From Burkholderiales bacterium (GTDB lineage: Bacteria; Pseudomonadota; Gammaproteobacteria; Burkholderiales; Burkholderiaceae_C), in NCBI GenBank assembly GCA_947453625.1, contig CANGHK010000035.1, positions 1 to 53,505 of the forward strand: a DNA stretch of 53,505 nucleotides. The letters run 5' to 3'. Shown piece after piece: positions 1-53,505 of this stretch (positions within the stretch are counted from its first letter, which is position 1; each line of letters starts with the position of its first letter). The notes beneath the pieces were generated by a model. The model was not told the DNA's origin, searched no databases, and saw only the letters and a list, made by a program, of their open reading frames with translations. A program made the position numbers and the translations under genes.

Positions 1-85
1 CGATGCTCTGCCCACCTTCGACCAGGCGAACCGCCTCTTGCTTGAACTCCAGCGTGTACCGCGCCCTCGGTGTCTTCTTCGTCAT
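1..85 (-). CDS. IS3-family transposase OrfA, N-terminal fragment
   Basis: Reads from the ATG at 85 towards position 1 and leaves the window after 28 codons. The visible protein begins MTKKTPRARYTLEFKQEAVR and continues into a VEGGQSI segment. This is the basic N-terminus followed by the first helix of the helix-turn-helix typical of IS3-family OrfA proteins, which bind the IS ends and regulate the OrfAB transposase. A purine-rich ribosome site (AAGGAGAACGG) sits just upstream of the ATG. Only the first part is present, so the IS group cannot be assigned and it is unknown whether the gene is intact outside the window. Confidence 0.7.
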   Translation of the reverse strand, partial: MTKKTPRARYTLEFKQEAVRLVEGGQSI

Positions 86-118
86 TTTCCGTTCTCCTTG
101 CTTGAATTTAATCACTCA
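1..118 (-). mobile_element. left end of an IS3-family-like insertion sequence (partial)
   Basis: The first 85 bases encode the start of an IS3-type OrfA on the minus strand. The sequence between its ATG and the stop codon of the truncated BLUF gene (about 30 bp) looks like a short IS leader. The terminus is placed near 118 because BLUF homology stops there and the sequence begins TGA on the minus strand; IS3-family ends commonly start with TG. The rest of the element lies outside the window, so no second inverted repeat or target duplication can be seen. The boundary is inferred. Confidence 0.5.
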
Positions 119-376
119 GCAAGGGATACGTTTTCTGAGGGCAAGGTCAAACTGCACGCGCTGATGTCGGGGGTCGGCGGCGATTTGGCAGAACAATTGA
201 CTGACCGCTTCGCGCCGGCCTTCCAACACCTGCAGGAAACTGCGACTGTCGAATGCCAGCATTCCGGTGAGTTGACGACGCTGGTTTGCTGCGCGGGCCT
301 TGTCGACAATCTCCTGCACGGCGCTCGAGGTCAGCGGGGTGGTGATCTCGCTGGCGTAGATCAGACGGGTGAGCAT
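116..376 (-). pseudogene. BLUF-domain blue-light sensor, truncated at its C-terminus
   Basis: The 86-residue product begins MLTRLIYASEI and matches a BLUF (FAD-binding blue-light sensing) domain. The conserved flavin-site trio is visible: Tyr7, Asn31 and Gln49, with the LTGML and SFLQVLEG signatures. BLUF proteins usually extend to about 95-150 residues and need the last beta strand and helices, including a semi-conserved Trp/Met segment; here the reading frame ends after RKRIPC. The end coincides with the inferred IS terminus, so I read it as a gene interrupted by the insertion, with its distal part probably beyond the element. A short but folded domain cannot be excluded. Start ATG at 376. 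Confidence 0.7.
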
Positions 377-524
377 TGCGGGTCCCTTGTTGAATCGAGC
401 GGCAACGAACGCGCCCGGCCTGATTCTTCGGCTCGTCCTGGCTCAGCTTGAGTTCAAATTTTGGCGCCGACGCTGAAATAGGCCACCGTGCCAACTCATC
501 GATCGAGTCACTTTCATTTCACGC

Positions 525-773
525 TCAATGCGGTATCAGCCGCGCCAGCACCGCACCGGGCGCGAAGGTCTGGCCGCCCGGCACCAGGATGTCCTCGATC
601 ACGCCGGCCCGTGGCGCCCTGACGTCCAGCGTCTGCCCCACCAGCTTGGCCCGTGCCAGCAACTGGCCGGCCTGCACCGCGTCGCCCTCGGCGGCCAACC
701 ACTGCAGCAGCAGCGCCTGGTCGCCACTTTCTACCGCCTCGTCCAGCGCCGGATCGAGCATCACGTCGGTCAT
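525..773 (-). CDS. small biotinyl/lipoyl-like domain protein lacking the modifiable lysine
   Basis: An 82-residue protein resembling the hammerhead fold of biotinyl/lipoyl carrier domains: an acidic strand region, the WLAAEGDAVQAGQLLA strand, then DVRAPRAGVIEDILVPGG as in 2-oxoacid dehydrogenase E2 domains. In a normal E2 domain the lysine lies five residues before the Val of the VxAP motif. Here that place is Gly (LVGQTLDVRAP), so classical lipoylation looks impossible, although a Lys lies three residues earlier. The gene follows the UspA gene by 14 bp on the same strand and is probably co-transcribed from its promoter. ATG at 773 is chosen because longer starts would overlap the UspA gene. 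Function unknown. Confidence 0.65.
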   Translation of the reverse strand: MTDVMLDPALDEAVESGDQALLLQWLAAEGDAVQAGQLLARAKLVGQTLDVRAPRAGVIEDILVPGGQTFAPGAVLARLIPH

Positions 774-787
774 CGCCGCCTCCCGCC

Positions 788-1624
788 TCAATGCACCATC
801 AGCACGGGCAGCGTCATCGAGCGCAGCAGCGTGCGCGTGACACCGCCCAGCACCCATTCGCGCGCCCTTGTGTGGCCGTAACAGCCCATCACCAGCAGGT
901 CGGAGGCCAGGTCGCTGCAGCGCGACAGCAGCAGGTCGCCCATCTCGGCGGATGCCTCGCCGCAGGCGTGGGCAATGGCACTGATCCCGTGTCGCTGCAG
1001 GTAGGCCAGCAGTGCCACGCTGGCGTCGTCTGCCGAGCGGCCGGGCTCATGCCACCAGACGACGTCGACCTGCGCGGCGGCCTGCAGCAAGGGCAGGGCG
1101 GCGGCCACGGCGCGCGCCGACTCGCGGCTGGGCTTCCAGGCCACCAGCACCTTGCGCGCCGGCTGCGCGTCCACGCCGATGTAGGGCAGCACCAGCGTGG
1201 GCTTGCCGCTGTCCATCACGACCCATTCGACGAAGTCGGCGGGCACGCCCTGAGACGAAACCGACTCGGGCTCACGCTGGCCGAGCACCACCAGATCGGC
1301 GTAGAAGGCCTGTTCGACAAAGGCCGACAGCGATTCCTGCCGGCCCAGCTCTGACCACTGCAGCCGTGTCATGCCCGACGCCACGGCGCTGTCGAACAGG
1401 CCTTTGGCGTGGTTCCGTCGGGTGGCTTCCAGGTCGTCGAGCAAGGCGGCCGCCTCGTAGCCCGTGCCGAACCCGAGCGGGTAGAGCAGGTCGGCCGGCG
1501 TCGTGGCGTACAGCACCGACACCAGGCTGTCGTGCTGCGTGGCCCATTGGTGCGCCAATGTCAGCCGCGCCAGGCCCGTCGGAGACGCGTCGAGATGAAC
1601 CAGCAGGGTCTTGAGTGCGCTCAT
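788..1624 (-). CDS. tandem universal stress protein (UspA family)
   Basis: A 278-residue cytoplasmic protein with two UspA domains, about residues 1-145 and 150-278. The N-terminus (KTLLVHLDASP) has the first Usp strand. The second domain keeps the ATP-binding pattern in MGCYGHTRAREWVLGGVT followed by TLLRSMTLPVLMVH, typical of ATP-binding Usps; the matching loop in domain 1 is degenerate. Tandem Usps are associated with survival under low oxygen, starvation and stationary phase. The gene is divergent from the second GroEL gene, and the 180 bp between them carries two FNR-like palindromes, one spaced correctly for this gene. A GGAG ribosome site precedes ATG 1624. The downstream lipoyl-like gene is probably in the same transcript. 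Confidence 0.9.
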   Translation of the reverse strand: MSALKTLLVHLDASPTGLARLTLAHQWATQHDSLVSVLYATTPADLLYPLGFGTGYEAAALLDDLEATRRNHAKGLFDSAVASGMTRLQWSELGRQESLSAFVEQAFYADLVVLGQREPESVSSQGVPADFVEWVVMDSGKPTLVLPYIGVDAQPARKVLVAWKPSRESARAVAAALPLLQAAAQVDVVWWHEPGRSADDASVALLAYLQRHGISAIAHACGEASAEMGDLLLSRCSDLASDLLVMGCYGHTRAREWVLGGVTRTLLRSMTLPVLMVH

Positions 1625-1653
1625 GCCAGGGCTCCGGGTTTGTTGGACTGCCG

Positions 1654-1694
1654 ACGATAGGTGGCGGCGGCCGGCCCGTGTTGCGCAGCGTCAA
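1654..1694 (-). promoter_or_regulatory. candidate FNR/Anr-type promoter of the UspA gene
   Basis: The 14-mer TTGCGCAGCGTCAA at 1681-1694 fits the FNR-family pattern of TTG and CAA half-sites separated by 8. On the minus strand a -10-like TATCGT lies at 1659-1654. The box centre to -10 centre distance is 31 bp, which puts the predicted start near 1647 and the box at about -41, the class II activator position. The predicted leader is about 23 nt. Inference from pattern and spacing only. Confidence 0.5.
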
Positions 1695-1714
1695 CCGCGC
1701 TGAACGGCGCAGGT

Positions 1715-1728
1715 TTGAGCAGACTCAA
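1715..1728 (+). promoter_or_regulatory. FNR/Anr-like palindrome upstream of the second groEL
   Basis: TTGAGCAGACTCAA has perfect TTGA and TCAA half-sites and full dyad symmetry of the outer five bases on each side. It lies 78 bp before the groEL start. The -10 expected 31-32 bp downstream (around 1750-1756) is poor, so this box could instead serve as a second upstream site for the divergent UspA promoter. Confidence 0.4.
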
Positions 1729-1805
1729 TCCGCGCGCCGGGATAGCCGCCACGATGGCGCTGGTTCACCCGTGTTCCACGCTGTTGCCTGTTGGAGGCGA
1801 TGCCC

Positions 1806-3437
1806 ATGGCCGCCAGACACCTGATGTTCCACGACGAAGCGAGGGACAAGATCCGGCGCGGCGTCGACGCGCTGGCCGAGGCCGTCCGGGTCACGCTTGG
1901 ACCGCGTGGACGCACTGTCATCCTCGACCGCGAATTCGGCCCGCCGCAGATTGTCAATTCCGGCGTGCTGGTGGCCAAGGCGATCGAGCTGGAGGAGCGG
2001 TTCGAGAACATGGGCGCGCAGATGCTGCGCGAGGTGGCCTCGCGCACCAGCGAGAAGGCCGGCGACGGCACCACCACGGCCACCGTGCTGGCCCACGCGA
2101 TGATCCACGAGGGCCTGCGCTACCTGGCTGGCGGCATGAACCCGATGGACTTGAAGCGCGGCATCGAGCAGGCCATAGACGCGGTGGTGGCCGAGATTCA
2201 CCAGATGGCGCGGCCCTGCGGCAGCTCGCAGGAGATCGCCCATGTGGCCTCGATTTCGGCCAACAACGACCGCTCGATCGGCGAGTTGCTGGCGCGCGCG
2301 ATCGACCGCGTGGGGCGCGAAGGCGCGATCGCCATCGAGGACGGCTCGGGCCTGGTCAGCGAGCTCGAGGTGGTCGAGGGCCTGCAGTTCGACCGCGGCT
2401 TCCTGTCGCCCTATTTCATCAACAACACGGAGCGCCAGACCGCCGTGCTCGAGGACGCGTCCATCCTGCTCTGCGACAAGAAACTGTCGTCACTGCAGGA
2501 CTTGCTGCCGCTGCTCGAGCAGGTGGTCAAGGCCGGCCGGCCGCTGCTGGTGATCGCCGACGAGATCGACAGCGAGGCGCTGGCCACGCTGGTGATCAAC
2601 ACGATGCGCGGCACGCTCAAGACCTGCGCGGTCAAGTCGCCCAGCTTCGGCGATAGGCGCCACGCGCTGCTGCAGGACCTGGCACTGCTGACCGGCGGCC
2701 GGGTGGTCAGCGACGAGCTCGGGCTGAGTCTGGCCAAGGTCACGCTGGACGACCTGGGGCGCGCCAGGCGGGTGGAAGTGGGCAAGGACGAGACGACGCT
2801 GATCGGCGGCGGCGGCGCGCCGGCGGCTATCGCCGAGCGCATCCAGGGCATCCGCCGCGAGCGCGCCGCGGCCACCAGCGATTACGAGCGCGAGAAGCTC
2901 GACGAGCGCGCCGCCAAGCTGTCGGGCGGGGTGGCGCTGATCAAGGTCGGCGCGGCCACCGAGTCCGAGTTGAAGGAGCGCAAGATCCGCGTCGAAGACG
3001 CGTTGCACGCCACCCGGGCGGCGATCGAGGAGGGCATCGTGCCCGGCGGCGGTGTGGCGCTGCTGCGCGCCCGGCGCGTGCTGGGCGCGCTCAAGGGCGA
3101 GACCCTGGACCAGGACTCGGGCCTGCGCACCGTGGCGCGCGCGCTCGAGGAGCCGCTGCGCCAGATCGTGGCCAACGCCGGCGCTGAGCCGTCGGTGGTG
3201 CTGCACCACATCGCCGAGTCGACCGAGCCCGCCTTCGGCTACAACGCGGCGACGGGGGGCTATGGGGACTTGCTGCAGATGGGCGTGATCGATCCGGCCA
3301 AGGTCACCCGGCTGGCCTTGCAGAACGCCAGCTCGATTGCCGGCCTGATCCTGACCACCGACTGCCTGATCGCCAACGCGCCGCCGCCCAGGCCGGCCGC
3401 CGCGGGCCAGGGGTCGGGGATGGAGTCGACGCTGTGA
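1806..3437 (+). CDS. groEL: GroEL-type chaperonin, second (stress) copy
   Basis: A 543-residue Hsp60 chaperonin. The equatorial domain shows [11 protein letters not shown] and the ATPase loop GDGTTTATV with Asp87; the second ATPase Asp lies in [22 protein letters not shown]. The C-terminus ends [10 protein letters not shown] rather than in the usual Gly-Gly-Met repeat, and no groES lies upstream, so this is not the main groESL operon. The ATG at 1806 is chosen because GGAGG at 1793-1797 is 8 bp away; the ATG at 1800 is too close and the upstream TTG at 1791 overlaps the ribosome site. It is followed by a phosphoribosyltransferase gene 76 bp downstream and diverges from a UspA gene. Probably a stress-specific chaperonin, perhaps induced at low oxygen. 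Confidence 0.95.
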
Positions 3438-3513
3438 GGGCCCACGACTTGGCGGCTGCGCCCGGCGCCGGCGTCGCTTTGGCCACGATGGCCATGACCC
3501 GCAGGGCTGCGCC

Positions 3514-4191
3514 ATGACCCGGCGCTTTGCCAACCGGCGCGAAGCCGGGCAGGCCCTGGCCGTCCGCCTGGTGACGTGCGATCTGCCGCCGCCGGTGGTG
3601 GTGCTGGCGCTGCCGCGCGGCGGCGTGCCGATAGGCGCGCTGGTGGCCCGCGCGCTGGGCGCGCCGCTGGACCTGCTGCTGGTGCGCAAGATAGGCGCGC
3701 CCTGGCAGCCCGAACTGGCGGTGGCGGCGCTGGTCGATGGCGACCCGCCTGACCTGGTCGACGACGAGCAGATCCAGGCCGCGTTGGGCATAGACCCCGC
3801 CTATGTCCGCCGGCAGGCCGCGCAGGAGTTGCGCGAGATCGAGCGGCGCCGCGGCGTCTACCTGCGGGGCCGCGCGCCGGTGCCGGTCGAGGGTGCCACC
3901 GTGGTGGTCGTCGATGACGGCATCGCCACCGGCACTACCGTGCGCGCCGCGCTCAAGGCCCTGCGGCGCCGGCATCCGGCGCGCCTGGTGCTGGCCACGC
4001 CGGTGGCGCCGCGCGACACGCTGCAGCAGTTGCGTGCCGAGGTGGACGAGATCGTCTGCCTGGCCACGCCTTCGCCGTTCGATGCCATAGGCCAGCATTA
4101 CGACGATTTTCACCAGGTCGGCGACGACGAGGTGCTGGCCGCGCTCGATGCCTGCGGCCCGACGCAGGGCGCTGGCGACAAGCCGGCCTGA
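3514..4191 (+). CDS. phosphoribosyltransferase-domain protein
   Basis: A 225-residue type I phosphoribosyltransferase fold protein. The PRPP-binding loop is VVVVDDGIATGTT at about residues 130-142, with the two acidic residues and the following TG(T)T that hold the ribose-5-phosphate. An N-terminal LPRGGVPIGALVA segment is the usual second loop. The C-terminal part (LATPSPFDAIGQHYDDFHQV) is typical of the stand-alone family often found beside UspA and erythromycin-esterase-like genes; the true substrate of that family is not established. It lies downstream of the second groEL on the same strand and may be co-transcribed. A PRPP-synthase-like gene lies about 6.6 kb away and could supply PRPP. 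Confidence 0.85.
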   Translation: MTRRFANRREAGQALAVRLVTCDLPPPVVVLALPRGGVPIGALVARALGAPLDLLLVRKIGAPWQPELAVAALVDGDPPDLVDDEQIQAALGIDPAYVRRQAAQELREIERRRGVYLRGRAPVPVEGATVVVVDDGIATGTTVRAALKALRRRHPARLVLATPVAPRDTLQQLRAEVDEIVCLATPSPFDAIGQHYDDFHQVGDDEVLAALDACGPTQGAGDKPA

Positions 4192-4279
4192 GCCGTATCA
4201 GCCCCGGGCAGCCGGACGACCGCGTAGCCTCAATGCTGCTAGGCTCGCGGGCTGCCTGGCTCATGGATCGAACCGACCT

Positions 4280-5185
4280 ATGCCTGTTTTCCGCCGTTTG
4301 CCGCGTCTGCTGCTGGTCCTGGCCGCTGGGGGCCTGTCGACTATCGCCCTGGCCCAGGCCTCACCGGTGTCACCGGCGGTCGACTCGGTCTGCGCTTTCG
4401 CGGCGCGGGGCATTCCGGCGCGGCCTGCGCAAGCGCGCGGCGGCAACGCCTTCGCCGACAGCCTGGCCGGCCTGACCGAGCCCGAGCGCGACCGCGCGAT
4501 CCGCGACGAGTTGCTGTCGGGCAACCTGCCGCCGGCCTTGCGCCGTGTCTCGCCAGCCACCGTCACCGGACAAGGGCCGGACGGGACGCCGGTGCAACTG
4601 GTGTTGTGCGTGCTGGCGGACTACCTGGCCGTCGGTGCCGACCTCGACGCGCTGCGGGTGCCTATGGGCCTGGACAGCGCGCGGGCGGTGGCGGCGGGAT
4701 TCGGCTTCACCCTGCCGACCCGGCGCATGGTCGACCTGATCTACCGCCAGGCGACGGTGCAGTTGCTGCCCCAACCGCTGCCGGCCGGTGAGGCGATGCG
4801 CTCGACCGCCACCTACCGCCAGCACCAGGCCTTGGTGGAACAGCAGCGCGCGGCGGTCGGCGCCCTGCCCGGCGCGCTGACCGCGGGCCACAAGAAGGAC
4901 CTGGTGATCAGCGAACGGCTGTGGCGCCAGCCCGACCGGGTGGCGATCTACGGTTGGCACCGCCGCGCCGACGCGCCCATCCAGCCGCTGTCGACGGTGC
5001 ATGGTGCGCGCTACGCCGACTACAGCCACGGCGTGCGCCTGGTCAGCGAGACGGTGCTGGTCGACGGCCTGCCGCGCTCGATCTTCGACCTGCTGGCCGA
5101 CCCGCAGTGGTCGTCGCTGCTCAGCGACGAGGGTCCGCTGCCGCACCTGCTGGCCTGGATGCAGCGCGGCCTCGCGTTGCGCTGA
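4280..5185 (+). CDS. exported protein of unknown function
   Basis: A 301-residue protein with a clear Sec signal peptide (RRLPRLLLVLAAGGLSTIALAQA, cleavage after AQA). I do not recognise a family in the mature part. It contains an Ala/Arg-rich stretch, a region reading LLSGNLPPALRRVSPAT, and a C-terminal half with YGWHRRADAPIQPLSTVHGARYAD and a SETVLVDG segment. SUMF1-cluster neighbours sometimes include proteins with this YGWH layout, but I cannot name one. ATG 4280 is chosen because it gives the signal peptide directly; the frame is open upstream. It is convergent with the SUMF1-like gene (38 bp between stops) and follows the phosphoribosyltransferase gene by 88 bp. Confidence 0.7.
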   Translation: MPVFRRLPRLLLVLAAGGLSTIALAQASPVSPAVDSVCAFAARGIPARPAQARGGNAFADSLAGLTEPERDRAIRDELLSGNLPPALRRVSPATVTGQGPDGTPVQLVLCVLADYLAVGADLDALRVPMGLDSARAVAAGFGFTLPTRRMVDLIYRQATVQLLPQPLPAGEAMRSTATYRQHQALVEQQRAAVGALPGALTAGHKKDLVISERLWRQPDRVAIYGWHRRADAPIQPLSTVHGARYADYSHGVRLVSETVLVDGLPRSIFDLLADPQWSSLLSDEGPLPHLLAWMQRGLALR

Positions 5186-5223
5186 ACTGGCTTGGGCCGC
5201 GCCTGGGCGCAGTCTGCGCGCCG

Positions 5224-6279
5224 TCAACGCTCGGGCAGGGTCTTGCAGCAGCGGAACCCGAGGTGGTAGTTGGCGTGGCTGGCCGGGTCCATCACCGCGC
5301 TGCCATGCCAGTAGGGTGCGCGCCAGCGGCACCAGTCCTCATGCGCGCGGTAGCGGTCGAAGATGAACCAGCTGCCCTTCATCTCGGTGACACCGAGGCC
5401 GCGGCTGCCCTGGCTGGCCATCTGCGACCGGTCCAGCGGCAGGTTCATGTGCTCGGCGGCGTTGCCGTGCAGGTCGTACACGCCCAGCGCGCTGCGGCAG
5501 CCGGGGAAGGCGCCGGCCGGGTAGGTGTTCGAGCCGCAGGCGCTCCAGCCGCCACCGCCGCAGCCCTCGGTCTTGCTGCTGTCGGCCGCGCAGAGGCCGG
5601 GGCGGTATTGCGGGCCGTAGCTCCAGCGCTTGTCGCCCGCATGGGCCCGGTTGTGGACCTCGCGCAGCCGGCGCTGCGCGGCGCCGGCCGGCAGCCCGGC
5701 GATCAGGTCGAAGCGGTAGTCGGGCGGCAGCAGCCGGCCTTCGCAAGCGCCTTCCCATTCGTGCGCGTCGCACAGGCGCTTGCCCACCGCCTCGCAGATC
5801 TGTGCCGCCTCGCGTGCCCGCACCCAGACCACCGGGTAGGCGCAGGGCAGGTCGGGAAACTCGAACTGGTCGATGCAGGCGCGGGCGTCCTCGGGGCGCT
5901 GGGTCTGCGGGTCGTAGAGCGGCGCCATGTGCGGGCCGCCGCACAGCCGCTCGAAGCGCGCGCTGTCGCCGGGCGCCGGCGCGGCCTGGCGCACCGCCAG
6001 GCATTGCTCGGGTGTCATCGGGTGGCGGGCGATGGCCGGGTTGCCCTGGCCGATGAAGCCCGAGCGGGTGAAGATCGCGCGCAGCCGCTGCATCGCCGCG
6101 TCGTCCAGGCCCTGCACCTGCTGCAACTGGCGCAGCAGCGCGTCGTTGCGGCGGGCCAGCGTGTCGGGCTGCGCGGCCAATGGGTGCGGCAGTCCGGGCA
6201 GCCCCGCCAGTGCCAGCAGCACGAGCGCACGCGTCCACCACGACAGGCGCCGGCGGTGCCGTCGGGGCTGGGTTTTCAT
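5224..6279 (-). CDS. exported SUMF1/formylglycine-generating-enzyme-like protein
   Basis: A 351-residue protein with an N-terminal signal (WTRALVLLALAGLPGLPHPLAAQ). From about residue 120 it carries the SUMF1 fold: PCAYPVVWVRAREAAQICEA, KRLCDAHEWEGACEG, VYDLHGNAAEHMNL and, at the end, HLGFRCC. This family includes formylglycine-generating enzymes, EgtB-like sulfoxide synthases and non-catalytic C-type-lectin-like proteins. The classical catalytic cysteine pair cannot be assigned by eye, so its reaction is unknown. Its ATG overlaps the stop of the upstream gene by 4 bp (ATGA), so it is the last gene of a translationally coupled four-gene operon. Export places it in the periplasm or envelope. 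Confidence 0.85.
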   Translation of the reverse strand: MKTQPRRHRRRLSWWTRALVLLALAGLPGLPHPLAAQPDTLARRNDALLRQLQQVQGLDDAAMQRLRAIFTRSGFIGQGNPAIARHPMTPEQCLAVRQAAPAPGDSARFERLCGGPHMAPLYDPQTQRPEDARACIDQFEFPDLPCAYPVVWVRAREAAQICEAVGKRLCDAHEWEGACEGRLLPPDYRFDLIAGLPAGAAQRRLREVHNRAHAGDKRWSYGPQYRPGLCAADSSKTEGCGGGGWSACGSNTYPAGAFPGCRSALGVYDLHGNAAEHMNLPLDRSQMASQGSRGLGVTEMKGSWFIFDRYRAHEDWCRWRAPYWHGSAVMDPASHANYHLGFRCCKTLPER

Positions 6280-8057
6280 CGGTGTGGGGCCTTGGTCAGC
6301 AGGTAGAAGAAATCACGGTCGTCGGCATAGCCCAGGAAGCGCGGCACCAGCGCCCCGCCGGCCTGCTTGTCGAGCGCGGCCATGCCGCTGACCAGGTGCT
6401 CGACGCCGATCTGCGCGCCGCTGCGGGGGTAGAGCGCCAGATAGGTGTGCTCCAGCGCGTTCATATCCAGGTGCATCGCGTAGCGGCAGGCGTAGGCCTG
6501 GAACACGCGCGCCATCGCCCGCGGCGTGGCGGTCGAGAAGTAGCCGTAGACCAGGAAGCGCCGGCTTTCGGCCTCGACCAGGCAGGCGCCGGCGCGCAGC
6601 GTGCGCAGCCGCTCATCGGCCGAGCCCGACCAGTTGCCCGCGCCCCACTGGTCGATCAGCGCACCCGGCCGGCCGGTGCCCCCGCCGGGGTCGCGCTCGA
6701 GCAGTGGCACGCCGTTCTGCCGGGCGTGGCGCAGCCTGCCCAGCCCGCCGGCGTCGTCCTCGGAGCGCCAGGTGGTCATGCCGACCTCGCCGTCCTGACC
6801 CACGTACAGCGTGGCCAGGCCGGGTTGCAGCCGGCTGAACACCACGCCCTGCTCGATGAAGCCGTAGTGGCTGCCGCGGTTCACGGTGGCCAGCGCGCCG
6901 TGGCGGAACGCGCCGTGCTCGCGCTTGAAGCCGCCGGTGAAGGTGGCCACCGCGCGCGCCTGCAGCGCCGGGGCGAGCTGGCCGGTGCGCACCAGCGGCG
7001 CGGCGCTGGCGATGCCGTCGGGCCCGGGCAGTGCCGGTGGGCGCAGCGCGGGTGGCACGCGGGCCGACCAGCCCAGCCGCGGGTGCTCGGTGCCCAGCGC
7101 GAAGCCCAGCTCGAAGGCCGACAGGTCGAAGGCCACCAGCAGGGCCAGCGCCTCGCCCTCGACCGGGTCTAGCGCCAGCGGCCTTGCGGCGGCGCCGGCC
7201 CCTGCCGCCAGCGCCCGCGGCAGCGCCGCGCTGAGGTAGATGCCGTCCAGCCCGGCCAGCGCCCGCCACTGGCCCAGCCGCAGCGGCGCGACGGCGTCGG
7301 CCAAGCCCAGGCCCAGCGCGTCGCTCGCCACCGCACGCGGCGTTGCGCCGTCGGCCAGCCGGGCGGGCGGCGGCGCGCCGGTGGGCGGGTCCCTGCCCGG
7401 GTAGTCGCCCGGCTTGTCGGCCGGTCGGGCGCGTTGCGCGAAAGCGTCCTGCAGGAACTCGCGGCGCACGAAACCGATCACTTGCTCGCCGCGCCAGACA
7501 TGGTCGCGCAGCAGCTCGGTGCCGGCCTCCAGCGTGCTGCGGTGGCCTGCCACCGCGTTGCGCAGGTAGAGCCGGCCACCGCACAGCGGCGCGTAGGCCA
7601 GCGGGCTGCGGCGCGCGGCGGCCAGCGCGGGGCCCGGCCACAGCGGGCAGGGCGCTGCGCCCTCGCCGGGCAAGTCGCTGCCTGGGGTTGCGCTGCCCAG
7701 CGTCAGCGTGCCCGGCCGTGTCGGGTCCAGCGCCACGCGCTGCGCCGCGGGATCGGCGTTCTCGAGGTGGTATTGCGTGGCCGCGGTCTCGCCGGGGCCG
7801 CGCAGCGTCAGCAGGAACCAGGCGTTGACGGCCGGCTGCAGGGCGGTCAGCGTCAGGCTGCCGCGCTGGCGGCCGGGGCCGGGCAGGTCGACCTGCTGGC
7901 TGCGCCGGGCCGCTTGCAGGTCGACCAGGGTCAGGGGCGGCGCGCTGGCCGTCGCGACGCCCTGCGGCGCCGTGGTTTGGCCCAGGCTGGCGCCTGCCAG
8001 CAGCAGCATGCCGCCGGCCGGGGCCAGGCGCAGGCGTTGGCGATGTCGGGCGGTCAT
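6276..8057 (-). CDS. exported phosphodiester-glycosidase-like (NAGPA/DUF2233-type) protein
   Basis: A 593-residue protein with signal peptide (LAPAGGMLLLAGASLGQT). The C-terminal half resembles the NAGPA/DUF2233 fold: a GGFKREHGAF strand with TVNRGSHYGFIEQG, a GEVGMTTW loop, RRFLVYGYFSTATPRAMARVF, then YAMHLDMNALEHTYLALY where family members have an LDGGGS-type segment. That segment lacks the usual double Gly and Ser, so the activity may differ. The N-terminal part (about 250 residues) is unassigned and probably a beta-rich domain. ATG 8057 overlaps the stop of the HAD-UbiA gene by 4 bp and its own stop overlaps the SUMF1-like gene by 4 bp. It probably acts on an envelope glycan or phosphodiester made by the upstream enzymes. 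Confidence 0.65.
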   Translation of the reverse strand: MTARHRQRLRLAPAGGMLLLAGASLGQTTAPQGVATASAPPLTLVDLQAARRSQQVDLPGPGRQRGSLTLTALQPAVNAWFLLTLRGPGETAATQYHLENADPAAQRVALDPTRPGTLTLGSATPGSDLPGEGAAPCPLWPGPALAAARRSPLAYAPLCGGRLYLRNAVAGHRSTLEAGTELLRDHVWRGEQVIGFVRREFLQDAFAQRARPADKPGDYPGRDPPTGAPPPARLADGATPRAVASDALGLGLADAVAPLRLGQWRALAGLDGIYLSAALPRALAAGAGAAARPLALDPVEGEALALLVAFDLSAFELGFALGTEHPRLGWSARVPPALRPPALPGPDGIASAAPLVRTGQLAPALQARAVATFTGGFKREHGAFRHGALATVNRGSHYGFIEQGVVFSRLQPGLATLYVGQDGEVGMTTWRSEDDAGGLGRLRHARQNGVPLLERDPGGGTGRPGALIDQWGAGNWSGSADERLRTLRAGACLVEAESRRFLVYGYFSTATPRAMARVFQAYACRYAMHLDMNALEHTYLALYPRSGAQIGVEHLVSGMAALDKQAGGALVPRFLGYADDRDFFYLLTKAPHR

Positions 8058-9487
8058 GGCGTCAGCATCAGCAGGGCCAGCGTCAGCAGGCCGAAGACCC
8101 GGCTCAGCGGGTCGCGCAGCGCGAACGAGACCGGGTCGTCGTGGATGCCGCCGCGGTGCGCCGTCAGCCACAGGTTGCCGGTCCAGTACAGCAGCAGCTC
8201 GCAGACGCACCACACCGGCCAGCGGGCAAAGCCCGAGGGCTCGACCACCGGGTAGAGTGCCAGCACCGCCACCGCCACACCGCCCGAGGCGATGCCCAGC
8301 CCGGCGATCAGCGTCGCGTCGCTGTTGCGGTAGGCGCGTACGCGCAGGTCGGGGCCGTCGTCGACGCGCCGGCTCACCAGCTCGGCATAGCGTTTGAGCA
8401 GGGCCAGACCGAAGAACAGCGCCATGCTGCCGACCAAAAGCCAGGCCGACACCTCGACGCCGGCGGCCAGCGCGCCGGCGCCTATGCGCAGCGTGTAGCC
8501 CAGCGCCAGCGCGAAGGCGTCGACCAGTGCCAAATCCTTCAGGCCCAGCGAGTACGCCAGCATCAGCAGCGTGTAGGCCGCCAGCGCACCGGTCAGCGTG
8601 GGTGCCAGCCAGGCGCTCAGGCCGGCGGCCGCCAGCCACAGCAGGGGCACCAGCGCCAGCGCCGGGGCGATCCGCAGTTGCCCGGCGGCCAGCGCGCGCC
8701 GCCGCTTGTGCGGGTGGCGGCGGTCGGCGTCCAGGTCGAGCAGGTCGTTGAGCAGGTAGACGCCCGAGGCGGCCAGGCTGAAGCAGACCACGCCGACCCC
8801 CGTGCGCGCCAGCATCGCGCCGTCGTGCAGGCGGTGCGCGGCCAGCAGCGGCACCAGCAGCAGCAGGTTCTTCAGCCAGTGCTGCACCCGCATCGCGCCC
8901 AGCCAGGTGCTCAGCCCAGCCGGCAGGGGGTCGAAGACGCGCTCGACCGGTGTCAGCGCGCGCACCTGCCTGGCCAGCCGAGGCGGCGTGGCCACCAGCC
9001 AGGCGCGCCGCGCGGCCGACCAGACCGGCAGGTCGGCGCTGCCATTGCCCACGTAGTCGAAGCCGCGCTGGCCGAAGGTGGCGACCAGCCGGTCGCGCTT
9101 GGCGTCGGCGCTCAGGTTGTGCCGGCCGTCGCTGGCCAGCACGGCGTCGAACAGGCCCAACTCGGCGGCCACCGCCTCGGCGATAGACGCATCGGCGCCG
9201 GTGGCCAGCACCAGGCGGCGGCCGCGCCGGCGCTCCTCTTGCAACTGCGCCAGCAGGTCGGCGCGCCAGGGCAGGGTTTGCAGGGCGAGCCGGGTGCGCT
9301 CGGCCACCGCCTGCTTCAGCCGCGCCCGGCCCTGCCAGATCCAGCGCGGCAGGCCGGCCAGGGCCAGTGGGCGCTGCCGCAACAGCGTCAGCAGGCCCTC
9401 GTGCAAGGTGTCGGTGCGCAGCAGCGTGCCGTCCAGGTCGACGACCAGCGGCACCGCGTCGGCGCGCTGCACGGCGTCGGCCGCCAT
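8054..9487 (-). CDS. HAD-phosphatase / UbiA-prenyltransferase fusion (polyprenyl-phosphoribose synthase-like)
   Basis: A 477-residue two-domain membrane protein. Residues 1-200 are a HAD hydrolase: nucleophile motif VVDLDGTLLRTD, LVLATGAD as motif II and FDYVGNGSADLPVW as motif IV. Residues 205-477 are a polytopic UbiA prenyltransferase with the first Asp-rich motif YLLNDLLDLDADRRHPHKRR. The DRxHPxKRR form is that of decaprenyl-phosphate phosphoribosyltransferases, which attach ribose-5-phosphate from PRPP to a polyprenyl phosphate. The fused phosphatase could then remove the 5-phosphate. The ATG at 9487 shares one base with the epimerase stop (TGATG). Inference: first steps of a lipid-linked pentose pathway. 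A different prenyl acceptor cannot be excluded. Confidence 0.85.
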   Translation of the reverse strand: MAADAVQRADAVPLVVDLDGTLLRTDTLHEGLLTLLRQRPLALAGLPRWIWQGRARLKQAVAERTRLALQTLPWRADLLAQLQEERRRGRRLVLATGADASIAEAVAAELGLFDAVLASDGRHNLSADAKRDRLVATFGQRGFDYVGNGSADLPVWSAARRAWLVATPPRLARQVRALTPVERVFDPLPAGLSTWLGAMRVQHWLKNLLLLVPLLAAHRLHDGAMLARTGVGVVCFSLAASGVYLLNDLLDLDADRRHPHKRRRALAAGQLRIAPALALVPLLWLAAAGLSAWLAPTLTGALAAYTLLMLAYSLGLKDLALVDAFALALGYTLRIGAGALAAGVEVSAWLLVGSMALFFGLALLKRYAELVSRRVDDGPDLRVRAYRNSDATLIAGLGIASGGVAVAVLALYPVVEPSGFARWPVWCVCELLLYWTGNLWLTAHRGGIHDDPVSFALRDPLSRVFGLLTLALLMLTP

Positions 9488-10530
9488 CAGAGCAGCCACT
9501 TGGCCAGGCCCAGCACGCCGCGCCGCCAGGGCACGCGGTGCGACACGCCCTGCCGGTGCGCGATCTCGTCGCGGTGCTGCAGGTACCAGTCGAAGTTGCG
9601 CAGCAGCGCGTCGCGGTTGCTGTGGCGCGGCGTGAAGCCCAGCCGGTCGCGCAGCCGGTCTATGCTGACCACGCTGGTGCGCGTCGCGGTCTCGACGATC
9701 CACGGGTACAGCGGTGACAGCTCCCAGGCCGCCAGGCGCCGCAGCAGCCACAGCGCGGGACGCTCGGGCAGGCAGGTCACCCGCCGGCCATGGCCGGCCC
9801 GGTCGAGCACGGCCTGGAAACCCTCGCGCAGGCTGCCGAACTGCGCCGCGCCGACGTTGAAGGTGTCGTCCACCTGCGCCGCCGGCAGCGTCATGCAGCA
9901 GGCTATCACCTCGCAGAGGTCGGCCACGTCGAGCAGCTGGTAGGGCTTGTCGCCGCGGCCCAGCACCGCGAAGCCATGGCCGTCGCAGGCAAAGTCGTAC
10001 AGCAGTTCGAAGGCGCCCAGGCGCTCGGGGCCGACGAAGCTCTTGGGCCGCAGGATGCTGACGCACAGGCCAGGCGCGCGCGCCGCGGCGCACAGCCGCT
10101 CGGCCCCGATCTTGGCCTGGCCGTAGGGGCCGACACCGTGCAGCGCATCGTCCTCGTGGATCGGGTGGTGGTCGGGGATGCCGTAGACGGCGGTCGACGA
10201 GATGAAGATGAAGCGCGCCACGCCGTGGCGGCGCGCGGCCTGCAGCAGCAATCGGGTGCCTTCGACGGTGGTGGAGGTGATCTCGGCGCTTGGCGCCAGC
10301 GGCAGCGCGGCCGCGGCATGGACGACGGTGTGCACACCGGCCATCGCACGGTCGACCTGGTCGGCATCGCGGATGTCGCCGCGCACAGCGTCGATTCGGT
10401 CGCGCTCGGTCGCATCGAAGGGCGCGATGTCCAGCGAGCGCAGCACCTCGCCCCGCGCCAGCAGGTGGCGCACCAGGTTGACACCGAGAAAGCCGGCACC
10501 GCCGGTGATCAGTCGCAGGGGAGGGGTCAT
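9487..10530 (-). CDS. extended-SDR NAD-dependent epimerase/dehydratase
   Basis: A 347-residue extended short-chain dehydrogenase/reductase. The NAD-binding GGAGFLG motif is at residues 10-16, the SSTAVYG strand carries the catalytic Ser/Thr, and the catalytic pair is in PYGQAKIGAE (Tyr and Lys four apart). Family members oxidise, reduce or epimerise nucleotide sugars or related substrates. It is the first gene of the operon with the HAD-UbiA fusion and two exported proteins, so a sugar epimerisation linked to the UbiA product is likely; the mycobacterial analogue epimerises the 2-OH of polyprenyl-phosphoryl ribose by two enzymes, which this does not match one to one. ATG 10530 is preceded by the 240-bp divergent region shared with the PRPP-synthase-like gene. 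Confidence 0.85.
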   Translation of the reverse strand: MTPPLRLITGGAGFLGVNLVRHLLARGEVLRSLDIAPFDATERDRIDAVRGDIRDADQVDRAMAGVHTVVHAAAALPLAPSAEITSTTVEGTRLLLQAARRHGVARFIFISSTAVYGIPDHHPIHEDDALHGVGPYGQAKIGAERLCAAARAPGLCVSILRPKSFVGPERLGAFELLYDFACDGHGFAVLGRGDKPYQLLDVADLCEVIACCMTLPAAQVDDTFNVGAAQFGSLREGFQAVLDRAGHGRRVTCLPERPALWLLRRLAAWELSPLYPWIVETATRTSVVSIDRLRDRLGFTPRHSNRDALLRNFDWYLQHRDEIAHRQGVSHRVPWRRGVLGLAKWLL

Positions 10531-10676
10531 GGCGCTCAGTGCGAATCGGGGTGAACCTGCGCAGTGGCCGGTTGCCGCAACGCCCCATGCGAACCTCGGT
10601 GGCAAGACGCGGCGGCCACGCGCACTGCGCGACCTCTGTCCCGGTGTTGATTGGGCCTGCCGCTGGCCGCGCCGCG

Positions 10677-10718
10677 TTGCGCACGCTCAAGCGGGGCCTT
10701 GTCCGGTGGTGCTGGAAT
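10677..10718 (+). promoter_or_regulatory. candidate FNR/Anr-type promoter of the PRPP-synthase-like gene
   Basis: TTGCGCACGCTCAA at 10677-10690 is followed by a -10-like TGGAAT at 10713-10718. The centre-to-centre distance is 32 bp, equal to that seen at other boxes in this region, and predicts a start near 10725, 47 nt before the gene. The 240-bp region is also the only place for a promoter of the divergent epimerase operon; I see no clear one for that direction. Confidence 0.45.
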
Positions 10719-10771
10719 CGAGGTTGTGGCGGGCTGTTCCGCCGCGCGTTGCAGGGTTGATGGAGCCGACG

Positions 10772-11734
10772 ATGCTGATCTTTGCGCTGGACCGCCATGA
10801 CCGGGCGCTTGCGCGGGCCGTGGCCGAAGACCTCGACAACGACCTCTCGCCGCACGAGGACCGCGGCTTCGAGGACGGCGAGGACAAGCTGCGCCCGCTG
10901 GTCGACCCGAGGGGGTCCGACGTCTATGTGCTGATGGGGCTGCACGGCGGGCCCGACAGCAGCCCGCACGACAAGCTGTGCCGCTTGCTGTTCTTCATCG
11001 CCACGCTGCGCGACCACGGCGCCGCGCGGGTGACGGCGGTGTTGCCCTACATGGCCTTTGCCCGCAAGGACCGCCAGACCAAGGCATTCGACCCGGTGAG
11101 CCAGCGCTACCTGGCCCAACTCTTCGAGGCAGTGGGCACGGCGCAGGTGATCAGCTTCGAGGTGCACAACATGGCTGCGATGCAGAACGCCTTCCGCTGC
11201 CCTACGCAGCACCTGCCGGTGCATGCGGCCTTCGCCGAGTTGGCGGTCGAGTTGCAATCGGCCGGCCCGGTGGTGGTGGCCTCGCCTGACCCGGGCGGCA
11301 TCAAGCGCGCCCAACTCTGGCAGGAGGATCTGGCCCAGCGGCTGAAGCGGCCGGTCGGCCTGGCCTTGCTCGACAAGCGCCGCAGCGAGGGCCGCAGCGA
11401 CGGCGCCCATGCGGTGAGTGGCGAGTTGCGCGACTCGGTGGTGCTGCTGGTCGACGACCTGATAGCCACCGGCAGCACGCTGCAACGCGCCGCCGTGGCC
11501 TTGCGCGCCAGCGGCGCCCGGCGCGTGCTGGCCTGCGCCGCGCACGGCCTGTTCGTGTCGCCGGCGGCCGACCTGCTGGCCGACCCGGCGATAGACGAGG
11601 TGTTGGTGACCGACAGCGTGCCCGGGTTCCGCGTGCCCGAGGCCGGTGCGCTGCGCGACAAATTGCGCGTTCTGTCCTGCGTGCCGCTGCTGTCGGCGGC
11701 GGTGCGCGACAGCCACGCCGCCTGGATACGCTGA
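10772..11734 (+). CDS. ribose-phosphate pyrophosphokinase-like enzyme (PRPP synthase)
   Basis: A 320-residue two-domain PRPP synthase homologue. It has FARKDRQTKAFDPVS in place of the usual YARQDR segment, a SPDPGGIKRAQ loop, the flexible loop DKRRSEGR carrying Lys and Arg, and the PRPP loop VVLLVDDLIATGSTL. It is divergent from the main biosynthetic Prs and belongs with the stress-associated class. Product PRPP could feed the adjacent UbiA-type phosphoribosyltransferase and the PRTase-domain protein. ATG 10772 has GGAG 6 bp upstream; an in-frame ATG at 10760 is an alternative. Not in an operon: upstream is the divergent epimerase, downstream a convergent kinase-like gene 7 bp away. Confidence 0.85.
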   Translation: MLIFALDRHDRALARAVAEDLDNDLSPHEDRGFEDGEDKLRPLVDPRGSDVYVLMGLHGGPDSSPHDKLCRLLFFIATLRDHGAARVTAVLPYMAFARKDRQTKAFDPVSQRYLAQLFEAVGTAQVISFEVHNMAAMQNAFRCPTQHLPVHAAFAELAVELQSAGPVVVASPDPGGIKRAQLWQEDLAQRLKRPVGLALLDKRRSEGRSDGAHAVSGELRDSVVLLVDDLIATGSTLQRAAVALRASGARRVLACAAHGLFVSPAADLLADPAIDEVLVTDSVPGFRVPEAGALRDKLRVLSCVPLLSAAVRDSHAAWIR

Positions 11735-11741
11735 CGCTGAA

Positions 11742-12887
11742 TCAGGGCCGGTCCGGCTGCGGTGGAATGGCCGGCGGATCCCGGCCAGCGTTGCCAGGCT
11801 GCGGGCCAAGCGACAAGGCGATGTAACGCCGGCCCAGCGCCAGCCAATGCGCCGGCCAGGTGGGCTGGGCGTCGAGCAGGTGGGCCACGGCCAGCCTGGC
11901 CCGCAGCAGCGCGCGCCCGGCACGGTAGATCTGCAGCAGCGCCGGGTCGGGCAGGTCGTCCAGCCGTTCGCCGCAGCATGCCAGCAGGCGCTGGCCGGCC
12001 CAGGCCGCGCCCAGGCGCTCGCATTCCAGCGCCAGCGCCACCAACTCCTCGAACGGATCGACCTGGCGCAAGCCGTCGTTGAAGGCCAGGGCGTCGATCA
12101 CCACCGGCGGCTCGACCAGGCAGACATGCTCGGGCCGCAGGTCGCCGTGGCCGTCGACGATGCGGTGCTGGCGCACCCGCTGGCGCAGCAACTCGGCGTG
12201 CTGTTCGATTGCGGCGTCCAGGCGGTCGAGTGCCGGCGCGGCCTCGGCCAGGCCGAAGCGCCCGGCGCTCAGGACTTGCCGGTTGAGCGCCTGCTCGTGC
12301 CGATGGCGGGCCAGCAGCGCCGCCTCGTCGACCGGGGCCGGCAGGGCCTGCTGGTAGAAGCGCGACAGCGTCAGCGCCAGCGCGTCCACCTGGGCCGGCT
12401 GCAGGCGCGCGTCGGCGATCAGGCGGTCGAGCATGCGGTCGGCGGGCAGGCGCCGCATCTGCACCAGCCAGTCCACCGTCTGGCCGGGGGCCGGCAACGC
12501 CGTCTCGGGCAGCAGCGACCAATGGCCCTGGTCACGCTGCACCGCCAGCAGACCTAGGTAGACGTCGGGCGCCAGGCGTCGGTTCACGCGCAACTCGGCA
12601 CGCCCGTCGTGCTCGCGCGCGGCCAGCGTGCGGCAGTCGAACAGCGGCGGGTAGCAGACCGGCTTCTTCAGCTTGAGAGCCTGGTGCGCGTCCAGCACCA
12701 CCCAGGACATGTGGGTTTCGATCAGCTCGACCGTGCCCGCATCCGGCGCATGGGCCTGCGGCGACAGCAGGAAGCGCAGCGTCGCCGCGCTGTCGCTGGC
12801 GGGCTCGCCGGGGCGCTCCGGCGCGAGCGTGGCCGGCAAGGTGTCCGGTCCAGGCGCGGGTGATCGGGCTATCGGGTGCGGGTGCAA
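11742..12887 (-). CDS. COG2187 aminoglycoside-phosphotransferase-like protein
   Basis: About 381 residues with a protein-kinase-like (APH) fold. HMSWVVLDAHQALKLKKPV carries the nucleotide-binding lysine region, DGHGDLRPEHVCL is the catalytic loop with Asp, and VVIDALAFND is the metal-binding DFG equivalent. Many COG2187 proteins have a second AAA P-loop domain at the C-terminus; none is present here, so this is the kinase-like half only. The native substrate is unknown. I favour a TTG start at 12887 because AGGAG lies 8 bp before it and no ATG downstream retains the N-terminal region; the frame stays open up to an ATG at 12956. The stop is 7 bp from the convergent PRPP-synthase-like gene. Confidence 0.75.
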   Translation of the reverse strand: MHPHPIARSPAPGPDTLPATLAPERPGEPASDSAATLRFLLSPQAHAPDAGTVELIETHMSWVVLDAHQALKLKKPVCYPPLFDCRTLAAREHDGRAELRVNRRLAPDVYLGLLAVQRDQGHWSLLPETALPAPGQTVDWLVQMRRLPADRMLDRLIADARLQPAQVDALALTLSRFYQQALPAPVDEAALLARHRHEQALNRQVLSAGRFGLAEAAPALDRLDAAIEQHAELLRQRVRQHRIVDGHGDLRPEHVCLVEPPVVIDALAFNDGLRQVDPFEELVALALECERLGAAWAGQRLLACCGERLDDLPDPALLQIYRAGRALLRARLAVAHLLDAQPTWPAHWLALGRRYIALSLGPQPGNAGRDPPAIPPQPDRP

Positions 12888-13089
12888 TGCCGTTTCTCCT
12901 GGATGGGTCAGGGCAGGATGCCGCTTCGGCCTGCCACAGGCATTGCGCGTGCTCACTGCGCGGCGCCGCCTTCGGGCACGATGCGCTTGCCCGCGATGCT
13001 TGAAACATCGCCGTCAGCGCGGGCCGATTGACCCCGCGCACCGGCATGGTCGTCTGGCTTGGGGTTTCGTGCTTCCTGCCGACAGCAGC

Positions 13090-13130
13090 TTGCGCCCAGT
13101 CAATGGGCGGTCCGCGGCATGGCCTAGATT
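13090..13130 (+). promoter_or_regulatory. candidate FNR/Anr-type promoter of the host-attachment-family gene
   Basis: TTGCGCCCAGTCAA at 13090-13103 has a -10-like TAGATT at 13125-13130. The centre distance is 31 bp, so the box falls at about -41 from a start near 13137. The 294 bp between the COG2187 gene and the next gene otherwise shows no coding or structured element. Confidence 0.45.
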
Positions 13131-13181
13131 GACAGTTGGGTGTTGGGCTTCGATGAACCGCAAGCAAGCGAGGGATGTCGC

Positions 13182-13628
13182 ATGAAGAACTGGGTGGTGG
13201 TGGCCAATGCCGCAAAGGCCAAGGTGCTCGAAGAAACCGAGCACAGCGGCAAGTATCTGCACCGGGCCGACCTGGTGCATCCCAGTAGCCGCTTGAAGGG
13301 CATTGAGTTGGGCACTGACCGGCCCGGCCATGTGGTGAGTCCCGGCTTCGGCCCGGGCAGTGCGGCCTACCCGCCGCGCACCGATGTCAGGGAGCGCGAG
13401 CATGAGCACTTTGCGCGTGAAGTGGCCACCCTGCTGAACGACGGCGTGGCCGCCGGGCAGTGTGCCGGGATCGTGCTGGTGGCGTCCAACCCCTTCCTCG
13501 GGTGTTTGAAGGCGCAGCTCAGCGAGCAGGCGGAAAAGCGGCTTTTGCGCACCGTGCCCAGTGATTATTTCGGCTTGAGTGATGCCGAGCTGGCCCAGCG
13601 CATCGGCGGCGCGGCCGGCTGCGAATGA
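13182..13628 (+). CDS. host attachment family protein (PF10116)
   Basis: A 148-residue protein matching the family named for a host-attachment protein of rhizobia/agrobacteria. It begins MKNWVVVANAAKAKVLEE, has the DREREHEHFAREVATLLN-like helix (here DVREREHEHFAREVA), a VLVASNPFLGCLKAQLS strand-helix, and ends in a basic EKRLLRTVPSDYFGL segment. The fold looks eRF1/VLRF1-like; the molecular role is not established, and the family name need not describe its role here. An AGGGA ribosome site lies 7 bp before ATG 13182. Its FNR-like promoter and its place among Usp and GroEL genes suggest a stress protein. Confidence 0.8.
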   Translation: MKNWVVVANAAKAKVLEETEHSGKYLHRADLVHPSSRLKGIELGTDRPGHVVSPGFGPGSAAYPPRTDVREREHEHFAREVATLLNDGVAAGQCAGIVLVASNPFLGCLKAQLSEQAEKRLLRTVPSDYFGLSDAELAQRIGGAAGCE

Positions 13629-13690
13629 GTTGGGGCCGGCCGTCCCGGGCAAGGCGGATCTTTCCGTTGAGGACATCCTCGTCGGCCGTC

Positions 13691-13732
13691 TTGAGTGAAG
13701 TCAACGACCCCAGCCTGCAGCCGAGCTATCTT
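13691..13732 (+). promoter_or_regulatory. candidate FNR/Anr-type promoter of the DUF2934 gene
   Basis: TTGAGTGAAGTCAA at 13691-13704 has perfect TTGA and TCAA half-sites, and a -10-like TATCTT lies at 13727-13732. The centre distance is 32 bp; predicted start near 13739 with a 60-nt leader. The leader contains nested inverted repeats (CTTGC/GCAAG and CAGCC/GGCTG, 13730-13767) and ends with AGGAGG at 13786-13791. Confidence 0.5.
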
Positions 13733-13798
13733 GCTTGCCAGCCCCGCCATGGCAGGCTGGGTAGCAAGTAATAACCCACTAAAGCAGGAGGCTAAGAT

Positions 13799-14137
13799 AT
13801 GGCATCCATCCCGCACGACGGCTCGGCCGCAGGTAAACGCTCGGCCACTGCCAAACGGTCTGGCGCAGGTGGCGGCGCCAGGGTGGCGCGGCCCGCGCCT
13901 GCCGAATTGCTGGCCGCACCGGCGGTGCCCGAGTTGCTGGCGGCCCCGCCCGAGACCGGCTTGCTGGCAGGCCCGTCCCGCGAGGACTTGATCCGGCGCC
14001 GGGCCTATGCGCTGTACGAGCGTAACGGCTGTGTCGAGGGCCGGGCCATGGACGACTGGCTGACGGCCGAGGCCGAGGTCGGCAGCAGCATGCTCGAAGC
14101 CAGCGCACCGGTCGAGAGCGACGCCGTCACCGCCTGA
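13799..14137 (+). CDS. DUF2934 protein
   Basis: A 112-residue protein. Residues 1-55 are Ala/Pro/Gly-rich, basic at first and probably disordered. The C-terminal part, REDLIRRRAYALYERNGCVE followed by GRAMDDWLTAEAEV, is the DUF2934 motif (IRxRAYxLYExRG and DWxxAExE), a short domain common in soil and freshwater Proteobacteria with no assigned activity. A perfect AGGAGG lies 7 bp before the ATG, and an FNR-like promoter lies upstream. Low-complexity N-terminus and strong translation signals fit an abundant stress protein, but function is unknown. Confidence 0.8.
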   Translation: MASIPHDGSAAGKRSATAKRSGAGGGARVARPAPAELLAAPAVPELLAAPPETGLLAGPSREDLIRRRAYALYERNGCVEGRAMDDWLTAEAEVGSSMLEASAPVESDAVTA

Positions 14138-14185
14138 CGGTGGCGCGGCCGCGCCACCGGCCCACCACCGACCAGGGGAGTTGCG

Positions 14186-15244
14186 ATGCGGTTTCTGGCT
14201 TGGCTGTTGCTGCTGGGGTGTTCGGTGGCCCAGGCCGACGGGGTGCTGCACATCTTCAACTGGAACAACTCGCTGGCACCGGCGACGCTGCAGCGCTTCG
14301 AGGCCAGTTGCCAATGCCGCGTCCAGATGAGCTATTACGGCTCTATGGAGGAGGCGCTGGCCAAGCTGACCGCTGGTGCCAAGGGTTTCGACGTCATCGG
14401 GCCGTCGAACTACGGCATCCCGCCGCTGGTCAAACTGGGCCTGTTGCAGCCGCTGGACAAGCGGCAGCTGCCGCGGATCGGCAGCATCGACCCGGCTTTT
14501 GCCGACACGCCGCTCGACCCCGGCAACCTCTACTCGGTGCCCTACGACTTCACCGTCACGCTGGTCGGCTACAACGAGACCAGGATCAGGGAACTCGGCA
14601 TCGACCCCGCTTCCTGGGGCGCGGTGTTCGACCCGGCGCTGCTGGCCAAGGTCAAGGGCCGGGTGACGGTACTGGACGACCCGCGCGAGGTGATTGCCGC
14701 CGCGCTGCGCTACCGCGGCTTCTCGGCCAATTCGACCCGGCCCGAGGAACTGGCCCAGGCGATGGTCGCGATCAAGGCCGCCAAACCTTTCTGGGCGGCG
14801 TTCAACAGCCAAAGCTACATCAAGGAGTTGACCGTCGGCAACATCTGGCTCGTGCTGGGCTATTCGAGCGACGTGTTCCAGGCGCGCATGGACGCCTTGC
14901 TGGCCCGGCGGCCGTTCCGCATCGGCTACGGCCTGCAGCGTGAGGGCAATGGCATGACCGCCGACAGTTTCGTGATCCACAAGGCGGCGCCGCGGCCCGA
15001 TATGGCGCACCAGTTCATCGATTTCATGCTGGACGGCCGCAACGCGGCCGAGATCACCAACGCGCTGGGCGCGGGCAACCCCAACCTCGCCGCGCGGCCG
15101 TTCATCCAGCCCGCGCTGCTCGAGATCGAGGCCGTCAAGCCCGGCCCCGGGGAACGCAAGCGGCTGGAACAGTTGGTCGACCTCGACGCCGCGACGCGTC
15201 GCGCCTGGAACCGGGCCTGGACCGAGATGAAGGCCGGTCGGTGA
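14186..15244 (+). CDS. polyamine-type ABC transporter periplasmic binding protein (PotD/PotF-like)
   Basis: A 352-residue binding protein with a signal peptide (MRFLAWLLLLGCSVAQA). It starts its fold with GVLHIFNWNNSLAPATLQRFE, has YYGSMEEALAKL, FDVIGPSNYGIPPLVK, and the hinge region SVPYDFTVTLVGYNE. This is the pattern of spermidine/putrescine binding proteins, which deliver ligand to PotABC. The gene looks intact, but the ATPase and permeases that should follow are fragments, so the protein may be an orphan receptor or on the way to loss. Its TGA stop is the first unit of an octamer repeat. It follows the DUF2934 gene by 48 bp. Confidence 0.85.
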   Translation: MRFLAWLLLLGCSVAQADGVLHIFNWNNSLAPATLQRFEASCQCRVQMSYYGSMEEALAKLTAGAKGFDVIGPSNYGIPPLVKLGLLQPLDKRQLPRIGSIDPAFADTPLDPGNLYSVPYDFTVTLVGYNETRIRELGIDPASWGAVFDPALLAKVKGRVTVLDDPREVIAAALRYRGFSANSTRPEELAQAMVAIKAAKPFWAAFNSQSYIKELTVGNIWLVLGYSSDVFQARMDALLARRPFRIGYGLQREGNGMTADSFVIHKAAPRPDMAHQFIDFMLDGRNAAEITNALGAGNPNLAARPFIQPALLEIEAVKPGPGERKRLEQLVDLDAATRRAWNRAWTEMKAGR

Positions 15245-15273
15245 TCGCTTGATCGCTTGATCGCTTGATCGCC
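15242..15273. repeat. octanucleotide tandem array (TGATCGCT, 4 units) starting at the potD-like stop
   Basis: Three perfect copies of TGATCGCT plus a fourth with one change (TGATCGCC). The first TGA is the stop of the binding-protein gene, and the ATG of the potA fragment follows the last unit directly. Because the unit is 8 bp, successive copies place TGA in all three frames. Confidence 0.9.
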
Positions 15274-15663
15274 ATGCTCGAGATCCGCCAGGTCGTCAAG
15301 CGTTTCGGCAGCTTCACCGCCGTGGCCGAGGTCGACCTGCAGGTCGGTCAGCGCGAGTTCTTCACGCTGCTGGGGCCGTCGGGCTGCGGCAAGACGACGC
15401 TGCTGCGGCTGATTGCCGGCTTCGAGGCGCCGGCCGCCGGTGCGGTGCTGCTCGACCAGCGCGACCTGGCGTTGGTGCCGCCGGAGCAGCGACCGGTGCA
15501 CACCGTTTTTCAGAGTTATGCGCTGTTTCCGCACCTGACGATCGAGCGCAACATCGCCTTCCCGCTCGAGATGGGCCGGGTGCCGGCGGCCGAGATCCGG
15601 CGCCGGGTGGGCGAGGTCGCGCTGGAGTCTGCGGCGCGGTGGCGTATCCGCTGGCCTGGTTGA
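15274..15663 (+). pseudogene. potA-like ABC ATPase, 5-prime fragment
   Basis: The frame begins MLEIRQVVKRFGSFTAVAEV and carries Walker A (GPSGCGKTT), the PotA-type TVFQSYALFPHLTIERNIAF Q-loop region and the start of the helical domain (RRRVGEVALE). It then changes to SAARWRIRWPG and stops. The LSGGQ signature, Walker B, switch His and the regulatory domain are missing, so it cannot be a functional ATPase. The change point near 15620-15635 coincides with sequence that in another frame reads as an internal piece of a PotB permease, so a deletion has joined the two genes. Confidence 0.85.
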
Positions 15664-15846
15664 TCGCGCGCAGCCCGAAGCGACGGCGCAACGCGCTGGT
15701 GCGCTGGTGATCCTGCCGTTCTGGTCCAACTTTCTGATCCGGGTCTATGCCTGGATGATCCTGCTCGGCCCGCAGGGCTACCTGGCGCAGGGCTTGAACG
15801 GCCTGCTCGGGCTGGCGGGCATCGCGCCGGTGCGGCTGCTGTACAC
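15628..15846 (+). pseudogene. potB-like permease, internal fragment with an 8-bp duplication
   Basis: Read in one frame the stretch gives AVAYPLAWLIARSPKRRRNA, then stops; in the next frame it continues LVILPFWSNFLIRVYAWMIL. These are consecutive parts of a PotB/PotH permease. The frame change is explained exactly by a tandem duplication of GCGCTGGT at 15693-15700 and 15701-15708; with one copy removed the reading becomes RNALVILPFW. The fragment ends near the LLYT codons, where it runs into PotC sequence. Only about a quarter of a permease remains. Confidence 0.75.
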
Positions 15847-16321
15847 GCCGATCGCGATCCCCGAGGTGCTGCAGGGTGTCAGCCTGCTGATCTTCTTCGT
15901 GATGCTCAAGCTCACGCTGGGCTTGGTGTCGATCGTGCTGGCGCACATCGCGTTCTGCATCGGTTTTGTCGCGGTGGTGGTGCGCGCGCGGCTGCAAGGC
16001 CTGGATGAATCGCTGATCGAGGCGGCGCGCGACCTCGGCGCCACGCCCTGGCGGGCCTTCTGGCGCATCACCTTGCCGCTGATCGCGCCCGGCATCGTCG
16101 CCGGCGCGCTGATGGCTTTCACGCTGTCGATCGACGACTTCGTGATCACCTCCTTCACCGCCGGCGCCGAGGCCTCGACGCTGCCGCTGCAGATCTACTC
16201 GATGCTGCGCATCGCGGTGACGCCCGAGGTCAATGCCATTTCCACGCTGCTGATGGCGCTGACGCTGGCGCTGGTGCTGATCGCCTACCGGGTGGCCCCC
16301 GGCTTGCCGGGCGGTGACTGA
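15847..16321 (+). pseudogene. potC-like permease, 3-prime fragment fused in frame to the potB fragment
   Basis: From PIAIPEVLQGVSLLIFFVML onward the frame matches the distal two thirds of PotC/PotI permeases, including the cytoplasmic EAA loop (EAARDLGATPWRAFWRITLP), which contacts the ATPase, and SIDDFVITSFTAG. The start of PotC is absent. Together with the potB piece an open frame of 204 codons (15707-16321, GTG start) exists, so a small hybrid membrane protein could be made, but it lacks the ATPase partner in this locus. Confidence 0.75.
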
Positions 16322-16479
16322 TGCGCTGACCACCCGCGCGGGATTGCGCCCTTCCCGGGCCGGATCCCGACCTGCGGCCTGAAAAGTGCCGGGCAACTCC
16401 GACAGAATAGGCGCAGTCGCCCCGGCAAGGCCTGGCCCGCGGCCTTGTCCACCTCCCCCGCCCATTTCTGGAGCCTCCG

Positions 16480-16782
16480 ATGATCAAGAACCCAGCGCTC
16501 ACCCTGCCCGCCGCCGCCCTGACGCTGGCCCTGGGCACGGCGTTCGCGGCCATGCCCGACGCCGCTGCCCAGTCCGACAAGGAAAAGTGTTTCGGCGTCG
16601 CGCTCAAGGGCAAGAACGACTGCGCTGCTGGCGTTGGCACCTCCTGCGCCGGCACCTCCAAGGTCGATCACGAGCCCAGCGCCTGGACCCTGGTGCCCAA
16701 GGGCAGTTGCGAGAAGACCGCGTCCAAGACCTCGCCCACCGGCAAGGGCCAGCTCAAGCCCTTCACCGCCAAAGCGGCCTGA
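16480..16782 (+). CDS. bufA1: bufferin-1 precursor (DUF2282)
   Basis: A 100-residue exported precursor. The signal peptide is about residues 1-31 ([20 protein letters not shown]). The mature part contains the four-cysteine pattern of DUF2282 bufferins: [39 protein letters not shown]. In studied members some of these cysteines are converted by the MNIO enzyme BufB into thiooxazole-type groups that bind copper in the periplasm. The next two genes are bufB and bufC, so the peptide, its modifying enzyme and the partner form one operon. Start ATG 16480. Likely role: buffering excess copper or a related metal. Confidence 0.9.
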
Positions 16783-16819
16783 TCGGTCCTGCGCCTTGGC
16801 CCGGGGTCCGGCGCCCGCG

Positions 16820-17710
16820 ATGTTCCGCCCGCCGCCGCCTCCCGGCTTGGCATCGGGGCTGCCGGCACGCGCCGGGCTGGGGCTCAAGCCCCAGCATGTG
16901 CTCGAGATCCTGGCCACCTGGCCAGACGTAGGATTCTTCGAGGTCCACGCCGAAAACTACATGGTGGACGGCGGCGCGATGCACCACCACCTCGGGCGTA
17001 TCCGCGAGCACTACCCCGTCACGCTGCATGGGGTGGGGCTGTCGATAGGCGGCGAACAGGCGCCCGACCCGGCCCACCTCGACCGGCTGGCCGCGCTGAT
17101 CGCGCGCTACCAGCCGGCGGTGTTTTCCGAGCACCTGGCCTGGTCCAGCCACGGCGGGGTGTTCTTCAACGACCTGCTGCCGCTGCCCTGGAACCGGGCC
17201 ACGCTGCAGCGGGTCGGCGATCACATCGATTTGGTGCAGAACCGCCTGCAGCGCACGTTGCTGCTGGAGAACCCGGCGAGCTATGTCGAGTTCTCGGCCT
17301 CCACCTTCAGCGAGGCGCAGTTTCTGGTCGAGTTGCTGCGGCGCACCGGCTGCGGCCTGCTGCTCGACCTCGGCAATGTCCATGTTTCATGCGTCAACCA
17401 TGGCCGCGATCCGCGCCAGTACCTGGCCGCGCTGCCGGCGGACCGGGTCGGGCAGATCCACCTGGCCGGTTTTGCCACCGACAGGGACGGCGCCGGCGCG
17501 CCGCTGCTGATCGACCACCACGGCGCGCCGGTCGACGGCGCGGTCTGGCAGCTGTACGCTGAGTGGCTGGCGGCAGCCGGCCCGCGGCCCACGCTGATCG
17601 AGCGTGACAACGACATTCCGGCCTGGTCCACGCTGTGGGCCGAGGCCCGACATGCCGAGACGCTGATGCTCGCCGCCCCCGGTCAGACCCGCCGGACGGA
17701 TGTGGCGTGA
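16820..17710 (+). CDS. bufB: MNIO-family (DUF692) bufferin maturase
   Basis: A 296-residue TIM-barrel multinuclear-iron oxygenase. Visible features are FFEVHAENYMVDGG near residue 36, TLHGVGLSIGG, FSEHLAWSS, LLLENPASYVEF, LLLDLGNVHVSCVNHG, QIHLAGF and TLIERDNDIP; the conserved His, Glu, Asp and Asn residues in these segments bind the iron cluster in DUF692 enzymes. It modifies cysteines of the precursor made by the gene 37 bp upstream. Its stop overlaps the bufC start by 4 bp (GTGA), so production of the two is coupled. ATG 16820 has no strong ribosome site nearby, which also suggests coupling to bufA1. Confidence 0.9.
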   Translation: MFRPPPPPGLASGLPARAGLGLKPQHVLEILATWPDVGFFEVHAENYMVDGGAMHHHLGRIREHYPVTLHGVGLSIGGEQAPDPAHLDRLAALIARYQPAVFSEHLAWSSHGGVFFNDLLPLPWNRATLQRVGDHIDLVQNRLQRTLLLENPASYVEFSASTFSEAQFLVELLRRTGCGLLLDLGNVHVSCVNHGRDPRQYLAALPADRVGQIHLAGFATDRDGAGAPLLIDHHGAPVDGAVWQLYAEWLAAAGPRPTLIERDNDIPAWSTLWAEARHAETLMLAAPGQTRRTDVA

Positions 17711-18492
17711 GCGACAGCCTCGGCGCCATCGGCGGTGACTGGGCTGCGGCGCTGCTGGACCCGGCGCTGGCTTGCCCCCCCGGCGTGCGGGCCTGGAACA
17801 GGTCCGACCCGGCGGCGCGGCTGGCGGTCCACCGCAACAACGTCGTCAGCAGCCTGGTCGACGGCCTGGCGTCGACCTTCCCGGTGGTGCAGGCCCTGGT
17901 CGGCGAGGACTTCTTCCGGGCGATGGCTGCCGCCTTCGTGCGCGCATCGCCGCCGCGGTCGCCAGTGCTGGCCGGCTACGGCGACGCCATGCCCGACTTC
18001 ATCGCCGGCTTCGCCCCGGCGGCCGGGCTGGCCTACCTGGCCGACATGGCGCGGCTCGAGTTCGCCAGGGTGCGGGCCTTCCATGCCGCCGATGCGGCGC
18101 CGCTGAGCGCCGCGGCAGCAGCAGCGGTGCTGGCCCATGGCGAGCGCGTCGGTGAACTTCGCCTGGTCCGCCACCCGGCCTGGCAGCTGCTGCGCTCGCC
18201 GCACCCTATCGTCTCGCTCTGGGCGGCCCACCAGACCGAGATCGACGATGGCCGGCTGGCCGCGATAGACCTGGCACAGGCCGAGGCGGCCCTGGTGCTG
18301 CGGCCGGTGCTGGAGGTGTGCGTGCTGGCTCTCGCGCCGGGGGCGGCCGCGTTTGCCGAGGCCTTGGGCCGGCAGGCTGGCCTGGCCGATGCCGCGGCGG
18401 CCGCCGCCGCTGCCGACCCCGATTTCGACCTGGCCGCCACGCTGGGCCTGCTGCTGGCGCAAGGCGCATTGACCGGTATGACGCTGCCTTGA
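17707..18492 (+). CDS. bufC: BufC/HvfC family partner of the bufferin maturase (DUF2063)
   Basis: A 261-residue protein starting with GTG at 17707. The N-terminal domain (WAAALLDPALACPPGVRAWN, VHRNNVVSSLVDGLASTFPV, VGEDFFRAMAAAFVR) is the family usually called a putative DNA-binding domain; current understanding is that it helps MNIO enzymes recruit their precursor. The C-terminal half is Ala-rich and ends DLAATLGLLLAQGALTGMTLP. Overlap with bufB by 4 bp and the gene order A-B-C leave little doubt about the assignment. No DoxX or sigma-factor gene accompanies the operon here. Confidence 0.85.
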   Translation: MSDSLGAIGGDWAAALLDPALACPPGVRAWNRSDPAARLAVHRNNVVSSLVDGLASTFPVVQALVGEDFFRAMAAAFVRASPPRSPVLAGYGDAMPDFIAGFAPAAGLAYLADMARLEFARVRAFHAADAAPLSAAAAAAVLAHGERVGELRLVRHPAWQLLRSPHPIVSLWAAHQTEIDDGRLAAIDLAQAEAALVLRPVLEVCVLALAPGAAAFAEALGRQAGLADAAAAAAAADPDFDLAATLGLLLAQGALTGMTLP

Positions 18493-18709
18493 CAGGTCGG
18501 TCCGAGCGCTGTGTCGCCTTGTCAAGGGTGCGGGCGAGTCCGGCGAATCGGGCAGTTTGGATGCGTTTTGTCCTCCCTGGGCCGATTTTTGCCCGGTGCC
18601 GGCTCAACAACTGGCGCCCTGGGTCGCTTTTCACGGCTTGCAGTCGGGCGAAACAGCGCAATATCCGACCGATGCCGATGGCCAACAGCCCGAATCGATA
18701 GAATGAATC

Positions 18710-19062
18710 ATGCCCCAGGAAGATCCACCCTCACCGCCGCCCAAGCCGCCGGCGCAACCACGCCACGGCAGCGATGGGGCGGTGGTGGTCGAGCGCAAGA
18801 CGGCGCGCACCAAACCGCCCCAGATGTTCCAGGTGGTGTTGCTCAACGACGATTACACGCCGATGGAATTCGTCGTGATGGTGTTGCAACACTACTTCCG
18901 GTGCGATCTCGAAACGGCCACGCTCATCATGTTGAAGATTCACCACGAAGGCCGAGGGGTCTGTGGCGTCTTCAGCAAGGACGTTGCGGCTACCAAAGTT
19001 GAACTCGTGCTCGCCGCGGCCCGCCGTGCCGGGCATCCGCTGCAATGCATTATGGAGGCCGC

Positions 19063-19066
<4 letters not shown>
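18710..19066 (+). CDS. clpS: ClpS, N-end-rule adaptor of ClpAP
   Basis: A 118-residue adaptor that delivers proteins with destabilising N-terminal residues to ClpA. The disordered N-terminus (residues 1-35, Pro-rich) precedes the core: [20 protein letters not shown] with the Asn-Asp pair and Met that shape the ligand pocket, and [12 protein letters not shown] carrying the conserved His. Its stop overlaps the clpA start (ATGA), a standard arrangement. A TAGAAT -10-like hexamer at 18699-18704 lies so close to ATG 18710 that a transcript from it would be nearly leaderless; no matching -35 is visible, so this is only noted. The 217 bp upstream hold no other gene. Confidence 0.97.
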
Positions 19067-21369
<2,303 letters not shown>

Positions 21370-21432
21370 GGCCGTCACTCCGCTGAGGCAGCCAGCGGCC
21401 GCTTCCCCTTCAACAGGGCCCGCGGCCAAAGT

Positions 21433-22260
21433 TCAGCCGCTGGTGAAAGCCGCCGGGTTCTGCTCGAAATAGCGCGCCAGCAACCGGTAAAGATCCGGGT
21501 GCGTGGCGCGCATCGCCTTGGGCATCACGAAGAAGGTTTCGGCCGAGACGGCGAAGAACTCATCGACGCCGGTCGCGCCGTAGGGGTCGAGCAGGGTCGC
21601 GTCGCCCGCATCGACCGCCGCGCAGAAGCTGGCGTATTCGGCGTCCATCACCCGGATCCAGGCCTCGCGCGCCTCGGCGCTGGGCAGGGGAGGCACGCCG
21701 TCGGCCTCGCCGTCACCCATGTCCAGCACATGGGCAAACTCGTGGATCACCACGTTGTAGCCCCAGTCGGCGGACTCGCCGGATTCGCTGACGTCGACCC
21801 AGGACAGCATCACCGGCCCGCCGGCCATGGCCTCGCCGGTCAGCACCTCGTCGTAGGCATGCACCACGCCGTCGTCGTCGGCGAACTCGCGCCGCGCGAC
21901 CACCTCGTCCGGGTGCACGACGATGCCGACGAAGCCGCGGTAAGGCGCCAGGCCGAAGCGCAGCACTGGCAGACAGGCCTGGGCGGCGATGCAGACAGCG
22001 ACCTCGTCGTCGATCACCAGGCCACCGGCGCCGGTGAATTCCTTCTCGTCCAGGAACAAACTGGCCAGTCGGCGCAACTCGGCCAGGTCTTCGGTGCTAC
22101 GGGCCGTCAGGAAGGGCAGGCGGGCCAGCGTCAGCTGCCACAAGGGTTCGGGAATGGCCCGGCGTGCCACGGCCCGGGACTCGCGGTGGGCGCGCCAGCG
22201 CTGCCAGAGCTGTTTCAAGCTGCCCGCCTCATGCGGCGCCGGCGGACGCCGCGGCGTCAA
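21433..22260 (-). CDS. mtfA: MtfA-family zinc metallopeptidase
   Basis: About 275 residues. The zinc site is NVVIHEFAHVLDMGDG (HExxH with the following Asp) and the downstream Glu lies in DEFFAVSAETFF. FAD/GLVHA-like strands (DDDGVVHAYDEVLTGEA, GGPVMLSWVDV) match Escherichia coli MtfA, which clips proteins and affects the glucose repressor Mlc. The start is uncertain: a TTG at 22260 gives the longest frame and overlaps lpxH by 32 bp; homology becomes clear only from about residue 35. Same strand as lpxH, probably co-transcribed. Confidence 0.88.
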   Translation of the reverse strand: MTPRRPPAPHEAGSLKQLWQRWRAHRESRAVARRAIPEPLWQLTLARLPFLTARSTEDLAELRRLASLFLDEKEFTGAGGLVIDDEVAVCIAAQACLPVLRFGLAPYRGFVGIVVHPDEVVARREFADDDGVVHAYDEVLTGEAMAGGPVMLSWVDVSESGESADWGYNVVIHEFAHVLDMGDGEADGVPPLPSAEAREAWIRVMDAEYASFCAAVDAGDATLLDPYGATGVDEFFAVSAETFFVMPKAMRATHPDLYRLLARYFEQNPAAFTSG

Positions 22261-23026
22261 TCACCTGCAGGCCGGCGGCGCTCAGCCTCAGCATGCTGGC
22301 CCGGGGCGGCGCGGTGTCGAAATCCCAGTCGCCCATGACGCGGCGCGACCGTCCGCCGGCCAAGCGATGCAGCGCTGGCCGGTGGGTGTGGCCGTGGATC
22401 AGCGCCGATGCGTCGGCCTGGGCCAGCCAGGCGGCCGCGGCGTCGTCGTCCACGTCGCTCCACGGGGTGGGGCCCTGGTCTGCCTGGTGCGCCGCGCTGG
22501 CCTCGCGCATCGCCCGTGCCTGGCGCTGACGTTCGGCCAGTGGCAGCGCCAGAAACTGCTGCTGCCAGGCGCTGCTGCGCACCTGGCGGCGAAATTGCTG
22601 GTAGTCGGTGTCGGCCAGGCACAGCGCATCGCCGTGGCTGAGCAGCCAGCGCCCGCCAAAGGCCTGCAGCAGCGTGGGGTCGGCCAGCCGCGCCACGTCG
22701 GCTTCCGCCAGAAAGGCATCACCGACCAGGAAATCCCGGTTGCCGGGCATGAAGGCCAGCGTTCGGTGCTGGCTGGCCTGGCGCAGCACGGCCAGGCAGT
22801 CGGCCTCGAAACCCTGGCCGCGGGCATCGTCGCCGACCCAGACCTCGAACAGGTCGCCCAGCATCAGCACCGCGTCGGCCGGTGTGGTCAGCAGGTGGGC
22901 GCGCCAGGCGGCAAAGGTTCGCGGCATGCCAGGGTGCAGGTGCACGTCCGACAACAGGTCGATGCGCCGCCAGGCCGGGTCGGCCTGGAACAGCGCGGTC
23001 GCCGGCAAGACCGGTGCGGCCGGCAT
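22229..23026 (-). CDS. lpxH: LpxH, UDP-2,3-diacylglucosamine diphosphatase
   Basis: A 265-residue metallophosphoesterase of lipid A biosynthesis, removing UMP from UDP-2,3-diacylglucosamine at the inner membrane. Metal-binding motifs are in order: LLSDVHLHPG (D-x-H), MLGDLFEVWVGDD (GDxxE-x-W), MPGNRDFLVG (GNRD), LLSHGDALCLADTDYQQFRR and ALIHGHTHRPALH (GHTH). The run of residues 1-15 is poorly conserved, so the start could be slightly downstream. It lies 34 bp after ppiB in the same direction; ppiB-lpxH adjacency is common in beta- and gammaproteobacteria. Confidence 0.95.
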   Translation of the reverse strand: MPAAPVLPATALFQADPAWRRIDLLSDVHLHPGMPRTFAAWRAHLLTTPADAVLMLGDLFEVWVGDDARGQGFEADCLAVLRQASQHRTLAFMPGNRDFLVGDAFLAEADVARLADPTLLQAFGGRWLLSHGDALCLADTDYQQFRRQVRSSAWQQQFLALPLAERQRQARAMREASAAHQADQGPTPWSDVDDDAAAAWLAQADASALIHGHTHRPALHRLAGGRSRRVMGDWDFDTAPPRASMLRLSAAGLQVIDAAASAGAA

Positions 23027-23060
23027 GGTTGCCGCTGGCGCGCCGCCGTCCAGCGCTGAA

Positions 23061-23564
23061 TCAGACGATTTCGACCGCCTTCAGGATCACCACGTCGTCG
23101 TTCGGCACGTCGTCATGGCCGCCCTTGTGGCCGGTGGCCACGCGCTCTATCAGGTCGACCACGTCCATCCCGCTGACGACTTTGCCGAACACCGCGTAGC
23201 CCCAGCCCTGGGCGGTCTCGCTGCTGTGGTTGAGGAAGGTGTTGTCGGTGGCGTTGATGAAGAACTGCGACGAGGCCGAGTGCGGCGCGCTGGTGCGTGC
23301 CATCGCCAGCGTGTACTTGGTGTTCTTCAGGCCGTTGTTGGCCTCGTTGCGGATCTCGCCGTTGGTGGGCTTTTGCTTCATGCCGGGGGCGAAGCCGCCG
23401 CCCTGGATCATGAAGCCCTCGATGACGCGGTGGAACACCGTGCCGTCGTAGTGGCCGCTGCGCACGTAGCCCAGGAAGTTCTCCACCGACAGCGGCGCGC
23501 GGGCATCGTCGAGCTCGATGGTGAAGCTGCCCTGGGCGGTGGTCATTTCTACGGTCTTGGTCAT
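23061..23564 (-). CDS. ppiB: cytoplasmic cyclophilin-type peptidyl-prolyl isomerase
   Basis: A 167-residue cyclophilin without a signal peptide. The catalytic Arg-containing segment is [15 protein letters not shown], followed by [21 protein letters not shown] and [15 protein letters not shown]. It catalyses cis-trans isomerisation of X-Pro bonds during folding. It sits 1 bp downstream of the exported paralogue's stop, so the two genes form one unit that continues into lpxH. Confidence 0.95.
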
Positions 23565-23565
23565 G

Positions 23566-24138
23566 TCATTTCTCCGAAAGGATGGTGGCTTTGTTGATGA
23601 GTATGGGGGTTTGCGGCACGTTCTGGTGGCCGCCCTTGTTGCCGGTCGGCACGGTCTTGATCTTGTCGACGACCTCCAGGCCCTCGACCACCTTGCCGAA
23701 CACGGCGTAGCCGTTGCCGTCGGGCGAGTTGGCCGCGTCCAGGCGCAGGTTGTCGCCGACGTTGATGAAGAATTGTGCCGTGGCCGAGTTGGGATTCTGG
23801 GTGCGCGCCATCGCCACCGAGCCGCGCAGGTTGGACAGGCCGTTGCCGGCCTCGAGCGGGATGGGCGGCCGGGTGGGCTTTTCCTGCATGTCGGGCGTCA
23901 TGCCACCGCCCTGGATCATGAAGCCGTCCATCACGCGGTGAAAGACCGTGCCGTCGTACTGGCCGGCCTTGACGTACTGGACGAAATTGGCCACGGTCTT
24001 GGGGGCCTTCTCGGCGTCGAGTTGCAGCACGATGTCGCCCATCGAGGTGCTCAGCTTGATTTTCTGGGCCCAGGCCGGTGCGGCCAGTCCGGCCGCCAGC
24101 GCGGCAGCGAGCAGGGTGATGCGGGCGAGTCGTTTCAT
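23566..24138 (-). CDS. ppiA: periplasmic cyclophilin-type peptidyl-prolyl isomerase
   Basis: A 190-residue cyclophilin with a signal peptide ([17 protein letters not shown]) cleaved before [10 protein letters not shown]. The active-site segment [15 protein letters not shown] and the [13 protein letters not shown] strand are intact. It is a paralogue of the gene 1 bp downstream and clearly a duplication followed by gain or loss of the signal. ATG 24138 has an AGGAAC-type ribosome site. The longer open frame upstream is rejected because it would bury the signal peptide. Confidence 0.93.
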
Positions 24139-24226
24139 TGTCCGGTTCCTTGGGGGTCGTTGGGCAGGGCTGCGGAGTTTCCGCGGCAGGTTTCTCGGAT
24201 CGGTTCCGCGTCCCGGTCGCGGGCGG

Positions 24227-24790
24227 TTAGCGTATCGCCGCCAGTTCCCGCGCCAGGCGCAGCCGGGCCTGCAGGCCCGGCTCCGGGCTCGAGCCGGCGG
24301 CCATCTCGTAGGCGCGCTGCGCCAGGCGAACGTAGACATCGCCCAGATTCTGCTGCGCGGTGCGGTAGCCGGGGTCCAGACGCAACGCGGCCTCGAGCAG
24401 TCCGCGTGCCAGCGCCAGTTCGCCGGCGGCGGCCTGCAGCACGGCCAGGTTGTTGTAGGGCTCGGGCAGTCCGGGGAAGTCCTGGGTCAGGCGCTCGAAC
24501 AGCAGCGCCGCTTCGGCGCCTTGGCCGGTCTCCGACAGGATCACGCCCTGCAGAAAGCGCAGGCTGGCATCGCCGGGCTGCTGCGCCAGGGCTTGAGCCA
24601 GCCGCTGCTGCGCCAGCGCGGCTTCGCCGCGCCTGAATTGCTGCTCGATCGAGCTCGCCGGGTTGGCGGTTTCTGCCGCCAGCGCCGGCAGCGCGACAAC
24701 CGAGGCCAGCCAACACGCCAGCGCGCAAGCCGTCAACAGGTGCTGCACGGGCAGTCGGGCGGTCGATCCAGGGGTCGGGCGAGGGTGCAA
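24227..24790 (-). CDS. exported TPR-repeat protein
   Basis: A protein of up to 187 residues with a signal or anchor segment ([21 protein letters not shown]) followed by three or four tetratricopeptide-like repeats, for example [20 protein letters not shown]-like helix pairs (here [20 protein letters not shown]). Such proteins mediate protein contacts in the envelope; the partner is unknown. The start is uncertain: the longest frame begins with TTG at 24790, and a GTG at 24748 immediately before the hydrophobic segment is an equally good choice. It lies 88 bp before ppiA on the same strand and diverges from cysS. Confidence 0.75.
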
Positions 24791-24817
24791 GCGGAAGGCC
24801 GGGCAGTCGAATCGGGG

Positions 24818-24845
24818 GTGACGATGGTAGTGCCACCGCTATACT
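24818..24845 (+). promoter_or_regulatory. candidate sigma-70 promoter of cysS
   Basis: GTGACG at 24818-24823 and TATACT at 24840-24845 are separated by 16 bp. Predicted start near 24852, giving a leader of about 155 nt before the cysS ATG. Confidence 0.5.
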
Positions 24846-24861
24846 GAATCGATTGTATCGA

Positions 24862-24988
24862 GCCCCGCCGCGGGGCCCGCAGCCGTTCAGGGATGGTCCT
24901 GAACGGCCTGCCGCCTGCTGCCGGCGGCACGCTCCGATGATCTTCATGGCCGCTGCAACAGCGGCCTTTTTGCCGCTGTTGCAGCGGC
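24862..24988 (+). promoter_or_regulatory. structured cysS leader with mutually exclusive hairpins
   Basis: Stem 1: GCCCCG (24862-24867) with CGGGGC (24871-24876). Stem 2: GCCGTTCAGG (24882-24891) with CCTGAACGGC (24898-24907). Then two arms, GCCGCTGCAACAGCGGC (24949-24965) and GCCGCTGTTGCAGCGGC (24972-24988), are perfect reverse complements separated by CTTTTT. Each arm is also a 7-bp hairpin by itself with a 3-nt loop, and the first is followed by five T residues, like a small intrinsic terminator. The long 17-bp stem and the two small hairpins exclude each other, as in an attenuator. Role inferred. Confidence 0.55.
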
Positions 24989-25005
24989 TTTCTGCGCTCC
25001 GGCTG

Positions 25006-26397
25006 ATGACTCTTCGCCTCTTCAACACCTTGTCCCGCCGCCTCGAGCCCTTCGAGCCCATCGTGCCCGGCCAAGTGCGCATGTACGTCTGCGGTATGAC
25101 GATCTACGACCTGTGCCACATGGGCCATGCGCGGATGATGATGGCCTTCGACGTGGTCTACCGCTGGCTGCAGGCCAGCGGCTACCAGGTCACCTATGTG
25201 CGCAACATCACCGACATCGAGGACAAGATCATCAGGCGGGCGGTCGAGCGCGGCATCAGCATCCGTGCGCTGACCGACGAGATGATCAGCGCGATGCGGC
25301 AAGACCTGGCCGCCATCGGCACGGTGGCGCCGACCTTCGAGCCCCGCGCCACCGACTATGTGCCGCAGATGCTGGCGATGATCCAGACGCTGGAGGACAA
25401 GGGCCTGGCCTACCGGGCCGGCGGTGACGCGGCGCACGGCGATGTCAACTTCGCGGTGCGCAAGTTTCCCGGCTACGGCAAACTGTCGGGCAAGAGCCTG
25501 GATGACTTGCGCGCCGGTGAGCGCGTGGCGGTGGCCGAAGGCAAGGACGACCCGCTGGACTTCGTGCTGTGGAAGTCGGCCAAGCCCGACGAGCCCGAAG
25601 ATGCCAAATTCCCCAGTGACTACGGTCCGGGCCGCCCGGGCTGGCATATCGAGTGCTCGGCGATGAGTTGCGCGCTGCTGGGCGAGCGCTTCGACATCCA
25701 CGGCGGCGGCATGGACCTGCAGTTTCCGCACCATGAGAACGAGATCGCGCAGAGCGAGGGGGCGCTCGGCCACCCCTTCGTCAACTACTGGCTGCACAAC
25801 GGCTTCCTCAACGTCGACGACGAGAAGATGTCCAAGAGCCTGGGCAACTTCTTCACCATCCGCGATGTGCTGCAGAAGTTCGACGGCGAGACCCTGCGCT
25901 TCTTCATGCTGCGCACCCATTACCGCAGCCCGTTCAACTTCAGCGATGCCTTGCTGGCCGACGCTGGCACCGGGCTGCGCCGGCTCTACACCGCGCTGGA
26001 CGGCATCGCGCTGCCGGACGGCAACCCGCCGGTCGACTGGTCCCAGCCCCAGGCCGCGGCCTTCAAGGCGGCGATGGACGAGGACTTCAACACCCCCGGC
26101 GCGCTGGCGGTGTTGTTCGAACTTGCCAACGAGTGCAACCGCAGCCGCTCAGTCGACGCCGCCGCGCTGCTGCGCGGGCTGGCCGCCACGCTGGGTGTGC
26201 TGCAACAGCCGCCGCAGGCCTACCTGCAGGCCGGCAGCCTGCTGGACGAGTCCACCATCGCCGGCCTGATCGAGGCCAGGGCGGCGGCCAAGGCGGCGAA
26301 GAACTTTGCCGAAGCCGACCGGATCCGGCTCGAACTGGCGGCCCACGGCATCGCGCTGAAGGATTCGGCCAGCGGCACCCGCTGGGTCCGGGCTTGA
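25006..26397 (+). CDS. cysS: cysteinyl-tRNA synthetase
   Basis: A 463-residue class I synthetase charging tRNA-Cys. The zinc-binding Cys and [12 protein letters not shown] motif (HIGH variant) lie at residues 27-38, the second zinc segment is WHIECSAMS and [12 protein letters not shown], and [13 protein letters not shown] is the KMSKS loop. The C-terminal DALR-type helix bundle ends in [21 protein letters not shown] 25006 matches the usual family start MTLRLFNTL; the frame is open upstream through the hairpins, so longer forms from 24937 or 24946 are formally possible. Regulation may involve the leader structure described separately. Confidence 0.97.
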
Positions 26398-26399
26398 GC

Positions 26400-27092
26400 A
26401 TGTTGAAGAACAGTCCACCCATGCCCGACGCCAGCCCCCCGGCCACGGAACTGCCGGCCGGCGTCACGCCGCCTTACTGGGACGATGCCTGTCGCCACCT
26501 GGCCAAGCGCGACCGGGTGATGAAGAAGCTGATTCCCCAGTTCGGCGAGGCGCGCCTGCAAAGCCGGGGCGATGCCTTCACCACCTTGGCGCGGTCCATC
26601 GTCGGCCAGCAGATCTCGGTCAAGGCGGCGCAGTCGGTGTGGAACCGCTTCGTCGTGGTGGTGGGTGGCCCGGCCACGCATCTGGCCCCGACCGCGGTGC
26701 TGTGCCAGGACACGTCCGCGCTGCGCGGCGCCGGCCTGTCGGCGCGCAAGGCCGAGTACCTGACCGATCTGGCGCGGCACTTCGAGTCCGGCGCCGTGCA
26801 TGTGCCGCTGTGGCAGCAGATGGACGACGAGGCCATCATCGACGAACTGGTGGCGATTCGCGGCATCGGCCGCTGGACCGCCGAGATGTTTCTGATCTTC
26901 CACCTGATGCGGCCCAACGTGATGCCGCTCGACGACCTGGGCTTGATCAAGGGCATCAGCCAGGGCTACTTCAGCGGTGAGCCGGTGTCGCGTGCCGAGG
27001 CGCGCGAGGTGGGCGAGGCCTGGGCGCCCTTCCGGTCGGTCGCCACCTGGTATATCTGGCGCAGCCTGGACCCGGTGCCGGTAGACTACTGA
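26400..27092 (+). CDS. AlkA-type DNA-3-methyladenine glycosylase
   Basis: A 230-residue helix-hairpin-helix base-excision repair glycosylase without the N-terminal domain of E. coli AlkA. SIVGQQISVKAAQSVWNRF begins the core, LSARKAEYLTDLA follows, the HhH motif is IRGIGRWTAEMFLIF and the catalytic Asp is in PLDDLGLIKG. It removes alkylated purines from DNA. ATG 26400 starts 2 bp after the cysS stop; a second ATG at 26421 is possible. The order cysS-glycosylase-accA-tilS-lysC is conserved in Burkholderiales. Confidence 0.9.
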   Translation: MLKNSPPMPDASPPATELPAGVTPPYWDDACRHLAKRDRVMKKLIPQFGEARLQSRGDAFTTLARSIVGQQISVKAAQSVWNRFVVVVGGPATHLAPTAVLCQDTSALRGAGLSARKAEYLTDLARHFESGAVHVPLWQQMDDEAIIDELVAIRGIGRWTAEMFLIFHLMRPNVMPLDDLGLIKGISQGYFSGEPVSRAEAREVGEAWAPFRSVATWYIWRSLDPVPVDY

Positions 27093-27221
27093 CATGGCAG
27101 GCCGACCCCGGGCCTGCCCCGCTCGCGGCCGGAACCTGGGCAACAGCCCCCAGCCCGCACCGACCGCACCGACACCCGCAGGGATCCCCGGCGGCCCGAT
27201 TCACCCAACCCGACCCGGCGG

Positions 27222-28193
27222 ATGAGCAAACGACATTTCCTCGACTTCGAGCAGCCGATCGCCGAACTCGAAAACAAGATCGACGAGTTGCGTTTCGTGC
27301 AGTCCGAGTCCGCCGTCGACATCTCGGACGAGATCGGCCGGCTCGACAAGAAGAGCCAGCAACTCGCCAAGGACATCTACTCCAGCCTGACGCCCTGGCA
27401 GGTGACGCAGATCGCGCGCCACCCGCAGCGGCCGTACACGCTGGACTACGTCAACGAGATGTTCACCGACTGGCAGGAGTTGCACGGTGACCGCGCTTTT
27501 GCCGATGACCCGTCCATCGTCGGCGGGCTGGCGCGCTTCAACGGCCAGGCCTGCATGGTGATAGGCCAGCAGAAGGGCCGCGACACCAAGGAGCGCGGGC
27601 TGCGCAACTTCGGCATGTCGCGCCCCGAGGGCTACCGCAAGGCGCTGCGGCTGATGAAGCTGGCCGAGAAATTCGGCCTGCCGGTCTTCACCTTCGTCGA
27701 CACGCCAGGCGCCTACCCCGGCATCGGCGCCGAGGAACGTGGCCAGTCCGAGGCGATCGGCCGCAACATCTTCGAGATGTGCCAGCTCGAGGTGCCGATC
27801 ATCGTCACCATCATCGGCGAGGGCGGCTCAGGCGGCGCGCTGGCCATCAGCGTCGGCGACCAGGTGCTGATGCTGCAGTTCTCGGTCTACTCGGTGATCT
27901 CGCCCGAGGGTTGCGCGTCCATCCTGTGGAAGACCTCCGACCGCGCACCCGACGCGGCCGAAGCGCTGGGCATCACCGCCCACCGCTTGAAGGCGCTGGG
28001 CCTGATCGACAAGGTGGTCAGCGAGCCGGTGGGCGGCGCCCACCGCGACACCCGGCAGATGGCCTCGCAACTCAAGCGCGCGCTGGTCGACGCGCTGCGC
28101 CAGGTGGCCGACCTCAAGCCCAAGGACTTGCTGGAACGTCGCTACCAGCGGCTGCAGTCCTACGGCCGCTTCACCGATACGAAAGACCGCTGA
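27222..28193 (+). CDS. accA: acetyl-CoA carboxylase, carboxyltransferase alpha subunit
   Basis: A 323-residue crotonase-fold subunit that with AccD transfers the carboxyl group from biotin to acetyl-CoA, the first step of fatty acid synthesis. The start ([20 protein letters not shown]) and the segments [38 protein letters not shown] and [15 protein letters not shown] are family signatures. Full length. It precedes tilS by 8 bp. The 129 bp upstream are GC-rich and show no gene. Confidence 0.98.
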
Positions 28194-28201
28194 GCCGGGT
28201 C

Positions 28202-29542
28202 ATGACGGCGGCGCCAGAGGCCAGCGTGGCCGTGGCGTTCAGTGGCGGTCGCGACTCGCTCGCGCTGCTGCACGCCACCTGCCGGTCGGCCGCGGCGCTG
28301 GGCTTGCAGGTGGTGGCGCTGCATGTCCACCACGGGCTGCAGCCCGTGGCTGATGGCTGGGTGGTTTGGGCGCAGCGGCTTTGCGCCCGCTGGCGGCGGC
28401 GCGGTTGGCCGCTGCGGCTGCGCTGGGCGCGCCTGTCCGGCGCCCCGGCCGCTGGCGATAGCCTCGAGGCCTGGGCCCGTGCCGGGCGCTACGCGGCGTT
28501 GGCGCGGATGGCCGGCGAGGAGGGCGCGGGCCTGGTGTTGCTGGCCCAGCACCGGCGCGACCAGGCCGAGACCGTGCTGCTGCAGGCCTTGCGCGGCGGC
28601 GGGCCCGCCGGGCTGTCGGCGATGCCGGCGCTGATCCAGCGCCAGGGCCTGACCTGGGCTCGGCCCTGGCTGGACCAGCCGCGCGAGGCGATCGAGGCCT
28701 ACCTGCGGCACTATCGTCTGCGGCCGCTCGAAGACCCGTCCAACAGCGACGTCCGCTTGGCGCGTAACCGCCTTCGGCTGCAGGTCTGGCCGGCGCTGCT
28801 GGCCGCGTTCGGTGATGCGGAGGCCGCGCTGGCCGGCGCTGCCGAGCGCGCGCAGCAGGCCACGGCCGCGCTGGCCGAACTCGCTGCCATCGACCTGGCG
28901 CCGCTGGTGGACGACCGGGGTCAGCTTCAGGTCGCCGGCTGGCGCCAGTTGTCCGCCGCCCGCCAGGCCAACGCCCTGCGCGCCTGGTGGTTGTCGCGCA
29001 GCGGCCAAGGCCTGCCCGACGCGCTGCTCAAGCGCCTGTTGGCCGAGGTGCCCGCGGCGGGCGCTGCGCGTTGGCCGGCTGGTGGCGGCGTCACCTGCGT
29101 GCTCTACCGCGGGCATTTGCAGCGGGTGGCCGACTTGGCCCCTGCGCGCGACCCGCTGCGACCCTCGGCCGAGATCGACCTGTCGCGCCCCGGGCTTTGG
29201 CCGGTGCCTGGCTGGCGTGGCGGTTTCGAGGTCAGTGTCAGCGGCCCGCTCGGCGCCAGACCGGCACTGCTGCAAGCAGTTCAAGTCTGCCCACGCCGCG
29301 GCGGTGAGCGCTTCCAGCGCGCGCCGCGCAGCCTGCCGCGCAGCCTGAAGAAGCAGTACCAGGCCGCCGGCGTGCCGGCGCACGCGCGCGACGGGCCCCT
29401 GCTGTGGTCGGCTGGGCAATTGCTGTTCGCGCCAGGGCTGGGCATCGATGCCCGCTGCCAGGCCGCCGAGGGTGAACCCGGATTGATGTTGCGCTGGTGC
29501 CCCGACCGGGCGCCGTCAGGCCGGCACCAGCCCGGCGGCTAA
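28202..29542 (+). CDS. tilS: tRNA(Ile)-lysidine synthase
   Basis: A 446-residue N-type ATP pyrophosphatase that converts C34 of tRNA-Ile(CAU) to lysidine. The PP-loop is VAFSGGRDSLALLHA at residues 11-25, followed by HVHHGLQ and the LLAQHRRDQAETVLLQALRGGG segment; RPLEDPSNSDVRLARNRLR is the family-specific loop. The C-terminal domain is recognisable by PRRGGERFQRA. ATG 28202 lies 8 bp after the accA stop. A -10-like TAAAAT at its very end (29540-29545) may belong to the lysC promoter. Confidence 0.95.
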   Translation: MTAAPEASVAVAFSGGRDSLALLHATCRSAAALGLQVVALHVHHGLQPVADGWVVWAQRLCARWRRRGWPLRLRWARLSGAPAAGDSLEAWARAGRYAALARMAGEEGAGLVLLAQHRRDQAETVLLQALRGGGPAGLSAMPALIQRQGLTWARPWLDQPREAIEAYLRHYRLRPLEDPSNSDVRLARNRLRLQVWPALLAAFGDAEAALAGAAERAQQATAALAELAAIDLAPLVDDRGQLQVAGWRQLSAARQANALRAWWLSRSGQGLPDALLKRLLAEVPAAGAARWPAGGGVTCVLYRGHLQRVADLAPARDPLRPSAEIDLSRPGLWPVPGWRGGFEVSVSGPLGARPALLQAVQVCPRRGGERFQRAPRSLPRSLKKQYQAAGVPAHARDGPLLWSAGQLLFAPGLGIDARCQAAEGEPGLMLRWCPDRAPSGRHQPGG

Positions 29543-29634
29543 AATCACCGGTTGCGCAGCGGGGCCGCGCATGCCGGATCGTCGATCCGGTCCCGATGGC
29601 GCCCCAGCATTCCGGCATCCCCGTTCCTGCAACC

Positions 29635-30909
29635 ATGGCATTGATCGTTCACAAGTACGGCGGCACATCGATGGGCTCGCCCGAGCGCATCCGCAACGTC
29701 GCCAAGCGCGTGGCCAAATGGGCCCGCGCCGGCCACCAGATGGTGGTCGTCCCGTCCGCGATGAGCGGTGAAACCAACCGCCTGCTCGGCCTGGCCCGCG
29801 AGGTGCACCCGGGCCAGCCCGACGCCGCGGCAATGCGCGAGCTCGACGCCATCGCCGCCACCGGCGAACAGGTTTCGGTCGGCCTGCTGGCGCTGGCGCT
29901 GCAGGCCGAAGGCATGCCGGCGGTCAGCTATGGCGGCTGGCAGGTGCCGATCCGCACCGACAGCACCTACACCAAGGCCCGCATCGAAAGCATAGACGAC
30001 GCCCGCGTGCGCGTCGATCTGGACGCCGGCCGTGTGGTCATCATCACTGGCTTCCAGGGCATAGACGAGACCGGTTCGATCACCACCCTGGGCCGCGGTG
30101 GCTCGGACACCTCGGCGGTGGCGGTGGCCGCGGCGATGGGTGCGACCGAATGCCTGATCTACACCGATGTCGACGGCGTCTACACCACCGACCCGCGTGT
30201 CGTGCCCGAAGCCCGGCGCATGAAGACCGTCAGCTTCGAGGAGATGCTGGAGATGGCCAGCCTGGGCAGCAAGGTGCTGCAGATCCGCTCGGTCGAATTT
30301 GCCGGCAAGTACCGGGTGCCGCTGCGCGTGCTGTCGAGCTTCACGCCCTGGGACATCGATATCGACGAAGAAGCCAAGTCGGGCACCCTGATCACCTTTG
30401 AGGAAGACGAAAAAATGGAACAAGCGGTCGTCTCAGGCATCGCGTTCAACCGCGACGAAGCCAAGTTCACCGTCGTGGGCGTGCCCGACAAGCCCGGCAT
30501 CGCCTACCAGATCCTGGGCGCGGTGGCCGATGCCAACATCGACGTCGACGTGATCGTGCAGAACGTGTCGCACGACGGCCGCACCGATTTTTCGTTCACG
30601 GTGCACCGCAACGACTTCCAGCGCACCAGTGACCTGCTGAAGAACAGCATCGTGCCCAACACCGGTGCGGCGCAGTTCATTGCCGACCCGCGCATCTGCA
30701 AGGTGTCGATCGTGGGCATAGGCATGAAGAGCCATGCCGGCGTGGCCAGCACGATGTTCCGCACCCTGGCCGAGGAAGGCATCAACATCCTGATGATCAC
30801 GACCAGCGAGATCAAGACCTCGGTGGTGCTCGACGAGAAGTACATGGAGCTTGCGGTGCGGGCGCTGCACCGGGTCTTCGGCCTTGACGCGCCGGTGGAA
30901 CTGGCCTGA
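29635..30909 (+). CDS. lysC: aspartate kinase
   Basis: A 424-residue aspartokinase, first enzyme of the Asp-family (Lys, Met, Thr, diaminopimelate) pathway. The kinase domain starts MALIVHKYGGTSMGS (KYGGTS at 7-12) and has GRGGSDTSAVAVA and IYTDVDGVYTTDPR. Two ACT domains follow (about residues 265-424), where lysine and threonine act as feedback inhibitors. An internal ribosome site before an in-frame ATG at 30415 could give a separate ACT-only beta subunit. The 92 bp upstream contain a 7-bp hairpin around GGATCGTCGATCC (29575-29591) and no lysine-riboswitch features. Confidence 0.97.
   Translation: MALIVHKYGGTSMGSPERIRNVAKRVAKWARAGHQMVVVPSAMSGETNRLLGLAREVHPGQPDAAAMRELDAIAATGEQVSVGLLALALQAEGMPAVSYGGWQVPIRTDSTYTKARIESIDDARVRVDLDAGRVVIITGFQGIDETGSITTLGRGGSDTSAVAVAAAMGATECLIYTDVDGVYTTDPRVVPEARRMKTVSFEEMLEMASLGSKVLQIRSVEFAGKYRVPLRVLSSFTPWDIDIDEEAKSGTLITFEEDEKMEQAVVSGIAFNRDEAKFTVVGVPDKPGIAYQILGAVADANIDVDVIVQNVSHDGRTDFSFTVHRNDFQRTSDLLKNSIVPNTGAAQFIADPRICKVSIVGIGMKSHAGVASTMFRTLAEEGINILMITTSEIKTSVVLDEKYMELAVRALHRVFGLDAPVELA
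30401..30417 (+). promoter_or_regulatory. internal ribosome binding site in lysC (beta-subunit start)
   Basis: AGGAAG at 30401-30406 precedes an in-frame ATG at 30415 by 8 bp in an unusually A-rich patch. Translation from it would give a 164-residue product starting MEQAVVSGIAF, exactly the two ACT domains. In alpha2-beta2 aspartokinases the beta subunit arises this way. Confidence 0.6.
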
Positions 30910-30945
30910 TCGGCAGCGGCTTTGCAATGATCAGCGCACGGCGGC

Positions 30946-30974
30946 TTGGACGGGCCCGCAAGCTGCGCTAGAAT
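30946..30974 (+). promoter_or_regulatory. promoter of tRNA-Ser
   Basis: TTGGAC (30946-30951) and TAGAAT (30969-30974) are spaced by 17 bp. Predicted start near 30981, a few bases before the mature tRNA 5-prime end at 30990. Confidence 0.6.
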
Positions 30975-30989
30975 AACGGGATTGCCCCG

Positions 30990-31082
30990 GGAGACGTGAC
31001 CGAGTGGCCGAAGGTGCTCCCCTGCTAAGGGAGTATGTGGTTAAAAGCCGCATCGAGGGTTCGAATCCCTCCGTCTCCTCCA
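30990..31082 (+). tRNA. tRNA-Ser (anticodon GCU)
   Basis: The acceptor GGAGACG (30990-30996) pairs with CGTCTCC (31072-31078), and CCA is encoded (31080-31082). The anticodon stem CTCCC/GGGAG encloses CTGCTAA, with anticodon GCT at 31024-31026 reading AGC/AGU. A long variable arm (class II tRNA) lies between 31034 and about 31055, and the T-loop GGTTCGAATCC is normal. The discriminator base (31079) is T rather than the usual G of serine tRNAs. Confidence 0.97.
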
Positions 31083-31089
31083 GTGAATG

Positions 31090-31119
31090 GCCTGAGTGAT
31101 TGATTCACTTAGGCTTTTT
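31090..31119 (+). terminator. intrinsic terminator after tRNA-Ser
   Basis: GCCTGAGTGA (31090-31099) pairs with TCACTTAGGC (31105-31114), one G-T pair, loop of five, followed by TTTTT (31115-31119). Confidence 0.85.
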
Positions 31120-31471
31120 CACTTGTCCAGGCACTTGCCCACCATCCTGAAAGTGATTGGGTCTGAGTTGCTGTGATGCGACATGTTGCAACTGCGCGCG
31201 CGATGTTGGAAGGTTTCTAGCGTCAGATTCGGCCGTTGCCACCCTATCAGAGGCCTTAGGCTTCAGAGGACGTGCGAGCTTCGATGCCGGACTGTGCGTC
31301 GTGCAAGGACTGGCTGGCAGAGAAAGGCGCGTTCGTCGAGGGCTTGCAGGGCCGCGGCAGAAGGCCTTGGCCGCCGGCGGGATCGCTCCATGCAGGCGCA
31401 GGTTGTCGTCGCGCCCCTGACCAAGGACTCTGGAAAATCCAGGTGCCGACGACGCGTGCACCTTGGGGTCG
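31120..31471. other. 352-bp region without a recognisable gene
   Basis: Lies between the tRNA-Ser terminator and the 3-prime end of the salicylate operon. Short open frames exist on both strands, but none has a family resemblance, a ribosome site or a sensible start. It is less GC-rich at its left side. No integrase, direct repeat of the tRNA end, or insertion-sequence end is visible. Probably spacer or decayed sequence. Confidence 0.5.
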
Positions 31472-31789
31472 TCAGTCGATCTGCAGGAACACCCTGCCGC
31501 CCTTGAGCTTGACCGGGTAGCTGCGCAGCGCCTCGGTGACCGGCGCGCAGGTCGGCTTGCCGTCGCGCACGTCGAACTTGCCCTGGTGCAGCGGGCACTC
31601 GATCTCATGCCCGTCCAGGAAGCCGTCGCACAGGCGGGCGTGGCCGTGGGTGCAGAGGTTGTCCGTCGCATAGACCGCGTCGCCCACGGTGTAGATCGCG
31701 ATATCGCGTCCGGCGACCGCAAAGCCCTGGACATCGTCGGTGGGCAGGTCGTCAGCCGACAGCGCGTCGACCCAGTGGTTCGTGCCCAT
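31472..31789 (-). CDS. nagAb: Rieske [2Fe-2S] ferredoxin of a salicylate 5-hydroxylase (NagAb-like)
   Basis: A 105-residue Rieske ferredoxin. The cluster ligands are in NLCTHGHARLCDG (C-x-H) and IECPLHQGKFDV (C-x2-H). It carries electrons from the flavin reductase to the terminal oxygenase. It matches the ferredoxin of nag/nah dioxygenase systems in length and in the ending RVFLQID. It is the last gene of the operon, 7 bp after the small oxygenase subunit. Note that NagAb also serves naphthalene dioxygenase in the original nag cluster; no such dioxygenase is in this window. Confidence 0.88.
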   Translation of the reverse strand: MGTNHWVDALSADDLPTDDVQGFAVAGRDIAIYTVGDAVYATDNLCTHGHARLCDGFLDGHEIECPLHQGKFDVRDGKPTCAPVTEALRSYPVKLKGGRVFLQID

Positions 31790-31796
31790 GGCGGCC

Positions 31797-32279
31797 TCAG
31801 ATCGGGTAGATGATGGCGTTGGGGATCATCTCGGAGTCGTAGATGCACTCGCGCGATGCGAACTTCAGGCCCGCGGGTGTGCGCACGATGAGGTCGAGAT
31901 ATCGCCCGACGTTGAACACCGTCGACAAGTCCGACAGCTTGGTGCGGAAGACCGCGTAGTTGGCCTCGCAGCGCCAGCGTCCGTCGGCCGCCTCGCGGAT
32001 CACCGGCGAGCCGACGACATGCCGCTGGTAATAGGGATCGTGGAACAGCGTCTCCTGGATGCCGTAGACGCGGTCCTTGAGCATGCCCTTGCTGGTGAAC
32101 GACAGCGTGGCGAGCGGGAAGCCGCGCTCATGGTTCTCGCGCGGCTGCAGGCGGTAGACGCAGTCGTCGGTGAAGAACTCGGGCCAGAGGTCCCAGTGGC
32201 CGGAGTCGACCGCGCTGGCGTAGTCGGCGTAGAGCTGCGTGATCGCCAGCCAGTCGTCGAAGTTCAGGTTCGTCGCCAT
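31797..32279 (-). CDS. nagH: aromatic-ring hydroxylase small (beta) subunit, NagH-like
   Basis: A 160-residue beta subunit with the cystatin/NTF2-like fold: FDDWLAITQLYADYASAVDS at the start and SRECIYDSEMIPNAIIYPI at the end. Beta subunits stabilise the alpha3-beta3 hexamer and do not carry metal. It starts 3 bp after the large-subunit stop, and the pair resembles salicylate 5-hydroxylase (NagGH), which makes gentisate. Other substituted benzoates are possible substrates. Confidence 0.87.
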   Translation of the reverse strand: MATNLNFDDWLAITQLYADYASAVDSGHWDLWPEFFTDDCVYRLQPRENHERGFPLATLSFTSKGMLKDRVYGIQETLFHDPYYQRHVVGSPVIREAADGRWRCEANYAVFRTKLSDLSTVFNVGRYLDLIVRTPAGLKFASRECIYDSEMIPNAIIYPI

Positions 32280-32282
32280 CGC

Positions 32283-33620
32283 TTACTCCCCAGGGCCCGT
32301 CCGGAGGCCCGGCCCGTTCGCCCCGTCCACGCCCGCGCTGGCGGGCGTGGAGCCGCGAGGCTCACCCTCCATCACGTTTCGCCAGTAGCGGTACATGCCC
32401 CGGATCAGCGTCTCGGTCACCATGTGCTCGGTGTCCTCGACCTCGAGCCCGCCCAGTTCGGCGACAGTGCGGTGGAAGGGCTTGCTCTCGAAGGCCTGCT
32501 GGCTGAACTCGATCACCTCGCCGTCGTCGGCCGAGACGAAGCCGGCCGGGCCGAACAGGTTGGCCTGGCGCAGACGCCGCTGCGTCATCTCCTGGCTGTC
32601 GTCCTCGAAGCCGAAGTGCGTCCAGACGAAGTCGAAGCTGCCGTGGCCGTTGGGCTGGATGTGGCGCGTCGAGACGCTGTTGACCTGCTGCTGCAGGATG
32701 ACGCTCGGGAAAATGGTGGTCATCACGGCCGTCGGGCCGCCCCACCAGGCCTCGGGCACGATGTCGAGGAAGCTCGGATCATGGAGTTGCATGTCCGCCT
32801 TGAAGCTGGCCACCTGGGTGACCTGCTCGGCCTTGCCGGCTGAGCCGCGCGTCGAGATCATCGCGGCGTGGCGGTGCCGGTCGTCCATGCGCAGCTGCGA
32901 CTTGTTGTCGGCGCGCCAGAGGCCGAAGGTGACGAACCAGGTGTGCAGCAGGCCCGGGTGGTAGGGGTCCTTGATGTTCTCCTGCATCAACTTCCAGTTG
33001 CCGGGAATGCGCTGGCGGTTGTAGCCCAGGATCTTGAGCTTGCGGCCATTGAACAGGCGGTCGTAATAGCCCAGGATGGTGGGGCCGAGAAAGTCCGCCA
33101 AGGGCTCGACATCGGGGTCGAAGGACGCGAAGACCACGCCGCCGCGGCGGGCGACCTTCAGCTTGGTCAGGCCATGGTCGGCGGTCTTGAAGTCCGCCGG
33201 CATGCCGCCATGCACCTGCCCGTCCTGCTTGACGCCGCGGCGGAAGGGAACGCCCTGCAGGTCGCCCTTGAGGGTGTAGCTCCACTGGTGGTAGGGGCAG
33301 ACGAATTCCTTGCGGTTGCCATGGCGCTCGCGGCAGAAGCGCATGCCGCGGTGGGCGCAGACGTTCTCGACCACGTTGAGCGCGCCATCGGCGTCGCGCG
33401 CCAGGATCACCGAGCGCTCTCCCACCACCGTGCGCTTGTAGTCGCCCGGGTTGGGCACTTCGGCCTCCAGGCCGATGTAACACCAGTGGCCCTGGTAGAA
33501 AAATCGCTCGAGCTCCTTGCGGTAGATCGCTTCGCTGGTGTAAGCGCGGAAGGGAATGCGGTGGGTGCCGTCGCCTTCCCACACCGGTTGGTCGGGAAAG
33601 ACAGCGGAGGTTTCGTTCAT
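32283..33620 (-). CDS. nagG: salicylate 5-hydroxylase-type Rieske oxygenase large (alpha) subunit, NagG-like
   Basis: A 445-residue alpha subunit. The Rieske cluster ligands are NVCAHRGMRFC (C-x-H) and FVCPYHQWSY (C-x2-H). The mononuclear iron facial triad is in NIKDPYHPGLLH (two His) with a later Asp. GVVFASFDPDVEPL and the C-terminal FESKPFHRTV region fit the NagG/HybB group rather than ring-dihydroxylating naphthalene dioxygenases. It hydroxylates salicylate at C5 to gentisate, the substrate of the dioxygenase encoded just upstream. AGGAG lies 8 bp before ATG 33620. The alternate start 30 bp upstream has no ribosome site. Confidence 0.88.
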   Translation of the reverse strand: MNETSAVFPDQPVWEGDGTHRIPFRAYTSEAIYRKELERFFYQGHWCYIGLEAEVPNPGDYKRTVVGERSVILARDADGALNVVENVCAHRGMRFCRERHGNRKEFVCPYHQWSYTLKGDLQGVPFRRGVKQDGQVHGGMPADFKTADHGLTKLKVARRGGVVFASFDPDVEPLADFLGPTILGYYDRLFNGRKLKILGYNRQRIPGNWKLMQENIKDPYHPGLLHTWFVTFGLWRADNKSQLRMDDRHRHAAMISTRGSAGKAEQVTQVASFKADMQLHDPSFLDIVPEAWWGGPTAVMTTIFPSVILQQQVNSVSTRHIQPNGHGSFDFVWTHFGFEDDSQEMTQRRLRQANLFGPAGFVSADDGEVIEFSQQAFESKPFHRTVAELGGLEVEDTEHMVTETLIRGMYRYWRNVMEGEPRGSTPASAGVDGANGPGLRTGPGE

Positions 33621-33709
33621 GTGTTGTCTCCTGTGTTGGCTATGGCGCAAGGCCGCCGGTCTTCAGCCCGTCAGCCGGACCGCGATCGCGTCCGGCCCCT
33701 GGCGATCGG

Positions 33710-34768
33710 TCACAGCCGTTCCTCGCGCCACAGCCCCAGCGCCTGCTGCACCGGCCGGTCGGAGAAGCTGAACAGCACGGCATCGCGGTCGGCGCGCAGT
33801 TGCAGCGCATGCCAGGACGGCACGACGAACACGTCGTTCTGCTGGAAGCGCCAGCTCACGTCGCCAGACAGGCCGCTGACGCGGGCCTCGCCACCGCCCT
33901 CCAGACAGACATGCACCGTGCCGTCGGTGCAGCGCACCGCTTGGGTCTCGAAGCCCGCCGGCAGGCACTGCGCAAAAGTGCCTATGGTGGGCATCGGCGA
34001 GGCGCCGGTGGCCGGGTTCACGTAGCGCAGCTTGAAACCGTGGTGAGCGTCCGGCATGCCGTGCGAGATGGCCAGCAGCGAGGCCTTGGTGCGCTCGAAC
34101 GGGTAGACGAAGACCCGCGTCGGATCGGCCGGCTTGGGCTGGTAGTCCAGCGGCACCATGTTGGCGCCGTAGCGGGCCAGCGCATCGCCTTCGGGGCGCA
34201 GCGGCGCTTGAGACGGCTGCTCGCTGCGCTCGGCAAAACCGGCATCGAGAAATCGCACGATCGGGATGTCCAGCCCGTCGAGCCAGACCACCGGCTGGTC
34301 GCCGAGATTGCCGTGGTCATGCCAGGTCCAGGCGGGCGTGATGATGAAGTCGCCGCGGCGCATCGTCGTACGCTCGCCGTCGACCGACGTGTACGCGCCC
34401 TCGCCGTCGAGCACCAGGCGCAGCGCAGACTGGCTATGGCGATGGGCCGGCGCCACCTCCCCCGGCATGATCAGTTGCAGCCCGGCGTAGAGCGACTGCG
34501 TGATGCACGACTGTCCGCGCAGCGCGGGGTTCTCCAGGATCAGCACCCGCCGCTCGGCCTCTTCGGCGCTGATCATCCGGCCAGCCTCCATCACCTGGTC
34601 GCGCAGTTCGCTGTAGCGCCACAGGTGGGCCGACGCCGGCGAGCGGGGTTGCGGCGGCACCAGCGCACCGAGCACCTCCCACAGCGGCGTCATGTGGTGG
34701 CTGCCTATGCGGTCGTAGTAGTCGGCGCGTTGGCGCAGCGCGTCGGGCGGAATCTGGGCAGCGTGCAT
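33710..34768 (-). CDS. nagI: gentisate 1,2-dioxygenase
   Basis: A 352-residue bicupin ring-cleavage enzyme that converts gentisate to maleylpyruvate. Iron ligands are in the N-terminal cupin: PAHRHSQSALRLVLDGEG (His pair) and TPAWTWHDHGN (His). The C-terminal cupin has VHVCLEGGGEA and FVVPSWHALQL. Family features include HMTPLWEVLGALVPP and HAAQIPPDALRQR-like starts. ATG 34768 has GAGGAG upstream. It lies between the reductase and oxygenase genes, as part of one minus-strand operon. The maleylpyruvate isomerase and fumarylpyruvate hydrolase genes that should complete the path are not in the window. Confidence 0.93.
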   Translation of the reverse strand: MHAAQIPPDALRQRADYYDRIGSHHMTPLWEVLGALVPPQPRSPASAHLWRYSELRDQVMEAGRMISAEEAERRVLILENPALRGQSCITQSLYAGLQLIMPGEVAPAHRHSQSALRLVLDGEGAYTSVDGERTTMRRGDFIITPAWTWHDHGNLGDQPVVWLDGLDIPIVRFLDAGFAERSEQPSQAPLRPEGDALARYGANMVPLDYQPKPADPTRVFVYPFERTKASLLAISHGMPDAHHGFKLRYVNPATGASPMPTIGTFAQCLPAGFETQAVRCTDGTVHVCLEGGGEARVSGLSGDVSWRFQQNDVFVVPSWHALQLRADRDAVLFSFSDRPVQQALGLWREERL

Positions 34769-34779
34769 GGGGTGTCTCC

Positions 34780-35766
34780 TCAAGTGCCTTGGGTGTAGAA
34801 CGCGTCGGCATGGATATGTCCGGCTGCCAGACCCAAGCGCCGGGCCAGCACCGTCGCCGCCTCGACCATGGGCGGCGATCCGCACAGGTAGGCGCGCCAG
34901 CCGCTCAGGTCGCCATGGTCTTGCACGATCGCGTCGGTGACCAGGCCGCAGCGATGGATTGCCGGATCTCCGCCGGAAGTCACGACGACGTGGACGGTCA
35001 GGCCCGGGAGATCCCGCTTCAACGCGTCTATCCAGTCCATGCCGTAGATGTCGCGCGGCGATCGCACGCCGACGTACAGGTGGACCGGGTTCCTCATGCC
35101 CAGCGCGACCGCGCCGCGCAGTATCGACAGGATGGGCGCCAGCCCCGTGCCACCTGCCACGCAGAGCATGCGGCCCTCGTGCTTGCGGCGCAGGTAGGCC
35201 GAGCCCAGCGGACCGCTGACCTTCACAGCGTCACCGATCTTCAGGCTGTGCGCGATGTAGCCGGTCACCCGGCCGTCGGGAACCCGGCGGACATGGAACT
35301 CGAACAGGCCGTCACCTGTCAGCCCGGCCATCGAGTACGGCCGCGCAAGGTCAGGCGTGAACTGGAGCTGCACATACTGGCCGGGCGAGAACTCGACCGG
35401 CTTGGCCGGTCGCAGCACCAGCCGCTTGATGTCGTGGGTCAGGTCCTCTAGGCCCGCGACCGCGGCCTTGACGATGCGCGCCGGGTGCACCACCACCTCG
35501 TCGGGCTCGGGGATCTCTATCGTGCAGGGCTCGGTCAGGTAGGTCTGGCAGGCCAGCACACAGTCCTGTCCGCCATCGAGCGGCCGCTGCTGCACGGCCG
35601 ACCCTGCCATCACCTCGCCGGCCAGCACCCGGCAGCGGCAGGTGCCGCAGCGCCCGGCCATGCACGAGTACGACATCGGCACCTGGGCGTCCTGCAGCGC
35701 CTTCAGCAGGTTGGCGCCAGGCGGGACCTGGATGACGCGGTTGAGGGGTTGAACGAGGATGTCCAT
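34780..35766 (-). CDS. nagAa: ferredoxin-NAD(P)H reductase of the salicylate hydroxylase (NagAa-like)
   Basis: A 328-residue reductase. The N-terminal plant-type [2Fe-2S] domain has CMAGRCGTCRCRV and LACQT; the FAD domain has RPYSMAGL; the NAD domain has MLCVAGGTGLAPILSIL and YLCGSPPMVEA. It passes electrons from NAD(P)H to the Rieske ferredoxin. It is the first gene of the five-gene operon, 98 bp from the divergent LysR regulator, and its stop is 11 bp before the dioxygenase start. Confidence 0.92.
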   Translation of the reverse strand: MDILVQPLNRVIQVPPGANLLKALQDAQVPMSYSCMAGRCGTCRCRVLAGEVMAGSAVQQRPLDGGQDCVLACQTYLTEPCTIEIPEPDEVVVHPARIVKAAVAGLEDLTHDIKRLVLRPAKPVEFSPGQYVQLQFTPDLARPYSMAGLTGDGLFEFHVRRVPDGRVTGYIAHSLKIGDAVKVSGPLGSAYLRRKHEGRMLCVAGGTGLAPILSILRGAVALGMRNPVHLYVGVRSPRDIYGMDWIDALKRDLPGLTVHVVVTSGGDPAIHRCGLVTDAIVQDHGDLSGWRAYLCGSPPMVEAATVLARRLGLAAGHIHADAFYTQGT

Positions 35767-35808
35767 GGCGGCTTCTATGCGGTGTGGGGATCATTCCTCA
35801 ACCGCATC

Positions 35809-35845
35809 ATTCGGCAAATAGAATCGCTTGAATGTGATGTATCAC
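35809..35845. promoter_or_regulatory. LysR-type operator candidates in the nag intergenic region
   Basis: ATTC (35809-35812) and GAAT (35821-35824) form an interrupted dyad of T-N-A type typical of LysR recognition sites. A second dyad, GTGATGTATCAC, lies at 35834-35845, close to the regulator start. The region is clearly less GC-rich than its surroundings. Sites inferred from symmetry only. Confidence 0.45.
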
Positions 35846-35864
35846 TGCAAGTGATGGAGAGCCC

Positions 35865-36821
35865 ATGGAACTGTCGGACATCGATCTGAACCAGTTGGTG
35901 CTGTTTCAGCAATTGATGGTCGAGCGCAGCGTGTCCAAGGTGGCCGAAAGACTGGGCCTGACCCAGCCGGCGGTCAGCAACACGCTGGCCAAGCTGCGCC
36001 GCCAGTTCGGCGACGACTTGTTCGTCAGGACGCCGGCCGGCATGATGCCGACGCCGTTTGCCGAGCAGCTTGCCGAGCCCCTGGGCTATGCGCTGGGCAT
36101 GATCCACGGCGGCCTGAACCAGCACAGCCGCTTCGACCCTGCCAGCGTCAAGCGCTCGTTCACGGTCGGCATGACCGACATCGGCGAGATCGTTTTCCTG
36201 CCGACACTCGTCGAGCGCCTGCGCCAGCAAGCCCCTGGCGTGTCACTCAGCACGGTGCGCACCACGGCGACGACCCTGCGCGACGACATGGAAGCCGGTA
36301 AGGTGGACCTGGCCATCGGCCTGCTGCCGCAGCTCAAGGCGGGCTTCTTCCAGCGCAGATTGTTTCGGCAGCGCTATGTCTGCCTGTTCAGGAAGGGCCA
36401 TTCGCTGGACCGCCAGGGCATGTCGGTGGCGGATTTCCAGTTGGCCGAGCACTTGATCATCGTCTCGGCCGGCACCGGCCACGGCAAGGTCGACGAACTG
36501 ATCCGGCGCGCCGGGGTCGACCGCAGCGTGTGCCTGACCATCCCGCACTACGTCAGCGTGGGCCATCTGCTGCGGCGCTCGGACATGGTGGCCACGGTGA
36601 CCGAGCGCCTGGCCGAAAGCCTGGTCCAACCCTTCGACCTCGCCTTCCGGCCGCACCCGGTCGACTTGCCAGAGATCGCCATCAACCTTTTCTGGCACGC
36701 CAAGGTGCACCGCTCGCCCGCCCACCAGTGGCTGCGCGGACTGGTCTTCGACCTGTTCGGCGAAGACACGGCGCCCAGGCCGCCCAACCCGCCCGCCAAG
36801 ACGCCAGGCGCGCCAGTCTGA
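35865..36821 (+). CDS. nagR: NagR/NahR-like LysR-family regulator
   Basis: A 318-residue LysR regulator. The HTH is in VSKVAERLGLTQPAVSNTLAKLRRQFGDDLF with the sequence LFVRTPAGMMPTPFAE. The effector domain has TVGMTDIGEIVFLP, AIGLLPQLKAGFFQRRLFRQ, VSAGTGHGKVDE and LPEIAINLFWHAK, all characteristic of NahR/NagR, which activate the divergent operon in response to salicylate. The C-terminal 20 residues are Pro-rich and extra. It reads away from nagAa, with 98 bp shared between them, the classical arrangement. Confidence 0.92.
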   Translation: MELSDIDLNQLVLFQQLMVERSVSKVAERLGLTQPAVSNTLAKLRRQFGDDLFVRTPAGMMPTPFAEQLAEPLGYALGMIHGGLNQHSRFDPASVKRSFTVGMTDIGEIVFLPTLVERLRQQAPGVSLSTVRTTATTLRDDMEAGKVDLAIGLLPQLKAGFFQRRLFRQRYVCLFRKGHSLDRQGMSVADFQLAEHLIIVSAGTGHGKVDELIRRAGVDRSVCLTIPHYVSVGHLLRRSDMVATVTERLAESLVQPFDLAFRPHPVDLPEIAINLFWHAKVHRSPAHQWLRGLVFDLFGEDTAPRPPNPPAKTPGAPV

Positions 36822-36897
36822 GCCCTGTCGGCCTTGCTGCGGTGTCGCGGCCGGGCTCGGTGCGGTGCCGGCACCGAAGGCCGCTACCATCAGGCCG

Positions 36898-37824
36898 ATG
36901 AACGCTATCCTGGATGACCTGAACCGCAAATACGTCTCGCGCACGCCGCACATGCACGAGATCGGCGCCCGCATAACCGCGGTCGACAGCGCGCGCGGAT
37001 CGATGACGATGCCGGCCCGGCCGGAATGGGTGGGCGAACCGGTGCGCGGGCTGCTGCACCCTGGCGTCCTGACGGTGCTGGCCGACTCGACCTGCGGGCT
37101 GGCGGTGGGCGCGGCGCTGACCGCGCGCGTGCCCTATGCCACGCTGGACCTGCGCATGGACTACCTGCGCGTGGCCAGCCCGGGGCATGAGGTGCACTGC
37201 GACGCGCACTGCTACCGGATCACGCGCAACGTCGCTTTCGTGCGCGGCGAGGTCTGGCAACGCCAGCGCGACGAGCCTATCGCAGTGGTGCAGGCGTCGT
37301 TCATGCTCTCGACGCCCGCGGGATCGCGCCAGCCGCAGCCGGCCCCGCCCGAGGCGGCTCAGCCCGCGGTGGACCGGCCCTGGCAGCCGCCGGCCGCCAG
37401 CGAGGCGGTGCTGGCCGGCAGCCCGATTCCCTATGTGGAGTTCCTGGGCATACGCGTGGCGCCAGGCGCCGAGGCCCCGCTGTTCCGCCTGCCGTTCCAG
37501 GACATGCTGATCGGCAACCCCCGGCTGCCGGCGCTGCACGGCGGCGTGATCGCTGGCTTCGCCGAGACCGCCGCCACGCTGCACCTGATCCGCACCCTGC
37601 AGGGCGCCAAATCGCCCAAGTGCATCGATTTCTCCATCGACTACCTGCGGGCCGGCCGTCCCGAGGAGACCTTCGCCGACTGCACCGTGGTGCGGGTGGG
37701 GGCGCGCGCTGCGCTGGTGCAGGTGCGCTGCTGGCAGCGGGGACCGGATTACCCGATCGCGGTGGCCCGCGGGCATTTCCTGCTGTCGGCTGCCGCGGCC
37801 AACGCGGAAGATTCGGCCCGGTGA
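36898..37824 (+). CDS. double-hotdog acyl-CoA thioesterase-like protein
   Basis: A 308-residue protein with two PaaI/4HBT-type hotdog domains, about residues 10-145 and 170-300, joined by a Pro/Ala-rich linker. Domain 1 has GLLHPGVLTVLADSTCGLA and TLDLRMDYLR; domain 2 has PALHGGVIAGFAETAAT and CIDFSIDYLRAG. The conserved HGG plus the acidic residue on the following helix suggests thioesterase activity, best preserved in domain 2. ATG 36898 is the second of two in-frame candidates. The substrate is unknown; an aryl- or acyl-CoA is likely. Its stop is part of a 9-bp repeat array. Confidence 0.8.
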   Translation: MNAILDDLNRKYVSRTPHMHEIGARITAVDSARGSMTMPARPEWVGEPVRGLLHPGVLTVLADSTCGLAVGAALTARVPYATLDLRMDYLRVASPGHEVHCDAHCYRITRNVAFVRGEVWQRQRDEPIAVVQASFMLSTPAGSRQPQPAPPEAAQPAVDRPWQPPAASEAVLAGSPIPYVEFLGIRVAPGAEAPLFRLPFQDMLIGNPRLPALHGGVIAGFAETAATLHLIRTLQGAKSPKCIDFSIDYLRAGRPEETFADCTVVRVGARAALVQVRCWQRGPDYPIAVARGHFLLSAAAANAEDSAR

Positions 37825-37847
37825 CCCTGGTCACCCTGGTCACCCTT
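37821..37847. repeat. 9-bp tandem array (GTCACCCTG, 3 units) at the thioesterase stop
   Basis: GTGACCCTG, GTCACCCTG, GTCACCCTT. The first unit contains the TGA stop codon (37822-37824). Each outer unit differs by one base from the middle one. Confidence 0.75.
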
Positions 37848-37891
37848 GAACAGGCGGTGCAGGCGCGGCCTGCGCCCCCGACAATCCGGGC

Positions 37892-38350
37892 ATGAGAACC
37901 TGGTTCATCTATCTGGCCGTGATCGCCGCGCTTGGCGCGGTGACCTGGGGCAGCGATGCCATCACCCTGCAGGGTGAACGAACGGTCTACACCGCCGACT
38001 GCGTCCAGGGGTCTGGGCCGGGCCAGTGGCAAGGCAGGCTGTGCAGCGGTCGGCTGGCCGCCGGTGACCGCTTCAGGTTCCGCGCGCTCAAGCCGCACCG
38101 CGAGGTGATCTTCTGGACCGTGGGCTCGGCCGAGCCGTCGGGCAAGTTCACCGATTGCCAGATCGAGGATGGCCGCAACTGGCTGTGCAAGCCCAACGCC
38201 GATGCGCGGCGCACCATCACCTTGCAGATGGCCCACGGCAGCCCGGTGCCCGATGCCAGCGGCCAGGCGCGCGCCTTCCACGCGGTGTCCAAGACGCGCT
38301 GGTGGTTGATCAAGGCCGGCCTTCCGCTGGGCAACACGGCGGGCGGCTGA
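37892..38350 (+). CDS. small membrane-anchored or exported protein of unknown function
   Basis: A 152-residue protein with one N-terminal hydrophobic segment (TWFIYLAVIAALGAVTWGSD) and a periplasmic part with four cysteines (TADCVQGSG, GRLCSGRL, TDCQIED, WLCKPN) spaced as two likely disulfides. RFRALKPHREVIFWTVGS and a C-terminal TRWWLIKAGLPLG complete it. I do not recognise a family. It is on the same strand as the thioesterase gene, 67 bp downstream. Confidence 0.7.
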   Translation: MRTWFIYLAVIAALGAVTWGSDAITLQGERTVYTADCVQGSGPGQWQGRLCSGRLAAGDRFRFRALKPHREVIFWTVGSAEPSGKFTDCQIEDGRNWLCKPNADARRTITLQMAHGSPVPDASGQARAFHAVSKTRWWLIKAGLPLGNTAGG

Positions 38351-38387
38351 GCCGCTGGGCTCGGCGCCGATGTCTTGCAGGCAGGCG

Positions 38388-39041
38388 CTACCGGCCGAGC
38401 ATGGCGATCAGGCTGGCCAGATGCGTCAACGACGCCGCCAGCGCCAGCGCCAGCGCCACCCACAGGCGCGGCCCCAGCGCGAAGGCCGCCACCACCTGGG
38501 TCGGGAACGAGAAGGTCGTGGCCGTGGCCGCGGTCTTGAACGGGTGGGCCTGGCGCAAGCCGGGGTCGAAAGCCAGCTTCATCATGTCGCGCCGGCTGCG
38601 GTAGCGCATCGCGCCGACGAGATGCCAGCCCGGGTCGGGCGGCGTGTTCCACGAGTCGACATAACCGCCCACCTTGCGCAGCGCCATCATCGGGTGGCCG
38701 CCATGGCGCAACAGCGCCGGCAGGAAGCCGCCGACATAGCGGCGCAACAGCACCGGTGCCGGCGTGGGCACGCCAGTCTCGGGGTGCGGCACGGCTTGCG
38801 GGTGCAGGCCCACCAGGTTGCTCATGATGAACTCGCGGCCATCGTCGGCCTCGAGAAAAGCCCGCAACACCGCCAGGTCGGTGTGGCCCCCGCCCGGCGC
38901 CCGGGTCAACTCAGCCGCCGCTGCCATGATCGCCTCGACCTCGGCCGGCTTGAGCGGCCCGCGCCAGTTGTCGTACCACAGCCTGAACACCAGGTAGAGC
39001 GCCAGCGCCGCCGGCCAGGCCCACCAGGCGCCGGCGCTCAT
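38388..39041 (-). CDS. membrane protein of unknown function with a DUF1330-like region
   Basis: A 217-residue protein with a hydrophobic segment at each end (WWAWPAALALYLVFRLWYD, and VALALALAASLTHLASLIAM). The middle reads REFIMSNLVGLHPQA, GGHPMMALRKVGGYVDSWN and AMRYRSRRDMMKLAFDP, the pattern of dimeric alpha/beta-barrel proteins of the DUF1330/EthD kind. Function unknown. ATG 39041 overlaps, in ATGA form, the stop of a 29-codon frame upstream. Convergent with the previous gene. Confidence 0.6.
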   Translation of the reverse strand: MSAGAWWAWPAALALYLVFRLWYDNWRGPLKPAEVEAIMAAAAELTRAPGGGHTDLAVLRAFLEADDGREFIMSNLVGLHPQAVPHPETGVPTPAPVLLRRYVGGFLPALLRHGGHPMMALRKVGGYVDSWNTPPDPGWHLVGAMRYRSRRDMMKLAFDPGLRQAHPFKTAATATTFSFPTQVVAAFALGPRLWVALALALAASLTHLASLIAMLGR

Positions 39042-39127
39042 CGGCGCGCCCCCAGGCCCGCGGCCGGCACCGCCAGCGTCATCGCCATTCCCATCGCCTG
39101 CGCAGTGTTCATCGTCGTGATCCTCAT
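39038..39127 (-). CDS. possible 29-residue peptide coupled to the DUF1330-like gene
   Basis: An ATG at 39127 opens a frame MRITTMNTAQAMGMAMTLAV and ends with TGA overlapping the next ATG by 4 bp. The peptide is Met- and Ala-rich and hydrophobic. Coupling by overlap suggests it is translated, but 29 codons in high-GC DNA can arise by chance and no clear ribosome site is visible. Confidence 0.3.
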   Translation of the reverse strand: MRITTMNTAQAMGMAMTLAVPAAGLGARR

Positions 39128-39219
39128 GGGCAGCCACTGTAGGTGGGTTCCATGGGCCGCGCCGGCCGCTAGCACGAAACCGCCTACGATGCGCCTGCCC
39201 AGCTCTTGATCGACTCCCC

Positions 39220-39894
39220 ATGACCCTGAACGACGACTTTTCGATACGCATCGTGGCCCGCGCGGCCGACGCGGCCTGGACGCCTTCGCCGCAGCCCGGC
39301 GTAGCCCGCCGCATGCTCGACCGGGTGGGCGGCGAAGTGGCCCGCGCCACCAGCATCGTGCGCTATGCGCCCGGCGCCCGCTTCGACCGCCATGCGCACG
39401 ACGGGGGTGAAGAAATCCTGGTGCTCGAGGGCGTGTTCTCGGACGAGAGCGGCGACCATGCCGCGGGCAGCTACCTGCGCAACCCGCCCGGCAGCGCCCA
39501 CGCCCCGTTCTCGCGCGAGGGCTGCCTGCTGTTCGTCAAGCTGCGGCAGTTTGCACCCGACGACCTGGCCAGCGTGCGGCACGACACCAGAAGCCTGCCG
39601 TGGCGGCAAGGCCTGGTGCCCGGCTTGTCGGTGATGCCGCTGCACGCCCATGACGGCGTCGACACGGCGCTGGTGCGCTGGGCGCCGAACACCCGCTTCA
39701 ACGCCCATGTGCACCCGGGCGGTGAGGAGATCCTGGTGCTGGACGGCGTGTTCAGCGATGACGCCGGCGACTACCCGGCCGGTACCTGGCTGCGCAGCCC
39801 GCGCTGGAGCCGGCACGCGCCGTTTACCGGCCCGGAAGGCGCGCTGATCCTCGTCAAGGTCGGCCACCTGGGCGCGGATTTCGGGGCGGGGTGA
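39220..39894 (+). CDS. bicupin (ChrR-type cupin) protein
   Basis: A 224-residue protein built of two similar cupin domains. Each has the metal-binding pattern: FDRHAHDGGEEILVLEGVFS then GSYLRNPPGSAHAP in domain 1, and FNAHVHPGGEEILVLDGVFS then GTWLRSPRWSRHAP in domain 2. This is the ChrR_Cupin family, in which zinc or another metal is bound by three His and a Glu. In ChrR the domain is fused to an anti-sigma factor; here there is no such part. The internal repeat shows recent domain duplication. The role is unknown; it lies 113 bp upstream of the sox genes on the same strand. Confidence 0.8.
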   Translation: MTLNDDFSIRIVARAADAAWTPSPQPGVARRMLDRVGGEVARATSIVRYAPGARFDRHAHDGGEEILVLEGVFSDESGDHAAGSYLRNPPGSAHAPFSREGCLLFVKLRQFAPDDLASVRHDTRSLPWRQGLVPGLSVMPLHAHDGVDTALVRWAPNTRFNAHVHPGGEEILVLDGVFSDDAGDYPAGTWLRSPRWSRHAPFTGPEGALILVKVGHLGADFGAG

Positions 39895-40007
39895 GCGGCT
39901 GGGTGGGTCAAGGTAAGCTCGGCGGCGTGCGCGGGTTGGCGCCCGTCACGCACCCGTCGCCGGCCGGTATGGCGTTATTGCGGTATTGAATCCCCAGGAG
40001 AAACACC

Positions 40008-40319
40008 ATGGCAGACCCGATGCGCATACGCGCCCAAGCCGCTGGCGACAAGGCCATCGTGCGCGTGCTGATGGCCCACGAGATGGAGACCGGCTTGCGC
40101 AAGGACGCGGCCGGCAAGACCATCCCGGCCTGGCATATCCAGGAGGTCAGCGCGCAACTCAACGGCAAGACCGTGATGACGGCGCAATGGGGGCCGTCGA
40201 TCGCGAAGAACCCCTTCCTGCAGTTCAATGTCAAGGGCGCGAAGGCTGGCGACAAGATAAGCATCAGCTGGGTCGACAACCGCGGCGACAAGCGCAGCGA
40301 CGAAGCCACGGTGACGTGA
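40008..40319 (+). CDS. soxZ: SoxZ, subunit of the sulfur-carrier SoxYZ
   Basis: A 103-residue immunoglobulin-fold protein: MRIRAQAAGDKAIVRVLMAH, EMETGLRKDAAGKTIPAWHI, and NPFLQFNVKGAKAGDKISIS. SoxZ forms a dimer with SoxY, on whose C-terminal cysteine the sulfur substrate is carried. No signal peptide, as usual (it is exported with SoxY through Tat). The AGGAG site lies before ATG 40008. Normally soxY is immediately upstream; here the 113 bp upstream hold no gene. Confidence 0.95.
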   Translation: MADPMRIRAQAAGDKAIVRVLMAHEMETGLRKDAAGKTIPAWHIQEVSAQLNGKTVMTAQWGPSIAKNPFLQFNVKGAKAGDKISISWVDNRGDKRSDEATVT

Positions 40320-40378
40320 GCGCGCGGCGCTGACCCGGCCACCCCCGCCACAGCAGACCCAGAACCCCGAGCCGACCC

Positions 40379-41173
40379 ATGCGTTATTTTTTGATCACCG
40401 GCGCGCTGCTGCTGGCCGGCACGGCGGCGGCGCAGCAGAAGTCGACCGCCGAAGCCATCGCGCAATACCGCGCGATGCTGGCCGACGACAACCCGGCCGA
40501 GCTGTTCGAAGCCCGGGGCGAAGCCGCCTGGAAGACCCCGCGCGGGCCGAAGAACGCCTCGCTGGAGCGCTGCGACCTGGGCCAGGGGCCGGGGGTCGTC
40601 CGCGGCGCGTTCGTCGAGTTGCCGCGCTATTTCGCCGACACCGGCCGGGTGCAGGATCTCGAATCGCGGTTGCTCACCTGCCTGGAACGGCTGCAGGGCT
40701 GGGATGCGGTGGCGATCGCCAACACGCCCTTCGGCCAGGGCGAGCAGCGCACCCTGGAAGGGCTGACGGCCTGGATCTCGGCGGCGTCGCGCGGCATGGC
40801 GTTCAAGCTGCCGCAAGACCATGCCGACGAGCGCAAGACCTATCAGCTGGGCAAGCGGGCGTTCTTCTACCGCGCCGGCCCCTACGATTTTTCCTGTGCG
40901 TCGTGCCACGGCCAGCCCGACAAGCGCATCCGCCTGCAGGAACTGCCCGACCTGACCCGCAACCCGGGCAACGGCATAGGCTTCGCGGCCTGGCCGGCTT
41001 ACCGGGTGAGCAACGGCGAGCTGTGGAGCTTGCAGCGCCGGCTCAACGACTGTTTCCGCCAGCAGCGCTTTCCCTACCCCGGCTATGGCTCGGAGGTGAC
41101 GATCGCGCTCGGCGTCTACATGGGCGTCAACGCCCAGGGTGCGGCATCTGCCGCGCCGGCCCTCAAGCGCTGA
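40379..41173 (+). CDS. soxA: SoxA, c-type cytochrome subunit of the SoxAX complex
   Basis: A 264-residue periplasmic cytochrome with a signal peptide (LITGALLLAGTAAAQ). There is one CxxCH haem motif (FSCASCHGQPD) and the catalytic cysteine ligand in LNDCFRQQRFPYPG. The N-terminal half has two cysteines (LERCDLG, LLTCLERL) in place of a second haem site, so this is the mono-haem class, probably with a disulfide there. With SoxX it couples thiosulfate to SoxYZ. It follows soxZ by 59 bp. Confidence 0.95.
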   Translation: MRYFLITGALLLAGTAAAQQKSTAEAIAQYRAMLADDNPAELFEARGEAAWKTPRGPKNASLERCDLGQGPGVVRGAFVELPRYFADTGRVQDLESRLLTCLERLQGWDAVAIANTPFGQGEQRTLEGLTAWISAASRGMAFKLPQDHADERKTYQLGKRAFFYRAGPYDFSCASCHGQPDKRIRLQELPDLTRNPGNGIGFAAWPAYRVSNGELWSLQRRLNDCFRQQRFPYPGYGSEVTIALGVYMGVNAQGAASAAPALKR

Positions 41174-41183
41174 AGGTGGACCG

Positions 41184-41864
41184 ATGAAGAACTCCCGGAC
41201 AGTGGTGTTGGCCCGTTGTCGGGCGGCCGCAGCCGCAGCGGTGGCCGCTTTGCTGGTCGCGGGCTGCGCTTCGACGTCGACCACGACCACGCCCGACGAC
41301 GACGCGCGGCTGGCGCGGATGATGGCCGGCTCGTTCCGCGACGAGGGCATCGCCAAGATCGACCGCTTGCAGCAGGACGGCGCCAACGCGGCCTGCTCGC
41401 AGGCACAGGGCGGCAGCCCGCCCGAGGACGTGGCCGGCGCGATCCGCCAGGCCGCGCTGGCGAGCGTGCGCCTGCCCGCCGATGGCAAGTTCATCGGCGA
41501 CTGGCGCGAGGGCGAGAAGCTGGCGCAGAACGGCCGCGGCATGACCTGGACCGACAAGTCGGCGGCCACCGCGGCCAATGGCGGCAACTGCTACAACTGC
41601 CACCAGATCAGCCCGGCCGAGATCGCCTTTGGCACGCTGGGCCCCAGCCTCTACCGCTACGGCAAGTCGCGCGGCATCACCGACCCGGACAGCGCCGCGG
41701 CCAGGCCGGTGGTCGAGTACACCTGGACCAAGCTGTGGAACGCGAAGGCCTTCAACGCCTGCTCGGGCATGCCGCGCTTCGGCCATGGCGGCTTGCTCGA
41801 CGAGCGCCAGTTGAAGGACTTGATGGCGCTGATTCTGGACCCGAAGTCGGTCGCCAACCAGTGA
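41184..41864 (+). CDS. soxX: SoxX, c-type cytochrome subunit of the SoxAX complex, lipoprotein-like
   Basis: A 226-residue cytochrome. The N-terminus carries a lipobox (ALLVAGCAS), so the mature protein should be lipid-anchored, unlike soluble SoxX. The haem site is GGNCYNCHQ and the Met ligand is in CSGMPRFG. A roughly 100-residue region of DDDARLARMMAGSF type before the haem domain makes it longer than the usual SoxX. It follows soxA by 10 bp and precedes soxB by 18 bp. Confidence 0.93.
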   Translation: MKNSRTVVLARCRAAAAAAVAALLVAGCASTSTTTTPDDDARLARMMAGSFRDEGIAKIDRLQQDGANAACSQAQGGSPPEDVAGAIRQAALASVRLPADGKFIGDWREGEKLAQNGRGMTWTDKSAATAANGGNCYNCHQISPAEIAFGTLGPSLYRYGKSRGITDPDSAAARPVVEYTWTKLWNAKAFNACSGMPRFGHGGLLDERQLKDLMALILDPKSVANQ

Positions 41865-41882
41865 GCCCTTAGGGCGTAGGTC

Positions 41883-43625
41883 GTGAGCCTGTCCCGGCGC
41901 GAGTTCCTGCAGGTGCTGGGCGCGGCGTCGGCCGCTGGCCTGAGCCTGGGCCGGTTTGCCCACGCCGATGCGGCCACCGCCCAGCAAGGCCTGTACGACC
42001 TGCCCGGCTTCGGCAATGTGTCGCTGCTGCACATGACCGACTGCCATGCCCAGTTGCTGCCGGTGCATTACCGCGAGCCCGGCGTCAACATCGGCGTGGC
42101 CGGCATGCGCGACCGGCTGCCGCACTTGGTGGGCGACGCGCTGCTGAAAGCCACCGGCCTGCAGCCGGGCAGCGCGCAGGCCTTCGCCCACAGCGGGGTC
42201 GACTTCGAACAGGCGGCGCGGCGCTATGGCCGGCTGGGCGGCTTTGCCCAGCTGGCGACGCTGGTCCGGCAGATCAAGGCCAGCCGGCCCGGCGCGCTGC
42301 TGCTGGACGGCGGCGACAGCTGGCAGGGATCGGCCACCGCGCTGTGGACGGGCGCGCAGGACATGGTCGACGCCTGCAAGCTGCTGGGCGTGGACGTGAT
42401 GACCGGCCACTGGGAATTCACCCACGGCATGGAGCGGGTGACGCAGATCGTCGACCAGGACTTCAAGGGCCGCATCGACTTCGTGGCGCAGAACGTCAAG
42501 ACGCAAGACTTCGGCGACCCGGTCTTCAAGCCCTATGTCCTCAAGGCGGTCAACGGGGTGCAGGTGGCCATCATCGGCCAGGCCTTTCCCTACACGCCGA
42601 TCGCCAACCCGCGTTACCTGGTGGCCGACTGGAGCTTCGGCATCCAGGAAGAAAACCTCCAGCGCATGGTGGATCAGGCGCGCGCCAAGGGCGCAGCGGT
42701 GGTGGTGCTGCTGTCGCACAACGGCATGGACGTCGATTTGAAGCTGGCCAGCCGGCTGCGCGGCCTGGACGCCATCTTCGGCGGCCACACCCACGACGGC
42801 ATGCCGGTGGCCGTGCCCGTGGCCAACGCCGGCGGCCAGACGCTGGTCACCAATGCGGGCAGCCACGGCAAGTTCCTGGGCGTGATGGATTTCGACGTCA
42901 AGGGCGGCCGGGTGGCCGACTTCCGCTACCGGCTGCTGCCGGTTTTCGCCAACCAGCTGGTGGCCGACCCGGCGATGGCGGCGCTGATCGCCCGGGTCCG
43001 CCAGCCTTACGCGGCCAGGCTGGGCGAGACCCTGGCCATCACCGACGGCCTGCTGTACCGGCGCGGCAACTTCAACGGCAGCTGGGACCAGCTGGTCTGC
43101 GACGCCTTGATGGAGGTGCAGGGCGCCGAGATCGCCTTCTCGCCCGGCTTCCGCTGGGGCACGACGCTGCTGCCCGGCGACGCCATCACACGCGAATTGA
43201 TGATGGACCAGTTGGCCATCACCTACCCGCAGGCCAGCGTCAGCGAGATGACCGGCGAGGCGATCAAGGCGGTGCTGGAGGACGTGGCCGACAACCTGTT
43301 CAACCCCGACCCCTACCTGCAGCAGGGCGGTGACATGGTGCGCGTGGGCGGGCTGGCCTACCGCTGCGCGCCGGCGGAAAGCATGGGCAGGCGCATCAGC
43401 GACCTGCGGCTGGCCGGCCGGCCGCTGGACGCCGACCGCAAGTACAAGGTGGCCGGCTGGGCGTCGGTCAGCGAGGCGGCGCGCACGGCGCCCGGCAGCC
43501 AGCCGGTCTGGGACGTCGTCGAGGGCTGGCTCAAGTCCCAGCCTGGCGGGCATGTCGGGCCGCGCCGCATCAACACGCCGACCCTGCTGGGCGTGCAGGG
43601 CAACGCCGGCATCGCCAGCGACTGA
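41883..43625 (+). CDS. soxB: SoxB, thiosulfohydrolase
   Basis: A 580-residue dinuclear-manganese hydrolase of the 5-nucleotidase fold that removes sulfate from the SoxY-bound thiosulfonate. A Tat signal is present (SRREFLQVLG). Metal motifs are LLHMTDCHAQL, LLDGGDSWQGS, GHWEFTHG, LLSHNGMDVD and GGHTHDGMP. Start GTG 41883. It is the last sox gene in the window; its stop codon starts an octamer repeat array. soxCD, soxY and a regulator are absent here. Confidence 0.96.
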   Translation: MSLSRREFLQVLGAASAAGLSLGRFAHADAATAQQGLYDLPGFGNVSLLHMTDCHAQLLPVHYREPGVNIGVAGMRDRLPHLVGDALLKATGLQPGSAQAFAHSGVDFEQAARRYGRLGGFAQLATLVRQIKASRPGALLLDGGDSWQGSATALWTGAQDMVDACKLLGVDVMTGHWEFTHGMERVTQIVDQDFKGRIDFVAQNVKTQDFGDPVFKPYVLKAVNGVQVAIIGQAFPYTPIANPRYLVADWSFGIQEENLQRMVDQARAKGAAVVVLLSHNGMDVDLKLASRLRGLDAIFGGHTHDGMPVAVPVANAGGQTLVTNAGSHGKFLGVMDFDVKGGRVADFRYRLLPVFANQLVADPAMAALIARVRQPYAARLGETLAITDGLLYRRGNFNGSWDQLVCDALMEVQGAEIAFSPGFRWGTTLLPGDAITRELMMDQLAITYPQASVSEMTGEAIKAVLEDVADNLFNPDPYLQQGGDMVRVGGLAYRCAPAESMGRRISDLRLAGRPLDADRKYKVAGWASVSEAARTAPGSQPVWDVVEGWLKSQPGGHVGPRRINTPTLLGVQGNAGIASD

Positions 43626-43676
43626 GAGGCTGAGAGGCTGAGAGGCTGAGAGGCTGAGAGGCTGAGAGGCTGAGAG
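43623..43676. repeat. octanucleotide tandem array (TGAGAGGC, 6.75 units) starting at the soxB stop
   Basis: Six perfect copies of TGAGAGGC plus TGAGAG, followed by five T residues. The first TGA is the soxB stop. A reverse-complementary copy, CTCTCAGCCTCT, lies at 43814-43825, so the array can pair with it and close a loop of about 140 nt. Eight-bp units put TGA in all three frames. Confidence 0.95.
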
Positions 43677-43701
43677 TTTTTCGATCATGCCCGCTCACCA
43701 C

Positions 43702-43788
43702 GCCAAAACGCACCCGCTCGTCGTTGCAAATGCTCGCCATAGCCCGGGCTATGTCTGCGCTTTGCGCCTAGATCGAGCACGTTTTGGC
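43702..43788. repeat. intergenic palindromic element
   Basis: GCCAAAACG (43702-43710) is the reverse complement of CGTTTTGGC (43780-43788), and between them lies the 14-bp palindrome ATAGCCCGGGCTAT (43740-43753). The whole 87-bp unit can fold as one long hairpin. The remaining 312 bp between soxB and the next gene (43626-43937) contain only this and the array. It resembles a REP-like repeat, but only one copy is in the window. Confidence 0.65.
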
Positions 43789-43937
43789 ACCTTGCTCGGT
43801 CACGCTCGAATTTCTCTCAGCCTCTGAGGGGTGTGGCACGGCGGTCCGCCAAGTGATGGCCGGGATTGCGCCAGACCGCGCTGCGGCGCCGGCGCAGCGC
43901 TGATCAGGCGACCCGATGCATCAGACCACCCGACGCA

Positions 43938-44915
43938 TCAGGCGATGCGCACCACCACCCGGCCGCGCACCTGGCCGTCCATCAAGGCCTGGGCCTTGGC
44001 GACGGCGCCCTCCAGCGGCACCTCGTCGATCATGTGTTCGAGCTTGCTCAGGTCGAGGTCGCGGGCCAGGCGGTCCCAGGCGCGCTGGCGCAGCGCCCGC
44101 GGCGCCATCACCGAATCGATGCCGATCAGGCTGACGCCACGCAGGATGAAGGGCATCACGCTGGTCGGCAGGTCCATGCCCTGGGCCAGGCCGCAGGCGG
44201 CCACCGTGCCGCCGTAGCGGGTTTGCGCCAGCGCATTGGCCAGGGTGTGTGAGCCCACCGCGTCGACCACGCCGGCCCAGCGCTCTTTCTGGAACGGCTT
44301 GCCCGGCTGGGCCAGAGCGGCGCGGTCGATGATGGCCGCAGCCCCCAGTTGGCGCAGGTAGGCCTCTTCAGACGCCTTGCCGGTGGACGCCACCACGGTA
44401 TAGCCCAGCCTGGACAGCAGCGCCACGGCCACGCTGCCCACGCCGCCGGTCGCACCGGTCACCAGCACCTCGCCCGCGCCGGGTTCGACGCCGCTGTCCT
44501 CCAGCGCCATCACGCACAGCATCGCGGTGTAGCCGGCGGTGCCTATGGCCATGGCCTGCCGGGGCGTGAAGGCCGCCGGCAGCCTGACCAGCCAGTCGCC
44601 CTTGAGCCGCGCCCGCTCGGCCAGGCAGCCCCAATGGGTTTCACCCACGCCCCAGCCGTTGTGCACGAAGGCGTCACCGGGCTTCCAATCCGGGTGGGTC
44701 GACTCGAGCACCGTGCCCGCGCCGTCGATGCCGGCCACCATGGGCCACTGCCGCACCACCGGGCTGCGGTTGGTGATGGCCAGGCCATCCTTGTAGTTCA
44801 GCGTCGAGTACGCGACCGCCACCGTCACATCGCCGGCAGGCAGGCGGGCCGTATCGACCGATTGGACCGACGCCGAAAAGCTGGGCGCGTTTTCAAGCAA
44901 CAAGGCCTTGAACAT
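43938..44915 (-). CDS. acuI: MDR-family NADPH reductase, acrylyl-CoA reductase (AcuI/YhdH) type
   Basis: A 325-residue medium-chain dehydrogenase/reductase without catalytic zinc. Start MFKALLLENAPSFSASVQSV; YSTLNYKDGLAITN and MVAGIDGAGTVLES are family signatures; the NADPH site is VLVTGATGGVGSVAVALL. The C-terminus has IGIDSVMAPRALRQRAWDRL. AcuI reduces acrylyl-CoA to propionyl-CoA. ATG 44915 has GGAG 9 bp upstream. No other propionate-path gene is adjacent, and its expression is probably independent; 312 bp separate it from soxB. Confidence 0.9.
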   Translation of the reverse strand: MFKALLLENAPSFSASVQSVDTARLPAGDVTVAVAYSTLNYKDGLAITNRSPVVRQWPMVAGIDGAGTVLESTHPDWKPGDAFVHNGWGVGETHWGCLAERARLKGDWLVRLPAAFTPRQAMAIGTAGYTAMLCVMALEDSGVEPGAGEVLVTGATGGVGSVAVALLSRLGYTVVASTGKASEEAYLRQLGAAAIIDRAALAQPGKPFQKERWAGVVDAVGSHTLANALAQTRYGGTVAACGLAQGMDLPTSVMPFILRGVSLIGIDSVMAPRALRQRAWDRLARDLDLSKLEHMIDEVPLEGAVAKAQALMDGQVRGRVVVRIA

Positions 44916-45132
44916 CTTGTTTGTCTCCAAAGACAGGGGCAGTGTGGGACCGGCTGAGCGGGGCCGGCGATAGCGGTCGCAGTGTCGGGCCCGTCGCTGG
45001 TTGGCACGGTCACTGACGCGACTCGGGCGCCTGGCCGAACTCTACCCGCTCAGGCGTGGCGGGCCTCTTGGTGCCGCGAAGCAGTCAGCGCCGGGGGCGT
45101 GGGTCTGGCGGACGTCAGTCTCGAATTCATGA

Positions 45133-45174
45133 TTCCCATTCTGTACAAAGCAGGGTAAATGTTTAGAATGGGAA
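45133..45174. promoter_or_regulatory. inverted-repeat operator of the XRE/AbiEii pair
   Basis: TTCCCATTCT (45133-45142) and AGAATGGGAA (45165-45174) are perfect reverse complements 22 bp apart. The right arm overlaps a TAGAAT -10-like hexamer and ends 5 bp before the ATG at 45180. This fits repression by the adjacent XRE protein. Confidence 0.6.
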
Positions 45175-45179
45175 ACACA

Positions 45180-45665
45180 ATGCCCGCCAAATCCCCTCCG
45201 GTCGGTGAAGTTCTCGCTGCAACACTGCAAGCCATGGGTGGGCGAATCCGCGCCCATCGGCAAGGGCAGAAGGTCAGCGCGACGCTGGCGGCCGAGGCGG
45301 CAGGCCTGTCGCGCGTCACGCTGCACCGCATCGAGCGCGGCGAACCCTCGGTCACCATGGGCGCCTACCTCAGCGCGATCGCCGCGGTCGGCCTTGAACT
45401 GGACCTGAGCGATCCGCGCGCGCCCAAGGCCCCGCCGGCGGCGCTTGCCACAGGCCTGCCGGCCCGTCTGCGTCTGGACGATTACCCGCAGCTCAAGCGC
45501 CTGGCCTGGCAACGCCCTGGCGTCACCGAACTCAGCCCGGCTGACGCACTGAGCCTGTACGAACGCAACTGGCGGCACATTGACCCGGCCGCCCTCGAGC
45601 CGGGCGAGCGCGCGCTGGTGAAGGCGCTGGTCGACCCATTGGGGGGAGGGCGCCTGCTTGTTTGA
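45180..45665 (+). CDS. XRE-family regulator, putative antitoxin
   Basis: A 161-residue protein. The N-terminal HTH is SATLAAEAAGLSRVTLHRIE with RGEPSVTMGAYLSAIAAVGL (about residues 30-72). The C-terminal 80 residues (DDYPQLKRLAWQRPGVTELS, LYERNWRHIDPAALEPGERA) are a domain commonly linked to the following toxin. It overlaps the nucleotidyltransferase gene by 8 bp. ATG 45180 is chosen; an in-frame ATG at 45168 is the alternative. The ribosome site is weak, so the message may be nearly leaderless. It likely represses its own promoter through the inverted repeat upstream. Confidence 0.85.
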   Translation: MPAKSPPVGEVLAATLQAMGGRIRAHRQGQKVSATLAAEAAGLSRVTLHRIERGEPSVTMGAYLSAIAAVGLELDLSDPRAPKAPPAALATGLPARLRLDDYPQLKRLAWQRPGVTELSPADALSLYERNWRHIDPAALEPGERALVKALVDPLGGGRLLV

Positions 45666-46353
45666 ACGTGAACACCATCGCCGCATCGCCAGCGTGCTGC
45701 TGGCGCTGGACGCCGACGCCTTGGCATCCCATGCCTGCCTCTTCGGGGGTGGCACGGCCATGGCGCTGCGCTACGGTGAATACCGCGAGTCTGTCGACAT
45801 CGACTTCCTGGTGTCCCGGGTGGACGGTTACCGGCAGTTGCGCCAGCGGCTGACCGGGCCGGAAGGGATGCGCGCCATCGTCAAGCCTGGCCACGCGCTG
45901 CAACAGGCGCGCGAGATGCGCGCCGACCAGTACGGCATTCGCACCTTGCTTAGGGTGGAAGGTTTCGACATCAAGTTCGAGATCGTGCTCGAAGGCCGCA
46001 TCGAACTCGAAGCCCCGGGTGCCGACGACCGCCTCTGCGGTGTGGCCACCTTGACGCCACTCGACAGGGTCACGAGCAAACTGCTGGCCAATTCCGACCG
46101 CTGGCGTGACGACGCCGTGCTCTGCCGTGACCTCATCGACCTGGCCATGATGGCGCCGCCCAGCAAACTGCTGCAGCGGGCCATCGCCAAGGCGAAGGGC
46201 GCCTATGGGGACAGCGTGGAGGCCGACTTGGCCAAGGCGATCCAAGACTTGAGGGAACGTCCCCACCGCCTGGACCGCTGCATGCTGGACATGCGGATGG
46301 ACACCGTGTCCAAGGCCTTGCTTTGGTCGCGCATCAAGGCATTGGCGCGCTGA
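45658..46353 (+). CDS. AbiEii/AbiGii-type nucleotidyltransferase, putative toxin
   Basis: A 231-residue protein starting with TTG at 45658 (FEREHHRRIASVLLALD). The active site is FGGGTAMALRYGEYRESVDIDFL: GG-T/S plus D-x-D, the nucleotidyltransferase motif, followed by a second Asp/Glu strand (DIKFEIVLEG) and the helical part RDLIDLAMMA. AbiEii proteins are the toxins of type IV toxin-antitoxin and phage-defence pairs with an HTH partner. It overlaps the antitoxin-like gene, so the two are coupled. No third gene accompanies them. Confidence 0.85.
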   Translation: MFEREHHRRIASVLLALDADALASHACLFGGGTAMALRYGEYRESVDIDFLVSRVDGYRQLRQRLTGPEGMRAIVKPGHALQQAREMRADQYGIRTLLRVEGFDIKFEIVLEGRIELEAPGADDRLCGVATLTPLDRVTSKLLANSDRWRDDAVLCRDLIDLAMMAPPSKLLQRAIAKAKGAYGDSVEADLAKAIQDLRERPHRLDRCMLDMRMDTVSKALLWSRIKALAR

Positions 46354-46429
46354 CCTGCGATGCTGGCAGGGCCGACCGGCAGAAGCCGGCCCGTCAAGCA
46401 CGGCCGAGGTGGCCGGGGGCTATAGATGC

Positions 46430-47218
46430 TTACTGGCCCAACACCTGCTTGGCGTAGAGCTTTTGCATGCCGCCCAGCCAGCGGTCGTAGTTCTGGGTCT
46501 TGCCGCGAAGATAAGTCAGCACTTCCGGATGCGGCAGCACCAGGAAGGTCTCGTCGCGCAGCGCCGCCACCACATCGGCGGCCACTTGGGCGGGGCTCAG
46601 CATGCCGTCCACCTCGGCCGATCCGGCGCCACCGGCGGTCATCGCGGTGGCCACGCCCTGCGGACACAGGCACGACACCCGCACGCCGCGCCGGCCATAG
46701 GCCAGGCGCAGCCATTCGGCAAAGGCCACGGCGGCATGCTTGGTGACGGCGTAGGGCGCGCTCTCGACGATGTTGAGCAGGCCGGCCGCCGAGGCGGTGA
46801 CGACGAAGCCGCCCTCGCCGCGCGCCACCATCTCGGGCACCACCGCGCGCGCCGCCCAGACATGGGCCATGCCGTGGATCTGCCACATCTTGTCCCACAG
46901 CGGGTCTTCGACCTCGAAGCCGCCCGAGGCGCCGCCTATGCCGGCGTTGGACAGATAGATGTCGACCTGGCCGAAGCGCTCCCGGGTGGCGGCCACCAGC
47001 GCCTGGATGTCGGCCTCGACGCTGACATCGCAGCGCAGCGCCATCGCGCGCTGCGCGCCGTCGGCATTGATCGCCGCGGCCACGGCTTCGGCCTGTGCCA
47101 ACTGGATGTCGGCCACCACGATGCCGCGCGCGCCGTCGGCGGCAAAGCGTTCGGCCAGCCCGGCGCCTATGCCGCTGGCGCCGCCGGTGATGATGACGAC
47201 CTTGCCTTGAATGTCCAT
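46430..47218 (-). CDS. short-chain dehydrogenase/reductase
   Basis: A 262-residue classical SDR. Cofactor motif is TGGASGIGAGLAERF, with NAGIG at about residue 90; the catalytic Ser lies in VVTASAAGLLN, and Tyr and Lys in APYAVTKHA. It has D at the end of the second strand (VVADIQ), which favours NAD over NADP. It is the last gene in the minus-strand group with enoyl-CoA hydratase and acyl-CoA ligase, 85 bp from the former, suggesting oxidation of a hydroxyacyl-CoA or alcohol. Confidence 0.88.
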   Translation of the reverse strand: MDIQGKVVIITGGASGIGAGLAERFAADGARGIVVADIQLAQAEAVAAAINADGAQRAMALRCDVSVEADIQALVAATRERFGQVDIYLSNAGIGGASGGFEVEDPLWDKMWQIHGMAHVWAARAVVPEMVARGEGGFVVTASAAGLLNIVESAPYAVTKHAAVAFAEWLRLAYGRRGVRVSCLCPQGVATAMTAGGAGSAEVDGMLSPAQVAADVVAALRDETFLVLPHPEVLTYLRGKTQNYDRWLGGMQKLYAKQVLGQ

Positions 47219-47303
47219 GTCGAGTCTCCTGGGTTCAGTGTTTGTTGGTTGATGGAGGGGGTGATTCAGGGGCAGGGCAGGCGGGCCAGGGTTTCAGCCC
47301 ATG

Positions 47304-48140
47304 TCAGCCCATCTCTGGCCTGAGCGGCGCCAGGTCGGCGAACTGTGCCGCCTGGCCGTTTTTCTGCGCGGCCACCGCCAGCGCGATGTCTTGCGGGTCG
47401 AACACGCCGGGCTGCAGCGCGTTCAGGTGGGCGAACGACTCGGCCACCGAGTGGTCGCGCGCGTAGTCGATCATCTCCTTGGTGGCTGCGATGGCCATGG
47501 GCGCCTTGGCGGCGATCTTGTGGGCGACTGCCAGCACGCCCGCCAGCAGGGCCGCGTGGTCGTCGAACAGGCCGTTGACGAAGCCCAGCCGCTCGGCGCG
47601 CTCGGCGCCCAGGCGGTCGCCGGTGTAGGCCAGTTCTCGCATCACCGCCTCGGGGATCTGCCGCGGCATGCGGTTCAAGGTGCCGACGTCGGCCATCATG
47701 CCGATGTTGATCTCCTGGATGCAGAAGTAGGCCTCGCGCGTGCAGTAGCGCAGGCAGCATGCGGTGGTCAGGTCGACACCGCCGCCTATGCAGGCGCCCT
47801 GGATCGCCGCGATGACCGGGAAGCGGGCCTCGGCAATGGCGCTGAAAGACGCCTGCAGCCGCTTCAACTGCTGACGGAACTGCTCGCGCGCGGTGACGTT
47901 GGCGGTGCCCAGCGTGCCCGCCGACTCGAACACCGCCAGGTCCATGCCGGCGCTGAAGTGCCGGCCTACGGACGACAGCACCATCACGCGGGTGCCGCCG
48001 GCCTCGTCCAGCCCGCGCACCAGGCGCGGGAGTTCGGACCAGAACGCGGGCACCATGCTGTTGTGGCGTTCGGGGTGGTTCATCCGGACATGGGCCACGC
48101 CGCCGTCCAGCGAGACATCAAAACACTCCCAATCGTTCAT
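47304..48140 (-). CDS. enoyl-CoA hydratase/isomerase (crotonase)
   Basis: A 278-residue crotonase. The oxyanion hole residues are in SVGRHFSAGMDLAVF and IQGACIGGGVDLTTACCLRY. Acidic residues in REAYFCIQEINIGMMADVGTL resemble the dienoyl-CoA isomerase subgroup (Asp in the second acid position). Start ATG 48140 follows the ligase by 44 bp. It probably acts on the CoA ester made by the ligase. Confidence 0.88.
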   Translation of the reverse strand: MNDWECFDVSLDGGVAHVRMNHPERHNSMVPAFWSELPRLVRGLDEAGGTRVMVLSSVGRHFSAGMDLAVFESAGTLGTANVTAREQFRQQLKRLQASFSAIAEARFPVIAAIQGACIGGGVDLTTACCLRYCTREAYFCIQEINIGMMADVGTLNRMPRQIPEAVMRELAYTGDRLGAERAERLGFVNGLFDDHAALLAGVLAVAHKIAAKAPMAIAATKEMIDYARDHSVAESFAHLNALQPGVFDPQDIALAVAAQKNGQAAQFADLAPLRPEMG

Positions 48141-48184
48141 GCTGTCGAGCTCCAGATTCGAATGGTTTTCGGGGTTCAAGGCGT

Positions 48185-49837
48185 TCAAGCGATGGCCGGC
48201 GCCTGGCCGCCCGAGAACTGCCTGCGCAGCTCGCGCTTGAGCACCTTGCCTGTGGCGTTGCGTGGCAGCGCATCGACGATCGCGATGTCCCGGGGCAGCT
48301 TGAAGCGGGCCAACCGCGCGCCGCAGTGGGCGATCACGCTGTCCCGGTCCAGCCTCTGGCCGGGCTTGAGCACCAGCACGGCCAGTCCGACCTCGCCCCA
48401 TTTGTCGCTGGGCACGCCGATCACCGCGGCCTCGGCCACCTGCGGCAGCTGGTAGAGCACGTTCTCCACCTCGGCCGGGTAGACGTTCTCGCCGCCCGAG
48501 ATGTACATGTCCTTCCAGCGGTCGACGATGTAGAAGAAGCCTTCGTCGTCCTGGCGCGCGGCGTCGCCGGTCTTCAGCCAGCGGCCTTCGAACGCTGCGG
48601 CGGTGGCGTCGGGGCGGTTCCAGTAGCCGGGCGTGATGTTCGGGCCGGCCACCCACAGCTCGCCGATCTCGTTGGCGGCGCAGTCGCCTCCGGCGTCGTT
48701 GACGATTCGCGCCTCGGTGTGCATCAGCACCTTGCCGGTCGAGCCGAGCTTGCGGATCGCGTCGACCGGGTCGAGGAAGATGCAGGCCGGGCTGGTCTCG
48801 GTCATGCCGAAGCCCTGCATCAGCAGCACGCCGCGGTCGGCCCAGGCTTGCAATATCGTCAGCGCGCAGGGCGCGCCGCCCACCCCGGCGCTGCGCAGCC
48901 GCGACAGGTCGGTGGCCGCGAAGTCGGGGTGCTGGGCCATGAACTGGTAGGGCGCCGGCACGCCGAAGAAATGGCTGATGCGCTGGGCCGGGTCGCCTAT
49001 CACCCGCAGCGCCTGGCCGGGGTCGAAGCTGCGCATGATCACCACCGTGCCGCCGGCATGGAGCACCGGGTTGGCATAGCAGTTCAAGCCGCCGGTGTGG
49101 AACAGCGGCAAGATCACCAGCTGCACCGTGTCCTGCCCCACCCCGGCGGGCGTGCCGAGGTTGGCGCAGTTCCAGAAGTTCATGCCGTGGGTGATCATCG
49201 CGCCCTTGGGATGACCGGTGGTGCCCGAGGTGTACATGATGGTGACCACGTCGTCGTGGGTCAGCGCCTCGCGCGGGGCTGGCTTGTCCCGGCAGGCCGC
49301 CAGCGCGGCTTCGTAGGGGTTGGCCTCGGCGGCGGCGCGCTTGTCTATGCACAGCAGGGTCGGGATGCCGCACAGCCGCTGCAACACCTGGGCCGTGTCG
49401 GTGAATTCGACGTCGTGGATCAGCAGCCGCGGCGCGCTGTCCTTGAGGATGTACTCGAGCTCGGGCACCGTCAGCCGCCAGTTCAGCAGCACCGCGATGG
49501 CCCCGCCGCGGCCGCAGGCGAACTGCAGGTCGAAGGTCTCGACGCCGTTGTGCGCCAGCAGGGCGACACGGTCGCCACGGCCCAGGCCCAGCGTGTTCAG
49601 GTAGGCGGCCAGTGTGTCGGCGCGGCGATCCAGATCGGCATAGGACAGGCTGCGCGGCGGTGACAACTCGCGCACCGCCTCCTTGCTTGGCCGGTGCGCC
49701 CGGTGGTGGGCGATCCAGTCGTAGGCCCGCACGGCACCGTGGCCGGCCGGGCGTGCGCTGCGCAACGCGGCCCCGGCCGCCGGGTCGGCCACGAAGGCGG
49801 CGGGATCTTGGGCGTGGGTCGCGGTGGCGGGGTTCAT
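48185..49837 (-). CDS. AMP-dependent acyl-CoA synthetase
   Basis: A 550-residue adenylate-forming ligase. The P-loop motif is IMYTSGTTGHPKGAM, then QGFGMTETSPA, WLKTGDAARQDDEGFFYIVD, RWKDMYISGGENVYPAEVEN, and the catalytic Lys in NATGKVLKRELR near the end. It activates a carboxylic acid to its CoA ester. GAGG precedes ATG 49837. First gene of the group with the crotonase and SDR; the substrate is not predictable from the sequence. Confidence 0.93.
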   Translation of the reverse strand: MNPATATHAQDPAAFVADPAAGAALRSARPAGHGAVRAYDWIAHHRAHRPSKEAVRELSPPRSLSYADLDRRADTLAAYLNTLGLGRGDRVALLAHNGVETFDLQFACGRGGAIAVLLNWRLTVPELEYILKDSAPRLLIHDVEFTDTAQVLQRLCGIPTLLCIDKRAAAEANPYEAALAACRDKPAPREALTHDDVVTIMYTSGTTGHPKGAMITHGMNFWNCANLGTPAGVGQDTVQLVILPLFHTGGLNCYANPVLHAGGTVVIMRSFDPGQALRVIGDPAQRISHFFGVPAPYQFMAQHPDFAATDLSRLRSAGVGGAPCALTILQAWADRGVLLMQGFGMTETSPACIFLDPVDAIRKLGSTGKVLMHTEARIVNDAGGDCAANEIGELWVAGPNITPGYWNRPDATAAAFEGRWLKTGDAARQDDEGFFYIVDRWKDMYISGGENVYPAEVENVLYQLPQVAEAAVIGVPSDKWGEVGLAVLVLKPGQRLDRDSVIAHCGARLARFKLPRDIAIVDALPRNATGKVLKRELRRQFSGGQAPAIA

Positions 49838-50004
49838 CGGCAATCCTCGGTTGGGCCTTGGTGTGATGCCATGGTGGCTTGAGCTGCGGGCAGCGTGCAT
49901 TGTGAGCAGCACCTGGCCCGGCGCCCTGTCCGGGACGCGACTGCCGAGGCTTGCGGCCAGGCGGGCTTTGGCTTGCCGCGTTTGCGCCTGCCCGGCCGCT
50001 GGCG

Positions 50005-50675
<671 letters not shown>

Positions 50676-50679
<4 letters not shown>

Positions 50680-51656
50680 GCCGACCCCTGAAGCGCGAGC
50701 AGGTCAGCCAGCGCCGCCAGCCCGGCCGCCTCGGCCTGCGGCGCGTCGCAGGCGATCACCTGGCGCGCCATGCTGCGCAGCCAGGTCAGCTGGCGCTTGG
50801 CCAACTGGCGGGTGGCGGCGAGGCCTTGTTCGCGCAGCGGCGCCAGGTCGCCGGCCTCCAGCGCGGCCCAGGCCTGGCGGTAGCCCACGCAGCGCAGCGC
50901 CGGCAGTTCGGGCTGCAGGTCGGCGCGTGCGCGCAAGCCCCGCACCTCGTCGACCAGGCCAGCCGCCAGCATCGCGTCGAAGCGCTGCGCGATGCGCAGG
51001 TGCAGCCAGGCGCGCGAGACCGGTTCCAGCGCCAGCAGCGGCAGGGCCAGCCCGGGCGCGCGGTCCTGGCCATGGAACTGGCTCAGCGGCTGGCCGCTGA
51101 CGGCCCAGACCTCGAGCGCGCGCTGGATGCGCTGGGCGTCGGTGGGCGGCAGCCGGGCCGCGGTGACCGGGTCGACGCGGGCCAGTTCGGCGTGCAGCGC
51201 CGGCCAGCCCACGGTGGCGGCGCGGGCGTCGATCGCGGCGCGCACCGCGGGGTCGGCCGCCGGCATGCGGTCCAGGCCCTCGATCAAGGCCTTGAAGTAC
51301 AGCATCGTGCCGCCCACCAGCAGCGCGGTGCGGCCGCGGGCGTTGATCTCGGCGATGCGCTGGCGCGCATCGGCGACGAAGCGCGCTGCCGAATAGGCTT
51401 CGGTCGGCTCCAGGATGTCGATCAGGTGGTGCGGCACGGCGGCGCGGTCGGCGGCGTCGGGCTTGGCGGTGCCGATGTCCAGCCCGCGGTAGATCTGGGC
51501 CGAATCGACGCTGACGATCTCGACCGGCCAGCGCGCGGCGGCGGCCATCGCCAGCGCGCTCTTTCCACTGGCGGTCGGCCCGGCCAGGGCGACCGCCCGC
51601 AACGGTTCTGCGGCCGGCGCCGCCAGAGCGACCGCGCTGAGCGCCGCGTCAGGCAT
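50676..51656 (-). CDS. miaA: tRNA dimethylallyltransferase
   Basis: A 326-residue enzyme adding a dimethylallyl group to A37 of tRNAs reading U-starting codons. The P-loop is [16 protein letters not shown], then [33 protein letters not shown] and [12 protein letters not shown]; ends [12 protein letters not shown] 51656 is preferred because an upstream ATG at 51674 lies deeper in the Bcr gene. It overlaps the upstream gene by 8 bp and the ABC gene by 4 bp, so three genes are coupled. Confidence 0.95.
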
Positions 51657-52893
51657 GGCCGAGCTTCGCGCCATGGCGGCGCACCAGCGTCCAGGCCACC
51701 AGCACCGTCAGTCCGGCGGCGCTGCCCATGGCCAGTGCGAAGGGCCGCACCGTGCCGTCGAGCATGCGGCCCAGCCACAGGCCGATGGCGAAGGCCAGCA
51801 AGGCCGTGACGAAGCCGGCCAGCGCCGACGTCAGGCCGGCGGCCTGCGGGAAAGGCCCCACCGCGCCGGCCTGGCCGCAGGGCATGTGAACGCCATGGCC
51901 TATCGCGTAAAGCCAGGTCGGGACCATCACCGCGATCACCGAACGCGCGTCGGTGATGGCCAGCAGCGCCATCGCCACGCAGGCCGCCAGCGTGAACCAG
52001 GCCGCCCGCTGCACCGCGCCGACCAGCCCGAGGCGCGGGATCCAGCGCCGGCACAGCAGCGTGCCGCTGATGTAGGCCACCGAGCAACTGCTCATCACCA
52101 GACCGGCCCGGCCCGGTGCCAGGCCCAGCACGCCTATCAGCACGAACCCAGAGCTGGCCAGAAAGATGAACAGCCCGCCGTAGCTGCAGGCCACCAGCGC
52201 GGCCCAGGCGCGGAAGCCAGGATGGCGCAGGATGGCGCCCATCTGGCGCAGCAGCGGCCGCAACTGGGTGGCCTCGGGCCGCCTGTGGCGCGCGGTCTCG
52301 GGCAGGCGCAGCGCGATGAAGACGGCCAGCGCCGCCCCGACCACGCCCATCGCCGCCACCGCGGCGCGCCAGCCCAGCGCCGACACCAGCAACCCGCCCA
52401 GCGCCGGGCTGGCGATCGCCAGCCCGCCCAGGCCGGTCAGCGCGCGGGCCATCACCATCGCGCCTTCCTGCGGCTCGTAGAGGTCGCGCACCATCGCGCG
52501 GGCGCAGACCACCGCCGCCGACATCGCCGCGCCCTGCAGCGCGCGCCAGACCACCACCGCCATCACCTGCTGGGCGTTGGCCGCGCCGACGCTGGCCGCC
52601 ACATACAGCGCCAGGCCGAGCAGCAGCACCGGGCGCCGGCCCATGCGGTCGGCCACCGGGCCCCAGACCAGCTGGGCCAGGCCGAAGGCCAGGATCAGCG
52701 CCGACATCGTCAGCTGCACCGACGCCATGCCGGCCCGCAGGTCGGCCGCCAGCGCCGGCAGCGCCGGCAGCATCAGGTCGGTGGTCACCGGCTGCAAGCC
52801 CAGCAGCAAGGCCAGCACCAGCGCGGCAAAGGCGGGCGACAGCCGGGGCGCGGGGACCCCCGCCGGCCCCGCTGCCGCCAGGGGCGTGCCCAT
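51649..52893 (-). CDS. Bcr/CflA-type multidrug efflux MFS transporter
   Basis: A 414-residue 12-helix major facilitator. It has [20 protein letters not shown] in the first helix pair, and the A-like motif [17 protein letters not shown] between TM2 and TM3; the drug-efflux motif C region [20 protein letters not shown] (here [10 protein letters not shown]) is present. Exports drugs or metabolites across the inner membrane. Shares a base with the pseudouridine synthase stop (TGATG) and its end overlaps miaA. Confidence 0.9.
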
Positions 52894-53505
52894 CAGAAGC
52901 GCTCGTCGGGGCGCAGGTAGCGCCACTGTCCGACCGGCAGCTTGCCCAGCACCACGCTGCCTATGCGCACCCGTTTCAGGCCCAGCACCTCGAGCCCGAC
53001 CTGCTCGCACATGCGGCGGATCTGGCGTTTGCGGCCCTCGCGCAGCACGAAGCGCAGCTGGTCCTCGTTGGCCCAGCTGACGCGGGCCGGTTTCAGGCGC
53101 TTGCCGTCCAGCTCCAGCCCGTTCTGCAGCAAGCGCATGTTCTCGGGCGGGAAGGGCAGGTCGTGCTCATCGGCGCGCTGCGGTTGCACCCGCACCAGGT
53201 ATTCCTTCTCGACGTTGCTGTCCTCGCCGATCAGCTGCTTGGCGATGCGGCCGTCCTGCGTCAGCACCAGCAGGCCGGTGGAATCGATGTCGAGCCGGCC
53301 GGCCGGCGCCAGGCCGCGCACATGGCCGTGGTGGAAGCGCAGCGGCGTCTTGTCCTCGGCCCAGCGGTTGGCGGCCGAAAACAGCACCGACGCCGGCTGG
53401 TAGCCGTCCTCGGCCTGGCCCGACACATAGCCCATGGGCTTGTGCAGCAGCACGGTGACGCGCTGGGCCTGCTGCTGGCGCGCCAGCGGGTCGACTTCGA
53501 TCACG
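52893..53505 (-). CDS. RluF-type rRNA pseudouridine synthase, partial
   Basis: At least 203 residues; the frame runs through the right edge, so the N-terminal S4 domain is missing. The catalytic Asp motif is PAGRLDIDSTGLLVLT, then KEYLVRV, REGRKRQIRRMCEQVGLEVL and LPVGQWRYL, the last matching RluF. A GTG at the edge is probably internal. It isomerises a uridine of 23S rRNA. Its stop codon overlaps the Bcr start. Confidence 0.88.
   Translation of the reverse strand, partial: VIEVDPLARQQQAQRVTVLLHKPMGYVSGQAEDGYQPASVLFSAANRWAEDKTPLRFHHGHVRGLAPAGRLDIDSTGLLVLTQDGRIAKQLIGEDSNVEKEYLVRVQPQRADEHDLPFPPENMRLLQNGLELDGKRLKPARVSWANEDQLRFVLREGRKRQIRRMCEQVGLEVLGLKRVRIGSVVLGKLPVGQWRYLRPDERF

Follow-up and report, generated by a model that had tools for sequence, protein, structure and literature searches.

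Which system does a bacterium run when genes for a lipid-linked pentose are coupled to genes for exported proteins? The question was raised by a four-gene operon in the window, the whole stretch of 53,505 nucleotides of Burkholderiales DNA that was analysed. A sequence-only reading had described the operon as a candidate lipid-linked pentose system, with overlapping genes for an epimerase, a HAD-UbiA fusion, an exported phosphodiester-glycosidase-like protein and a SUMF1-like protein. Genes, strands and junctions were reread as described: TGATG at 9489-9485 between the SDR and HAD-UbiA genes, and ATGA at 8057-8054 (HAD-UbiA/593-aa) and 6279-6276 (593-aa/SUMF1-like). The family assignments were right in outline (PF01370; PF12710 and PF01040; PF03781), and the motif NDLLDLDADRRHPHKRR was present in the UbiA half. 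All features are listed in Table 1.

Table 1. Operon genes and neighbouring genes in the window
Feature	Position	Strand	Description
SDR (extended NAD-dependent epimerase family)	9487-10530	-	347 aa; PF01370, E 1.5e-35
HAD-UbiA fusion	8054-9487	-	477 aa; NF006088, PF01040 and PF12710 all over cut-off
Putative exported 593-aa protein	6276-8057	-	residues 230-590, NAGPA/DUF2233 phosphodiester-glycosidase fold (predicted); residues about 50-160, beta-rich N-terminal part
Putative exported SUMF1-like protein (FGE-sulfatase domain)	5224-6279	-	351 aa; PF03781; hydrophobic N-terminus
X	4280-5185	+	301 aa; signal-like start; no named family; tail to tail (convergent) with the SUMF1-like gene
Ribose-phosphate diphosphokinase-like gene (PRPP synthase)	10760-11734	+	optional neighbour; TIGR01251; start taken at an ATG

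The HAD-UbiA protein and known routes to lipid-linked pentoses

In a search of the NCBIfam models, the HAD-UbiA protein reached 538.6 bits with NF006088 (cut-off 351), a model titled just 'UbiA family prenyltransferase', whose PPPRS function is drawn from excerpts of PMC11127046. The next best models were decaprenyl-phosphate phosphoribosyltransferases, under their own cut-offs. Phosphoribosyltransferase models scored 117-139 bits, compared with 18-37 bits for other UbiA-type models among the matches listed. Structures of Rv3806c were the sole PDB matches at E <= 0.1, with 8j8j at E 9.2e-25. Ten of 11 PRPP-site residues were kept in the alignment to Rv3806c, including the Lys/Arg cluster. In Rv3806c numbering, these Mg/PRPP-site residues are R22, K28, Y70, N73, D77, K87, R90, Y138, K143 and Y157; the eleventh, Q135, is Met in the window protein. 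The roles of the residues were taken from excerpts of PMC10994848. Among 29 HAD-UbiA proteins from the gene cassettes described below, each of the ten residues was kept in 27-29, and the Q135 position held M in 19, T in eight and S in two. By the DxDGT motif, D17 of the window protein is the HAD nucleophile, corresponding to D18 of the Citrobacter protein ORF15. This position was D in 27 of the 29 proteins, with one gap and one T.

These matches support the assignment of the UbiA half as a relative of PRPP-type phosphoribosyltransferases. Based on NF006088, the Rv3806c match and the retained PRPP site, the earlier proposal of a lipid-linked pentose route with a PRPP-type synthase was sound. 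Membership in the UbiA superfamily would also suit an aromatic prenyltransferase acting, for example, on a quinone head group. The model scores, the retained PRPP-site residues with their Lys/Arg cluster and four further UbiA-family genes in the window genome make that function barely credible.

A related system is described for Citrobacter youngae O1/O2 (ORF12-ORF15) in the excerpts of PMC11127046. Its HAD (PRP)-UbiA protein ORF15 makes farnesyl-P-Ribf from PRPP, as determined by assay, and its SDR, ORF13, decides between Xylf and Ribf, as determined with a mutant and NMR. Its flippase is of the MATE type and its transferase is a GT-C (GT136); in such three-component pentofuranose systems, flippases are MATE, SMR or GtrA proteins. 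The window operon shares with ORF12-ORF15 the HAD(PRP)-UbiA fusion, an SDR epimerase (likened by kind) and, as predicted, a PRPP-derived lipid-linked pentofuranose. A three-component system has a synthase with phosphatase and, for Xylf or Araf, an epimerase; all were found as putative functions in the window operon. It differs from the excerpted description in that neither a MATE flippase nor a GT-C was seen in the cassette, whose synthase is accompanied instead by three putative exported proteins (NAGPA-fold, SUMF1-like and X).

The mycobacterial route to decaprenyl-phospho-arabinose (Rv3806c, Rv3807c, DprE1 and DprE2) is similar in its UbiA-type PRPP transferase, and relatives of DprE1 and DprE2 fill the epimerase slot in other lineages of the cassette. 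In contrast, the window has an SDR, and its phosphatase is fused and of the HAD kind, unrelated to Rv3807c (excerpts of PMC11127046). No arabinosyltransferase gene was seen in the cassette. The sequence-only reading had known of no described complete pathway for the gene set. This was too broad for the fused synthase and HAD phosphatase followed by an SDR, which the excerpts of PMC11127046 already describe. It held for the whole cassette with its exported proteins, a gene set that was not found in print among open PubMed Central papers. The lipid-linked pentose itself is probably made by the known route.

Conservation of the gene set and the epimerase slot

When one genome per species was scanned, 76 loci were obtained, mostly from metagenome-assembled genomes. 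Record titles named Beta-, Gamma-, Alpha- and Deltaproteobacteria, Oligoflexales, Acidobacteria, Hydrogenedentes and others, Burkholderiales included. Nine loci (L100-L108) had only the glycosidase domain in common, at 26-30% identity, and were left out. The 67 loci kept contained genes for the SUMF1-like protein (52 loci), X (48), HAD-UbiA (33), SDR (26), PRPP synthase (11), DprE1 (6) and DprE2 (6). The 593-aa gene stood without any partner in nine loci, with many of the 67 loci cut by contig ends. The divergent PRPP-synthase-like gene of the window, to which the supply of PRPP had been ascribed, is real by its match to TIGR01251 (193.9 bits, cut-off 113, in a model search read from 10748), but with a homologue in just those 11 loci it is not a regular member of the set.

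With gene starts chosen by script, all 49 same-strand pairs of the 593-aa and SUMF1-like genes lay within 300 bases, 41 of them with a 4-base overlap. The same distance separated 24 of 29 same-strand pairs of HAD-UbiA and 593-aa genes (4-base overlap in 15) and 16 of 17 pairs of SDR and HAD-UbiA genes. The gene overlaps exceed chance, given that 4-base overlaps are repeated in the relatives' loci. Where SUMF1-like and X genes were neighbours, they were convergent in 32 loci and tandem in three. Gene order varied: HAD-UbiA, 593-aa, SUMF1-like, X, SDR in L088; X, 593-aa, SUMF1-like, HAD-UbiA, SDR in L060; and HAD-UbiA, DprE1, DprE2, 593-aa, SUMF1-like, X in L056 and L061. The gene set is therefore kept through rearrangement. 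Lack of a conserved neighbourhood had been named as a refutation of the sequence-only reading; over the relatives' loci the neighbourhood held, and the reading was not refuted.

Searched against 60 relatives, the 593-aa and SUMF1-like proteins matched the window's genome alone. Among 399 genomes from the window's order, scored with at most three candidates per genome, the 593-aa protein was likewise matched in the window's genome only. In contrast to its wide occurrence elsewhere, the exported half is rare in the window's kin.

The association with HAD-UbiA extended beyond the loci. A HAD-UbiA match (E <= 1e-10) was present in 35 of 39 genomes that carry the NAGPA-like gene and absent from four; 19 matches covered both halves and 16 were partial, mostly of the UbiA half only. 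These 39 genomes represent 40 of the 67 loci, mostly without an adjacent HAD-UbiA gene; L046, L058, L060, L064, L077 and L080 have one in the locus. In a draw across the phylum, HAD-UbiA was matched in 59 of 398 genomes, among them that of the window, and 41 of these matches covered both halves; the contrast is rough, because the two sets differ in their taxa and the larger draw was given a shallower first look. Around 20 separate HAD-UbiA genes, DprE1 lay near HAD-UbiA in 11 loci (L139, L140, L141, L143, L144, L145, L151, L152, L154, L156 and L157).

With at most five candidates scored per genome, the profile of X matched seven of the 398 genomes, the window's and six from one family, f95. 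All seven carry HAD-UbiA, compared with the 59 of 398 overall; this co-occurrence partly reflects shared descent, because f95 itself is rich in HAD-UbiA (12 of the 59 matches). Within these 12 f95 genomes, the 593-aa family was present in all six with X and in none of the six without it. Four of the six with X hold the cassette genes together with HAD-UbiA, GtrA, DprE1 and DprE2. One of these loci, L201, is an unbroken seven-gene stretch: the 593-aa gene (3889-5634) and the SUMF1-like gene (5631-6662) are followed on the opposite strand by X, DprE2, DprE1, GtrA and HAD-UbiA (6727-12388). A glycosyltransferase was not among the seven genes.

The SDR carries the motifs TGGAGFLG and YGQAK, and a homologue with 61-72% identity accounts for the SDR genes of the 26 loci. 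Of the 25 NCBIfam models listed, none was matched above its cut-off, and many models of nucleotide-sugar epimerases and dehydratases were matched at scores below theirs. Such matches would fit an SDR that acts on a nucleotide sugar or another metabolite and is a mere neighbour of HAD-UbiA, as would L040, L043, L050 and L053, where the SDR and NAGPA-like genes are neighbours that no HAD-UbiA gene separates. We regard this as very improbable. In other lineages the place of the SDR is taken by DprE1 and DprE2, and none of the 67 loci holds both an SDR and a DprE1 gene. Moreover, the SDR near HAD-UbiA sets the pentose in Citrobacter, according to the excerpts of PMC11127046.

In L061, the closest PDB entry of the FAD protein was DprE1 (E 2.6e-62), and both DprE1 and DprE2 matched their namesake NCBIfam models strongly, under cut-off (330.5 against 500 and 180.9 against 250). 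The order of steps proposed earlier, with the SDR acting after synthase and phosphatase, is well supported, because DprE1 and DprE2, the known epimerase pair for such lipids, occupy the place of the SDR in some relatives. By analogy, the pentose would be Xylf for an SDR and Araf for DprE1/DprE2. The cassette shows the SDR and DprE1/DprE2 as interchangeable modules.

Putative exported proteins and the transfer step

The 593-aa protein of the window matched no Pfam family. Within its family, PF09992 was matched weakly in eight of 61 aligned members (best E 6.8e-4), and the distant relative L108 narrowly passed the Pfam threshold (26.1 against 25). A structure predicted from 61 sequences had a pLDDT of 88.5, and residues 230-590 of the model matched DUF2233/NAGPA structures (3ohg, 6pki and relatives) far ahead of the next rows. 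A relation to NAGPA is proposed on the basis of this fold. The likeness to the NAGPA/DUF2233 phosphodiester glycosidases thus lies in the modelled fold and the weak PF09992 matches; the 593-aa protein differs by its extra N-terminal part, a set of invariant residues that is its family's own, the lack of a Pfam match in the window protein and its coupling to a putative polyprenyl-P-pentose pathway.

The SUMF1-like protein scored 33.2 bits with PF03781 (cut-off 23.3), which places it with the FGE/SUMF1 family. Its own family is strongly conserved, with a mean column identity of 60%. Unlike FGE, it is nearest to the paralogue SUMF2, the best PDB profile match (E 0.0026), with full FGE chains at 0.014 and weaker. 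In this weak profile alignment, the conserved C317 pairs with the FGE motif and no second Cys was seen, so that at most one cysteine of the FGE active-site pair seems to have a counterpart. The family seems to be without one of the FGE cysteines.

A fifth conserved gene, X, had been missed by the sequence-only reading, which was borne out in treating the exported pair as part of the system by the conserved neighbourhood. The structure of X was predicted from 46 sequences with a pLDDT of 88.8. It had no Foldseek match at E <= 0.001 and at most middling VIA scores, mainly to FGE/C-type-lectin chains. Many polar residues of X are invariant, for example H182, K206, D207, H241, D247 and H250, and look like an active or binding site. 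By a crude measure with uncertain gene starts, a hydrophobic N-terminal stretch was found in 46 of 50 SUMF1-like, 40 of 59 593-aa and 28 of 46 X proteins, but also in nine of 28 SDRs. Export of the 593-aa, SUMF1-like and X proteins is likely from these N-termini.

No GT-C or flippase family was recognised among the recurring families listed (22 components) around the 67 loci. Besides HAD-UbiA, ORFs with at least seven predicted helices within 6 kb were found in 10 of the 67 loci only, 11 ORFs with dissimilar starts, in a survey that covered a few kb around each locus with rough gene calls and contig ends often cutting the loci. A GtrA query matched none of the 67 cassette loci and 11 of 29 loci in the set of separate clusters and f95. 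Elsewhere in the window genome, on other contigs, two GtrA and two PMT_2 matches were present. Each PMT_2 gene is accompanied by a family-2 synthase and by a GtrA domain of its own, which suggests other donors.

A HAD-UbiA tree, built with a quick method, placed 25 of the 29 cassette proteins in one branch (SH-aLRT 93, not starred); those of L064, L074, L076 and L080 fell outside. The main branch holds the proteins of the DprE1/DprE2 loci L056 and L061 as well as those of most SDR loci. Non-cassette HAD-UbiA proteins from the window's own genus were in other branches. Their genes neighbour a PMT_2 gene in L023, a PMT_2 match just under cut-off in L026 and a Polysacc_synt gene in L027, and in L028, from the same order as the window, HAD-UbiA also lies beside a PMT_2 gene.

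These polysaccharide-flippase-type and PMT_2-type neighbours, together with the two genomic PMT_2 genes and a synthase half of the three-component kind, would be expected of a classic three-component pentofuranose system. There, a GT-C encoded elsewhere would transfer the pentose, the exported trio would trim, edit or recognise the glycan, and the NAGPA-fold protein would be a hydrolase. We consider this rather unlikely, since a recurring GT-C was seen neither near the 67 loci nor in L201, the genomic PMT_2 genes probably serve the donors of their own loci, and the main cassette branch stands apart from the HAD-UbiA proteins of the window's own genus.

One of the exported proteins is a candidate for the transfer itself; no glycosyltransferase was seen recurring with them. 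The earlier suggestion that the exported pair modifies the product or an acceptor was right in assigning the pair to the system and perhaps too weak in the role it gave them, since a recurring glycosyltransferase was not seen. A polyprenyl-phospho-pentose contains a sugar phosphodiester bond. NAGPA-fold enzymes release phosphodiester-linked sugars, and NAGPA is a hydrolase (excerpts of PMC12419801). For the transfer step, the strongest candidate is the NAGPA-fold protein, because it combines a predicted sugar-phosphodiester-releasing fold with gene coupling to the putative maker of a sugar-1-phosphodiester lipid.

The hydrolase description and the fold match would equally suit turnover or signalling, in which the NAGPA-fold protein hydrolyses periplasmic polyprenyl-phospho-pentose, frees the pentose and recycles polyprenyl phosphate, with the SUMF1-like protein and X as regulators. 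This appears improbable. It would presumably be wasteful to make a lipid and then destroy it, and turnover does not account for the joint conservation of three exported families, of which two have genes coupled through 4-base overlaps. We infer transfer, not hydrolysis, because hydrolysis would be a waste.

Proposed pathway and its meaning

We tentatively read the operon, with a little less than an even chance of being right, as the window's form of a cassette that occurs widely. Such a cassette would make a pentofuranose linked to polyprenyl phosphate and use it beyond the inner membrane, with no GT-C of its own. The sequence shows which genes are present and conserved, which residues are kept and which folds are likely; from these we infer every chemical step in this organism, above all the action of the NAGPA-fold protein on the lipid-linked pentose and its role in transfer as opposed to hydrolysis. 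Inside the cell, the UbiA half would transfer ribose-5-phosphate from PRPP to polyprenyl phosphate, and the HAD half would take off the 5-phosphate. The SDR, or DprE1 with DprE2 in other lineages, would then epimerise the lipid-borne ribofuranose to a xylose- or arabinose-type sugar. The lipid would be turned over by a flippase, which may be GtrA in some lineages. In the periplasm, the NAGPA-fold protein may attack the sugar-1-phosphodiester bond of the lipid-linked pentose and, as a putative transglycosidase, hand the sugar on to an acceptor. Binding, positioning or further modification of the acceptor or product may fall to the SUMF1-like protein and X.

To our knowledge, the characterised extramembrane uses of polyprenyl-monophosphate sugars all go through GT-C proteins. 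It is possible, though doubtful, that the NAGPA-fold protein with the SUMF1-like protein and X forms a new class of polyprenyl-phosphosugar-dependent glycosyltransferase, in which a soluble periplasmic transglycosidase replaces the membrane GT-C and is fed by SDR or DprE1/DprE2 modules.

The donor-making enzymes are kept, in one family together with a flippase, and a NAGPA-fold protein with two partners is found where a GT-C would be expected, hinting at a new use of lipid-bound sugars outside the inner membrane. This raises the question of whether a sugar-1-phosphodiester glycosidase fold can serve as a lipid-dependent transferase. The cassette also gives three exported families of no assigned function a likely context.

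Residue at the ribose-contact position of HAD-UbiA

The ribose in Rv3806c, the mycobacterial relative, is contacted by Gln135 (PMC10994848). Among the aligned rows of the cassette HAD-UbiA proteins, this position was held by Met in 19 of 29, Thr in 8/29 and Ser in 2/29. Met was found in none of the four DprE-type cassette rows. The 'other' HAD-UbiA group carried Thr throughout (39/39 rows).

Positions of the features discussed
Feature	Sequence	Position
Rv3806c Gln135 equivalent	HAD-UbiA protein, window 8054-9487	residue 309
Stress-type gene flanks of cassette	window	788-4191 and 10760-13628
X, long form	L200	8747-10285
X, long form	L201	6727-8259

Variant forms of X and proteins similar to the glycosidase-fold domain

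X was read as 510-512 aa in the genomes of L200 and L201; there the conserved part is preceded by a hydrophobic stretch at the N-terminus and a linker rich in Pro. In the Oligoflexus-type loci L071, L076 and L095, two X genes lay within one locus around the 593-aa gene, and no SUMF1-like gene was found around that gene. Long proteins were also present in the myxococcal-type records L100-L108. Their length as read was 670-826 aa, one of them being truncated at a contig end, and they had a central part similar to the cassette's glycosidase-fold domain and extra C-terminal sequence, partly repeat-like in appearance.

Cassette flanks and the GtrA cluster

The cassette was flanked by genes for a universal stress protein, a chaperonin (PF00118), a phosphoribosyltransferase, a PRPP synthase and Host_attach/baeRF. 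Homologues of the phosphoribosyltransferase or PRPP synthase were also close to the cassette in the relatives' loci L033, L036 and L039, a possible sign of a shared island. GtrA was present in 11 of 29 loci of the separate-cluster and f95 set (GtrA query). HAD-UbiA, GtrA, DprE1 and DprE2 were tightly clustered in L139, L140, L141, L143, L145, L154, L196 and L199-L202, apparently a full polyprenyl-P-arabinose supply including the flippase.
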